From: Prolixibacteraceae bacterium
Lineage (GTDB): Bacteria; Bacteroidota; Bacteroidia; Bacteroidales; Prolixibacteraceae
Direction of reading: 5' to 3'
NCBI GenBank assembly: GCA_028282195.1
Contig: JANQII010000131.1
Span: 1-44,025 of the forward strand
DNA length: 44,025 bases
Positions within the stretch are counted from its first letter, which is position 1, and every line of letters starts with the position of its first letter. A program made the position numbers and the translations under genes. The notes under the pieces are model-generated. The model was not told where the DNA came from and made no database searches. It worked only from the letters and a program-made list of their open reading frames with translations. Of the stretch, positions 1-44,025 are shown one piece after another.

Positions 1-282
1 TTCATAGTTCTACATTGGTTATTGAGTGTTGTATATTCATTATTTTCTTGCTTTCCCCTAAATTCATATTTGTGTATAAAGCATAGCTTCCCGAAGCGAG
101 GCCTGCCTGCAGCAGGCAGGGACGATCCCGGGCACTCGGGATCAGGGTGGGTTAGTTGAAAAAAAGTGTCACCATTCATAACATTAGAAAATAGCACTCT
201 TTCATACGATTACAGCCACTTTCAGTTTCTAACTTTAAACAAGTTCAATACGGTTATTGAAACAACAAATTTACTTGTTGGT
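1..282. other. Gene-free left edge of the window
   Basis: I see no convincing gene here. The stretch is AT-rich except for one palindromic block at 102-143, listed separately. It lies downstream of the minus-strand histidine kinase. No T-run terminator is obvious after that gene's stop codon. Confidence 0.6.
102..143. repeat. Palindromic intergenic element (two adjacent hairpins)
   Basis: There are two back-to-back inverted repeats. CCTGCCTGC (102-110) pairs with GCAGGCAGG (112-120), and GATCCCG (124-130) pairs with CGGGATC (137-143). The block is GC-rich in AT-rich surroundings. The CTGCC/GGCAG and GATCCCG/CGGGATC words return in elements near 14019, 14749 and 33591, so this is probably one member of a dispersed repeat family. 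Confidence 0.65.
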
Positions 283-2091
283 TTAATCGTCCCAATTGCT
301 TGATTTTGTTGGTAAAGTAAAATAAAAAACTGAACCATCTCCGTTTACGGCATTACTTAAAACACCAACATTCCCATCTAGTTTTTCAACAATTCGTTTT
401 ACAATTGAAAGGCCAAGTCCATGACCCTCGGCCCTGGTAGGATCGAGCCTTGAAAACTTCACAAATAATTGTTCCTGTTCTTCTTTACTAAGTCCTTTCC
501 CATTGTCTTTTATCCAGAAACGTACCATTTTTTGCAAAGGAAGTTGGTCAGCACCCATTTCAATTACAGGAGGTGTACCACCATATTTTATAGCATTGCT
601 TAAGTAATTTACCCAAACTTCTTCAATCCACGGATGATAACCAAGTGCAGTGGGCCAACTTCCGGGAATATCTATTTTAGCACCGCTGTCATCAATCATG
701 TCTTTTAAGCGCGAGATACTTTCCTGCACAATGTACCCCATATTTACTTCTGTTGCCTGAACATCCTGTTGCCTTACACTAGCCAGGGTCAATAATTCTT
801 TGGTAACATGAAGCGTTTTATTTGCAGAAAGTTGAATTAAATCGTTGACTTCACGCATGCCATCTTCATTTTTATGGTCAATCTCCATGTACATCATGTC
901 TGTACAAGTAATTATTGCACCGATCATGTTCTTTAAGTCGTGGGCAACAGTATGAGCAAAGGCATCAAGATCTCCAATAAGTTTTTCTTTTTCTGTAATC
1001 TCTTCCTTTAAAAGTTTATTGGTTGTTTTGGTTTCTTTCTCGTTCTTCGTTCGCTCTGTAATATCACGAATAACAATCAATCTGCCAGTGTAAAGTAAGC
1101 GTTTGTCATATAAGGGTGTAATTCGAATGTCAAAAGAATATTTTTTATCATTAAATTCTGTAGAGATTTCCATCTCGTCCATCTGATCATTATTCTTAAC
1201 TTGATCAATCAGATTTTTCATTTTAGGAAAAGCATCGGTAATTTTTTTACCAAGAATTTCATTGTTGCTTTGGCCTATAATTCTGAGAAGCGCAGGGTTG
1301 ACGTCAGCAATCCTTCCTAAACGATCAACTACCATAACCCCGTCAGGCATTATATCAATTAATTTATTTCTGGCAAACGGAATAAGGTTGAAGATTCCAT
1401 ATTTTAAATTGACATATGCAAGCAAAATTCCTGATAGCAGGAAGCAAACAGGTGTCCAGTCAAACCCTGAAACAGGGTTTATATCGAACAGGTACATTAC
1501 ATTACCCGAAACAGGCAGAAAACAAGCTGCAGTAAGGATTACAATTTGCGATTGGAAATATTCGGGAAATCGTAAAAGTAGCTGCATAATGTTTACGACG
1601 CTGATTAAAAGTAGTGTGTAGGTAAAAATGAAAAATATCCAGAATGAAACACCATGCTCATAAAGAGTTGTATTATTTTCCGGATTAATTACAGCCGATT
1701 GCCAATGTAAATGGTGAAAGTCGTTTGTAAAAACCATTAAAATAAAAAATGCAGGAATGATGATTAAAATGGTTTTTATTTGTTTGGTGATCAGGTTTTC
1801 TTTGGATGCAAAACTAAGTGCGAAAAATAAAAAACTTACTGGTGTAAAAGCAATGCCTAAGTAAGACAATTTTGACCAAAGAAGTTTCAAACTTAAAGTT
1901 GTTGCAGCGTATTCAAATGCACAACAAATTGCCCAAACGGCAGTGAAAAACTGCATAAGTGACAAGAATAATACTCCTGGAGATTTGCGGTATTGGAGTA
2001 GATACAGGCTTATCAGTATCCCCAAAATACCTGTTGCCGCAAGAATGAGCGGCAACGTAGTAATACTATATGATCCTATCTCAAAATTCAT
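283..2091 (-). CDS. Membrane sensor histidine kinase (7TM-type N-terminus, PAS, HisKA, HATPase)
   Basis: This is a 602-residue hybrid-free sensor kinase, probably in the inner membrane. Residues 10-230 form about seven hydrophobic segments like the 7TM sensor region of His kinases. A PAS domain follows (about 243-345, with IMPDGVMVVDRLGRIADVN), then a short coiled linker (about 346-372) leads to the HisKA helix with the likely phospho-acceptor H384 in the AHDLKN motif. The ATPase domain has an N-box (N495/N499), a G1 box (DNGKG, 529-533) and a G2 box (GHGLG, 556-560). The start is an ATG at 2089-2091. No response regulator or receiver domain lies nearby, so it is an orphan here and its signal is unknown. 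I am confident of the kinase assignment. Confidence 0.93.
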   Translation of the reverse strand: MNFEIGSYSITTLPLILAATGILGILISLYLLQYRKSPGVLFLSLMQFFTAVWAICCAFEYAATTLSLKLLWSKLSYLGIAFTPVSFLFFALSFASKENLITKQIKTILIIIPAFFILMVFTNDFHHLHWQSAVINPENNTTLYEHGVSFWIFFIFTYTLLLISVVNIMQLLLRFPEYFQSQIVILTAACFLPVSGNVMYLFDINPVSGFDWTPVCFLLSGILLAYVNLKYGIFNLIPFARNKLIDIMPDGVMVVDRLGRIADVNPALLRIIGQSNNEILGKKITDAFPKMKNLIDQVKNNDQMDEMEISTEFNDKKYSFDIRITPLYDKRLLYTGRLIVIRDITERTKNEKETKTTNKLLKEEITEKEKLIGDLDAFAHTVAHDLKNMIGAIITCTDMMYMEIDHKNEDGMREVNDLIQLSANKTLHVTKELLTLASVRQQDVQATEVNMGYIVQESISRLKDMIDDSGAKIDIPGSWPTALGYHPWIEEVWVNYLSNAIKYGGTPPVIEMGADQLPLQKMVRFWIKDNGKGLSKEEQEQLFVKFSRLDPTRAEGHGLGLSIVKRIVEKLDGNVGVLSNAVNGDGSVFYFTLPTKSSNWDD

Positions 2092-2119
2092 TTGGCAGGC
2101 GTAAATTTAATAAACATAA

Positions 2120-2686
2120 TCAATATAGCAGCAAATGTTCAATCAAAATTTTTGCACCAATAATGAATAAAATAGTCCCGCCAATAATTTCAGCATACTT
2201 GTTCACTTTAGGACCGGTTTTCTTTCCAATTAAAATCCCCGTCATAGATGCAATAAAAGTAACAGCACCAATTAATAAAATCGCTGCGATAAATCTTTCT
2301 ATAATAATTCCTAAAGTGAACCCAACGGCAAGAGCATCAATACTGGTAGCAATTGCAAGCACAACTGTTACTCTAAATCTCAATGGGTTTTTAATTTCTT
2401 CTTCTTTTTGGATTAGGCTTCCCATAATCATTTTACCACCAACCAGTGATAAAATTGCAAAAGCTACCCAGTGCTCAATAGGTTCAATAAAATTTTGAAC
2501 ACTACTTTGCAGTAGCCAGCCAATGATGGGCATTACTGCTTGAAAAATAGCCAGAATGATTGCAAAACGGGCAGCCTGAAAAAAGCGAATTTTAGGAATG
2601 CCCAATCCGCTTATAATTGAAACAGCAAAGGAATCGAATGATAATCCGATTGCTACAATAAACACAGTTAGTAAGTCCATTCCCAT
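2120..2686 (-). CDS. mntP: Putative manganese efflux pump MntP
   Basis: This small polytopic membrane protein has six hydrophobic segments arranged as two repeated halves, as in the MntP (DUF204) family, which exports Mn(II). The first half carries IGLSFDSFAVSI and the second ATSIDALAVGFTLG; the acidic residues in these segments are the family's functional Asp positions. The first half has Phe before the Asp where many homologues have Met. The reading frame extends upstream to a TTG at 2701, but two ATGs at 2686 and 2680 fit the family better. The protein starting MDLLTVF (2680) has the most typical N-terminus. It follows the acyltransferase gene by a few dozen bases on the same strand. No room exists for a manganese riboswitch directly in front. 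Confidence 0.88.
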   Translation of the reverse strand: MGMDLLTVFIVAIGLSFDSFAVSIISGLGIPKIRFFQAARFAIILAIFQAVMPIIGWLLQSSVQNFIEPIEHWVAFAILSLVGGKMIMGSLIQKEEEIKNPLRFRVTVVLAIATSIDALAVGFTLGIIIERFIAAILLIGAVTFIASMTGILIGKKTGPKVNKYAEIIGGTILFIIGAKILIEHLLLY

Positions 2687-2713
2687 CAATTTGCACGGCA
2701 AAACTAGTAAAAA

Positions 2714-4054
2714 TCAATCCATTAAAAACTGTTTTGCGTTTAGTTTACAGTTATGCCTGAGTTCTTCTATTTGATTGAATATGTTGTTGTTCTTATTTTT
2801 TTTAATTCGGTATTTTATGCTCCTGAAAATTTTCTTCCAAAGCTCCAGAATTGTAAAAGCAAACTTGCCGGCTAACAGGCTTACAACAATAAAAAGTAGG
2901 CCTTTTAATATGCTTTTAGTAGTAACACCAATAACAATAAAAATAATTGCAAAGTAAATGAAGTGGGTAATTAAACCAGTAACAAACTGGAAAGTACTAA
3001 TAAATGTTTCATCAGTCACCTTTTTTTGGATATACCAGTGCGGAATGCGAAAGGGAATAAGGAAAATCAGGAAGCTTAAAAACAAAATGGGAAGCATAAT
3101 AATACCTAAAAAAACTTCGATAAATAGTATAAAAAATGATTTATTGCCTAATTGAACATCCAGGTTTTCGATACCATTTGCCGCTAGCAAATTTCTGTAT
3201 CTATCTAGTTGATCATGTAATAATTTGAAAGCTTTAGGTTCTTCTTTTTCAGATTCTTTCAGAAGCTCAATAAGCTTTTTATCAGAATAAAACCGGTTAG
3301 CAAATTTTTTTTTGTGCCACTTCTTTTTTGTTTCAAATGAATCACCTAAAAGTTCCCGAAGCAGTTCAAAGTTTTCGTAATGCTCTTTGCTTTTGATCTC
3401 TAAACTTAATTTTTCAATTGAAGAAAAAATTTCATTTTTGAGATTCATTGTAGCCTGGTGTTCGCTTTCAGAATAAATCTTTTTATAATCAGAAAGACTA
3501 ATTGGTTTTCCGTAATTGATTAAAACACTTCGGTTAAAATGCCAATAGTGGCTATAGTAAATCCCAACAGGCACAATCTTTAAATCTAAATTGAAGTTAT
3601 TTTTTTCCTCAGCTAGAAATGCGATTCTTGGCACAGCTTTTTTATGTGAAACCATTTGCCTTCTTCCGGAATGGGCTGCTTCCGGGAAAAGTGCAATTTC
3701 TTTCTTCTTCGTTAAAATTTTAATGACTTTACTAAAAACTTCATCATTTTTCCCCAAATTTTCTTTCCCATCACGGATTCGGTATACCGGTAATATTTTT
3801 AAGAAGTGAAGAATTGCATTAACAGTTTTTGAATGGAAGATATCTGCCCTGGCAAGCCAAACTTGCTGCGTTTTGTTGGTACACAAAACAGTCATCGGAT
3901 CCATTAATGCATTCTGATGATTGGGTGCAAAAATGATAGGTTTCCCATAAGGGATATTTTCCTTACCCAGAACCGTAATTTTTCTGTGACTCAGCCAAAA
4001 AGCAAACTGAGTATAGACTTTTAAAATTGCATATCCAAGAGACCATTTTTCCAT
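2714..4054 (-). CDS. PlsC-like lysophospholipid/glycerol-phosphate acyltransferase
   Basis: This is a membrane-associated acyltransferase of 446 residues, predicted to move fatty acyl groups onto a glycerophospholipid precursor. Residues 38-135 hold the PlsC core. The catalytic motif reads NHQNALMD (H46, D52), with five residues between His and Asp rather than the usual four, and the second motif is FPEAAHSG (123-130). The protein is longer than the roughly 250-residue PlsC. The extra C-terminal part has a charged helical region (about 210-305) followed by hydrophobic segments (about 310-400). The ATG at 4054 lies one base from the stop of the upstream transporter gene, so the two are probably translated from one mRNA. 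The exact substrate is not evident. Confidence 0.88.
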   Translation of the reverse strand: MEKWSLGYAILKVYTQFAFWLSHRKITVLGKENIPYGKPIIFAPNHQNALMDPMTVLCTNKTQQVWLARADIFHSKTVNAILHFLKILPVYRIRDGKENLGKNDEVFSKVIKILTKKKEIALFPEAAHSGRRQMVSHKKAVPRIAFLAEEKNNFNLDLKIVPVGIYYSHYWHFNRSVLINYGKPISLSDYKKIYSESEHQATMNLKNEIFSSIEKLSLEIKSKEHYENFELLRELLGDSFETKKKWHKKKFANRFYSDKKLIELLKESEKEEPKAFKLLHDQLDRYRNLLAANGIENLDVQLGNKSFFILFIEVFLGIIMLPILFLSFLIFLIPFRIPHWYIQKKVTDETFISTFQFVTGLITHFIYFAIIFIVIGVTTKSILKGLLFIVVSLLAGKFAFTILELWKKIFRSIKYRIKKNKNNNIFNQIEELRHNCKLNAKQFLMD

Positions 4055-4055
4055 A

Positions 4056-5000
4056 TCAGGCTAAAATGGTTTTTTTAGACCAAAGGGCAGCCATCAAGAG
4101 GCCACTTACGATATGCCAGATACCCCACCATGCGGCAATAACTGTCATTCCTCCAAGTTCAAGTTCAGGAGGAAATATCTTAGGGTTAAACATCAATGCG
4201 AGTGCAAGTCCCGAGTTCTGAATTCCCGTTTCAATCGTAATTGCACGGCGGTCGGCACGTGGCCGTTTTAATATTGTGCTTAAAACAAAACCGGTTCCCA
4301 GGGCAAGTGCATTATGAAGGAGTACAATAAAAAAGACCAGGTGAACAAATTTCAAAAAATGACTAAAATTTGCAGAAAGCAGAGCAATAACCATCACTAT
4401 GAAGAATAGTATTGAGCCGGTTTTTATGGGCTTTTTTATTTGTTCTGTAAGCCGGGGATATTTTGATGCAAATATTAATCCCAGGATAACCGGGATACCC
4501 AGTAAAATAAATACGGTTTGAAACATCTGTAGTTTATCTATTTCAAGGGGCCTAAGTAATTCCTGAGCAGCAGAAGCATTATAAAACTTAATATAGAAAT
4601 CTCCCCAAAGTGCAAAGTTCATAGGGGTTAAAAAGATGGCGCTTAAGGTTGCAAACGCAGTTAAACTTACTGATAGTGCAGCGTTGGCCCTTGCCATTGA
4701 GCTCATAAAGTTCGAAATATTTCCGCCAGGGCAGGAAGCTACTAAAATCATTCCTAAAGCTACGGTTGGTATAGGCTTAAGAACAATAACCAGTAAAAAG
4801 GTTAAGAAAGGTAATAACAAAAACTGAGAGATTATTCCGGTAACTGCCGATTGGGGTTTTTGAACCACAGCTTTAAAATCATCCAATCGAATATCAAGTG
4901 CAACTCCAAACATGATAAATGCCAGAGCAATATTTAGAAAAAATAAGCCAGAAGAGGAAAAGTTTAAACGAACATGGTCAAGCACATCCAGCGAATTCAT
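4056..5000 (-). CDS. BASS-family sodium-dependent transporter (bile acid:Na+ symporter-like)
   Basis: This polytopic inner-membrane protein has about nine to ten hydrophobic segments and resembles the bile acid:sodium symporter (BASS/SBF) superfamily. The signature is the CPGGNISNF stretch around residue 90, and a second family-like region occurs in ETGIQNSGLALAL towards the C-terminus. Family members carry organic anions with Na+; the substrate here is unknown and need not be a bile acid. The frame opens at a GTG (5006), but the ATG at 5000, giving MNSLDVL, is the better start. It is the first gene of an apparent operon with the acyltransferase and mntP. A hairpin at 5033-5075 separates it from the alkaline phosphatase gene. 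Confidence 0.88.
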   Translation of the reverse strand: MNSLDVLDHVRLNFSSSGLFFLNIALAFIMFGVALDIRLDDFKAVVQKPQSAVTGIISQFLLLPFLTFLLVIVLKPIPTVALGMILVASCPGGNISNFMSSMARANAALSVSLTAFATLSAIFLTPMNFALWGDFYIKFYNASAAQELLRPLEIDKLQMFQTVFILLGIPVILGLIFASKYPRLTEQIKKPIKTGSILFFIVMVIALLSANFSHFLKFVHLVFFIVLLHNALALGTGFVLSTILKRPRADRRAITIETGIQNSGLALALMFNPKIFPPELELGGMTVIAAWWGIWHIVSGLLMAALWSKKTILA

Positions 5001-5032
5001 AAGCACCAGTTTACGATAGAGGGCTTAAAAAT

Positions 5033-5075
5033 AAAAAACTATTGAAAGAAACAATCTAACTCTCAATAGTTTTTT
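5033..5075 (-). terminator. Hairpin terminator (potentially bidirectional) after the alkaline phosphatase gene
   Basis: A perfect 13-base inverted repeat, AAAAAACTATTGA (5033-5045) and TCAATAGTTTTTT (5063-5075), encloses a 17-base loop. Either strand ends in a run of six T. It lies just past the 3' end of the minus-strand phosphatase gene, so termination of that transcript is the likely role. Confidence 0.8.
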
Positions 5076-5117
5076 CGCTTTTGTGCTGTTGTTTCGTAAC
5101 AGCTATTTGTAATGAAA

Positions 5118-6266
5118 TTAAAGTCCTAGCAGTTTCATAATCTTTTTGGCAATATCGGTATTATCCATTATTCCTGTGAAATTTTCAGCTCCAGGCCCAA
5201 AAGCAAAAACAGGCACCATCAAGCCTGTATGGCCACCAGTCGTGTAACCTGCTTTTACAATTCCTTTTTCTATATCACCACCATTAATACCCATTCCTCC
5301 GGTTTCATGGTCAGCCGTAACCACAAGTAAGGTTTCCTTGTTCTTAGCAGCAAACTTAAGAGCTTTTCCAATACTTTTATCAAAATCCAGCATTTCTTCT
5401 ATGATATAAATGGTGTTATTTTGATGTCCTGCCCAATCAATTTGCGAGCCTTCCACCATTAAAAAGAAACCATCTTTATCTTTTTTAAGAATGTTTATAG
5501 CTGTTTCTGTAGCTACAGGTAACAGGTTCCCACGTTCGTTTACACGTCCATTGTGTTCTGGCGCAGTTAAACCGGCAAGTTTTCCTTTCTTTACTTTAGA
5601 AATTGCTTCTAAATCTTGCAGAACTGTGTAGCCTTTCTGTCTTAACTCATCAGCCAGGTTTCTACCGTCTTTTCGTTCTGTAAAATGTTTGTATCCACCA
5701 CCAATAAATACGTCAATGTCTGTTTTCAGGAAATCTCCGGCAATTTCTTCATACATATTCCTGCTTGGTTGATGAGCAATAAAAGAGGCAGGGGTTGCAT
5801 GTGTTATTGAAGACGTAGATGCGAGACCTGTAGCCATGCCCTTTTCTTCTGCCATTTCTAAAATTGTTTTTACAGAAATAGTATCAGGATTGACCCCGAT
5901 AGCACCATTGTATGTTTTTACACCTGTAGATAAGGCAGTCCCGCCAGCAGCAGAGTCCGTAATGTAGTTATTTGATGAACTTGTTGTAGAAAACCCAGCC
6001 TTTTTAAAGTTGTTAAGGAATAAATTCCCTTTATTTGCAGTTAATCCAGCATGAATTTGAGAAACTCCCATTCCATCGCCTATCATTAAAATAACGTTTT
6101 TAGGTTTTTGGACCTTACTTTTTTCCAGGTAGTTTTTAACCTCATAAACTTCCCCGCCTAAATAAATTTTTACAGAATCTTCTTTACTCAGGGTTTTGTA
6201 GTTTTCCTGAGCTGCAAGATTAAATAGAAGAAAGAAACTGAATACGATTGTCAATAATCTTTTCAT
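5118..6266 (-). CDS. phoA: Secreted alkaline phosphatase
   Basis: This is a metal-dependent phosphomonoesterase exported to the periplasm. A signal peptide covers about residues 1-20 (MKRLLTIVFSFFLLFNLAAQ). The catalytic set of the alkaline phosphatase family is complete: D64 in MIGDGMG, the nucleophile S105 in TDSAAGGT, H156/T158 in THATPAS, E272, D277 and H281 in VEGSQIDWAGHQN, D319/H320 in TADHETGG, and H346 in GGHTG. At 382 residues it is somewhat shorter than the E. coli enzyme. The start is an ATG at 6264-6266. It appears to be a single-gene unit ending at the 5033-5075 hairpin. No Pho-box was recognised. The symbol denotes family only. Confidence 0.93.
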   Translation of the reverse strand: MKRLLTIVFSFFLLFNLAAQENYKTLSKEDSVKIYLGGEVYEVKNYLEKSKVQKPKNVILMIGDGMGVSQIHAGLTANKGNLFLNNFKKAGFSTTSSSNNYITDSAAGGTALSTGVKTYNGAIGVNPDTISVKTILEMAEEKGMATGLASTSSITHATPASFIAHQPSRNMYEEIAGDFLKTDIDVFIGGGYKHFTERKDGRNLADELRQKGYTVLQDLEAISKVKKGKLAGLTAPEHNGRVNERGNLLPVATETAINILKKDKDGFFLMVEGSQIDWAGHQNNTIYIIEEMLDFDKSIGKALKFAAKNKETLLVVTADHETGGMGINGGDIEKGIVKAGYTTGGHTGLMVPVFAFGPGAENFTGIMDNTDIAKKIMKLLGL

Positions 6267-6783
6267 GGTTCGTTGGTGTTTAAATGATTCTTATTTTGAA
6301 CTGGTAAAAATAAGTAGAATCTTCCAATGTTTACTTTTGTGATTTATAAAAATATGGTTAATTTTTTGTGCTTTAGTAATCAATTATCTTATAAATTAAA
6401 AAACTATGAATAATGTGAATCAAGGGTTGAAGCTGAATATTCAGGGAAATCCTTGATTTGACCTCTTCCGATTCGGTTGATAGGCTGATTGTGCAAAGTG
6501 TTATCAATTAACCCACCCCAATTGAGTCCAACAATGTTGGATTCAATTTTCCCCTCTCTATCAATAGAGAGGAGTTAGGGGAGAGTACAGAGTATTTGTA
6601 TAAAAATATGTGAATCAAGGGTTTATTCTAAATATTCAGGAAAATCCGGATTTAAAGGTAAGATTTTCAACTCTTGATTCGCATGAATTGTCAATATTGG
6701 CTTTAAGCTTGTCAGTTTTGACATATTTTTAAAGTATTTCCTGTGTTAACTTTGTAGTAATCAGAAATAAAAAAACTTTAATC
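6267..6783. other. Intergenic stretch with repeats and hairpins
   Basis: No gene is supported in these 517 bases between divergent genes. It contains a 40-bp direct repeat (6413-6452 and 6608-6647), two hairpins between the copies (6520-6548 and 6551-6581), and a TAACTTTG word at 6747-6754 that matches the Bacteroidota -7 box for the downstream gene. No -33 element at the usual distance was found. Confidence 0.6.
6413..6647 (+). repeat. Pair of 40-bp direct repeats flanking two hairpins
   Basis: Copy 1 (6413-6452) and copy 2 (6608-6647) both begin ATGTGAATCAAGGGTT and end AAATCC. By hand alignment 35 of 40 bases agree without gaps. Between them lie AATTGAGTCCAAC (6520-6532), pairing with GTTGGATTCAATT (6536-6548) with one mismatch, and CCTCTCTA (6553-6560), pairing with TAGAGAGG (6565-6572) around a TCAA loop. 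The latter is followed by a GAGTTAGGGGAG tail that recalls the element at the end of miaB. Confidence 0.7.
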
Positions 6784-7170
6784 ATGAATCTACTTGTTCT
6801 TGTTGCCGGTATCATTTCTTTAATAGCTACAATTGGACACTTTACAATGGGAAGAAAATTGTATTTACGTCCACTTCTAAAATCTGAGCTTGACCCAATT
6901 GTTAAAACTATTTTCAAAAGTCTGTTTCATTATTCTTCGGTTTATCTTCTGTTAAGTACCTTTTTCCTGATTCGGATAGGAATTGCAGGTTCAAAATGTT
7001 TGTTTGATCCTTTCCTTGTTTTAGCATTTATCTGTGCTAATTTTATTCTAATGGGAGTATGGCAAATTATTCTTGCTTTACGTTCAGGAATAGAAAAACC
7101 ATTGGCGAATATTTTCCAGTGGTTATTCTGGTTAATTATAGGAGGTTTAATTTTAGTTAGCCTGATTTAA
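6784..7170 (+). CDS. Small four-helix membrane protein of unknown function
   Basis: I do not recognise this 128-residue protein. It has about four hydrophobic segments (roughly 1-21, 48-65, 73-97 and 107-128) joined by short polar loops, with GRKLYLRPLLKSELDP between the first two. It starts at an ATG (6784) about 30 bases downstream of TAACTTTG, a possible -7 promoter box. It converges with the AlbA_2 gene with 27 bases between the stops. Its length, clean start and hydrophobic pattern favour a real gene of the conserved-hypothetical membrane type. Confidence 0.75.
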   Translation: MNLLVLVAGIISLIATIGHFTMGRKLYLRPLLKSELDPIVKTIFKSLFHYSSVYLLLSTFFLIRIGIAGSKCLFDPFLVLAFICANFILMGVWQIILALRSGIEKPLANIFQWLFWLIIGGLILVSLI

Positions 7171-7197
7171 ACAGGAATTCTAATAGATAATTCGGGT

Positions 7198-7863
7198 TTA
7201 AAACTTCAGATTTTTATTTTCCCAGCTTTCGCGTTCAAAGTTTTCATCAAGAGAATAACGAATGTTTTTTTCTGCCTGATTAATCTTGAGAATGCCAAGC
7301 ACTATAAAATCAGAGATAATTCGTTCAGCCTCTTTGAAAGTAATTCTTGCCCTTCGTGAAAAGGCAGAGAGGCTGATCGATTTGTTGCTTTCAAGGTAGT
7401 CGAGCAAAAGCTTTTCTGTTTCTGAATATTTGATGAAAATCCCTTTTTTACTATTCTCTTTTTTCCAAACTTCAATCAATACTTTATTTGCTAAGCGGTT
7501 TTCATCATGCTGGCGAAAATAGGCTATCCATTTACCAGTTTCATCTTTGGCGAAATGTGGTTTGCTTTTACTTTCGTCGATAACTACTTCAAGAACTGTT
7601 TTGCCATCAACAAAATGTTGTTTTGTTTCAAAATTGATTTCTGGTTTGCTGAAAATTTTTGCAGCAGATTCAATCATGTAATATTCTTCTTCGGAACGTA
7701 CCCCGGCAATTGTCCCGTTATCTTTAACACCAAGAAGAAGTCTCCCTCCATCGGTATTCGCAAAAGCTACCAATGATTTGGCAATCTTTTTTGAATCATT
7801 CACGCAGAATTTGAAATCCTGTTCCTGGTGTTCTCCTTCGTGAATTAATTTATTTAAGTACAT
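7198..7863 (-). CDS. AlbA_2 / Schlafen-type ATP-binding domain protein with winged-helix C-terminus
   Basis: Residues about 8-120 resemble the AlbA_2 (Schlafen AAA_4) domain. Typical features are EGEHQEQDFKF near the start, then SLVAFANTDGGRLLLGVKDNGTIAGV. The remainder (about 135-205) is helical, with the look of a winged helix (LLDYLESNKSISLSAFSRRARI, then a second helix and a short strand). Such proteins are usually described as transcriptional regulators or nucleic-acid-binding proteins, but the role here is not known. The frame extends two codons upstream to a GTG at 7869; the ATG at 7861-7863 is preferred. Confidence 0.8.
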   Translation of the reverse strand: MYLNKLIHEGEHQEQDFKFCVNDSKKIAKSLVAFANTDGGRLLLGVKDNGTIAGVRSEEEYYMIESAAKIFSKPEINFETKQHFVDGKTVLEVVIDESKSKPHFAKDETGKWIAYFRQHDENRLANKVLIEVWKKENSKKGIFIKYSETEKLLLDYLESNKSISLSAFSRRARITFKEAERIISDFIVLGILKINQAEKNIRYSLDENFERESWENKNLKF

Positions 7864-7953
7864 GCTCACAACAACAATTTTATAATACAGAAAATAAATG
7901 AGTGCAGTTAACTTATGTTTCTTTTAAACTGTCTGCTGCATCAAGTATATGAC

Positions 7954-8403
7954 TTAATCATTTAGCCATTCGTAAAGTTGATAGTGATCTGCGTTCATAC
8001 CCATTTTCTCGTAAACTTTATGGGCTACGGCATTAGCTTTTTCAGCATAAAGCCTGATCCCTTTTAAGTTCGGATCATTTTCAACAAGACCTTTTACATG
8101 TTTGTACAGTTTTTTGTATACTCCTTGTTTGCGAAATTCAGCCAAAACAAAAACGGATTGTATCCAAAGAACAGTCCCATTTCTCCAATCGCTCCATTCA
8201 AATGTTGTTAGCAAAGAGCCAACTACCTGTCCCCTTTTTTCTGCAACGTAGTAATTTCCTTTTGATAAATCTGAAAACACAGCATGAACGCCTTTTTCAA
8301 CTGTTGGTTTGTCCAGTTCAATGTTTTCAGTCTCAAGGGCCATTTTTATCTGAAATTCAACGATAGCTGGAGTATCTTGAGGTATCGCTTTTCGTATGAT
8401 CAT
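7954..8403 (-). CDS. GNAT-family N-acetyltransferase
   Basis: This cytoplasmic enzyme of about 149 residues is predicted to transfer an acetyl group from acetyl-CoA to an unidentified amine. The fold is visible as MIIRKAIPQDTPAIVEFQ at the N-terminus, the central strands (YYVAEKRGQVVGSLLTTFEW), and the acetyl-CoA loop region VFVLAEFRKQGVYKKLYKHV. The open frame runs on to 8502, but that would add 33 residues foreign to the family and would overlap the divergent pseudogene. The ATG at 8401-8403 gives a normal GNAT start. It is divergent from the triphosphatase remnant across 75 bases. Confidence 0.88.
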   Translation of the reverse strand: MIIRKAIPQDTPAIVEFQIKMALETENIELDKPTVEKGVHAVFSDLSKGNYYVAEKRGQVVGSLLTTFEWSDWRNGTVLWIQSVFVLAEFRKQGVYKKLYKHVKGLVENDPNLKGIRLYAEKANAVAHKVYEKMGMNADHYQLYEWLND

Positions 8404-8478
8404 TTTCAACAAAAATTTGATCGTTAAAAATAGTAAAACTAGATTTAATGTTTTAAAATCATAAATAACACTTTTTAC

Positions 8479-8953
8479 ATGAAGGTTGTTGTTGCATCGC
8501 ATAATCCGGTTAAAAAAAGATCAGTTCAGGTTGCACTCGGGGAGTGCTTTAAAAAACAGGTTGAAGTTATTGGAACCCATGTGGAACCTGGTGTTTCAGA
8601 TCAACCAATGTCAGAAGAAGAAACCTTGAAAGGAGCGACTAACAGAGCAAAAGGTGCTTCAAAAATGGATTCTGATGCTGAATATTTTGTGGGAATCGAA
8701 GGAGGGGTCCAGGTTGTTGATAACCAGTTAATGGCCTTTGCCTGGATTGTAATTACTGATGGTAACAAATACGCTCAGGCCCGAACTCACGTTATTTAAA
8801 AAGCAAAACTCTAAACAGCAAAATGGAGCAGTTGGATTACTAACCAACGATTTAATTACCCGCGAAACATTATATCATCAGGCCGTTATTCTTGCCTTAA
8901 TCCCATTTCTAAACCAGGCTTTGTATTCTCAAAATGAGCTAATTGCCGATTGA
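8479..8953 (+). pseudogene. Inosine/xanthosine triphosphatase (YjjX-like), broken by internal deletion and frameshift
   Basis: Two frames together make most of one protein of the non-canonical purine NTP phosphatase family, which clears ITP and XTP. The first frame (8479-8799) gives a normal N-terminus, MKVVVASHNPVKKRSV, through FVGIEGGV and up to QARTH before a premature stop. The second frame (to 8953) resumes with LFKKQNSKQQNGAVG and ends with the family's C-terminus (LYHQAVILALIPF). Roughly 25-28 residues expected between these parts, including the segment between the ATFxLP-like strand and the acidic turn, are missing, and the junction near 8785-8800 is out of frame. Loss of function is likely. 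An assembly error in this interval is the alternative. Confidence 0.85.
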
Positions 8954-9013
8954 TTATTTTCCTTATCTTTTTAATGTTCTAATTATAAGTATTTTAGCAA
9001 TAGTGATCTTATC

Positions 9014-9319
9014 TTAAGAAAGTTTTTTTATGATTTCCTGAAGATTGATATGATCTTCCTCAAGCATGATGACTTGAATTTTTGATTTTTCAAGAGCATC
9101 TTTTGCCTTAGGACCAACTTCTCCTGTTATTATTTTGCTTACTTCCTTTTCTTTGAGCATTTTAACTACTCTTGGAGCAACATCGTTCTCTTCTTCATGA
9201 TATGGATTATCTATAAATCGAAAATCTTCTCCGTTAAATAAACAAAAGTGGGGTGAGCGTCCGAATCTTAAGTCAAGCAAAGAATTTTTTCGCTTGCTTG
9301 TAATGCTGATTGCTATCAT
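9014..9319 (-). CDS. NifX/NifB-type dinitrogenase iron-molybdenum cofactor domain protein
   Basis: This 101-residue single-domain protein has the Nitro_FeMo-Co fold. Typical features are a MIAISITSKRKNSLLDLRFGRSPHFCLF start, then VVKMLKEKEVSKIITGEVGPKAKDAL and a final strand-helix. Family members bind Fe-S or FeMo cofactors in nitrogenase assembly, but stand-alone copies are common in organisms with no nitrogenase, and no nif gene lies in this window. The gene is 10 bases downstream of the AhpD-like gene and is probably co-transcribed with it. A redox or metal-cluster role is an inference only. Confidence 0.85.
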   Translation of the reverse strand: MIAISITSKRKNSLLDLRFGRSPHFCLFNGEDFRFIDNPYHEEENDVAPRVVKMLKEKEVSKIITGEVGPKAKDALEKSKIQVIMLEEDHINLQEIIKKLS

Positions 9320-9329
9320 ATCGTTAGTT

Positions 9330-9674
9330 TTAATTACTATTTAATGCGTCCCAGTATTCTACAGCTCTTCTGGTATGTGGTATAACAATTGTTCCCCCAA
9401 CAAGGTTTGCTATTGAGAAAACTTCAAAAATTTCTTCATTTGTAACCCTTTGTTCATAGCACTTCTCCAAATGGTACTTAATACAATCATCACAACGTAA
9501 AACCATTGAAGATACAAGACCAAGCATTTCTTTTGTTTTTACAGAAAGAGCACCTTCCTGGTAAGCAAGTGTGTCAATGCTGTAAATACGTTTCATTACT
9601 TTATTGTCAGAAGATAAAATCTTCTCGTTCATTTTTGAACGATATTCCTGGAAATCTTCGATTAGTTTGCTCAT
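9330..9674 (-). CDS. Carboxymuconolactone decarboxylase / AhpD-family protein
   Basis: This 114-residue helical protein belongs to the AhpD/CMD family. The redox motif CDDC is complete (C61 and C64) with a following H68, as in the peroxidase-type AhpD proteins, and one more Cys at 72. Such proteins act as thiol-dependent peroxidase partners or are simply annotated as CMD domain proteins; the partner is unknown. The start is the ATG at 9672-9674. It precedes the NifX-like gene by 10 bases, and miaB lies 78 bases upstream on the same strand. Confidence 0.88.
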   Translation of the reverse strand: MSKLIEDFQEYRSKMNEKILSSDNKVMKRIYSIDTLAYQEGALSVKTKEMLGLVSSMVLRCDDCIKYHLEKCYEQRVTNEEIFEVFSIANLVGGTIVIPHTRRAVEYWDALNSN

Positions 9675-9752
9675 ATTCTAAATCCTTCGGTTTGTATATG
9701 TTGATCTTTTCGTTCAAATGTAATGTTCTTAACATTACTTATTAAGCTTTTT

Positions 9753-11120
9753 TTATGCTTCAATTTCCTCTCCTTTGGGGAGGTTAGGTGGGGTTGTAAG
9801 GTTGCCGATAAGGGTTGTTTGAGTGCAGTTTTCAATTTTAACTGTAACGAATTCGCCTTTATTAACGCCTTTGTTTGGAAACACCACAACTTTGTTCTGA
9901 GAACTTCTGCCAAAGAATTCATCAGGATTCTTTTTAGAAGGTCCTTCAACCAGGACTTCGACAATTTTTCCAATATCATTTTTATTACTTTCTGATGAAA
10001 GTTTGTTTTGAAGTTCAATGATCTCATTTAATCGTCTGGTCTTGATGTCTTCGGGCACATCGTCTTTTAGGTGAGAGTGTGCATATGTACCAGGCCTTTC
10101 AGAATATTTAAACATGAAAGACATGTCAAAATGTGCCCACTCCATCAACGAAAGGGTTTCTTTGTGGTCTTCTTCGGTTTCAGTACAGAATCCACAAAAA
10201 ACATCAGTTGAAAGTCCGCAATCAGGAATAATTTCCCGAATTGCTGTTATTCGTTTCATATACCATTCCCTGTCATATTTGCGGTTCATTTTTTGCAAAA
10301 TTTTCGAACTGCCCGACTGCAGGGGCAAGTGAATGTGCTTGCAGATATTCGGATATGTAGCTATTGCTTTCAAGACTTTATCAGACATATCTTTGGGGTG
10401 AGAGGTCGTGAAGCGTATCCTGATTTCAGGTGTTTCTTTTGCAACCATTTCCAGTAAGTCCCAAAACCGGACAGGTTTTCTTTCACCTTCAGGCAGCCAT
10501 TTGTATGAATTTACATTTTGACCTAACAGCGTTACTTCTTTGTAGCCTTTTTGTTTTAAATCTATAACTTCATTTAAAATATCCTTTGGGTTACGACTGC
10601 GTTCACGTCCTCTGGTGTATGGCACAATACAGAATGTACAGAAATTATTACATCCGCGTGTGATACTTACAAAGCCAGAGATAGCTTTATCCCCAATTCT
10701 TACAGGTGTAATTTTATCATAAGTCTCATTAGTAGACAACTCAACATTAATGGCATCATGTGTTTCTGTAGCTTTGTCTACCAAATAAGGTAAATCACGG
10801 TAAGCATCCGGGCCTGCTACTAAATCAACAGTTTCGTGTTCCAGGAATTTTTCTCCAACTCGTTCAGCCATACAACCAAGAATACCGACAATTAATTGTT
10901 TATTTTTCCTTTTTTGCCCTTTCAGGTGATTAAGCTTTCCCCATATTTTTTGTTCAGCGTTATCTCTTACCGAACATGTATTAATAAGTATTGCATCTGC
11001 TTCTTCTGCAGTTTCACAAAGTGAATATTGACGTTCTTGCATAATGGCTGCCACCACTTCACTATCCGCCAGGTTCATTTGGCAACCAAATGTTTCTATA
11101 AACAACTTTTTCTCTCCCAT
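9753..11120 (-). CDS. miaB: tRNA-2-methylthio-N6-dimethylallyladenosine synthase MiaB
   Basis: This is a radical-SAM methylthiotransferase that adds the 2-methylthio group to i6A37 of tRNAs. The N-terminal MTTase domain has the three cluster-binding Cys residues (ETFGCQMN, NTCSVRDN, GCMAERVG). The radical-SAM CxxxCxxC motif is CNNFCTFC, followed by IVPYTRGRERSR, and a TRAM domain comes at the C-terminus. The frame runs to a TTG at 11141, but the ATG at 11118-11120 is chosen because the TTG lies inside a good -7 promoter box. The last dozen residues (LTTPPNLPKGEEIEA) are read through an intergenic-type repeat and do not look like MiaB sequence. Confidence 0.95.
   Translation of the reverse strand: MGEKKLFIETFGCQMNLADSEVVAAIMQERQYSLCETAEEADAILINTCSVRDNAEQKIWGKLNHLKGQKRKNKQLIVGILGCMAERVGEKFLEHETVDLVAGPDAYRDLPYLVDKATETHDAINVELSTNETYDKITPVRIGDKAISGFVSITRGCNNFCTFCIVPYTRGRERSRNPKDILNEVIDLKQKGYKEVTLLGQNVNSYKWLPEGERKPVRFWDLLEMVAKETPEIRIRFTTSHPKDMSDKVLKAIATYPNICKHIHLPLQSGSSKILQKMNRKYDREWYMKRITAIREIIPDCGLSTDVFCGFCTETEEDHKETLSLMEWAHFDMSFMFKYSERPGTYAHSHLKDDVPEDIKTRRLNEIIELQNKLSSESNKNDIGKIVEVLVEGPSKKNPDEFFGRSSQNKVVVFPNKGVNKGEFVTVKIENCTQTTLIGNLTTPPNLPKGEEIEA
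9758..9795 (-). repeat. Bacteroidota hairpin repeat forming the 3' end of miaB
   Basis: On the plus strand the block reads CCTCTCCTTTGGGGAGG followed by TTAGGTGGGG, a short hairpin with a G-rich tail. Related words (CCTCTCTA..TAGAGAGG, then GTTAGGGG) occur between genes at 6551-6581. Read on the minus strand in the miaB frame it encodes TPPNLPKGE. I infer that a mobile or dispersed repeat has replaced the original end of the gene. Confidence 0.7.
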
Positions 11121-11138
11121 TCTCAAATAATAAGGCTG

Positions 11139-11170
11139 CAAATTTATTGATTTTGACTGGAATTGGAAAA
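11139..11170 (-). promoter_or_regulatory. Candidate miaB promoter (Bacteroidota -33/-7 type)
   Basis: On the minus strand TTTT (11167-11170) is followed after exactly 20 bases by TAAATTTG (11139-11146), an exact fit to the -7 consensus TAnnTTTG. The ATG of miaB begins 18 bases downstream. This argues for the ATG start rather than the upstream TTG, which overlaps the -7 box. Confidence 0.5.
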
Positions 11171-11336
11171 GTTGTGTCAGAATTCAGTATGAGGAACTTT
11201 TTATAAAAAGAAATCCGGCTTGACTTGGGATGATTTTTGCAATATTTTATTGACTTAACATGTTTATTGTTTGTAAACTTTTAAAACTTTCAGTTATGGT
11301 TGTAAATATTGATGAATGTATTCCGTCAAGAAGCAT

Positions 11337-11344
11337 TATATTTG
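11337..11344 (+). promoter_or_regulatory. Possible -7 promoter box before the SPOR-like gene
   Basis: TATATTTG matches TAnnTTTG and lies 20 bases before the ATG at 11365. No clear -33 TTTG is seen 19-21 bases upstream, so support is weak. Confidence 0.3.
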
Positions 11345-11364
11345 CATTTTTAAAGGACAATGGA

Positions 11365-11829
11365 ATGAGATTTCTTTTTATTGGAATTATTATCCTTTTA
11401 AGCTTTGGGCTTTCTGCCCAGGAACAATCATACGACCTTTTAAATAGTTCTGAATCCCCGGAAATATTGAAAAAACTAAATGTTCAGCAGGATGCCCGTG
11501 TTGATTCACTCTTGAAAAATCATATTGAGATGAATCAGCGCAAGAATGGAACAGATGGATATCGGTTGGAAATTTTCTTTGAATCGGGAACGATGGCCAG
11601 GGAACTTGCGATGGAGACCAAAACAGATTTTCTGCGAAAGTACCCGGATGTGAATGCTTACATCAGTTTTTTAAGCCCAAATTTCAAAGTGCGAGTGGGA
11701 GATTTCCGTACAAAAAATGAAGCAATTAAGCTAAAAAATACAATTCGGCGTGACTACCCCAACGCTTTTGTCGTGAAAGACATTATACAATTTCCAGAAT
11801 TATATACCGAAAGAAAGACTAATGAGTGA
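11365..11829 (+). CDS. Secreted SPOR-like protein of unknown function
   Basis: This protein of about 154 residues has a signal peptide (MRFLFIGIIILLSFGLSAQE). The mature part has a C-terminal half resembling a SPOR domain: YRLEIFFESG at the start, then a helix with KTDFLRKYPDVNAYI, and FKVRVGDFRTKNEAIKLKNTI near the end, which is the typical second-strand/helix pattern. SPOR domains bind denuded glycan strands of peptidoglycan, so an envelope location is likely. The frame is open upstream to 11260, but only the ATG at 11365 places a signal peptide at the N-terminus. Its last eight bases overlap the start of the PurF-type gene, which suggests translational coupling between unrelated functions. 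Confidence 0.78.
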   Translation: MRFLFIGIIILLSFGLSAQEQSYDLLNSSESPEILKKLNVQQDARVDSLLKNHIEMNQRKNGTDGYRLEIFFESGTMARELAMETKTDFLRKYPDVNAYISFLSPNFKVRVGDFRTKNEAIKLKNTIRRDYPNAFVVKDIIQFPELYTERKTNE

Positions 11830-13720
11830 ATTGATTAAACACGAGTGTGGAATTGCATTAATTCGATTAAGAAAACCCTTAAAATACTATCAGGAAAAAT
11901 ATGGCACCTGGCAATATGGCTTAAACAAGCTTTACCTTTTAATGGAGAAGCAGCATAACCGTGGACAGGATGGAGCAGGGGTAGTGAATGTAAAATTGAA
12001 TTTGGAACCGGGACAAGAATATATTCATCGCTATCGTTCTGTTGAGATTAATCCTATTAAAGACGTTTTTGATAAGGTAGGAAAGAGTGTTCGCAAGGCG
12101 ATGAAAAACGGACAAGATATTAGTGATCTTGATTGGGCTTATGAAAACTTACCATATGCCGGTGAATTGTACCTGGGACACCTGCGTTATGGTACTTTTG
12201 GGCGTAACAGTATTAATTATGTACACCCGGTATTGCGTCAGAACAATTGGAAATCGAGAACATTGGTATTGGCCGGTAACTTTAATATGACCAATACGGA
12301 TGAATTATTCCAGCGTTTAATCGATTTGGGACAGCACCCCAAAAATTATACAGACACGGTTACTGTGCTTGAAAAAGTTGGCCATTTCCTGGATGAAGAA
12401 AACCAGTTCCGTTTCCGTCAGTATAAAAATGAAGGCTATTCAAATCGTGATATCTCGCCCCTGATTGAGGAGAACCTGGATATTCAAAGTATTCTTGAAA
12501 AAGCAAGCAAAGACTGGGATGGTGGATACGCTATGGCCGGATTAATTGGGCATGGCGATGCTTTTGTTACCCGTGATCCATGGGGAATTCGACCTGCACA
12601 TTATTATTATGACGACGAAATTGTTGTGGTTGCTTCTGAGCGTCCGGTTATTCAGACGGTAATGAACGTGAAATACGATGAGATTCATGAAGTAAAACCC
12701 GGAGAGGCTCTTATTGTGAAAAGGGATGGTAATGTTTCAACGCAAATGGTGCGTGTTCCTCATAAACGTAAATCTTGTTCTTTTGAGCGGATTTATTTTT
12801 CACGTGGTAGCGACAAAGATATTTATCATGAGCGTAAAGAGCTTGGTCGTTTGTTGGCACCAACAATTCTTAAAGCTGTTAATTATGACATTGATAAAAC
12901 AGTTTTTTCATACATCCCGAATACTTCAGAAACTGCTTTTTATGGTATGATGAAAGGAGTTGATCAGCACGTTATTCAATGGAAAAAAGATCAGATAAAG
13001 GGACGGAACGGGAAGTTAAGTGAAGAAGAATTGGTAGAAATCATTTCGAAAGAACCACGCATTGAAAAGATAGCGATTAAAGATGTTAAGCTTAGGACAT
13101 TTATTGCTGATGATGCAAGCAGGGATGACCTTGTGGCTCACGTTTATGATATAACTTATGGTGTGCTTGAAGAAGAAGAGGATACTTTGGTTATTATTGA
13201 TGACTCAATTGTACGTGGAACTACATTGAAGAAAAGTATTCTTAAAATCCTGGATAGGCTAAACCCTAAAAAAATTATTGTAGTTTCTTCAGCACCGCAA
13301 ATTCGTTATCCGGATTGTTATGGTATTGATATGGCAGTTCTGGAGAGGTTTATCGCTTTTAGTGCGGCTATTGAGTTGCTGAAAGATCATGGTAAGGAAA
13401 ACGTAATTGACGAAGTTTATAAAAAATGCAAGGCTCAGGAAAACCTTCCAAAAGAAGAGATAGTGAATTATGTGAAGGAGATTTACAGGCAATTTACTGC
13501 GGAAGAGATTTCTCAAAAGATTGCTGAATTGCTAAAACCTGAAGATTGCAAAGCTGAAGTTGAAATTATTTATCAAAGCATTGAGAACTTGCATATAGCT
13601 TGCCCTAATGATTTGGGAGACTGGTATTTTACCGGGAACTATCCTACGCCCGGAGGAAATAAGGTGGTTAATACTTCATTTATAAATTACATTGAAGGAA
13701 AAGGCGGTAGAGCTTATTAA
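11822..13720 (+). CDS. Amidophosphoribosyltransferase (PurF-type), long form
   Basis: This protein of 632 residues is predicted to transfer the amide nitrogen of glutamine to PRPP, the first step of purine synthesis. The glutaminase half begins HECGIALI; C9 would become the N-terminal nucleophile after removal of an eight-residue propeptide, and NRGQDGAG (about 46-53) is the Gln-site signature. The phosphoribosyltransferase half carries VIIDDSIVRGTT, with the PRPP-loop Asp pair at 460-461. It is about 150 residues longer than standard PurF, with extra sequence in the glutaminase half and between the two halves. I infer a lineage-specific long paralogue. Whether it is the housekeeping enzyme cannot be told from this window. 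Confidence 0.85.
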   Translation: MSELIKHECGIALIRLRKPLKYYQEKYGTWQYGLNKLYLLMEKQHNRGQDGAGVVNVKLNLEPGQEYIHRYRSVEINPIKDVFDKVGKSVRKAMKNGQDISDLDWAYENLPYAGELYLGHLRYGTFGRNSINYVHPVLRQNNWKSRTLVLAGNFNMTNTDELFQRLIDLGQHPKNYTDTVTVLEKVGHFLDEENQFRFRQYKNEGYSNRDISPLIEENLDIQSILEKASKDWDGGYAMAGLIGHGDAFVTRDPWGIRPAHYYYDDEIVVVASERPVIQTVMNVKYDEIHEVKPGEALIVKRDGNVSTQMVRVPHKRKSCSFERIYFSRGSDKDIYHERKELGRLLAPTILKAVNYDIDKTVFSYIPNTSETAFYGMMKGVDQHVIQWKKDQIKGRNGKLSEEELVEIISKEPRIEKIAIKDVKLRTFIADDASRDDLVAHVYDITYGVLEEEEDTLVIIDDSIVRGTTLKKSILKILDRLNPKKIIVVSSAPQIRYPDCYGIDMAVLERFIAFSAAIELLKDHGKENVIDEVYKKCKAQENLPKEEIVNYVKEIYRQFTAEEISQKIAELLKPEDCKAEVEIIYQSIENLHIACPNDLGDWYFTGNYPTPGGNKVVNTSFINYIEGKGGRAY

Positions 13721-14097
13721 AAAGGGATCAGTTGAAATACCTGGTGGATTAAGTTTATATTAGACTTCTGTTTTTTATCTCATGATCCTGGATAGTAGAT
13801 ACCGGATTGCTTGATTTAAATTTTAACCCCATGAAGCACATGGAAGAATTGGTCTTTTTAGGAATTAGTCAAGCGATTGGGGGAAGGGGCAGGGAGTCCT
13901 GACAAAATGCCGGGCCGGAGCAGGAGAGATCGGTTTTTGGTGCGTATCCGGGGCTGTGTGCCGGAAAGAAAAAACCGTGAGGCGGGAAGCAGGATCATTT
14001 TGACAAGATTTTTGCATACCTGCCTTCCGCAGGCAGGCTTTTCATCGAATGGGAAAGTATGAGCCCATCTGGCTTGAAGATAAGAATTAGAAGATAG
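13721..14097. other. Intergenic stretch with a GC-rich patch and a small hairpin
   Basis: No gene is supported in these 377 bases. Bases about 13870-14000 are clearly more GC-rich than their surroundings and hold a short open frame with no family likeness. CCTGCCT (14019-14025) pairs with AGGCAGG (14031-14037), the same word as at 102-120. The patch may be a decayed element. Confidence 0.5.
14019..14037. repeat. CCTGCCT/AGGCAGG hairpin repeat
   Basis: A 7-base perfect inverted repeat surrounds a five-base loop (TCCGC). Its arms are shared with the element at 102-120 and, in part, with the 33591-33688 element (CTGCC..GGCAG). Confidence 0.6.
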
Positions 14098-14418
14098 CTA
14101 AGACATTTCGAACTGAGCTATTCTCTCCACCGGGAATTTAAACTGATCCTTAAAAAACGTGAGTTTTGGGTTGATCTTAACATTTTGCAAAATAATCATT
14201 GCCCCAAGCCACCTCTTAGCGGACTTTCCGATAAAAACTTTGCGCACTCTGCGGTTAAATAATCCGATGAAAACCAATGAAATAAATAAATATGAACCTA
14301 TCAATGCCAAATAAATAAACCGCAAAGGACCATAAGGATCCGCAAAGGCACGAACAGGGATTAATACAAATGAATACCATAAGCCATTGAAAAACAAATT
14401 GTTGAATCCAAAACTCAC
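14098..14418 (-). CDS. Doubtful small membrane protein
   Basis: I do not recognise this 106-residue frame. It has two hydrophobic segments (about 8-25 and 34-54), followed by a basic stretch (NRRVRKVFIGKSAKRWLG) and a polar tail, which is plausible for a small membrane protein. The only upstream start is a GTG at 14418; there is no ATG near the N-terminus. A hairpin with T-runs sits just upstream (14450-14483). It may be a real small gene, a 3' remnant, or chance coding in a repeat-rich region. Confidence 0.4.
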   Translation of the reverse strand: MSFGFNNLFFNGLWYSFVLIPVRAFADPYGPLRFIYLALIGSYLFISLVFIGLFNRRVRKVFIGKSAKRWLGAMIILQNVKINPKLTFFKDQFKFPVERIAQFEMS

Positions 14419-14449
14419 GTTAAAAAGGATAATTCAAGGCGAAAATAAA

Positions 14450-14483
14450 AAAGCAGGCATCATAGGACCTGCTTTCTTTTTTT
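14450..14483 (+). terminator. Hairpin terminator, possibly bidirectional
   Basis: AAAGCAGG (14450-14457) pairs with CCTGCTTT (14468-14475) around a ten-base loop. On the plus strand it is followed by CTTTTTTT. On the minus strand it is followed by TTTATTTT. No plus-strand gene ends close by, so the transcript it serves is unclear. Confidence 0.65.
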
Positions 14484-14640
14484 ATATAGTTTTTAGGATC
14501 ACTTCATAATCCGGGTTGGTTTTATTGAATTAATTAAACTACCAGGTAGAGTGGGAATATAACTTATACGGCATTTCAACGAAACGGACAATGCGGGTTT
14601 TTAACCACAGGGAAACCTTGGGGGGAAGATGAAAATGTTA

Positions 14641-14689
14641 GTTTCGGGTTTCGGGTTACAGGTTACGTGTTGCGTGTTTCGGGTTTGGA
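14641..14689 (+). repeat. 7-bp tandem array, GTTTCGG type
   Basis: Seven consecutive 7-base units can be read without a gap: GTTTCGG, GTTTCGG, GTTACAG, GTTACGT, GTTGCGT, GTTTCGG, GTTTGGA. Less regular 7-base units continue at about 14712-14732. All units begin with GTT. Confidence 0.7.
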
Positions 14690-14748
14690 TCCAGTTTTGG
14701 AATTTGTCTTACGGGTTGCGGAATACGGGATAACGCATCAAAACGCTC

Positions 14749-14798
14749 GTCATCCCGGACGAAATAAAATGGAGATCCGGGATCTCCGTCGGGCAAGG
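14749..14798. repeat. Palindromic MITE-like element (partial copy)
   Basis: It begins GTCATCCCGGAC and contains the near-perfect palindrome GGAGATCCGGGATCTCC (14771-14787), then GTCGGGCAAGG. The same words, GTCATCCCGA, GGGATCTCC and CCGACAAAG, occur in the same order in the better-preserved element at 33591-33688. Confidence 0.65.
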
Positions 14799-14882
14799 AA
14801 AGGATAGCAGGAGAAAATAAGAAGATGAGAAAGGGAGAGAGCATTGCGGGTTGCGGACTTCAAATATTCGGTAACCAGCATC

Positions 14883-14931
14883 CAATAATCAATGACCAAT
14901 GACCAATAACCAATAACCAATAATCAATCCC
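14883..14931 (+). repeat. 7-bp tandem array, CAATAAC type
   Basis: Seven 7-base units occur in register: CAATAAT, CAATGAC, CAATGAC, CAATAAC, CAATAAC, CAATAAT, CAATCCC. No open frame or promoter is apparent in the array. Confidence 0.75.
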
Positions 14932-15024
14932 GGGCTATCAGTACCAAAATCCAGTATCGAACATTCAAAATCATACTTTCCAAAAATTAATCCACCCTAA
15001 TATTGAACTGATCCAGTTTTTAGT

Positions 15025-15981
15025 TTATTCAACGGGAGGAAACTCGTCGTTTTTATCTTTAACGTAAGTTTCAATATGACGATCTTTTTTGGCTTCGTAT
15101 ATGTCTTTGATGGTTAGTATGATTCCCGTTTCTTCAACATCGCCAAAACGATCGTTCAAAACAGTACCAAAAGTTTTCATCGAAGGGCTGAGGTTCATGT
15201 AGGCATTAATAAGCGGAGGAATGTTTTCCCCATGCTCTCTAACCTGTTGCGTCAAAATCCGGTAGTCTTCTTTATAAGAACCTCCGTTAAATACTTCCTC
15301 GAGCGCTTCCATATCCATGTTCATTTCCATTGGTTTTTTGGGATAAACCAGATTAGATCTGTCGCGGAAATATTTTAAGAAAAAGTACTGGATTAAGTTT
15401 CTTGCTTCGGTATGGAAATGTGCATACATGGTCACCTTTCCAAAGAAATATTTCATTTCCGGGTGGTCAACAATTAAAGCACCCAGGCCATCCCAGAGAT
15501 TATCAAGGGCAAAAAGTGCTTTTGCTCCTGCTTTGCTCGACTGGTAAGCCGGTTGTACAAATGAACGACCAAGTTCCAGGGTGTGAGGGAGATATTCTTG
15601 TTTAAATTCTTCGGAAAAATGAAATAACCTGGAGGTGGCCAGAACTACTTCTCCATTTTCGTCAGTAGGAAGTTCGGAACATATGATATAGCGATAGCCG
15701 CCTAAGATTTCTTCAGAATCAGGATCCCAAACAATTAATTGTTTATATGGATTTTCGCTAATGTCGTACTGGTCAATATCTATTTCTTTTCCAGTGCCAC
15801 CGCCTGCATCGCGGAATGTCATTTCACGCAGTCGACCAATTTCATGCATCACGTTCGGGGAATCGTGATGAGTAATCACATAAATCTCATTTGCACCTTT
15901 GTTGGTTTTCCTTAAAAGCTTATCTGGTGTTAATTCTGCCAGAACTGCTTTTTTGGGAGCAGGTGCAACAATATCCTTCAT
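15025..15981 (-). CDS. glsB: GNAT-type N-acyltransferase, GlsB-like (glycine lipid synthesis)
   Basis: This 318-residue protein resembles the hemolysin-annotated acyltransferases of Bacteroidota. These use an acyl donor to N-acylate an amino acid, as OlsB does for ornithine and GlsB for glycine. Features are IGRLREMTFRDAGGGTGKEIDID (about 48-70), the strands around ILGGYRYIICSE, and the ELGRSFVQPAYQSS motif that is typical of this group. It lies 80 bases downstream of a PlsC-type gene resembling glsA, the same pairing known in Bacteroides. The ATG at 15979-15981 is clear. The product would be an amino-acid-containing membrane lipid, but the amino acid cannot be read from sequence. The symbol is by context and likeness. 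Confidence 0.75.
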   Translation of the reverse strand: MKDIVAPAPKKAVLAELTPDKLLRKTNKGANEIYVITHHDSPNVMHEIGRLREMTFRDAGGGTGKEIDIDQYDISENPYKQLIVWDPDSEEILGGYRYIICSELPTDENGEVVLATSRLFHFSEEFKQEYLPHTLELGRSFVQPAYQSSKAGAKALFALDNLWDGLGALIVDHPEMKYFFGKVTMYAHFHTEARNLIQYFFLKYFRDRSNLVYPKKPMEMNMDMEALEEVFNGGSYKEDYRILTQQVREHGENIPPLINAYMNLSPSMKTFGTVLNDRFGDVEETGIILTIKDIYEAKKDRHIETYVKDKNDEFPPVE

Positions 15982-16061
15982 ACTTTGTCTGCTTGGTTTT
16001 ATGAGCTACAAAACTAAAAAAATTTATTTAGAATCAGTTTCCTGTCAAGATAAATTCATTA

Positions 16062-16895
16062 TCAATTAATTTCAGGAAGTGAGTATAAAATTTTTCGAAC
16101 TTCCTCTGCCCATTCTTTATGGGTTTTCGATTTGTCAAACGTTTCGTGAGAAATCGGTTTCCCAAATGTCAGGGTGAATTTTTGCCCTCGGTGACTGAAA
16201 CTCTCGTCAGCGAGGAAAAACATTTCCAGGTTCCATTTTAAGCCTATAAATTTCCTGAAATTGGCAAGCTTATAGAAAAAATTGGAGTTTTGCCCGCTTA
16301 CATGAACCGGAATTACATCGCGTTTGTGTTGAATTGATTTTTGTATGAAATGTTTTTTCCAATCCAGGTCAGTGACTTTTCCCTTTATTTTTCTTGATGC
16401 ATATCCTGAAGGAAAAATTAGAATTTGAACGTCGGATTCGTAATTCTCATGAACAACTTTTGCAAAATTGCGACCTTGACCCCCGTGTTTGTCAATAGGA
16501 ACAAATACACCTTCCAGTTGAGGTATGTTTGTTAAAATGTCATTCACTAAAAATCTGACTTCCCCTAATATCTTGTTTACGTTCGACATTAAAAGAATAC
16601 CGTCAAATCCGCCAAGCGGGTGATTTGCTGCAAATATAAAGCGTCCTTCTTTTGGAATGTTTTCAAGTCCTTTAATCTCTTGCGATACATTGAAGTAGTC
16701 AACCATGCTGTTGGCAAAATCAATTCCTTTTTGATCTCCATAGGAAGATAGGATCTCATTTACTTCTTCTATGTGCATGATTCTGTTGATGTATCTGTAA
16801 ATAAAACCGGGAACAAACCGGGCCAATCCGGGAGCCTTTTCTTTAAAAACATCCCGCATGTCAAGTGGCTTATATTCTTTTGACTGGTCAGACAT
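16062..16895 (-). CDS. glsA: PlsC-type O-acyltransferase, GlsA-like (glycine lipid synthesis)
   Basis: This 277-residue acyltransferase is predicted to add the second, ester-linked fatty acid to the acyl-amino acid made by GlsB. The catalytic motif is NHPLGGFDG (H92 and D98, five residues apart), and the second motif is FPSGYASRK (161-169), with Ser in place of the usual Glu of FPEG. Both variants are usual for the OlsA/GlsA-type branch rather than for glycerolipid PlsC. A short basic helix (about 20-45) precedes the core. The start is the ATG at 16893-16895. It is the upstream gene of a two-gene unit and is divergent from mraZ across 309 bases. Confidence 0.75.
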   Translation of the reverse strand: MSDQSKEYKPLDMRDVFKEKAPGLARFVPGFIYRYINRIMHIEEVNEILSSYGDQKGIDFANSMVDYFNVSQEIKGLENIPKEGRFIFAANHPLGGFDGILLMSNVNKILGEVRFLVNDILTNIPQLEGVFVPIDKHGGQGRNFAKVVHENYESDVQILIFPSGYASRKIKGKVTDLDWKKHFIQKSIQHKRDVIPVHVSGQNSNFFYKLANFRKFIGLKWNLEMFFLADESFSHRGQKFTLTFGKPISHETFDKSKTHKEWAEEVRKILYSLPEIN

Positions 16896-17204
16896 TTTTC
16901 ACTTTTTGATTCAAGGCGAAAAATAGAAAAATATTTCCGAAATGCATTTGGTGACCGATTTATAATTTTTTGCGGTTTTAGATCGTTGACTTATTAACGG
17001 TTGTTGATAAAAGTGTTTTTGTGCATAAGTTGCATTAATTCAGTGTGTTTTTATGGGATATTAACAAGAATTAAAACAATATCAACAGTTAATAAACAAA
17101 GAGTAAAATTTTTGTTTGTGCCTAAAAGTGACTTGTTGTGACTGAAAGTGGATTAATTTGAAAGAAAATGTTAATTTTACGGTTGAATAAAAGGCAATTG
17201 ACAA
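16896..17204. other. Divergent promoter region between glsA and mraZ
   Basis: These 309 bases hold no gene. They are AT-rich and contain the four-fold GTG array described at 17118-17150. No riboswitch-like structure was recognised. The glsA promoter could not be placed. Confidence 0.55.
17118..17160 (+). promoter_or_regulatory. Candidate MraZ operator: four GTG repeats at exactly 10-bp spacing
   Basis: GTG occurs at 17118-17120, 17128-17130, 17138-17140 and 17148-17150. Two copies are AAAGTG, one is TTTGTG and one is GTTGTG. MraZ is known to bind direct repeats of TGGG- or AAAGTG-type boxes spaced about 10 bp in front of its own gene, and the position 55-87 bases before the mraZ ATG fits. 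A TTAATTTG at 17153-17160, one mismatch from TAnnTTTG, follows the last repeat directly, so the array may overlap the promoter. Confidence 0.65.
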
Positions 17205-17660
17205 ATGGACTTTTCAGCGGAAAAAAATGCAACTATAGACGAAAAAGGACGCGTCGTATTGCCTGCCGATTACAAAAACGAAATGGGGGGCAGGATTCCC
17301 GGTGGCCAATTGGCTGTCGAGCTGGATCCGTATGAAAAGTGCTTAAACGTTTATCCGGTTGTAACCTGGGAGAAGCGTTTGTCTACCCTAAAGTCGAAAT
17401 TGAATAGAAACAACCGTCAGCAAAGCCGATTGCTGGATATGATCTATCGGAGTTTCAAAATCATAAATGTTCCGGAAAGTTGTCGTATGAATTTGCCAAA
17501 CAATTTCATGGGAAAAGTGAATATCACGAAAGAAGTGATTTTTGTCGGACAAGGGGATAGGATTCGTTTATGGGATATTGGTGAGTATGATGCCTATCTC
17601 AAGTCGATGGGCGAATATGGGGAATTGTTTTCTGAGTTTTTTGGGGAAATTGAAGAATAA
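17205..17660 (+). CDS. mraZ: Transcriptional regulator MraZ
   Basis: This is the AbrB-like regulator encoded first in division/cell-wall clusters. At 151 residues it has the family's normal length and two SpoVT/AbrB-like halves: N-terminal ATIDEKGRVVLPADYKNEM with LDPYEKCLNVYP, and C-terminal VPESCRMNLPNNF with KEVIFVGQGDRIRLWD. It forms ring-shaped oligomers in known examples and represses its own operon. The ATG at 17205 is followed by a typical start. The rsmH GTG begins two bases after the mraZ stop. Confidence 0.96.
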   Translation: MDFSAEKNATIDEKGRVVLPADYKNEMGGRIPGGQLAVELDPYEKCLNVYPVVTWEKRLSTLKSKLNRNNRQQSRLLDMIYRSFKIINVPESCRMNLPNNFMGKVNITKEVIFVGQGDRIRLWDIGEYDAYLKSMGEYGELFSEFFGEIEE

Positions 17661-17662
17661 GC

Positions 17663-18565
17663 GTGGAGCAAGTTTACCACATACCGGTTTTATTGGATGA
17701 AAGCGTAAAGGGGCTGAACATTCATAAGGACGGTGACTATGTTGATGTCACCTTTGGAGGTGGTGGCCATTCCCGGGAGATTCTGAACAGTTTACAAAAA
17801 GGAAGACTCTTTGCCTTTGATCAGGATGAAGATGCGGCGGTCAATGCTTTTGAAGATAGCCGCTTTTTTTTTATCAGGCACAATTTTAAATATATCCGAA
17901 ACTTTCTTCGTTTTTATGATGTGGAGAAGGTGGATGGTATTCTTGCTGACCTGGGAGTTTCTTCTCATGATTTTGATGTAGCTGAACGTGGGTTCTCATT
18001 TCGCTTCCCGGGAGAATTGGATATGCGCATGAACCGCGACGCTGAAATGACCGCCGCAGATGTTGTAAACGGGTATGAAAAAGAGAGATTGATTAAGATT
18101 TTTCGGGATTATGGCGAAGTGAAAAATGCCTTTCGATTGACGAAAGAGATTATAGCTAAAAGACAGCAAAAGCAAATTAAAACCATAGATGATTTTAAGG
18201 GCGCAATATCATCTTGTGTTCCCAAAAAATTAGAGACAAAATATCTGGCTAAAGTTTTTCAGGCTTTAAGGATTGAAACCAATCAAGAGTTGGAAGTGCT
18301 GAAAGACTTTTTGACACAAAGTGCTGAACTGCTAAATCAGGGAGGAAGATTGGTGATAATAACCTACCATTCATTGGAAGATCGTTTGGTGAAAAACTTT
18401 ATAAAAGCCGGAAATTTTGAAGGTAAGTTAGAGAAAGACTTTTATGGAAATATTAGCTCTGGCTTAAAGGCTGTCAATAGGAAGGTGATTATTCCAACCG
18501 ATGAAGAAATCGGGAGAAACCCAAGAGCAAGAAGTGCAAAGTTGAGAATTGCAGAAAAGGTATGA
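17663..18565 (+). CDS. rsmH: 16S rRNA (cytosine-1402 N4)-methyltransferase RsmH
   Basis: This SAM-dependent enzyme methylates N4 of C1402 in 16S rRNA. The N-terminus (YHIPVLLDES) and the SAM site (VDVTFGGGGHSREIL, about 27-41) are typical. GILADLGVSSHDFDVAERGFSF and the late motif VIITYHSLEDRLVKNF are also present. At 300 residues it has normal length. It starts with GTG at 17663, two bases after mraZ, and its TGA overlaps the ftsL ATG by four bases (ATGA). Confidence 0.97.
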   Translation: MEQVYHIPVLLDESVKGLNIHKDGDYVDVTFGGGGHSREILNSLQKGRLFAFDQDEDAAVNAFEDSRFFFIRHNFKYIRNFLRFYDVEKVDGILADLGVSSHDFDVAERGFSFRFPGELDMRMNRDAEMTAADVVNGYEKERLIKIFRDYGEVKNAFRLTKEIIAKRQQKQIKTIDDFKGAISSCVPKKLETKYLAKVFQALRIETNQELEVLKDFLTQSAELLNQGGRLVIITYHSLEDRLVKNFIKAGNFEGKLEKDFYGNISSGLKAVNRKVIIPTDEEIGRNPRARSAKLRIAEKV

Positions 18566-18930
18566 GCAAGGAAAAAACAAACAAAAAAAAGACCAACGGA
18601 CTGGGAGGGAAGATAAAATCTCTTCTGGGAGGTAATTTGCTCGCCAGCGAAAAGGTGATGAAGCAATTGCCGTTTGTTTTTTATCTCGTGCTTTTAGGAA
18701 TGTTGCTAATCTCAAACCGGTATTGGTCTGAAAAAACGATTAGAAAGATGGAGGCTGTTCAGGACTCGATAAAAGAACTAAAAGCTGAATCGCTTACATA
18801 TGAAACCGAGTTGATGAAGCTGAACAGGCCCACCCAAATTACAAATAAAGTGCAGGAAAGTAGTTTGGATTTAGTTGAACCCAAAGAACCTGCAGGAAAA
18901 ATAAAAGTTGAAAAACTGGAAGAAGAGTAA
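18562..18930 (+). CDS. ftsL: FtsL-like divisome protein
   Basis: This 122-residue bitopic protein has a basic cytoplasmic tail (about 1-35), a single membrane helix (about 37-52, PFVFYLVLLGMLLIS), and a periplasmic coiled coil (RKMEAVQDSIKELKAESLTYETELMKLNRP). The sequence is of the Bacteroidota FtsL type and has little direct likeness to E. coli FtsL; the assignment rests on topology and position between rsmH and ftsI. FtsL links FtsQ-type proteins to the FtsWI synthase complex. It abuts ftsI with no gap. Confidence 0.85.
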   Translation: MSKEKTNKKKTNGLGGKIKSLLGGNLLASEKVMKQLPFVFYLVLLGMLLISNRYWSEKTIRKMEAVQDSIKELKAESLTYETELMKLNRPTQITNKVQESSLDLVEPKEPAGKIKVEKLEEE

Positions 18931-21048
18931 ATGGAGATCAGAAAAGAAATAACATTTCGTTTTGGCGTTATCTATTTCCTGGCGGCCTTGCTGGGGGTGG
19001 TAATAATTGTCAAAATGTTTCTGATTCAAACTGTCGATACGGAGAGGTGGAAACAGATTGCAAAGGATTTGCGCACCAATACTTCAGAGATACAGGCGAA
19101 GCGTGGCAATGTTTGTGCAGATGACGGAAGCATTCTGGCAACTTCGGTTCCTTATTTCGAGTTGCGAATGGATTTGGCTGCACCACGGGTTAAACGTGTT
19201 TTTGCAGATCAATCGGATGCTTTTTCGTTGGAAGTGGCAAAGTTCTTTGGGGTGTCAAAATATCAATTCAAGAATAAACTCAATAAAGCTTATAAAAAAG
19301 GAAATCGTTGGTTCCTGATTCATAAAGAGAAAGTAAACTACAACCAACTTCAGAAATTTAAAAAGCTGAAAACGCTAAAGCGCAGTTTATTTGGTTCTGG
19401 ATTAATTGTTGTTCGTGAAAGTGAGCGGATTCTTCCGCATGGAGATATGGCAAGCCGCACAATTGGCACTTTAAACAAAGGTGCATTTGGTGGTATTCAT
19501 GGTAATATTGGCTATTCCGGAATTGAAGGTTTGATGGAAGGTTACCTGAGTGGTGAGAATGGAATGGCTATCAAGAGAAATTACTCCGGGCATTGGGTAG
19601 ACATTCCAATTACCGAACCTAAAGATGGAAGTGATATTGTTACTACTATAAATGTCAACTTGCAGGATTTTACACAAAATGCGCTGCAAAAACAAATGGA
19701 AACATCGCAGGCTGAATGGGGAACTGCCATTGTGATGGAAGTAAAAACCGGCGAGGTTAAAGCCATTGCCAATTTGGGTAAAAAGAAAGACGGCACGTAT
19801 GCTGAAACCTACAACTTTGCTCTGGGTCATCAGGGGTGCAGCGAACCGGGCTCAACATTCAAGTTGATGTCGATGATTGTAGCCATGGAAGATGGATATG
19901 TTGATACAGCAGATATTTACGATACAGAGAAAGGCTACTGGGATTATAAAGGGCAAACCATTTATGACAGTGATTGGCGTCATGGCGGGCATGGTGAAAT
20001 ATCCATGAAAGAGATTTTCAAGCTCTCTTCAAATGTTGGTATAGCTAAAATTATTACCGAGTTTTATGAAGACCGCGAAGAAGATTACATCGATCGTATT
20101 TACAATTTTGGTTTGAACAAACCACTTGGATTAGGCTTTGTTGGTGAAGGTGTACCTTATATTAAATACCCTACAGATAACGTTTGGTGGGGGCCATCGC
20201 TTGCCTGGATTTCTTATGGCTACGAAATTAAATTAACTCCGCTTCAAACAACCACTTTTTACAATGCCGTTGCCAATAATGGTAAAATGGTGAAACCGAA
20301 ATTTGTAAAAGAAGTTCGTGAGCATGGCATTGCGGTGAAAGAATTCAAAACAGAAGTTCTTAACTCTTCAATCTGTTCAAAAGAAACATTGAAAAAAGCA
20401 CAGGAAATGCTTGCCGAGACCTGTGTTACAGGAACAGGAAAATCACTAAAGAATCCATATTTCCCAATTGCCGGAAAAACCGGAACAGCGCAGGTGGCAT
20501 ACAATAATCAGGGATACGAAAAGGACGGACGTAAAAATTACCAGGCATCTTTTGCGGGTTACTTCCCTGCTGATGATCCACAATATACATGTGTAGTTGT
20601 AATTGTTGGACCAAAAGGGAAATATTATGGTGCTTCAGTAGCGGGTCCGGTATTTAAAGAGGTTGTTGGTAAGGTTTATGCTTCTTTTTTAGAGCCTCGT
20701 ACAATTGAAGAAGAAACTCCTGTAAAATTACCAGCCGTGAAATCAGGCTCACGAAATGACCTGTTGATTGCAAAAGAAGAACTCAACATTGAAGTTCCGG
20801 CAGAAAAGTCACAAACCCCTTTCATAAAAGTTAAGAATGGAGATGAAAAACTGAGTGTTGCTGACTTGCTGATTGAAGAAGGGAAAGTGCCTGATGTAAT
20901 TGGAATGAGTAGCAAGGATGCAATTTACTTGCTTGAAAGCTCCGGCTTAAAGGTAAAAATGAAAGGGCTGGGAAAGGTTAAAAAACAGTCTTTAAGAGCT
21001 GGAAATAAAATACGAAAAGGACAAACCATTTATATCGATTTAGGTTGA
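18931..21048 (+). CDS. ftsI: Septal penicillin-binding protein FtsI with C-terminal PASTA domain
   Basis: This monofunctional class B PBP forms septal peptidoglycan cross-links in the periplasm. A membrane anchor (about 11-32) is followed by the dimerisation/pedestal domain and the transpeptidase domain. The active-site set is complete: S308-x-x-K311 in GSTFK, S366-S367-N368 in SSNVG, and K516-T-G in GKTGTAQ. After a linker (about 590-650) there is one PASTA domain (VPDVIGMSSKDAIYLLESSG to the end). At 705 residues it is longer than E. coli FtsI because of that tail. Its TGA overlaps the murE ATG by one base. Confidence 0.96.
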   Translation: MEIRKEITFRFGVIYFLAALLGVVIIVKMFLIQTVDTERWKQIAKDLRTNTSEIQAKRGNVCADDGSILATSVPYFELRMDLAAPRVKRVFADQSDAFSLEVAKFFGVSKYQFKNKLNKAYKKGNRWFLIHKEKVNYNQLQKFKKLKTLKRSLFGSGLIVVRESERILPHGDMASRTIGTLNKGAFGGIHGNIGYSGIEGLMEGYLSGENGMAIKRNYSGHWVDIPITEPKDGSDIVTTINVNLQDFTQNALQKQMETSQAEWGTAIVMEVKTGEVKAIANLGKKKDGTYAETYNFALGHQGCSEPGSTFKLMSMIVAMEDGYVDTADIYDTEKGYWDYKGQTIYDSDWRHGGHGEISMKEIFKLSSNVGIAKIITEFYEDREEDYIDRIYNFGLNKPLGLGFVGEGVPYIKYPTDNVWWGPSLAWISYGYEIKLTPLQTTTFYNAVANNGKMVKPKFVKEVREHGIAVKEFKTEVLNSSICSKETLKKAQEMLAETCVTGTGKSLKNPYFPIAGKTGTAQVAYNNQGYEKDGRKNYQASFAGYFPADDPQYTCVVVIVGPKGKYYGASVAGPVFKEVVGKVYASFLEPRTIEEETPVKLPAVKSGSRNDLLIAKEELNIEVPAEKSQTPFIKVKNGDEKLSVADLLIEEGKVPDVIGMSSKDAIYLLESSGLKVKMKGLGKVKKQSLRAGNKIRKGQTIYIDLG

Positions 21049-22505
21049 TGAAGATTTTGAAAGACATATTAGCAGGAATAGACTTTGAACTGATTAATGG
21101 AGATGTGTCGGTTCAGCTTGGACAACTTCAGTTTGATTCCCGAAAAGTTGATCAGGGGGATGTTTTTATTGCAGTTCCCGGTGTTCAGGTTGATGGACAT
21201 GATTTTATTGGAAAAGCAATTGAGAGAGGGGCAAAAGTTATTATAGCCGAGCGATTCGATGTTAAGATTCCTGAAAATGTTGTTCGGATTAAAATTGATG
21301 ATACAACTTCAGCATTAGGGAAACTTGCATCAAACTTCTATAAAAATCCTTCATCTAAACTAAAAGTTGTTGGTGTTACAGGAACAAATGGCAAGACCAC
21401 AATTGCAACACTTCAGTATGAATTATTTAAAAAATTAGGATATAAAGTTGGGCTGATTTCAACCATTAACTATTATGTGGATAATGAAGAATATCCGGCG
21501 ACTCACACAACGCCCGATGCTATTCAGATTCAGTCTGTAATGGCTAAAATGGTTGAGGCTGGTTGCGAATATTGCTTCATGGAAGTTAGTTCGCATGCCA
21601 TTGACCAAAAGCGCGTAGCCGGAATTGAATTTGATGGTGGGATTTTCACCAACCTGACCCATGATCATTTGGATTACCACAAAACATTTGCAGAATACCT
21701 CAAAGCCAAGAAACAATTTTTCGATCAATTACCTGCAGGTGCTTTTGCTTTGACCAATTCGGATGAGAAAAATGGTATGGTGATGTTGCAAAATACGAAA
21801 GCCACAAAGAAATCGTATGGGTTAAAATCGCTTGCTGATTTTAAATGCAAAGTACTTGAGAAACATTTGGATGGCCTTCTTTTAAATATTGAAAACCGTG
21901 AAGTGTGGACTCATTTCTCAGGGATTTTTAATGCTTACAATTTGATGGCAGTTTTTGCCTCCGCTGTTTTGCTGGGTGAGGAAATGGATGATGTGCTGGC
22001 AATAATCAGTGAGCTGAAACCGGTAGCCGGCAGGTTTGAGATTTTGAGATCACCTGATGGAAAATATGGCATTGTTGATTATGCCCATACGCCCGATGCC
22101 CTTAAGAATGTGTTGAGTGGGATTTCAGAAATCCGTACGGGCAATGAGCAGGTAATTACAGTAGTTGGTGCAGGTGGCGATCGTGATAAAACAAAGCGCC
22201 CGGTAATGGCACAGGAAGCAGCTCAGCAAAGTGACAAAGTAATCCTGACATCCGACAATCCAAGAACGGAAGAGCCGGGGCAAATTATTGCAGACATGGA
22301 AACGGGTATTGAGCCGCATCAAAAAAATAAGGTTTTGTCGATTGTCAATCGTCGTGAAGCAATCAAAACAGCTTGTATGTTAGCTCAGCCTGGCGATATC
22401 ATTTTAGTAGCCGGGAAAGGTCATGAAGATTACCAGGAGGTTAATGGAGTGAAGCATCATTTTGATGATAAAGAAGTATTGAACGAAGTTTTTAACGCGA
22501 ACTAA
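21048..22505 (+). CDS. murE: UDP-MurNAc-tripeptide synthetase MurE (meso-diaminopimelate type)
   Basis: This cytoplasmic Mur ligase adds the third amino acid to UDP-MurNAc-L-Ala-D-Glu. The ATP loop is GTNGKTT (112-118). The DNPR motif at 403-406 is the known mark of enzymes using meso-diaminopimelate rather than lysine, so the cell wall is likely DAP-type. Other Mur-ligase features are FMEVSSHA and [14 protein letters not shown]. The ATG at 21048 is preferred over the TTG three bases earlier, giving a TGATG junction with ftsI. mraY follows after 11 bases. Confidence 0.96.
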
Positions 22506-22516
22506 AAAGTAAAAGA

Positions 22517-23767
22517 ATGTTGTATTTAATCTATGAGTGGTTGAACGAGTTTGACATTCCCGGTTTAGGGATGCTGCAGTATATTTCATTTCGTTCGGGA
22601 GCTGCAATTATTACGTCGCTTTTTATCACCATGGTTTTTGGTAGCAGAATGATCCGTTTTCTCCAAAAGAAGCAAATCGGGGAAGAAATTCGTGATCTTG
22701 GCCTGGAAGGTCAAATGCAAAAGAAAGGGACCCCTACCATGGGAGGCCTGATCATTTTGGCTTCAATTATTATCCCAACACTTTTATTTGCAAGGCTTGG
22801 CAATACTTACATCCTGCTGATGCTAATTACAACCACATGGTTGGGCTTGATAGGTTTTACGGATGATTATATCAAAGTATTTTTAAAAGATAAAAAAGGG
22901 CTTGCCGGCAAGTTTAAAATTCTGGGGCAGGTAAGTCTTGGGATTATCGTTGCGTCGACCATGTATTTCTCGGATGATGTTATCGTTCGTGAGAAAATAA
23001 AGGATGGTGATGGTAATTACATAGAAGAAGTAGTTGTTGACCCTGAAACTGGTAAAGAGGAAATTCAGGTTTTATCAAAAGATGTGAAATCTACGAAAAC
23101 AACGATTCCATTTATTAAAAACCACGAATTTGACTATGCATGGCTGATCTCATTTTTAGGTGATAAAGCAGATTTTTGGAGATGGCTGGTTTATGCACTG
23201 GCAATAATAATAATAATTACGGCAGTATCTAATGCCGCTAATCTAACCGATGGAATTGATGGGCTGGCAACGGGAACATCCGCAATTAGCGGGGTAACCT
23301 TGGGGATTCTGGCCTATGTAAGTGGTAACGTAATTTACTCTGATTATTTGGATATCATGTATATCCCGAATATTGGGGAGATGACTGTTTTTGTTGCTGC
23401 TTTCATCGGTGCTACTGTGGGCTTTTTGTGGTACAATTCTTACCCGGCACAGGTTTTTATGGGCGATACCGGAAGTCTGGCCCTGGGTGGAATTTTGGCT
23501 GTTTTTGCTGTGGTTATTCGCAAAGAAATACTAATCCCATTGTTGTGTGGAATTTTCCTGCTTGAAAATCTTTCAGTAATCATTCAGGTAAGCTATTTCA
23601 AATACACGAAGAAAAAATATGGTGAAGGACAACGCGTCTTTTTGATGAGTCCGATTCACCACCATTATCAAAAAAAAGGGATTCCTGAACCGAAGATTGT
23701 TACCCGGTTCTGGATTGTAGGGATTGTTTTGGCCGTGTTCACCATTGTAACTCTAAAGATGAGATAA
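22517..23767 (+). CDS. mraY: Phospho-MurNAc-pentapeptide transferase MraY
   Basis: This integral membrane enzyme makes lipid I from UDP-MurNAc-pentapeptide and undecaprenyl phosphate. About ten hydrophobic segments and the family motifs are visible: [42 protein letters not shown] and [12 protein letters not shown]. At 416 residues it is about 50 longer than most MraY proteins. The extra part is a hydrophilic loop around residues 155-200 ([15 protein letters not shown] onwards), an insertion I associate with Bacteroidota MraY. One base separates it from murD. Confidence 0.96.
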
Positions 23768-23768
23768 A

Positions 23769-25106
23769 ATGGCAGAACGCTTGGTTATACTTGGAGCCGG
23801 AGAAAGTGGGGTTGGTGCAGCCATTCTTGGTAAAAAAGAAGGTTTTGATGTACTGGTTTCAGATGCGGGGAAGATTAATGAAAAGTACCGCAACGTTCTT
23901 TTAAACTATGAAATTTCATTTGAAGAAGGAACTCATTCTGTTGAGAAGGTTTTAGAAGCTGACTTGCTTGTGAAAAGCCCTGGAATTCCTGATCACATTC
24001 AGTTGATTAAGGATTTAAAGGGAAAAGGCATTCCGGTTATTTCTGAAATAGAATTTGGGGGTAGGTACACCAATGCAAAAACAATCTGTATTACCGGGAG
24101 CAACGGGAAAACAACTACAACCATGCTGACTTATCACTTGCTGAAAAAAGCTGGATTGAATGTAGGATTGGCAGGAAATGTAGGAAACAGTTTTGCCTGG
24201 CAGGTAGCCGAAAAAGACTTTGATTACTATGTGATTGAGCTGAGTAGCTTTCAGTTGGACGGGATGTATCATTTTAAGGCTGATGTTGCTGTTTTGCTAA
24301 ACATCACACCCGATCATTTAGATCGTTACGATAACGATTTTCAAAAGTATGTGGATTCAAAATTCCGAATACTTCAAAATCAAACGCAAAACGACTTCTT
24401 CATTTACTGGGACGGGGATCCGGTAATAAAAAAGGAAATAGAAAAACGAAATATAAATGCTGTTTGCATGCCGTTCAGTATGTCTGAACCAAAAGCAAAC
24501 GGCGCGGGAATAAAAGACAAGCAACTAATTATTAACAGGGAAAAAAATTCATTTAATATGTCAATTTTTGATATTGCATTACAGGGACAGCACAACACAT
24601 ACAATTCAATGGCAGCAGGCCTTGCCGGGATGGTGTTGAATATCAGGAATGAAAAAATAAGGGAAAGCCTTTCCGGGTTTAAAGGTGTTGAACACCGTCT
24701 GGAGCATTTCCTGAAAGTGCATGGGATTGCTTTCGTAAATGACTCAAAAGCCACCAATGTCAATTCTACCTGGTATGCACTGGAAAGCCTGAACAAACCA
24801 ATTGTTTGGATTGCAGGAGGTGTTGATAAAGGCAACGATTACGAAGCATTAAAGCCTTTGGTGAAAGAGAAGGTAAAGGCAATCATTTGTCTTGGAGTTG
24901 ATAATAAAAAAATCATTAAGGCTTTTTCAGATATCGTGCCTGATATTGTGGAAACACAAGATATGAAGGATGCTGTTCGTTCAGCTTATTACCTGGCGAA
25001 GGATGGTGAAACGGTAGTGTTATCACCTGCTTGTGCAAGTTTTGATTTATTTGAGAATTACGAAGATCGGGGTCGTCAATTTAAAATGGCAGTAAGGGAG
25101 TTGTAA
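23769..25106 (+). CDS. murD: UDP-MurNAc-L-alanine:D-glutamate ligase MurD
   Basis: This cytoplasmic ATP-dependent ligase adds D-glutamate to UDP-MurNAc-L-Ala. The N-terminal nucleotide-sugar domain begins LVILGAGESGVGAA. The ATP loop is GSNGKTTTT (about 110-118), followed by VIELSSFQLDG and LNITPDHLDRY. The C-terminal domain includes EHRLEHF, NDSKATNVNST and LSPACASFDLFENYEDRG. The length (445) is normal. It is separated by one base from both mraY and ftsW. Confidence 0.96.
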   Translation: MAERLVILGAGESGVGAAILGKKEGFDVLVSDAGKINEKYRNVLLNYEISFEEGTHSVEKVLEADLLVKSPGIPDHIQLIKDLKGKGIPVISEIEFGGRYTNAKTICITGSNGKTTTTMLTYHLLKKAGLNVGLAGNVGNSFAWQVAEKDFDYYVIELSSFQLDGMYHFKADVAVLLNITPDHLDRYDNDFQKYVDSKFRILQNQTQNDFFIYWDGDPVIKKEIEKRNINAVCMPFSMSEPKANGAGIKDKQLIINREKNSFNMSIFDIALQGQHNTYNSMAAGLAGMVLNIRNEKIRESLSGFKGVEHRLEHFLKVHGIAFVNDSKATNVNSTWYALESLNKPIVWIAGGVDKGNDYEALKPLVKEKVKAIICLGVDNKKIIKAFSDIVPDIVETQDMKDAVRSAYYLAKDGETVVLSPACASFDLFENYEDRGRQFKMAVREL

Positions 25107-25107
25107 C

Positions 25108-26313
25108 ATGAATTTTTCCTTGGGTAAAATATTGAAAGGAGATCGGATCATCTGGGTGGTTCTGGTATTTTTGTCCCTGGCCTCTTTGCTGATTGTATAT
25201 AGTGCAACCGGAAGGTTGGCTTATCGTCAGGCAGGAGGTAATACCGGCTATTACCTGATTCGGCAGATTGTTTTCATCCTGATTGGTTTTGGGGTGATGG
25301 CATTTCTGGTCAATATTATACCTGTAAAGTTTTATTCCTGGATAGCGCCATTGCTGTTGGTGGCAACGGTTTTAGCACTCTTTGCGGCAATTGTTCAGTA
25401 CAAACTTGATCCTTCAAAACCTACTCCGCGATCGCTGGATTTGGGATTTATCAGTTTTCAACCCGCAGAGCTAGCAAAAATATCGCTAATGATGTTTGTG
25501 GCGAAAGTGCTCGGTAAACGACAGAAAACGAAAGAAGATTTGAAAAAAGCTTTCATTTGGGTGATGGGAGTCAGCATGGGAATCTGCGGAATCATTTTCT
25601 ACGGGGATATCTCAACTTCAGCTTTAATTTTTGGAAGCATAATGGTGTTAATGTTTATTGCCAGGGTCCCGGTTAAATTATTGCTTTTGCCTGTTGTTGC
25701 GGGTTTGGCTTTAATGACACTTGTATATTTTACGGCCGACCATTTGCCCGGTTGGGCAGGGCGTGTTCACACGTTTAAAGAGCGAATTGATGACTTTGTT
25801 TATGGAGATGATCATGCAGCCTTGGGAACAACGCAGGCAGATTATGCCAGGCTGGCAATTTATGAAGGAGGAGGTATGTTTGGCAAAGGGCCAGGAGGCA
25901 GTGAGGTAAGCAATTACATGGAGGCAGCTTATAATGATTTTATTTATTCAATAATTATAGAAGAATATGGTTGGATTGGGGGAATTGCAATAGCAATGCT
26001 CTATTTGATTTTATTATACAGGGGAGTAGTAATTGTCCGGCGGTCAAACCGTACATTCCCCGCATTCCTAACGGCAGGGCTGGTGTTGCTGCTGGTATTT
26101 CAGGCCATCATAAATATGGCAGTGTCGGTTGGGGTTTTTCCGGTTACGGGACAGCCTATGCCGTGGGTAAGTATGGGAGGAACATCAACTTTGTTTACGG
26201 CAATTTCATTTGGTGTGATTTTGTCAGTGAGTTATCAGAATCAAAAAAATAGTGTTCAGGTTCAGGAGCAACCGGTAATGGTTGATGTGCCTGACGAAGA
26301 TGAAGAATTATAA
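25108..26313 (+). CDS. ftsW: Septal SEDS glycosyltransferase FtsW
   Basis: This polytopic SEDS-family peptidoglycan polymerase works with FtsI at the septum. About ten membrane segments are visible. Typical features are SLLIVYSATGRLAYRQAG in the first segments, LGFISFQPAELAKISLMMFVA, the extracytoplasmic loop with GKGPGGSEVSNYMEAAYNDFI, EEYGWIGG, and the C-terminal FPVTGQPMPWVSMGGTS. Length 401 is usual. The TAA is followed immediately by the murG ATG. Confidence 0.96.
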   Translation: MNFSLGKILKGDRIIWVVLVFLSLASLLIVYSATGRLAYRQAGGNTGYYLIRQIVFILIGFGVMAFLVNIIPVKFYSWIAPLLLVATVLALFAAIVQYKLDPSKPTPRSLDLGFISFQPAELAKISLMMFVAKVLGKRQKTKEDLKKAFIWVMGVSMGICGIIFYGDISTSALIFGSIMVLMFIARVPVKLLLLPVVAGLALMTLVYFTADHLPGWAGRVHTFKERIDDFVYGDDHAALGTTQADYARLAIYEGGGMFGKGPGGSEVSNYMEAAYNDFIYSIIIEEYGWIGGIAIAMLYLILLYRGVVIVRRSNRTFPAFLTAGLVLLLVFQAIINMAVSVGVFPVTGQPMPWVSMGGTSTLFTAISFGVILSVSYQNQKNSVQVQEQPVMVDVPDEDEEL

Positions 26314-27414
26314 ATGAAGAAATTGAAAGTCATCATAAGCGGAGGGGGAACCGGGGGACATATTTTCCCGGCACTGTCCATTGCGAACGAACTAAAGGCC
26401 CGTATGCCCGAGACGGATATTCTTTTTGTTGGGGCACTTGGGCGCATGGAGATGCAGCGCGTCCCGGATGCCGGATATGAAATCATTGGACTTCCGGTAA
26501 TGGGTATGCCTCGAAAGCTTTCGTTAAAAATGTTCAGGTTCGTGATGATGCTTTTCAAAAGTATGCACAGGGCAAGAAAGATTGTAAAAGATTTTCAGCC
26601 TGATATAGCAATTGGAGTTGGTGGCTATGCAAGTGGTCCGGTTTTAAAAGCTGCTTCGAAAAAAGGGATTCCTTGCATTTTGCAGGAACAAAACTCCTAT
26701 GCAGGGGTGACCAATAAATTGCTTTCAGCAAAAGTGAGAAAGATTTGTGTGGCTTATCCAAATATGCAGAAGTATTTCCCGGCAGATAAGCTTATTGGAA
26801 CGGGCAATCCGGTTCGACAAAACTTGCTGGAAGAAGTTAATAAGAAAGAGGCTTATAATCATTTTGGTCTAAAAAAAGGCCAGCCAGTGGTTTTGATTGT
26901 TGGGGGAAGTTTGGGAGCAAAAACACTAAATGAGAGTGTGATGGCAAATCTTGATTTGGTTGAAAAATCAGCTGTGCAGGTAATCTGGCAAACAGGTAAG
27001 ATTTACTATAAAAATATCATGGAGGGCTTGAAAGATAATCTTCCTGAAAATTTAAAGCCACTTGAGTTTTTATCACGAATGGATTTGGCATATAAAGTCG
27101 CTGACTTGGTGATTTCAAGAGCCGGGGCAGGTACAATCTCAGAGATTTGCCTACTGGGTAAAGCATCGTTATTGGTACCATCACCCAATGTTGCTGAGGA
27201 TCATCAGACTAAAAATGCTATGGCGTTGGTCGAGCAAGATGCGGCGGTGTTAGTGAAAGATGTTGATGCAAAAAAGGATATGTTACCTAAAGCATTTGAT
27301 TTGGTTTCGGATAAGAAAGAATTGGAAAAAATATCAGCAAATAGCACAAAGTTGGCTAAACCAAATGCTACAGCTGAAATTGTTGACGTTATTTTAAAAG
27401 AACTAAATAATTAA
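26314..27414 (+). CDS. murG: UDP-GlcNAc:lipid I GlcNAc transferase MurG
   Basis: This peripheral membrane glycosyltransferase (GT28) converts lipid I to lipid II on the cytoplasmic face. The N-terminal loop SGGGTGGHIFPALSIA binds substrate. VGGYASGPVLKAA and LQEQNSYAGVTNK follow in the acceptor domain. The C-terminal donor domain has GGSLGA and ISRAGAGTISE, then PSPNVAEDHQTKNA. At 366 residues it is complete. Its stop overlaps the murC ATG by one base. Confidence 0.97.
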   Translation: MKKLKVIISGGGTGGHIFPALSIANELKARMPETDILFVGALGRMEMQRVPDAGYEIIGLPVMGMPRKLSLKMFRFVMMLFKSMHRARKIVKDFQPDIAIGVGGYASGPVLKAASKKGIPCILQEQNSYAGVTNKLLSAKVRKICVAYPNMQKYFPADKLIGTGNPVRQNLLEEVNKKEAYNHFGLKKGQPVVLIVGGSLGAKTLNESVMANLDLVEKSAVQVIWQTGKIYYKNIMEGLKDNLPENLKPLEFLSRMDLAYKVADLVISRAGAGTISEICLLGKASLLVPSPNVAEDHQTKNAMALVEQDAAVLVKDVDAKKDMLPKAFDLVSDKKELEKISANSTKLAKPNATAEIVDVILKELNN

Positions 27415-28796
27415 TGATCGGTTTTGATCACATAAAGACAATCTATTTTCTCGGTATCGGAGGAATCGGGATGAGTGCGCTGGCTCGATATTTTAAGCAT
27501 GTAGGATATGAAGTGTTGGGCTATGACCGGACTGAGACTGTTTTAACCAGGCAACTTGCTGAAGAAGGGATTGATGTTCATTATGAGGATTTACCAGGTG
27601 TGCTGGAGAAAAGAGTGGAGAAGCTAAGTTGTCTGGTTGTTTACACGCCAGCTATTCCTGCTGATTTGGGTGAACGGGTTTTCCTGGAGGAAAATGGTTT
27701 TGTGATGAAGAAGCGCTCAGAAGTGTTAGGCATGATTTGCAATACCGGACTTTGCGTTGCTGTAGCAGGAACGCATGGAAAAACTTCGGTTTCAACCATG
27801 CTGGCCCATTTGATGAAAAACTCATTGGTTGGGTGCAATGCGTTTTTGGGAGGTATTTCTAAAAACTACCAAAGCAATCTTCTGCTTGACACCGAAAGCA
27901 AGTGGTTTGTTGCTGAAGCAGATGAATTTGATCGTTCATTTTTACGCTTGTTTCCAAATCTGGCCTTAATTACTTCAACCGATGCCGATCATTTGGATAT
28001 TTATGGCACGCACAATGAGATTGTAAATTCATTCAATGAATTTGCCGGTCAGGTTAAAGAAGGTGGCTCAGTAATTGTGAAAGAAGGATTACCAATAACA
28101 CAGACAAACAACAATGCCAGGTATTATTCATATTCGTTAACTGCAAAGGCTGATTTTTGTGCTGAGAACCTGGAATTGAAAGACGAAACGTATCGGTACA
28201 ATTTGATTTATCCGGAAGGAAAAGTTGAAGGTTTACGCTTAAATTATCCGGGGCTAATGAATGTTGAAAATTCTGTGGCGGCATGTGCTTTGGCAATTCA
28301 GGCAGGAGTAACTCCTGAAGAATTGAAAAAAGCATTGCCAAAGTATGAGGGGGTCAAGAGGCGCTTCGATATTCGCTTTCGTGGTAAAGATTATTTGTTG
28401 ATTGATGATTACGCTCATCACCCAACCGAGTTGAATGCAACTATAGCTTCGGTAAAAGCCATGTTTGAGACAAGGAAAATAACAGGGATTTTTCAGCCAC
28501 ATCTTTTCAGTCGAACCAATGATTTTGCAGATGGGTTTGCTGAAGAGTTAAGTAAACTGGATGAAGTTATCCTTCTGGATATTTATCCGGCTCGCGAAAA
28601 ACCGACGCCTGGAGTAACATCAAAAATAATTTTTGATCAGATTAAAAACGAAAATAAAAAGCTCATTAAAAAAGAAGAATTGACCGGGATAGCCGATGAG
28701 TTATACCCGGGGGTGATTATGATGATGGGCGCTGGGGACATTGATACATTAGTTGAACCGATGATTGAGAAATTAAGATTGAAAGAAAATGCGTAA
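27414..28796 (+). CDS. murC: UDP-MurNAc:L-alanine ligase MurC
   Basis: This cytoplasmic Mur ligase attaches L-alanine to UDP-MurNAc. The N-terminus has YFLGIGGIGMSALARYF. The ATP loop is GTHGKTS (119-125), then VAEADEFDRSFL and DADHLDIYG. The C-terminal part shows RRFDIRF, DDYAHHPTELNA and PHLFSRTNDFADGFAEEL. Length 460 is normal. It shares eight bases with the following ftsQ. Confidence 0.97.
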   Translation: MIGFDHIKTIYFLGIGGIGMSALARYFKHVGYEVLGYDRTETVLTRQLAEEGIDVHYEDLPGVLEKRVEKLSCLVVYTPAIPADLGERVFLEENGFVMKKRSEVLGMICNTGLCVAVAGTHGKTSVSTMLAHLMKNSLVGCNAFLGGISKNYQSNLLLDTESKWFVAEADEFDRSFLRLFPNLALITSTDADHLDIYGTHNEIVNSFNEFAGQVKEGGSVIVKEGLPITQTNNNARYYSYSLTAKADFCAENLELKDETYRYNLIYPEGKVEGLRLNYPGLMNVENSVAACALAIQAGVTPEELKKALPKYEGVKRRFDIRFRGKDYLLIDDYAHHPTELNATIASVKAMFETRKITGIFQPHLFSRTNDFADGFAEELSKLDEVILLDIYPAREKPTPGVTSKIIFDQIKNENKKLIKKEELTGIADELYPGVIMMMGAGDIDTLVEPMIEKLRLKENA

Positions 28797-29538
28797 GCCG
28801 GTTACAAATAGCATTGTATTGGTCATCTTGCTTGCAGTGATGATAGTTTCACTTGCATTTTCAGGCAGTGGTTTGTCAAGGGTTAAATGTTCTTCTGTAA
28901 ATGTTGTAATCAATGAAGATTCTCCAAGGTTTTTGGATGAAAAGGAAATTGAAAAGATCATTCTGAAAAATAATGAGAAACTTTTTGAAAAGAAGCTATC
29001 AGCTGTTAATACCGATGTAATAGAAGAAAAATTGGAAAAGGTAGCTTCAATAAAAAAAGCGGAAGTATTTAGAAAAATAAGCGGAACTGAGCTGGATTTC
29101 AAAGGGCAGCTAATTGTTGAAGTTGAACAGCGCAGGCCAATCGTCAGAATTATAGCTGGAAATAAAGATTATTACCTGGATGGTGAAGGCGTTAAAATTC
29201 CGCGTAATGATAAGTTTACGGCAAAAGTGGTTGTTGTAAATGGAAATGTGCCAGATAAATATGCACAGGAAAAACTTCTTCCTTTCGTGAAATTCATTGA
29301 TGAGAATGAGTTTTGGAAAGCCATGATTGGGCAGATATATGTTAGGCAGAATGAAGAATTGGTTTTGGTTCCTCAAATAGGTGATCAGCTAATTGAATTC
29401 GGGAAAGCAGATCAGGTTCGGGAAAAATTTAGAAATCTCAAGGCTTTGTACCAGCAAGTTTTTGCTGATACAGGCTGGGAAAAATATAGAAGGATCAACC
29501 TGAAATATGAAAATCAGGTGGTTTGTACTAAAAAGTAA
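28789..29538 (+). CDS. ftsQ: FtsQ-like divisome protein
   Basis: This 249-residue bitopic membrane protein has a short cytoplasmic tail, one membrane helix (about 7-24, SIVLVILLAVMIVSLAFS) and a periplasmic region. The region after the helix has the POTRA-like pattern of FtsQ (a FLDEKEIEKII strand-helix, then KVASIKKAEVFRKISG and QLIVEVEQRRPIVRI), followed by DYYLDGEGVKIP. FtsQ joins FtsL and the FtsWI complex. The sequence is divergent from proteobacterial FtsQ, and context between murC and ftsA carries much of the weight. Confidence 0.88.
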   Translation: MRKPVTNSIVLVILLAVMIVSLAFSGSGLSRVKCSSVNVVINEDSPRFLDEKEIEKIILKNNEKLFEKKLSAVNTDVIEEKLEKVASIKKAEVFRKISGTELDFKGQLIVEVEQRRPIVRIIAGNKDYYLDGEGVKIPRNDKFTAKVVVVNGNVPDKYAQEKLLPFVKFIDENEFWKAMIGQIYVRQNEELVLVPQIGDQLIEFGKADQVREKFRNLKALYQQVFADTGWEKYRRINLKYENQVVCTKK

Positions 29539-29543
29539 AGCTT

Positions 29544-30830
29544 ATGGGCAAAAGCGAAAAAATAGTTGCTGCAGTTGATGTGGGTACCACCAAAGTTGTG
29601 GTGGTGGCCGGCAAAAAAGGAGCAGACGGCAAAATTGAAATTTTGGGTTATGGGAAAGCCCGGTCAATGGGGGTCAAGCGAGGTGTCGTATTAAATATTG
29701 ATGAAGCGTTCACAGCCATTCATAATGCAGTTCGTCAGGCAGAAGATATGTTTGATGGCGATATTGATGAGGTTTATGTCAATGTTATTGGTCAGCAATT
29801 AAAGACTGTAGCCAATGGTGCTGAAAAATTTCTTGATGAATCCAGAATTGTATCAGAAGAAGATGTCAGACAACTTTTTGCAATTGCCCAAAATGTAAAG
29901 TTGCCTGAAGGATATAAGATTTATCATGCAAGCCCACAGTTGTTTACGGTAGATAATGAGCTTGGAATCCCAAACCCTGTTGGAATGACAGGCGAAAAAA
30001 TACAATCTGAATTTAAATTGCTGGTAGCACCTGAGGTGTATGAAGACAATTTACGACTATGTTTTGAGAGAGGCGCAATTAAGGTGCAAAAAGCAATGGT
30101 TGATCCATTGGCTTCTTCCGAAGTACTCCTGTCTGAAGATGAAAAAGAAGCTGGCGTAATTCTGTTGGATATTGGTGGTGGAACGACCAAAGTTGCGGTT
30201 TATCACGATGGTGTTTTGGGCTTTTCATCCTTAATTCCTTTTGGTGGAAATGTAATTACACACGATATAAAAGAGGGTTGTACAATCCTTGCTCGTCAGG
30301 CCGAATCGCTGAAAGTTCAGTTTGGCCAGGCAATGGGTGATTTTGCTCCCGAGGATAAAGTGGTTACCATACCGGGGATTTCGGGCTGGGAACCTAAAGA
30401 AATATCATTCAAAAACCTGGCTTTTATTATTCAGGCCAGGATGGAAGAAATTATTGATGCATTCTTTTTCCAGCTTGAAGAATCCGGTTTAATGGATAAG
30501 GTCGGTGCTGGTATTGTTATAACCGGAGGTACAGCTTTGATGCCGGATTTGACTCAGTTAATCAAATTTAAAACGGGTTTGGACGTAAAAGAAGGCATAC
30601 CACGTTTGCAGATTGATCCACAATGGAAAGAGTTGGAAGACCCTCGAAATTCAACAGTTCTTGGGTTATTAACCCTGGCACTTAATGATTCAGGGAATGC
30701 AGTTATTACAAAGAAGAAGAAAAAGAAGGTACGCTCTACACAACCTGGCTTTTTTAGTCAAATGAAAAAAGAAGTGGCTCGTCAGGTAACACTGTTCTTT
30801 GAAGATGAACAGGATACGGAAATGTTTTAA
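29544..30830 (+). CDS. ftsA: Cell division actin-like protein FtsA
   Basis: This cytoplasmic actin-fold protein tethers FtsZ to the membrane. Phosphate-loop motifs are AAVDVGTTKVVVV (near 9-21) and ILLDIGGGTTKVAVYHDG (about 205-222); the SHS2-like 1C domain lies between them. GAGIVITGGTALMPDL (about 315-330) is the adenosine motif. A flexible basic linker (TKKKKKKVRSTQ) leads to the C-terminal amphipathic helix GFFSQMKKEVARQVTLFF, the membrane-targeting sequence. Length 428. It is six bases after ftsQ and 18 bases before the first ftsZ. Confidence 0.96.
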   Translation: MGKSEKIVAAVDVGTTKVVVVAGKKGADGKIEILGYGKARSMGVKRGVVLNIDEAFTAIHNAVRQAEDMFDGDIDEVYVNVIGQQLKTVANGAEKFLDESRIVSEEDVRQLFAIAQNVKLPEGYKIYHASPQLFTVDNELGIPNPVGMTGEKIQSEFKLLVAPEVYEDNLRLCFERGAIKVQKAMVDPLASSEVLLSEDEKEAGVILLDIGGGTTKVAVYHDGVLGFSSLIPFGGNVITHDIKEGCTILARQAESLKVQFGQAMGDFAPEDKVVTIPGISGWEPKEISFKNLAFIIQARMEEIIDAFFFQLEESGLMDKVGAGIVITGGTALMPDLTQLIKFKTGLDVKEGIPRLQIDPQWKELEDPRNSTVLGLLTLALNDSGNAVITKKKKKKVRSTQPGFFSQMKKEVARQVTLFFEDEQDTEMF

Positions 30831-30848
30831 CGATTAAAATCCTCGCCT

Positions 30849-32126
30849 ATGGAGGACATTTTAAACTTTGGATTTGAACAAACTAAATCCTCAATCATTA
30901 AGGTGATCGGGGTCGGCGGCGGTGGTTGTAATGCAGTCAACCACATGTTTGATGAAGGGATTGAAGGTGTAGATTTTCTTATTTGTAACACGGATGCTCA
31001 GGCCATGCGGAATAGCAAGGTCTCAATTAAAATTCAGTTGGGGGTTACTTTAACTGAAGGCCGTGGTGCGGGTAATATGCCTGAGCAAGGAGAGCAGGCA
31101 GCTATTGAAAACCTGGAGGATGTTCGTTTGGTGCTGGAGAATACCAAAATGCTTTTCATTACTGCCGGACTTGGTGGTGGAACCGGAACAGGCGCTGCTC
31201 CGGTTATTGCAGAATTAGCCCGCGAGTTGGATATTTTGACCATTGCTGTGGTAACTATTCCATCCCCATCGGAAGGTAAAAGGCGTTTTGACCAGGCGTT
31301 GGAAGGGCTGGAAAAATTGAAGGACCATGTGGATAGCTTGTTGGTCATCAGCAATGAAAAACTGCATAAAATATATGGAGACCTCCCAGCTTCGCAGGCT
31401 TTCAAAAAGGCCGATAATATACTTGCTACCGCTGTAAAAGGAGTCGCTGAGATTATCACTTTACACGGCAATATCAATATTGACTATGCCGATGTAAATA
31501 CCGTGATGACCAAAAGCAAAGTGTTTATCATGGGAACAGGTATTTCTGAAGGTTCAAACCGTGCAATGGATGCGGTTCAAAAAGCTTTGGAATCGCCCCT
31601 TCTTGACAGTAATGATATCTATGGTTCAAAGGATATTCTTCTGAATATTACTTCTGGGAAAGATGAAATTACCATGGGTGAAATTGGCGATATTATTGAA
31701 TTTCTCCAAAACAAAGCAGGGCAGGATGCCAATATTATTTGGGGTAATGGAATTGACCACAAGCTTGGCGAAAAAATCAGTGTGACAATTATTGCTACTC
31801 GTTTTGATAAAAATCCGAGTAATATTTTGCAGGCCCGGGAACCAAAAGAAGAATTTGTTTTGGAAAACCAGGCCTGTGAAATAAACCTGGAAGATGACGA
31901 TGAAGAATTTTTCGATTTTGAAAACAATGAGAATAAAATAGCAGAGCCGGTAATCTCCGAAACTGGCTCAGCAAAATCAAATAAAAAAGAAAATACAGCT
32001 GCTCTTGTAAATGATGGTTCAGCTTTTAGCAAAAATAAGAACCAGGATAATGAAAAAGTCGATAGCTGGTTTCAACGCCAGTTTAGTAAACTTTTCGATG
32101 ATCAGGATGAAGCCATTAACAAATAA
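30849..32126 (+). CDS. ftsZ: FtsZ paralogue (upstream copy) with a non-canonical C-terminal tail
   Basis: This is a tubulin-like GTPase of 425 residues. The GTP-binding loops are intact: GVGGGGCNAVNHM (21-33, with C27 where the other copy has Gly), GGGTGTGAAP (109-118), and the synergy loop NIDYAD (210-215), so it can probably hydrolyse GTP on polymerisation. The TxPF segment reads TIPSPSEG. After a variable acidic linker (about 335-400), the end has no IPAYRR-type peptide; instead VDSWFQRQFSKLFDDQDE (404-421) can form an amphipathic helix with W407, F408, F412, L415 and F416 on one face. Hand alignment over about 300 residues gives roughly 60 % identity to the neighbouring FtsZ. An accessory, possibly self-anchoring, division role is inferred. 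Confidence 0.9.
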   Translation: MEDILNFGFEQTKSSIIKVIGVGGGGCNAVNHMFDEGIEGVDFLICNTDAQAMRNSKVSIKIQLGVTLTEGRGAGNMPEQGEQAAIENLEDVRLVLENTKMLFITAGLGGGTGTGAAPVIAELARELDILTIAVVTIPSPSEGKRRFDQALEGLEKLKDHVDSLLVISNEKLHKIYGDLPASQAFKKADNILATAVKGVAEIITLHGNINIDYADVNTVMTKSKVFIMGTGISEGSNRAMDAVQKALESPLLDSNDIYGSKDILLNITSGKDEITMGEIGDIIEFLQNKAGQDANIIWGNGIDHKLGEKISVTIIATRFDKNPSNILQAREPKEEFVLENQACEINLEDDDEEFFDFENNENKIAEPVISETGSAKSNKKENTAALVNDGSAFSKNKNQDNEKVDSWFQRQFSKLFDDQDEAINK

Positions 32127-32142
32127 CTAAAAGACAAAGCGT

Positions 32143-33561
32143 ATGTCAGACGATATAATGAATTTCGATTTAGATAAATCTTCAGGTACAATTATTAAAG
32201 TAATTGGAGTTGGTGGCGGTGGTGGAAATGCCGTTAACCACATGTATGAAGAGGGTATTAAAGATGTAGGGTTTATGCTTTGCAATACCGATGCACAGGC
32301 CTTGCATGGCAGCCCCGTTCCCCTGAAAATTCAGCTAGGTGAATCACTTACTGAAGGGCGTGGTGCTGGTAACAAACCAGAAGTAGGGCGTGAAGCTGCT
32401 ATTGAGAATATCGAGAATGTGAAGAAAATGCTCGAGAAAACGACTAAGATGGTTTTCATTACAGCAGGTATGGGGGGTGGAACCGGTACCGGTGCTGCCC
32501 CTGTAATTGCTGAAGCTTGTAAAGAGCTTGGTTTACTAACAGTAGGTATTGTAACCTTACCGTTTAGAAATGAAGGTCGTCGAAGAATCAAACAGGCAAT
32601 TGATGGTATTGCACAAATGGAAGGGCATGTTGATTCGTTGCTTGTGATCAATAATGAACGCATTCGTGAAATGTATGGTGATTTTAAAATCTCAGAAGCT
32701 TTTGCCAAAGCCGACAATGTACTTACCACTGCAGCAAAAGGTATAGCCGAAATTATTACGGTAGCTGGCTATATTAATGTTGACTTTGCGGATGTTGAAA
32801 CCGTAATGCGTACGAGTGGTGTCGCAGTAATGGGGTCTGCAACCTGCGGGGGGGAAGACCGTGCGCTGAGGGCAGTAGAAGAAGCACTTAATTCGCCATT
32901 GCTGAATAATAATGATATTGATGGAGCACGGAATATCTTATTAAATATTACTTCAGGAAGCGAAGAAGTAACTATGGATGAGATTGGCGAAATTACTGAT
33001 TACGTTCAGGCGAAAGCAGGTAATGATGCCGATTTGATTTGGGGTAATGGAGTTGATGAAAGCCTTGGCAATAAAATAACGGTAACCATTATTGCAACAG
33101 GTTTTAGTGTAACAAGTATTCCTGAAATGATGGCTGCCAGAAAGGTTGAAAAAACATACCATACCCTGGCTGATGAGCCACAAGCAGAACCTGCACCAAA
33201 GCCTACATCAAAACCCAAAATACCGGCTTCATCTGAGGGGATGAGCCGTAGCGGTCAGCGATCTTTTGAGTTTGATATCAATCCTGCTCAGGGAGATGAA
33301 TTTGATGCGCTTTATGGTGGCCCAAAAGAAAAAAAGGGAGAAGATGAAAATTTTTCAGTAAAAGTGGACTTTTCTACTTCAAGTGAAGAGGCTGTGGATG
33401 AGTTGGAAAACATTCCTGCTTATCGTAGAAAGAAAATGAATATTAAAGATGTTCGAAAAAAATTTGAGCAACGTTTGTCACGTTTTTCACTTTCACCGGA
33501 CGATGATGATAAAACCGTTTTAAGAGATAATAATTCATATTTACACGATAATGTGGATTAA
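32143..33561 (+). CDS. ftsZ: Cell division GTPase FtsZ (canonical copy)
   Basis: This tubulin-like GTPase forms the Z ring. Its motifs are GVGGGGGNAVNHM (22-34), GGGTGTGAAP (111-120) and NVDFAD (212-217). TLPFRNEG matches the usual TxPFxxEG. After a long linker (about 335-420) comes ENIPAYRRKK (422-431), which fits the conserved C-terminal peptide that binds FtsA, followed by a further 40 residues ending SYLHDNVD, a tail I associate with Bacteroidota FtsZ. I take this as the housekeeping copy. It starts 16 bases after the first copy and is the last gene of the tightly packed cluster. A MITE-like element follows directly. Confidence 0.95.
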   Translation: MSDDIMNFDLDKSSGTIIKVIGVGGGGGNAVNHMYEEGIKDVGFMLCNTDAQALHGSPVPLKIQLGESLTEGRGAGNKPEVGREAAIENIENVKKMLEKTTKMVFITAGMGGGTGTGAAPVIAEACKELGLLTVGIVTLPFRNEGRRRIKQAIDGIAQMEGHVDSLLVINNERIREMYGDFKISEAFAKADNVLTTAAKGIAEIITVAGYINVDFADVETVMRTSGVAVMGSATCGGEDRALRAVEEALNSPLLNNNDIDGARNILLNITSGSEEVTMDEIGEITDYVQAKAGNDADLIWGNGVDESLGNKITVTIIATGFSVTSIPEMMAARKVEKTYHTLADEPQAEPAPKPTSKPKIPASSEGMSRSGQRSFEFDINPAQGDEFDALYGGPKEKKGEDENFSVKVDFSTSSEEAVDELENIPAYRRKKMNIKDVRKKFEQRLSRFSLSPDDDDKTVLRDNNSYLHDNVD

Positions 33562-33590
33562 ACCACAATAATAAAAAAACTTATGAGAAA

Positions 33591-33688
33591 GTCATCCCGA
33601 ACTCCTGACTGCCGTCAGGCAGGTGATTCGGGATCTCCATCCGACAAAGATCCTGAATCAATTCCGATAGCTATCGGAACAGGATGAC
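33591..33688. repeat. MITE-like palindromic element, 98 bp
   Basis: The element is bounded by GTCATCC (33591-33597) and GGATGAC (33682-33688), a 7-bp terminal inverted repeat. Inside are CTGCC..GGCAG, an imperfect pair GATTCGGGATC/GATCCTGAATC, and the perfect 18-base palindrome TTCCGATAGCTATCGGAA (33662-33679). It carries no gene and separates ftsZ from yqeY. Parts of it recur near 102 and 14749. Confidence 0.75.
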
Positions 33689-33740
33689 GTGAATAAATTT
33701 TTGGAATTTGATTTTTGTTATTTGAAATTTCTTTGAAGAT

Positions 33741-34190
33741 ATGGGACTATTTGAACAAATAAATGAAGATATGAAAGCGGCCATGAAGGCACGCGAAAAA
33801 GAAAAGCTTGAAGCTTTAAGGGGCATTAAAAAGGTTCTTTTGGAAGCAAAAACTGCAAAAGGAGCATCTGAAGAATTAAGTGATCAGGACATTGTAAAGG
33901 CGATTCAAAAATTGGCTAAGCAAGGAAATGACTCAGCAAATATCTATAAAGAACAAGGAAGGCAAGATTTGTATGAGCAGGAAATGGTTCAGGTCAAAGT
34001 TTTTGAGACTTACCTGCCTGAGAAAATGAGTGATGAAAAATTGACCAAAGCGGTTCAGGAAGTTATCGATTCTGTAGGTGCAACCAGTATGAAAGAAATG
34101 GGAAAAGTGATGGGTGTTGCTTCTAAAAAGTTGGCAGGACAGGCTGATGGGAAAGATATTGCTGATAAGGTAAAAGCTCTTTTAAGTTAG
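33741..34190 (+). CDS. yqeY: GatB/YqeY domain protein
   Basis: This 149-residue helical protein is of the YqeY family, related to the tRNA-binding tail domain of GatB. The N-terminal helical part reads EQINEDMKAAMKAREKEKLEALRGIKKVLLEAK. The C-terminal helical domain ends with SMKEMGKVMGVASKKLAGQADGKDIADKVKALL, which is the family signature. Its biochemical role is unsettled; a tRNA-related function is presumed from the GatB likeness. The gene often follows ftsZ in Bacteroidota. A strong terminator lies at 34258-34282. Confidence 0.92.
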   Translation: MGLFEQINEDMKAAMKAREKEKLEALRGIKKVLLEAKTAKGASEELSDQDIVKAIQKLAKQGNDSANIYKEQGRQDLYEQEMVQVKVFETYLPEKMSDEKLTKAVQEVIDSVGATSMKEMGKVMGVASKKLAGQADGKDIADKVKALLS

Positions 34191-34257
34191 AGCTAATCAA
34201 TCAATTCTTAATAATACTATGGCGGGCTTCAATTTTGAGCCACGTATTTAGGGTAAT

Positions 34258-34282
34258 AAGGCGGGACGTGTTCCCGCCTTTT
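34258..34282 (+). terminator. Rho-independent terminator after yqeY
   Basis: AAGGCGGGA (34258-34266) and TCCCGCCTT (34272-34280) form a GC-rich 9-bp stem with a CGTGT loop, followed by TT. It also lies between two converging genes, so it may serve the end of the minus-strand sensor gene that stops at 34307. Confidence 0.85.
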
Positions 34283-34306
34283 AATGTTTTTTCTAAAGTG
34301 TTAATT

Positions 34307-35824
34307 TTAATGATTTGTTTTCTTGGCTCTTTTGAAATACATCATTTTTGAATAAACGCTTACTTTAGAGTTTCCCTTTTGAGCAGGTTCCCAATCAGGG
34401 ATTTGAGCCAGAGCTTTTTGGAAAGCTTTATTAACTTCTGGATGTTCACATGCTTGAAGAACGTGTCCATCCCTTACTTTCCCGTTCTTGTCGATAATGA
34501 AGCTAATTGTGATCTTATATTCAAGATTATCAGCTATGTCTTTCCCGTAGTTCTTTAACTGAACTTTCATCCATTTGTCAAAGCTTCCTTGAGAAAAATG
34601 TGCCAAGCTAGTAACATCTCCAGCTGGATAAATTATTTCGTCTGTATTAATTGTAGTCTGATTTACATGATATACTCTTGCATTACTCAGAGCAATTCTA
34701 ACTTCATCCACTCGACTTAGAGGAATAGGGTCATCAAGAACAAGAAGAATATCTTCTCTTCCTGTTTTTTGAAATGCTTTCGCTTTATTCGCAAGTTCTT
34801 TTAGTGAACAAGATTTGCCATTTATATAATTGCCACCTTTTCTTATTTCAATTGAAAAGCCATCATATTTGATTTGGTTTTTTAAGGGTTCAGAATGTGG
34901 GACAATTTTTTCAATTACATTACTTTCTTCTATTATTTTTCTAGAAGATTGGCTAAAAGCCATCAGAATAAATGCGATAATTGGTACAAATAGAATTAAC
35001 TTAATTTGCATCCAACGGTTAAAATTATTTTTATTCATCATTCTTAATCGTTTTGAAATTGGACATTGTGTAAAATTGTTTGCCATGGCAAAACGTCTTT
35101 CGCCAACAGCTTTTTTTACTACCAACAGTTGATATTTAGTTGCATCGATGCCTTTATTAAGTGTAGCCTGATCGGCTTGGTATTCATGAATGAGTTTGAG
35201 GTCACGTCGTAACACCCAGGCGAAAGGATTAAACCAGTGTATGAGTGTGAATAATTCGCAAATGATAAGGTCGATGAAATGACGGTGTGTAATGTGCGCC
35301 ATTTCATGGGTTACGATCTCTTCCCTGTTTTCCTTGTAATCTGCTTCTGATAAGACAATCTTTCGAACGAACGAAAAAGGTTGTATCATGTCTTTTACAA
35401 TTGCTATCCGAACAGATTTATATGTTTGTTTTATTGATGATCCAATTAATTGCATGACCCTAAATAAAGAGATCATAGTTCTTAGGATAAATATGAAAAG
35501 TATTACGTAATAAGTACCTGTTGTATAATCTTTCTTCTTTGTAGGTGTTTCAAGGGCTATTTGCCTGATGTTGGTATCACGGGAATCATCTTGTATTTGA
35601 GGAAAGACAAGCTCTTGAACAATTTCTATGGGTTGATTTATTGATCTTTCAGGTAGTAGATTAATATTTAGGAATGGTAATGTACTGGATAGGAGTATAA
35701 TGGAAATCAATAAAAAACGATTTACCTGAAAGTTTTTGTCGCGGGACATTGTTAGTTTAAAAAGACTAAATAGTAGAATTAAACTAATCGATGATTTTAA
35801 AAGATATGTAAATAATGGATTCAT
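34307..35824 (-). CDS. BlaR1/MecR1-type M56 membrane metallopeptidase with TonB-like C-terminal domain
   Basis: This 505-residue sensor-protease has four hydrophobic segments in the N-terminal half (about 4-24, 37-54, 104-126 and 184-204). The zinc site is HEMAH (173-177) with E214 in HEYQAD as third ligand. Another membrane segment (about 272-292) leads to an external part. The C-terminal 100 residues (ITISFIIDKNGKVRDGHVLQ, then FQKALAQIPDWEPAQ) look like a TonB C-terminal domain rather than a beta-lactam sensor. In this family, sensing leads to cleavage of the BlaI repressor. The ATG overlaps the blaI stop by one base. The signal sensed is unknown; beta-lactam resistance is not implied. Confidence 0.9.
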   Translation of the reverse strand: MNPLFTYLLKSSISLILLFSLFKLTMSRDKNFQVNRFLLISIILLSSTLPFLNINLLPERSINQPIEIVQELVFPQIQDDSRDTNIRQIALETPTKKKDYTTGTYYVILFIFILRTMISLFRVMQLIGSSIKQTYKSVRIAIVKDMIQPFSFVRKIVLSEADYKENREEIVTHEMAHITHRHFIDLIICELFTLIHWFNPFAWVLRRDLKLIHEYQADQATLNKGIDATKYQLLVVKKAVGERRFAMANNFTQCPISKRLRMMNKNNFNRWMQIKLILFVPIIAFILMAFSQSSRKIIEESNVIEKIVPHSEPLKNQIKYDGFSIEIRKGGNYINGKSCSLKELANKAKAFQKTGREDILLVLDDPIPLSRVDEVRIALSNARVYHVNQTTINTDEIIYPAGDVTSLAHFSQGSFDKWMKVQLKNYGKDIADNLEYKITISFIIDKNGKVRDGHVLQACEHPEVNKAFQKALAQIPDWEPAQKGNSKVSVYSKMMYFKRAKKTNH

Positions 35825-36183
35825 TATTTTTTCTTGCTTTCGATGTCGTTAATCAGCTTTTTTAAATCGTCAAGTGATATATCTTTATCCTCAACAAACA
35901 TTGAGACAACGTTTTTATAAGAACTGTTAAAGTGTTTCTTAATAACTGTTCCTAGTGTTTGTTTGCTGTATTCTCCTTCTGTGATAGCTGCTGAATAACG
36001 GTAGGTATTTCCAAATTTTTCGTGACGGATATAGCCTTTGTCTTCCAGACTTCTGACAATTGTAGAGAGCGTGTTATAATGTAGGTTCCCGGAATACTGC
36101 TCTTTCAATTCTTTTACAAACATGCTTCCATGGATCCAGAAATACCTTAATATTTCTTCTTCTTTTTGAGTTAATTTTTTCAT
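35824..36183 (-). CDS. BlaI/MecI-family transcriptional repressor
   Basis: This 119-residue winged-helix repressor has the family's full layout. KLTQKEEEILRYFWIHGSMFVKEL and YNTLSTIVRSLEDKGYIRHEK form the DNA-binding part (about 2-60), and a C-terminal dimerisation helix follows. It is expected to repress its own operon with the BlaR1-type protease until cleaved. The ATG at 36181-36183 lies just downstream of the three dyads and the promoter at 36214-36280. The stop codon overlaps the start of the protease gene. Confidence 0.95.
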   Translation of the reverse strand: MKKLTQKEEEILRYFWIHGSMFVKELKEQYSGNLHYNTLSTIVRSLEDKGYIRHEKFGNTYRYSAAITEGEYSKQTLGTVIKKHFNSSYKNVVSMFVEDKDISLDDLKKLINDIESKKK

Positions 36184-36213
36184 ACTAAACTATTGTACGG
36201 TAATAATTCAATA

Positions 36214-36280
36214 CAAATATAACTATAAAAAATAGTTATGCAACTATATTTTATAGTTTTTAAACTGGTTTTTATAGTTT
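36214..36280 (-). promoter_or_regulatory. BlaI-type promoter with three evenly spaced operators
   Basis: On the minus strand TTG (36241-36243) is followed after exactly 19 bases by TATATTTG (36214-36221), a full match to the Bacteroidota -33/-7 pattern. Three 17-base dyads overlap it: AACTATAAAAAATAGTT (36221-36237), AACTATATTTTATAGTT (36242-36258), and the weaker AACTGGTTTTTATAGTT (36263-36279). Their centres are 36229, 36250 and 36271, exactly 21 bp apart. The first dyad fills the spacer and the second abuts the -33 TTG. Autoregulation by the adjacent BlaI-type repressor is inferred. Confidence 0.75.
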
Positions 36281-36316
36281 GATGGGGTAGTGCCTGATAA
36301 TTAAATGAGCTCAGGC

Positions 36317-36355
36317 TTTACTGATAGCCTCACTCCAAGTGAGGCTATCAGTAAA
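36317..36355 (-). terminator. Perfect 18-bp hairpin after the BNR-repeat gene
   Basis: TTTACTGATAGCCTCACT (36317-36334) and its exact reverse complement (36338-36355) flank a three-base loop. It begins 11 bases beyond the stop of the minus-strand gene at 36367. There is no T-run after it, so classical Rho-independent termination is uncertain; 3'-end protection or a repeat element are alternatives. Confidence 0.6.
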
Positions 36356-36366
36356 TAATAAGCCAA

Positions 36367-39300
36367 CTACTTATTATTCCATTCAGGAAGTCGGCCAGGA
36401 GTCCATGGTGCATGAACTGCATTTAGTTGTTTTTCCAGTTCAGGTACTTCCTTTTCAACAATTTGTTTAAGCTCATCCAGAACAGGTATAAATTCTTCAG
36501 ATAAGGTTTTGAAACTTTCTTTTACCGTAGAAGTTGTTTCAGAAGTTGTTCCCATATGGGTATATACAATTGAATTTAACCGACTGATTAACGGAACTTG
36601 TGCCGGAGGGATTTCTTCGCTGCTCGCTTTGGCTTTGTCACCATTCAGTTGATATTTCAATTCGTCAACTTTAACCGCTAATTCCCTGGCTTCATCCATT
36701 AATTTTTGCCCTGCTTCAGGAGTTGTATAAATAGCTTCTTTGATGTGTTCAATTTTTGAGCTTAGTTCGTTTAGCAAGTTGTTGCTTCCACGAACAGCAA
36801 TAGAAAGCTTACTCACTTTATCAGCAAACTCAACATTCTCTGTATAATTATCATTTGGCAGACTTGAATTGTTCAATTTTTTACAGGTAAACTCTATTGG
36901 TTCTGCCAACTCTGTTAATTCTCCTTCATGCCACATTTTTAAACCAACTTTGTATTTGCCGGGCATAGCCATAATTCCGTTTCCTCTGTCTTTTTTAGCT
37001 GGCTTAAAAGTGCCACTAAGTTTGACAGATGAATTCATTGCGTAGGTCTGGTTCCATGTAACTCTGTTAATTCCTTTGGCAGGATCTTTAACTAGTTGAT
37101 TTACTACATTTCCATTCACATCGTAAATGCTGAAAATCAAATGAGTCTTTTCTTGTTTGCCTTCAAGCTCAAGTTCCCTCCAGCTTGGTTGAGGAATTGG
37201 ACTTCCACTTTTGAAAAGCTCTTTCTCTTTTTCTTTACGAAGTTGCTTTTTCATTTTAGGAACTTCTTTTAAATAATAGGTGAACGTTGCTCCATAATCG
37301 GGATTTTTAGAAGTAAAGTACGTATCTCCCTGATTTCGTTTTCCGTAGTTTTGGATATACATTAAAGCATCTTTTATTTCAAAAATATGAGCTTCTTTTT
37401 CCGCAAGTTCATGACTAAGTTCACGTAATGGAGTGTAATCATCAAGAATGTAGAACCCACGTCCGAAAGTTGCAATAGCCAAATCATTTTCATCTTTTTG
37501 AATGGCAATATCTTTCACTGCAATTGTTGGCAAACCTGCTTTCAACTGCACCCAGTTTTTACCACTGTCAATGGTAAAGAAAACACCAAATTCAGTACCA
37601 ACAAAAAGTAGTTCAGGCCTTACGTGATCTTGTACTATCGTGTGGATTGTTCCATTCTCTGGTAAGTTACCTGAAATTGATCCCCAGGTTTTCCCTTTGT
37701 CAGAACTTTTATAAATGTAAGGTTTGAAATCATCTCTTTTCAGATTGTCGAATGAAGCATAAACAACATTTTCATTGAATTTGTCGGCACAAAGATCACT
37801 TACATAAGTGTATTCAGGAACTCCGGTGAATGATTTAACCTGGCTCCAGTTTTGACCGCCGTTTTCCGAAACGGAAATAACACCGTCATCAGTTCCAACA
37901 TATAACAAACCTTCTTTAATTGGAGATTCATCAAGAGATACGATTGTACCCCATTGAGAAGTCGATACATCTTTTACAACAGACTCTGCTGGCCAGTATT
38001 TGCCCATTACAGGAAAGCTGTTTCTGTCAACCTGTGCTGTTAAGTCATCACTTATCGTTTTCCATGAATTTCCACGATCATCGCTACGGAAAACTTTATT
38101 TGCTGCAAAGTAAATGCGCGTGCCATTGTGTGGACTAAGAATCATTGGTGCGTTCCAGTTCCATTTATAGGTTTCTACGCCTTTAGGTTCGCGGGGCTTA
38201 ATATTTAAGCGCTCTCCACTTCTTTTATCGTGTCGATATAAATTACCGTACTGATACTCCGTATAAACAATATTGTGGTCATCCGGATCGGTAGCCAACC
38301 AAAAACCATCGCCGCCTAGCGTAACATGCCATTCGTCGTTTATAACGCCATCTCTACTGATATTCCGGGATGGGCCATACATGGAGTTATTGTCCTGGGT
38401 ACCACCATATACATTGTAGAAAGGCTTGGCATTGTCAACATGTATACGATAGAATTGGGTAACCGGAAGGTTTTCTTTGTAATCGAAAGTTTTTCCATTA
38501 TCCCATGTTTCATAGATTCCGCCATCGCCACCAATAATATAGTGTTCTGTATCTTTAGGGTCAATCCAAAGTGCATGGTCATCTACATGCCTTCCTTTTA
38601 TGCTGATCCTTTCCCATGTTTTACCTCCATCAACAGTAACTGCAGATACGGTTTCAACAGAGTAAACTTTATCAATATCTACCGGGTCACAGAAAATTTC
38701 ATTGTAATATTGCCCGCTTGAAGAATGATCACTCATTTTTGACCAGCTTTCACCTTTGTCTGTTGAACGGAAGAACCCACCTTTCCCCTCAGCAGCTTCT
38801 ACAATCAGGTAAAGAACGTTAGGGTCAACAGGTGAAACATCAATTCCCATACCTCCGATATGAACTTTTGGAAGGCCTTCCGTAATTTTTCTCCAATGGG
38901 CACCAGCGTCTGTTGATTTATACACTGAAGATTCAGGGCCACCACCAATTTTTGTGAAAGAAGTCCTTCTTCGTTGTTCTGAAGTAGCATACAGAATATC
39001 CGGGTTTTTAGGGTCCATTTTGATGTTGTTGACCCCTGTATTCTCGCTTATTTCAAGAATTCGTTCCCATGTTTTACCTCCGTCAGTTGTTTTATACAGT
39101 CCGCGTTCACCGCCTGGTCCCCAAACGGAACCTTCGCAGGCAACGTAAACCACATCCGAATTTCTTGGGTCGATAACAATGCCTCCAATTTGACGACTTT
39201 CTTTCAATCCCATATTTTTGAAAGATTTGCCTCCGTCTACAGATTTATAGATTCCATCACCATAGCCTAAAGCACGCTGGTGGTTATTTTCACCGGTTCC

Positions 39301-39645
39301 AACCCAAACAACATTTGAATTGTTTGGATCAAGTTCTACATCGCCAATGGAATACGATCCGTATTTGTCAAAGATAGGTTTCCAGGTGGTACCATTGTTG
39401 GTTGTTTTCCAAACATTACCACTTGCTACACCTACATAATATTCTTTTGGATCTTTGGGATTTACTGCGAAATCAGCAATGCGTCCACTTGCCCATGCAG
39501 GCCCAATACTACGGAATTTTAGACCACTAACTAAACTTGAGGTAATAATTGTGTCACCTTTTGCTTTCTCTGCATCTTTCTTTTTAGCAGTAGAAAATGA
39601 GAAACAAAAAGCAATTAATAAGATTGAAAGAATTCCTTTTTTCAT
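36367..39645 (-). CDS. Large secreted BNR/Asp-box (sortilin/VPS10-like) repeat protein
   Basis: This 1092-residue exported protein has a signal peptide (about 1-20, ILSILLIAFCFSFSTA). Residues about 30-750 hold at least ten Asp-box motifs of the form S/T-x-D-x-G-x-x-W: TTNNGTTW, SVDGGKSF, TTDGGKTW, STDAGAHW, STDKGESW, TVDGGKTW, TWDNGKTF, SDDRGNSW, SSDKGKTW and TIDSGKNW. These give a beta-propeller like that of sortilin/Vps10 and BNR glycosidases. The last 300 residues include an Ig-like stretch and a charged helical region, ending WTPGRLPEW. I see no typical type IX secretion C-terminal domain. Enzymatic activity cannot be assigned. A hairpin follows the stop. Confidence 0.88.
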   Translation of the reverse strand: MKKGILSILLIAFCFSFSTAKKKDAEKAKGDTIITSSLVSGLKFRSIGPAWASGRIADFAVNPKDPKEYYVGVASGNVWKTTNNGTTWKPIFDKYGSYSIGDVELDPNNSNVVWVGTGENNHQRALGYGDGIYKSVDGGKSFKNMGLKESRQIGGIVIDPRNSDVVYVACEGSVWGPGGERGLYKTTDGGKTWERILEISENTGVNNIKMDPKNPDILYATSEQRRRTSFTKIGGGPESSVYKSTDAGAHWRKITEGLPKVHIGGMGIDVSPVDPNVLYLIVEAAEGKGGFFRSTDKGESWSKMSDHSSSGQYYNEIFCDPVDIDKVYSVETVSAVTVDGGKTWERISIKGRHVDDHALWIDPKDTEHYIIGGDGGIYETWDNGKTFDYKENLPVTQFYRIHVDNAKPFYNVYGGTQDNNSMYGPSRNISRDGVINDEWHVTLGGDGFWLATDPDDHNIVYTEYQYGNLYRHDKRSGERLNIKPREPKGVETYKWNWNAPMILSPHNGTRIYFAANKVFRSDDRGNSWKTISDDLTAQVDRNSFPVMGKYWPAESVVKDVSTSQWGTIVSLDESPIKEGLLYVGTDDGVISVSENGGQNWSQVKSFTGVPEYTYVSDLCADKFNENVVYASFDNLKRDDFKPYIYKSSDKGKTWGSISGNLPENGTIHTIVQDHVRPELLFVGTEFGVFFTIDSGKNWVQLKAGLPTIAVKDIAIQKDENDLAIATFGRGFYILDDYTPLRELSHELAEKEAHIFEIKDALMYIQNYGKRNQGDTYFTSKNPDYGATFTYYLKEVPKMKKQLRKEKEKELFKSGSPIPQPSWRELELEGKQEKTHLIFSIYDVNGNVVNQLVKDPAKGINRVTWNQTYAMNSSVKLSGTFKPAKKDRGNGIMAMPGKYKVGLKMWHEGELTELAEPIEFTCKKLNNSSLPNDNYTENVEFADKVSKLSIAVRGSNNLLNELSSKIEHIKEAIYTTPEAGQKLMDEARELAVKVDELKYQLNGDKAKASSEEIPPAQVPLISRLNSIVYTHMGTTSETTSTVKESFKTLSEEFIPVLDELKQIVEKEVPELEKQLNAVHAPWTPGRLPEWNNK

Positions 39646-39818
39646 ATAATAAATATTATTGGTTTTAAATTAAAAACATACTAGTCTTATGAAAGAGGCA
39701 AAAGTTACAATAATAGATGATAAATAGAAAAGATAAATGTCAAGTCAGGCAATAATGTAGTTATTTTGATATGATTGAAATGGGATAGTTGAAACTTCCT
39801 GCTTCAAACTTCTGACTT

Positions 39819-40358
39819 TTAATATTTATTTATAAATGACTCAGAAGTAATAACTTGAATAATCCCTTCGGTAGGAATCATTTCCTTCCAAATCCAGTTG
39901 TAATGATCAATGATTTTTTCAGCTCTTAAATGTGGACGGTCAGCAGTTGTATGAGCATCTGAAATCACGGTCGTTTTATAATCGTGATTTAAAGCCGATC
40001 GTACAGTTGAGTCAACACAAAAATCCGTAGCACAACCTGTAATTACAATATGGTTTATGCCTAACTTTTTTAATATGGCATCCAGCTTTGATCTGTAGAA
40101 AGCATCGTTTGCAGTTTTACTAACGATCCAGTCGTTTTCTTCCATATTTAAAGAAGGAATAATTTCCCATTCATCCGTCTCGGGCACATAACAATCAAAA
40201 CGGCTCCCGTCATGTTGAATGAAAACAACAGGTTCATCATTGTTGCGAAAATGTGCAGATAACAGATTAATACGATCAATAACATTTTCTGCATTATACC
40301 TTGGTGTTTCCGGTATGAAGGAACCTTTTTGCATGTCAATTATAAGCAAAGCTTTCAT
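39819..40358 (-). CDS. Isochorismatase-family cysteine hydrolase
   Basis: This 179-residue hydrolase of the isochorismatase/nicotinamidase fold has a complete catalytic triad by pattern: D8 in LLIIDMQ, K81 in VSKTAND, and C114 in TDFCVDSTVR after the cis-peptide-type stretch TGCA. A HDG at 49-51 follows the third strand. The substrate is not evident; amidases of nicotinamide, ureidomalonate or similar are possible. The ATG at 40356-40358 gives the normal start. It appears monocistronic between the BNR-repeat gene and porQ. Confidence 0.88.
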   Translation of the reverse strand: MKALLIIDMQKGSFIPETPRYNAENVIDRINLLSAHFRNNDEPVVFIQHDGSRFDCYVPETDEWEIIPSLNMEENDWIVSKTANDAFYRSKLDAILKKLGINHIVITGCATDFCVDSTVRSALNHDYKTTVISDAHTTADRPHLRAEKIIDHYNWIWKEMIPTEGIIQVITSESFINKY

Positions 40359-40708
40359 CTCATAGATATTTAAAGCAGAGCAATGATTTTTGGTGAAGAT
40401 AATTATTTTTGATGATTGCCGGAATTTCCAAATTGAATGGAAATGTTTGATATATATACTATTTTACAGGGATTAATGAAAAGTAAAGACGATTGAAAAC
40501 ATTGAAAAACAATTGTTTTCAAGTGTTTCCAATTGTCTGCTTGCACTTGATTAGAAAGCATAATAAGGTTGATAAAACAATTTTAGTATGACTTCATTAG
40601 ATAAAAAAAGAAGCAGCAATACAATCTGTCAAAATAAAAAAATAACTTTGGCGTTTGATGTAAGAGATCACTAAAAGTTTAGATGTCTCAAATTAGTGTT
40701 GAAGATTA
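40359..40708. other. Divergent intergenic region before porQ
   Basis: No gene is supported. TTGAAAACA (40493-40501) and TGTTTTCAA (40514-40522) form a 9-bp inverted repeat with a 12-base loop. TAACTTTG at 40643-40650 matches the -7 box TAnnTTTG for porQ, with a 58-base leader, but no -33 element was seen at the right distance. Confidence 0.5.
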
Positions 40709-41734
40709 ATGAAAACCAAATACCTCATTTTAGTTTTATTATTTTTTGTTGCTCATCAGTTGAAAGCTCAGCTTGGAGGAGAGTCAACCTATGAATTCCT
40801 GAACTTGCCTAACTCTGCCCGAATGGCAGCTTTGGGAGGCAATCAGGTAGCTGTTTATGATGCTACTGATTTGAATGTGGCCTATAACAACCCTTCTTTG
40901 CTTCATGAAGAAATGGATAATCATTTATTGATGAATTATGTGAGTTATTTGGGCGATGTGAATTTTGGCTATGCTTCTTATGCTAAGAACTTCGGTGATA
41001 AGGGGGTGTTTGCATTGGGGATGCACTATATCAATTATGGAAAATTTACCTATGCAGATGAGTTTGGGGAAAAGCCCGGAGGAACCTTTAATGCCGCTGA
41101 ATATGCCCTGAATATTACCTGGTCAAAGCAATTTGGACGGTTAAGAACAGGCGCTACTTTAAAGCCAATTTTATCTTCATTTGAAAACTACCAGTCGTTT
41201 GGGTTAGCTGCTGATTTGGGAGTGAGTTTGGTAAGCGATGATGAATTAACAACACTTGGTTTGGTTATTAAAAATATCGGTTCTCAAATTACAACTTACT
41301 ATGAAGGGGCAGACCGGGAAAGTATCCCATTTGATCTGCAGTTGGGCTTTTCCAGACGTTTGCCACATGCGCCGGTGCGAATAGCAGCAACTTTGCATCA
41401 TTTACACGATTGGAATCTGAGCGAGTATGAGATTGTCGAAAATGAACCACAAATTGTAAAAGTTGATGAGGGGTTTGGAAAACAATTTTTAAGGCACCTT
41501 TTATTGGGTGTAGAGATTTTGCCTTCCGAAAACTTCACCATTCGTGCCGGTTATAACTACCAACGCCGTCAGGAGTTAGTATTTGATGGAAAAGCTTCAA
41601 CAGTTGGTTTCTCCTGGGGGCTGGGTTTTAAGGTCAGTCGTTTTCATTTTAATTACGGTTCTGCCCGTTATCACCTTTCGGCAACCAGCAATCACTTTTC
41701 AGTTTCTATAAATTTGAATGAAGGTTTACGATAG
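40709..41734 (+). CDS. porQ: Type IX secretion system protein PorQ
   Basis: This 341-residue outer-membrane protein begins with a signal peptide (MKTKYLILVLLFFVAHQLKAQ). The mature N-terminus (LGGESTYEFLNLPNSARMAALGGNQVAV) and DLNVAYNNPSLL match the PorQ type of the PorV/PorQ/FadL-like barrel family. Alternating strands with GYNYQRRQEL and FHFNYGSARYHLSA towards the end support a beta-barrel. PorQ is associated with the type IX secretion system in Bacteroidota. The gene precedes cmk and ispH, separated from them by a 21-bp minisatellite. Confidence 0.9.
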   Translation: MKTKYLILVLLFFVAHQLKAQLGGESTYEFLNLPNSARMAALGGNQVAVYDATDLNVAYNNPSLLHEEMDNHLLMNYVSYLGDVNFGYASYAKNFGDKGVFALGMHYINYGKFTYADEFGEKPGGTFNAAEYALNITWSKQFGRLRTGATLKPILSSFENYQSFGLAADLGVSLVSDDELTTLGLVIKNIGSQITTYYEGADRESIPFDLQLGFSRRLPHAPVRIAATLHHLHDWNLSEYEIVENEPQIVKVDEGFGKQFLRHLLLGVEILPSENFTIRAGYNYQRRQELVFDGKASTVGFSWGLGFKVSRFHFNYGSARYHLSATSNHFSVSINLNEGLR

Positions 41735-41747
41735 TGGATTGTATTGG

Positions 41748-41957
41748 TCGCAACCCGTTTGCAATCTGTAGCAATAGAACTGTAAGTGTTAGCAATGCAA
41801 CTGCAGCCTTTAGCAACACAATTGCAACCCTTAGCAATTGAAAAGTAATGCTTAGCAACAGAAGAGGGGCTTGTAGCAACCCGTTTGCAATCATTAGCAA
41901 CTGAATTGCATCGCGTAGCAAGTGAAATGTAAGTCGTAGCAACCAAAATCCAGAATC
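41748..41957 (+). repeat. 21-bp minisatellite, ten units without indels
   Basis: Ten consecutive units of exactly 21 bases run from 41748 to 41957. Nine begin TAGCAA and the first begins TCGCAA; the next 15 bases are only loosely conserved, with A/T-TTGCAA-like words in the middle. Units 1 and 7 share CAACCCGTTTGCAATC. No unit has an insertion or deletion although the units differ a lot. On the minus strand the array is open in two frames (for example 41692-41946, heptads such as VATTYIS, LATRCNS, VANDCKR), but neither frame has an ATG start. It lies between porQ and cmk. Confidence 0.9.
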
Positions 41958-41986
41958 ATAACTATCTTTACCTGAAATTTTAGAAA

Positions 41987-42679
41987 ATGACAGCTTCAAA
42001 GATCATTATAGCCATTGATGGGCATTCTTCATGCGGAAAAAGTACAGTGGCAAAGCAAGTAGCTAAAAAGCTAGGCTATATTTTTATTGATACCGGTGCG
42101 ATGTATCGTTCGGTCACATTATATGCCTTACGAAACGGTTTGGCTGCAGATGGCAAAGTCGATGAACAGGGCCTAATACAGCGATTGTCTGAAATCGAGA
42201 TTGAGTTTCGTTTTAATTTAGAAAAGCAGCTAAATGAGACTTATTTGAACGGTGAAAATGTAGAGGAAGAAATCCGCCAGTTACCTGTATCAAATCATGT
42301 AAGCCCTGTAGCAACGATTAAAGAAGTGCGGGAAGCTATGGTGAAACTTCAACAGGACATGGGAAGAAACAAAGGGATAGTTATGGATGGAAGAGATATT
42401 GGAACGGTTGTTTTCCCCGAAGCTGAACTGAAAATTTTTATGACAGCAAGGCCTGAAGTTAGGGCTCAGCGACGTTATGATGAGTTAACTGAAAAAGGTT
42501 TGGATGTTGATTTCAATGAGATTTTAAAAAATGTACAGGAACGCGATAAAATTGATTCATCCAGGGCAGTTAGTCCACTAAGGCAGGCAGATGATGCCCT
42601 TTTACTGGATAATAGTGATATAACAAGAGAAGAACAGTTGGATTGGGTTTTAGGAAAAGTGAAAGAGTTGGTGGCATGA
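41987..42679 (+). CDS. cmk: Cytidylate kinase
   Basis: This cytoplasmic enzyme phosphorylates CMP and dCMP with ATP. The P-loop GHSSCGKST lies at about 12-20, followed by [19 protein letters not shown]. The CMP-binding insert covers roughly 75-130 ([19 protein letters not shown]) and leads to [14 protein letters not shown], and the lid has RAQRRYDEL. At 230 residues it has the usual length. The ATG at 41987 follows the minisatellite by 29 bases; TATCTTTA at 41963-41970 may be its -7 box. The stop overlaps the ispH ATG by four bases. Confidence 0.96.
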
Positions 42680-43527
42680 AGGTGACTATTGATCAAAAAT
42701 CAGGTTTTTGTTTTGGGGTAGTCAATGCTATTGAAATGGCGGAGAATACCCTGAATGACGAAGAAAATCTCTATTGTTTAGGAGATATTGTTCACAACGG
42801 GATGGAAGTAAAAAGGCTTGAATCTCTTGGATTGGTGACGATAGATCGTGAGCAATTCTTCAAACTTCAAAATTGCAAAGTGTTGCTTCGTGCACACGGG
42901 GAACCACCTTCTACTTATGAATATGCCCGCAAAAACAATATTGAATTGATTGATGCAACTTGTCCTGTAGTTTTAAAACTACAGCAAAGGGTAAAAAAGG
43001 CACATGAGGAAATGCAGGAGAAAGATGGACAGATAATTCTTTTCGGAAAGCCAGGACATGCTGAGGTGGTTGGATTAAACGGGCAAACGGATGATAAGGC
43101 AATCATTGTTGAGAATGAAAATGATCTGCAGAAAATAGATTCAGACAAACCTGCCTATTTCTTTTCGCAAACTACCAAGTCGATTGATGAATTCCATTCA
43201 CTGGCCAGTGAAATTAAAAACCGTTCAACGAAAAAGATTCAGGTGAAAGATACCATTTGCCGTCAGGTGGCAAATCGCGTTCCCCGCCTAAAAGAATTTT
43301 CAAAAGAACATGAAGTGATTTTGTTTGTTGGTGGTAAAAAAAGTTCCAATGCCCGTTTCCTTTTTGAGGTTTGTAAGAAAACAAACCCAAATAGTTTTTT
43401 TGTTTCGAATAAAGATGAGATTGACACCACGTGGTTTTATGGAAAGTCTTCCGTTGGAATATGTGGTGCCACTTCAACACCTCAATGGTTGATGGAAGAG
43501 ATTGCTGAAATAGTAGCAGGTTATTAA
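42676..43527 (+). CDS. ispH: 4-hydroxy-3-methylbut-2-enyl diphosphate reductase IspH
   Basis: This Fe-S enzyme makes isopentenyl and dimethylallyl diphosphate in the last step of the MEP pathway. The three cluster Cys residues are C12 (SGFCFGV), C96 (DATCPVV) and C195 (DTICRQ); H40, H74 and H128 lie in the substrate-binding loops. The open frame starts at 42643, but the ATG at 42676 gives the family N-terminus [11 protein letters not shown] and an ATGA overlap with cmk. Length 283. The cmk-ispH pairing is commonly seen in Bacteroidota. Confidence 0.96.
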
Positions 43528-43558
43528 TTGGAGGAAAGGATTTTGAGTAATGAAAAAA

Positions 43559-43978
43559 TTAGATATTTGCACCAAGATGTCTGCGAATTTTTCTCTTTAC
43601 ACTTTTTGAGTTTTTAATGCAGTTGATGAGCGAATTGAATTCATCATTTGTTAATTTCCCAATTATCTCATAATCAACTCCGGATATAGCATAAATGTCG
43701 TTAAAAGAATCTTTGTTAAACTCATTTATTTGAGGGCCATATACATATGTATCTCTTGGAAATGACCAGCCTTCATCTGTAATTGGATAATTTGATTTGA
43801 AGAAATAACAATTAAAATTAGCTTCTGGTAAATCAATGCATCCATGAGTTTTTTCAATATATCCAGGTATGTGATCCTGGCTTGTTGGTAAGCTTGCTAT
43901 TAGAACCCATTCCTTTGCTTCTAATACAATGAAACGAGCATGAGAAATATTCACACATAGGCGATTTATTAAAATCAT
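43559..43978 (-). CDS. Unrecognised small protein at the window edge
   Basis: I do not recognise this 139-residue frame. It starts at an ATG (43976-43978). It has no clear membrane segment or signal peptide. Visible features are a strand-rich N-terminal part (ARFIVLEAKEWVLIASLP), aromatic residues in the middle (CYFFKSNYPITDEGWSFPRD), and a basic C-terminal helix (KNSKSVKRKIRRHLG). It converges with ispH across 31 bases. Its codon use resembles the neighbours, which favours a real gene. Confidence 0.6.
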   Translation of the reverse strand: MILINRLCVNISHARFIVLEAKEWVLIASLPTSQDHIPGYIEKTHGCIDLPEANFNCYFFKSNYPITDEGWSFPRDTYVYGPQINEFNKDSFNDIYAISGVDYEIIGKLTNDEFNSLINCIKNSKSVKRKIRRHLGANI

Positions 43979-44025
43979 GCGAGTTCCATCTTATACCTTA
44001 GAAAACAAACAATTTTAATAAGATG

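Follow-up and report, generated by a model that had tools for sequence, protein, structure and literature searches.

In this study, we describe a Prolixibacteraceae bacterium with two adjacent ftsZ genes whose products differ in how they end. What is new is that the downstream copy, FtsZ-B, keeps the canonical C-terminal peptide of FtsZ, and that the upstream copy, FtsZ-A, carries in its place a conserved W-F-x3-F segment, amphipathic and similar to the FtsA tail. We believe, with somewhat more confidence than doubt, that the pair reflects an ancient, family-wide division of labour in which a self-anchoring FtsZ-A co-assembles with an adaptor-bound FtsZ-B.

Genomic context of the two ftsZ genes

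The window, meaning the whole stretch of 44,025 nucleotides that was analysed, contains a dcw cluster in which an ftsQ-like gene and ftsA stand upstream of the FtsZ pair and yqeY stands downstream. A sequence-only reading of this DNA had proposed such a setting, together with two complete ftsZ genes 16 nt apart that share about 60% identity over about 300 residues. All of this held: the genes are intact open reading frames of 425 and 472 aa on the plus strand with the spacing of 16 nt, and FtsZ-A and FtsZ-B are 60.8% identical over 319 aa. Both proteins matched both Pfam FtsZ domains, and their scores with the NCBIfam ftsZ equivalog TIGR00065 were 359.6 and 364.1 bits, respectively (cut-off 295.2). 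By its core FtsZ-A is an FtsZ, and by its tail it is a variant. No third match to a tubulin/FtsZ model was found in the window's genome at E 0.001. The features discussed below are the following.

28789..29538, plus strand: ftsQ-like gene, 5' of ftsA (PF03799, E 7e-4, 20.9 bits, slightly below the 21-bit cut-off)
29544..30830, plus strand: ftsA, directly 5' of ftsZ-A (Pfam FtsA)
about 30744-30827, plus strand: C-terminal tail of ftsA, likened to the FtsZ-A tail by tail comparison
30849..32126, plus strand: ftsZ-A, upstream non-canonical copy, 425 aa (open reading frame; TIGR00065; own clade of 35 family rows)
31173..31193, plus strand: FtsZ-A T4 loop GGGTGTG, unchanged in 35/35 A rows
31254..31277, plus strand: FtsZ-A T5 loop TIPSPSEG, canonical Phe replaced by Ser or Ala in 35/35 A rows
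31476..31493, plus strand: FtsZ-A T7 loop NIDYAD, with N, D and D unchanged in 35/35 A rows
32055..32099, plus strand: FtsZ-A amphipathic C-terminal segment KVDSWFQRQFSKLFD, residues 403-417, proposed membrane-targeting helix (conservation, AlphaFold, moment, similarity to the FtsA tail)
32143..33561, plus strand: ftsZ-B, downstream canonical copy, 472 aa (open reading frame; TIGR00065; own clade of 35 family rows)
33400..33435, plus strand: FtsZ-B canonical C-terminal peptide ELENIPAYRRKK, residues 420-431 (strict PA[YFH] pattern)
33529..33558, plus strand: FtsZ-B extreme C-terminus NNSYLHDNVD, a form common to many single-copy FtsZ of the order

In the 36 Prolixibacteraceae genomes that were read, the two genes always formed a tandem in the order A then B, mostly with short spacing, and ftsA was present on all 36 stretches.

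C-terminal tails of FtsZ-A and FtsZ-B

The canonical C-terminal peptide of FtsZ is a short conserved protein-binding motif. Our main counts rest on the strict PA[YFH] pattern, which was found in 34 of the 35 B rows, in none of the 35 A rows and in 13 of 21 single-copy rows. A looser pattern was found in 53 of the 61 single-copy FtsZ of the order; it also occurred in 3 of the 35 A rows and in 5 of the 16 upstream copies from other families, matches that we attribute to chance in the linker. Because 8 of the 61 single-copy FtsZ miss even the looser peptide, its absence alone does not bar FtsZ-A from being an FtsZ.

Among 19 A sequences that are 61-76% identical to that of the window, only W407, F408 and D420 are invariant past residue 322, and the W-F-x3-F motif is conserved and amphipathic. 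The tail contained W[FLI] in 34 of 35 A rows and 0 of 35 B rows; in the exception, G019, the A tail is without the W and the B copy is without the PAY peptide. The mean best hydrophobic moments of the last 26 residues were 0.68 in A (n = 35), 0.62 in FtsA (n = 71) and 0.35 in B (n = 35). The 61 single-copy FtsZ likewise had a mean of 0.35, and none of them reached 0.6, compared with 25 of 35 A tails. A high moment is not specific; among the 26 gene C-termini of the window, FtsZ-A ranked second and FtsA seventh. With composition fixed, residue order reached significance (p < 0.05) for 21 of the 35 A tails and for just 2 of the 16 upstream copies from other families. Aligned with FtsA tails, A tails had a mean score of 24.43 and shuffled A tails 18.40 (sd 0.30, 20 shuffles), whereas B tails scored 17.88 against 17.04 for their shuffles (sd 0.22), a far smaller excess. 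A and FtsA tails of the same genome scored 27.4 versus 24.3 (label permutation, p 0.001, kinship uncorrected). AlphaFold gave a helix at residues 403-417 of FtsZ-A with a pLDDT near 40 and gave low-confidence tail helices in FtsZ-B too (415-422 and 434-447), so the models do not set A apart from B. A basic stretch preceding the tail was considered as a hallmark of A and was rejected, the mean K+R being 8.0 in A and 7.9 in B. The tail statistics exclude G010_B and G021_A, a further six copies that were stray or short (G310_B being one) and, as belonging to no group, G310_A and both G051 copies. Judged by eye, G051 matches the A/B tail pattern and G310 does not.

The sequence-only reading had pointed to the difference in linker and tail and had suggested co-polymers or separate anchoring routes. 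Each copy's tail proved to be conserved but distinct, and separate routes are tangibly supported by an FtsZ-A that has an FtsA-like amphipathic tail and no canonical peptide. A terminal amphipathic segment after the linker, by which a self-anchoring FtsZ would be recognised, is present in FtsZ-A. As this tail is of the FtsA kind, FtsZ-A most likely binds the membrane directly through it. In the mechanism that we propose, FtsZ-A, which retains the GTP-binding and T7 residues and has no canonical peptide, would bind the membrane directly through the FtsA-type segment at the end of its linker and provide a contact independent of FtsA. FtsZ-B would recruit FtsA and the divisome through its peptide, and the two copies would probably co-assemble in one Z-ring, like chloroplast FtsZ1/FtsZ2. 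We hold the co-polymerisation of A and B, and the reason why both copies persist, less firmly than the lipid binding.

The tail of FtsZ-A could instead be a protein-docking peptide for FtsA, FtsZ-B or another divisome protein, with no lipid anchor, the W-F-x3-F segment replacing the PAY peptide as another docking motif. The canonical peptide is itself a docking motif of this kind, and the W-F pair is invariant in the 19 A sequences, which is stricter than a physico-chemical membrane helix requires. We regard docking as unlikely, although it deserves consideration: the A tail resembles that of FtsA, and the upstream tails of other families (ITKFVGSLFDD, GLQKMIKFFDD and WLKRKIGTLFSD) differ in residues and are similar in character, as a lipid-binding segment would allow.

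Active-site loops and core residues

Both copies in the window have GGGTGTG and NxDxAD loops, as first noted. In 35 A rows and 35 B rows, T4 GGGTGTG and the N, D and D of T7 were kept throughout, and T1 and T3 were almost invariant in both copies; FtsZ-A shows no loss of these GTP contacts. The loop differences named in the sequence-only reading fared unequally. TIPSPSEG versus TLPFRNEG is copy-specific at the Phe, the position being F in 35/35 B rows and S (31) or A (4) in 35/35 A rows. C27 versus Gly in the first loop does not mark the copies, as C, G and S all occur in both (C23 G9 S3 in A rows and G25 S8 C2 in B rows, n = 35 each). At position A226, Ala was changed to Phe in 35/35 A rows. 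Altogether, 14 core positions differed fixedly between A and B (at least 80% in each copy), and 12 of the 14 were derived in A, polarity being judged from 18 single-copy rows that exclude G001b and G023b. Since most fixed differences are derived in A, FtsZ-B appears to be the one that has kept the ancestral role.

The derived changes in the A core (T5 Phe to Ser/Ala and A226 Ala to Phe) could part the filaments, and distinct roles have been discussed for archaeal pairs in the available text of PMC12583498. A and B might then be separate polymers acting at different times or places, as discussed for archaeal FtsZ1/FtsZ2, for example with FtsZ-A as an early membrane-bound scaffold or shape element and FtsZ-B as the division ring. 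We consider this improbable, because the adjacency, mostly short spacing and fixed order of the genes suggest matched expression, and the invariant T4 and T7 residues and nearly invariant T1/T3 would permit mixed contacts.

Selection and distribution in the family

Both FtsZ copies are under purifying selection. The core omega was 0.008-0.044 wherever computable, with 0.011-0.044 for A in 8 of 14 pairs; for B it was computable in 7 of 14 pairs, most pairs being dS-saturated. In G003/G004, the sole pair with dS well below 1, omega was 0.027 in A and 0.008 in B. Linker-plus-tail omega was 0.12-0.29 in A versus 0.04-0.13 in B, and the mean patristic distance was 1.19 in A versus 0.81 in B, indicating that A evolves faster. 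The earlier supposition that both copies are constrained is borne out by the low core omega and the invariant T4/T7 residues, and dN/dS gave no sign of relaxed selection on FtsZ-A, though A outpaces B in rate.

The FtsZ pair is family-wide in Prolixibacteraceae and far from confined to this assembly: at least two FtsZ matches were found in 130 of 140 genomes, one only in 4 and none in 6. Each of the 23 genera searched had at least one genome with two matches. Among the ten genomes that fall short of two matches, seven are less than 90% complete, the one match of G071 sits on a contig edge, and G067 and G086 have no match despite 97 and 95% completeness, respectively. That FtsZ-A is a redundant or decaying duplicate, retained by chance or for dosage, is very hard to credit: its faster evolution and these ten genomes could be read in that way, but the low omega of its core, the invariance of its active-site residues and tail motif, the two matches in every genus searched, the incompleteness of seven of the ten genomes and the contig edge in G071 all speak against it.

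Phylogeny and origin of the duplication

In a 94-row tree, A and B formed separate clades of 35 rows each with support of 99/95 and 99/98 (bootstrap not settled); this tree omits G010_B, which lies at a contig end, and G021_A, which contains a run of N. Reciprocal A and B clades across the family mean that the duplication is older than the family's radiation, in keeping with the great age first supposed for it. Three trees (94, 80 and 90 rows) agree that family A and B are two groups, with the backbone not resolved. Absent from the 80-row tree are 17 of the 36 family genomes, along with 19 named rows (3 of these from those genomes) that were long branches, fragments and stray copies; the 90-row tree omits 27 of the 36 and 29 named rows.

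AU tests did not reject trees in which A joins the upstream copy found in family f23 (p 0.164 when a single f23 genome was used, 0.445 with four), B joins the downstream copy from a single f23 genome (p 0.35), family A+B form a single clade (p 0.231, 0.391 and 0.78) or f23 A+B form a single clade (p 0.333). In the third test of family A+B (90 rows, p 0.78), the likelihood of the constrained tree was higher by 13.75, the free search having missed it. When all amphipathic-tailed copies were joined in a single clade, p was 0.0315 with 80 rows and 0.349 with 90 rows, and it was 0.083 (80 rows) without f81 and f100. According to these results, the duplication beyond the family may have been a single old event or several independent ones. 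Other families of the order also have similar upstream FtsZ copies, some of them in triples. We tentatively speculate, without going so far as to call it probable, that tandem ftsZ duplication in this order, perhaps repeated, yielded a second FtsZ, and in two families a third as well, in which an FtsA-like membrane tail replaces the adaptor peptide. Our impression from identities and trees gives no weight to lateral transfer from afar.

Comparison with known two-FtsZ systems

Engineered FtsZ with an amphipathic helix (membrane-targeting sequence) assembles on the membrane without FtsA. That protein is artificial, whereas FtsZ-A would occur in nature, next to a canonical partner. Extra FtsZ proteins without the canonical C-terminal peptide include FtsZm of Magnetospirillum, FtsZ2 of Sinorhizobium and FtsZ1/FtsZ3 of Agrobacterium; to our knowledge they are truncated, carry no conserved new tail and are not in tandem with ftsZ.

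According to the available text of PMC11285052, plant FtsZ1 binds the membrane by a C-terminal motif and FtsZ2, unlike FtsZ1, binds ARC6; the end of angiosperm FtsZ1 is a short basic/hydrophobic RR/KLFF that is important for membrane binding and is described as an amphiphilic beta-strand. As described there, the chloroplast pair resembles ours in having one copy with an adaptor-binding peptide and another that lacks this peptide and has an amphipathic end. Our pair differs in being bacterial and encoded by adjacent genes of a dcw cluster, the FtsZ-A tail is proposed as a helix and not a beta-strand, the adaptor would be FtsA instead of ARC6, and membrane binding by the A tail is here something that we infer. 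Since FtsZ-A is 60.8% identical to the B copy of its own genome, a plastid origin is not expected. In Odinarchaeota, the available text of PMC12583498 describes one FtsZ that binds the membrane by an amphipathic helix and another held by an adaptor. There the helix is N-terminal, the adaptor is SepF and the copies fall in the archaeal FtsZ1 and FtsZ2 clades, whereas the A segment of Prolixibacteraceae is C-terminal. Mycoplasma FtsZ, cited in the same text as having a membrane motif of its own at the N- or C-terminus, is a bacterial FtsZ with the kind of motif proposed for FtsZ-A; it differs in that the host is wall-less, and no paired canonical copy is mentioned in that text.

Significance

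The pair gives bacteria a counterpart of the two-FtsZ systems known from chloroplasts and archaea. If our speculation about the order is true, bacteria would have invented the chloroplast FtsZ1/FtsZ2 arrangement independently, with a natural self-anchoring FtsZ beside a classical one, and the Z-ring could touch the membrane without FtsA. The family includes members with strains, as strain records exist for Sunxiuqinia indica and S. dokdonensis. Fixed in the family and apparently with a membrane anchor on one copy, the pair would offer a natural test of the long-standing question whether the Z-ring must have FtsA or another adaptor at the membrane, and of whether direct attachment alters the working of the Z-ring.

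Two FtsZ genes in tandem

Two complete ftsZ genes lie 16 nt apart in the window, in a dcw context with a ftsQ-like gene and ftsA upstream and yqeY downstream:

30849-32126, + strand: ftsZ-A, complete ORF, encoding FtsZ-A (425 aa), the upstream, non-canonical copy (A)
32143-33561, + strand: ftsZ-B, complete ORF, encoding FtsZ-B (472 aa), the downstream, canonical copy (B)

Both proteins exceeded the NCBIfam FtsZ equivalog cut-off and matched both Pfam FtsZ domains, and their identity was 60.8% over 319 aa. No third match to the tubulin/FtsZ model was found in this genome at E 0.001. Elsewhere in the window, on the - strand, 34307-36183 encodes a penicillinase-repressor-like regulator and, beside it, an M56 (BlaR1-type) peptidase with a sub-threshold TonB-C match close to its end, and a 1092-aa protein with sortilin/BNR-type repeats is encoded at 36367-39645.

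Among 140 genomes of Prolixibacteraceae, FtsZ matches at E 0.001 numbered at least two in 130, one in 4 and none in 6, and 7 of the 10 genomes with fewer than two were under 90% complete. The tandem pair with A upstream was present in 36/36 family genomes read (the window and 35 others), including two pairs with one incomplete copy, at a contig end and at a run of N, respectively. Scanning with FtsZ-A gave 18 named loci: three of Sunxiuqinia, nine labelled Prolixibacteraceae, one of Mariniphaga, four labelled Bacteroidetes, Bacteroidota or Bacteroidales only, and one metagenome bin labelled Chitinophaga pinensis. The W-F of the FtsZ-A tail was found at all 18, some of which are genomes also among the 36, and FtsZ-B followed at 17, the eighteenth stopping at a contig edge. 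Additional divergent FtsZ-like proteins are encoded in stretches of two family genomes, L070 (4962-6074; 370 aa, 35-37% identical to the pair) and L071 (5285-6271; 328 aa, about 25% identical), and no ftsA was found in those stretches.

Age and constraint of the two copies

A tree was built from 94 FtsZ cores, with linkers and tails excluded. In it the 35 A sequences formed one group (99/95) and the 35 B sequences another (99/98), with a bootstrap that was not fully settled; the same grouping was seen in two further trees with fewer family sequences. Because A and B form separate groups, the duplication is older than the radiation of the family.

The T4 loop GGGTGTG and the T7-loop residues N, D and D were intact in 35/35 A and 35/35 B sequences, and the T1 and T3 loops were slightly variable in both. 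Core omega was computable in 8/14 pairs for A and 7/14 for B; for the only pair whose dS was well below 1 it was 0.027 and 0.008, respectively, and in the remaining computable pairs it ranged from 0.011 to 0.044. Compared with B, A evolved faster (mean pairwise tree distance 1.19 vs 0.81, 34 genomes) and had a higher omega in linker and tail. With two complete genes, separate tree groups, purifying selection at low core omega and retained active-site residues, the pair is real, old and constrained, as the sequence-only reading had held.

Fourteen core positions were conserved differently in the two copies (at least 80% in each), and with reference to 18 single-copy FtsZ of Bacteroidales the derived state was in A at 12 and in B at 2. 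They include the T5-loop Phe position, which is S or A in 35/35 A sequences, and A226, where Ala was changed to Phe in 35/35 A sequences. The Cys/Gly difference in the first loop, which had also been put forward as separating the copies, is absent from these 14 positions.

C-terminal tails

The copies carry different conserved tails. The canonical C-terminal adaptor-binding peptide (PAY type) was found in 34/35 B sequences by the strict pattern PA[YFH], in single-copy FtsZ of the order in 13/21 (strict) or 53/61 (looser), and in A in 0/35 (strict) or 3/35 (looser). The B tail, with an NNSYLHDNVD-like terminus, resembles many FtsZ of the order. Most A sequences end in W-F-x-(R/K)-(Q/N)-F and, after it, hydrophobic and acidic residues; within the last 26 residues, W[FLI] occurred in 34/35 A and 0/35 B sequences, and beyond residue 322 only W407, F408 and D420 were invariant in 19 aligned A sequences. 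The sole family genome with a W-less A tail (G019, stretch L049) also has a B copy without the PAY peptide.

Amphipathicity was measured as the best 11-residue hydrophobic moment within the last 26 residues. The mean was 0.68, 0.35, 0.62 and 0.35 for A, B, FtsA (71 tails) and single-copy FtsZ (61), respectively, and 25/35 A tails vs 0/61 single-copy FtsZ reached at least 0.6. With composition fixed, the residue order was more amphipathic than chance (p below 0.05) in 21/35 A tails, 23/71 FtsA tails, 2/16 upstream copies of other families, 0/35 B and 0/21 single-copy FtsZ. The moment is not specific: by this measure the A tail is second and FtsA seventh among the window's 26 genes. AlphaFold of A (19 sequences) gave a folded core, low confidence from residue 331 onward, and one helix beyond it, at 403-417 with pLDDT near 40. 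Helices of low confidence were modelled in the tail of B as well (415-422 and 434-447), so these models do not distinguish the two tails.

The ftsA gene directly precedes the pair; in the window its product terminates in VARQVTLFFEDEQDTEMF, and the FtsZ-A tail is DSWFQRQFSKLFDDQDEAINK. Over 35 genomes, the mean alignment score of A tails with FtsA tails was 24.43 against 18.40 for shuffled A tails (sd of 20 shuffles 0.30); for B tails the excess was much smaller (17.88 vs 17.04, sd 0.22). Same-genome A-FtsA scores were higher than different-genome scores (27.4 and 24.3; label permutation p 0.001, by a statistic that ignores kinship). The A tail thus fits an FtsA-type membrane-targeting sequence, which may have been either borrowed from ftsA or reached by convergence.

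Other families of the order and phylum

The order sample held 295 evenly drawn genomes, at least 90% complete, 5 from Prolixibacteraceae and 290 from elsewhere. Among the 290, 19 had at least two strong FtsZ matches and 6 had none. The copies were read in 17 of these 19 (G051 and G058 among them; G304 and G376 left out), and in 14/17 the extra copies stood in tandem behind ftsA, in seven families (f16, f23, f32, f67, f81, f87 and f100), with a 522 nt gap in f87. Families f23, f32, f67 and f100 retain the peptide on their last copy and have an amphipathic segment at the ends of the upstream copies; this tail pattern was seen in f16 by eye and was not seen in f87. With f81 counted, the strict peptide pattern was present in 0/16 upstream copies vs 12/12 last copies. 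The moment was at least 0.5 in 15 of these 16 upstream copies, the exception being G219_A of f81, and at least 0.6 in 7. Three ftsZ stand in a row behind ftsA in f32 and f67 (L110, L111, L112 and L113), where the first two copies end in different amphipathic segments and the third retains the canonical peptide.

In f100 (L115, L116 and L117), short FtsA matches (385-389 aa) were seen, and the downstream FtsZ stops a few residues past the PAF/PAY peptide and lacks the customary terminal extension. Short FtsZ-like proteins ending in basic/hydrophobic stretches occur at a second genome site in L122 (2995-3666, 223 aa) and L124 (2623-3381, 252 aa), and may be related to the GTPase domain alone. 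In the phylum outside the order, a second strong match was found in 6/117 sampled genomes, all of family f128 (G476, G492, G499, G507, G515 and G526), where second or third matches lie on other contigs or more than 1 Mb away, not in tandem.

Discussion

In the open-access literature, with preprints and most subscription papers outside the coverage, no title or abstract on a second FtsZ in Prolixibacteraceae was found. FtsZ together with Prolixibacteraceae gave nothing there, and FtsZ together with Sunxiuqinia surfaced only a sulfate-reducer paper. The term "prolixi" was absent from the searchable text of PMC9871819.

Parallels are known from other systems. According to PMC11285052, chloroplast FtsZ1 binds the membrane with its C-terminus (RR/KLFF in angiosperms) and co-polymerises with FtsZ2, which in turn binds ARC6. 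This parallels the arrangement proposed here, with one copy membrane-bound by its C-terminus and the other adaptor-bound. In Odinarchaeota, PMC12583498 likewise describes a self-attached and an adaptor-held copy, but the amphipathic helix is N-terminal and the adaptor is SepF; Mycoplasma FtsZ membrane motifs are cited in the same paper.

We believe, with modest confidence, that the best reading of the pair is a two-subunit Z-ring, in which FtsZ-B would be attached to the membrane through FtsA, FtsZ-A would be attached by its own tail, and the two would co-polymerise. That confidence is slightly lowered by the AlphaFold models, which do not separate the tails, and two less likely alternatives, a protein-docking role of the A tail and separate polymers of A and B, gain marginally. 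Membrane binding by FtsZ-A is suggested by its tail sequence, and co-polymerisation is less sure. The tails make this ftsZ pair more notable than the sequence-only reading had it.
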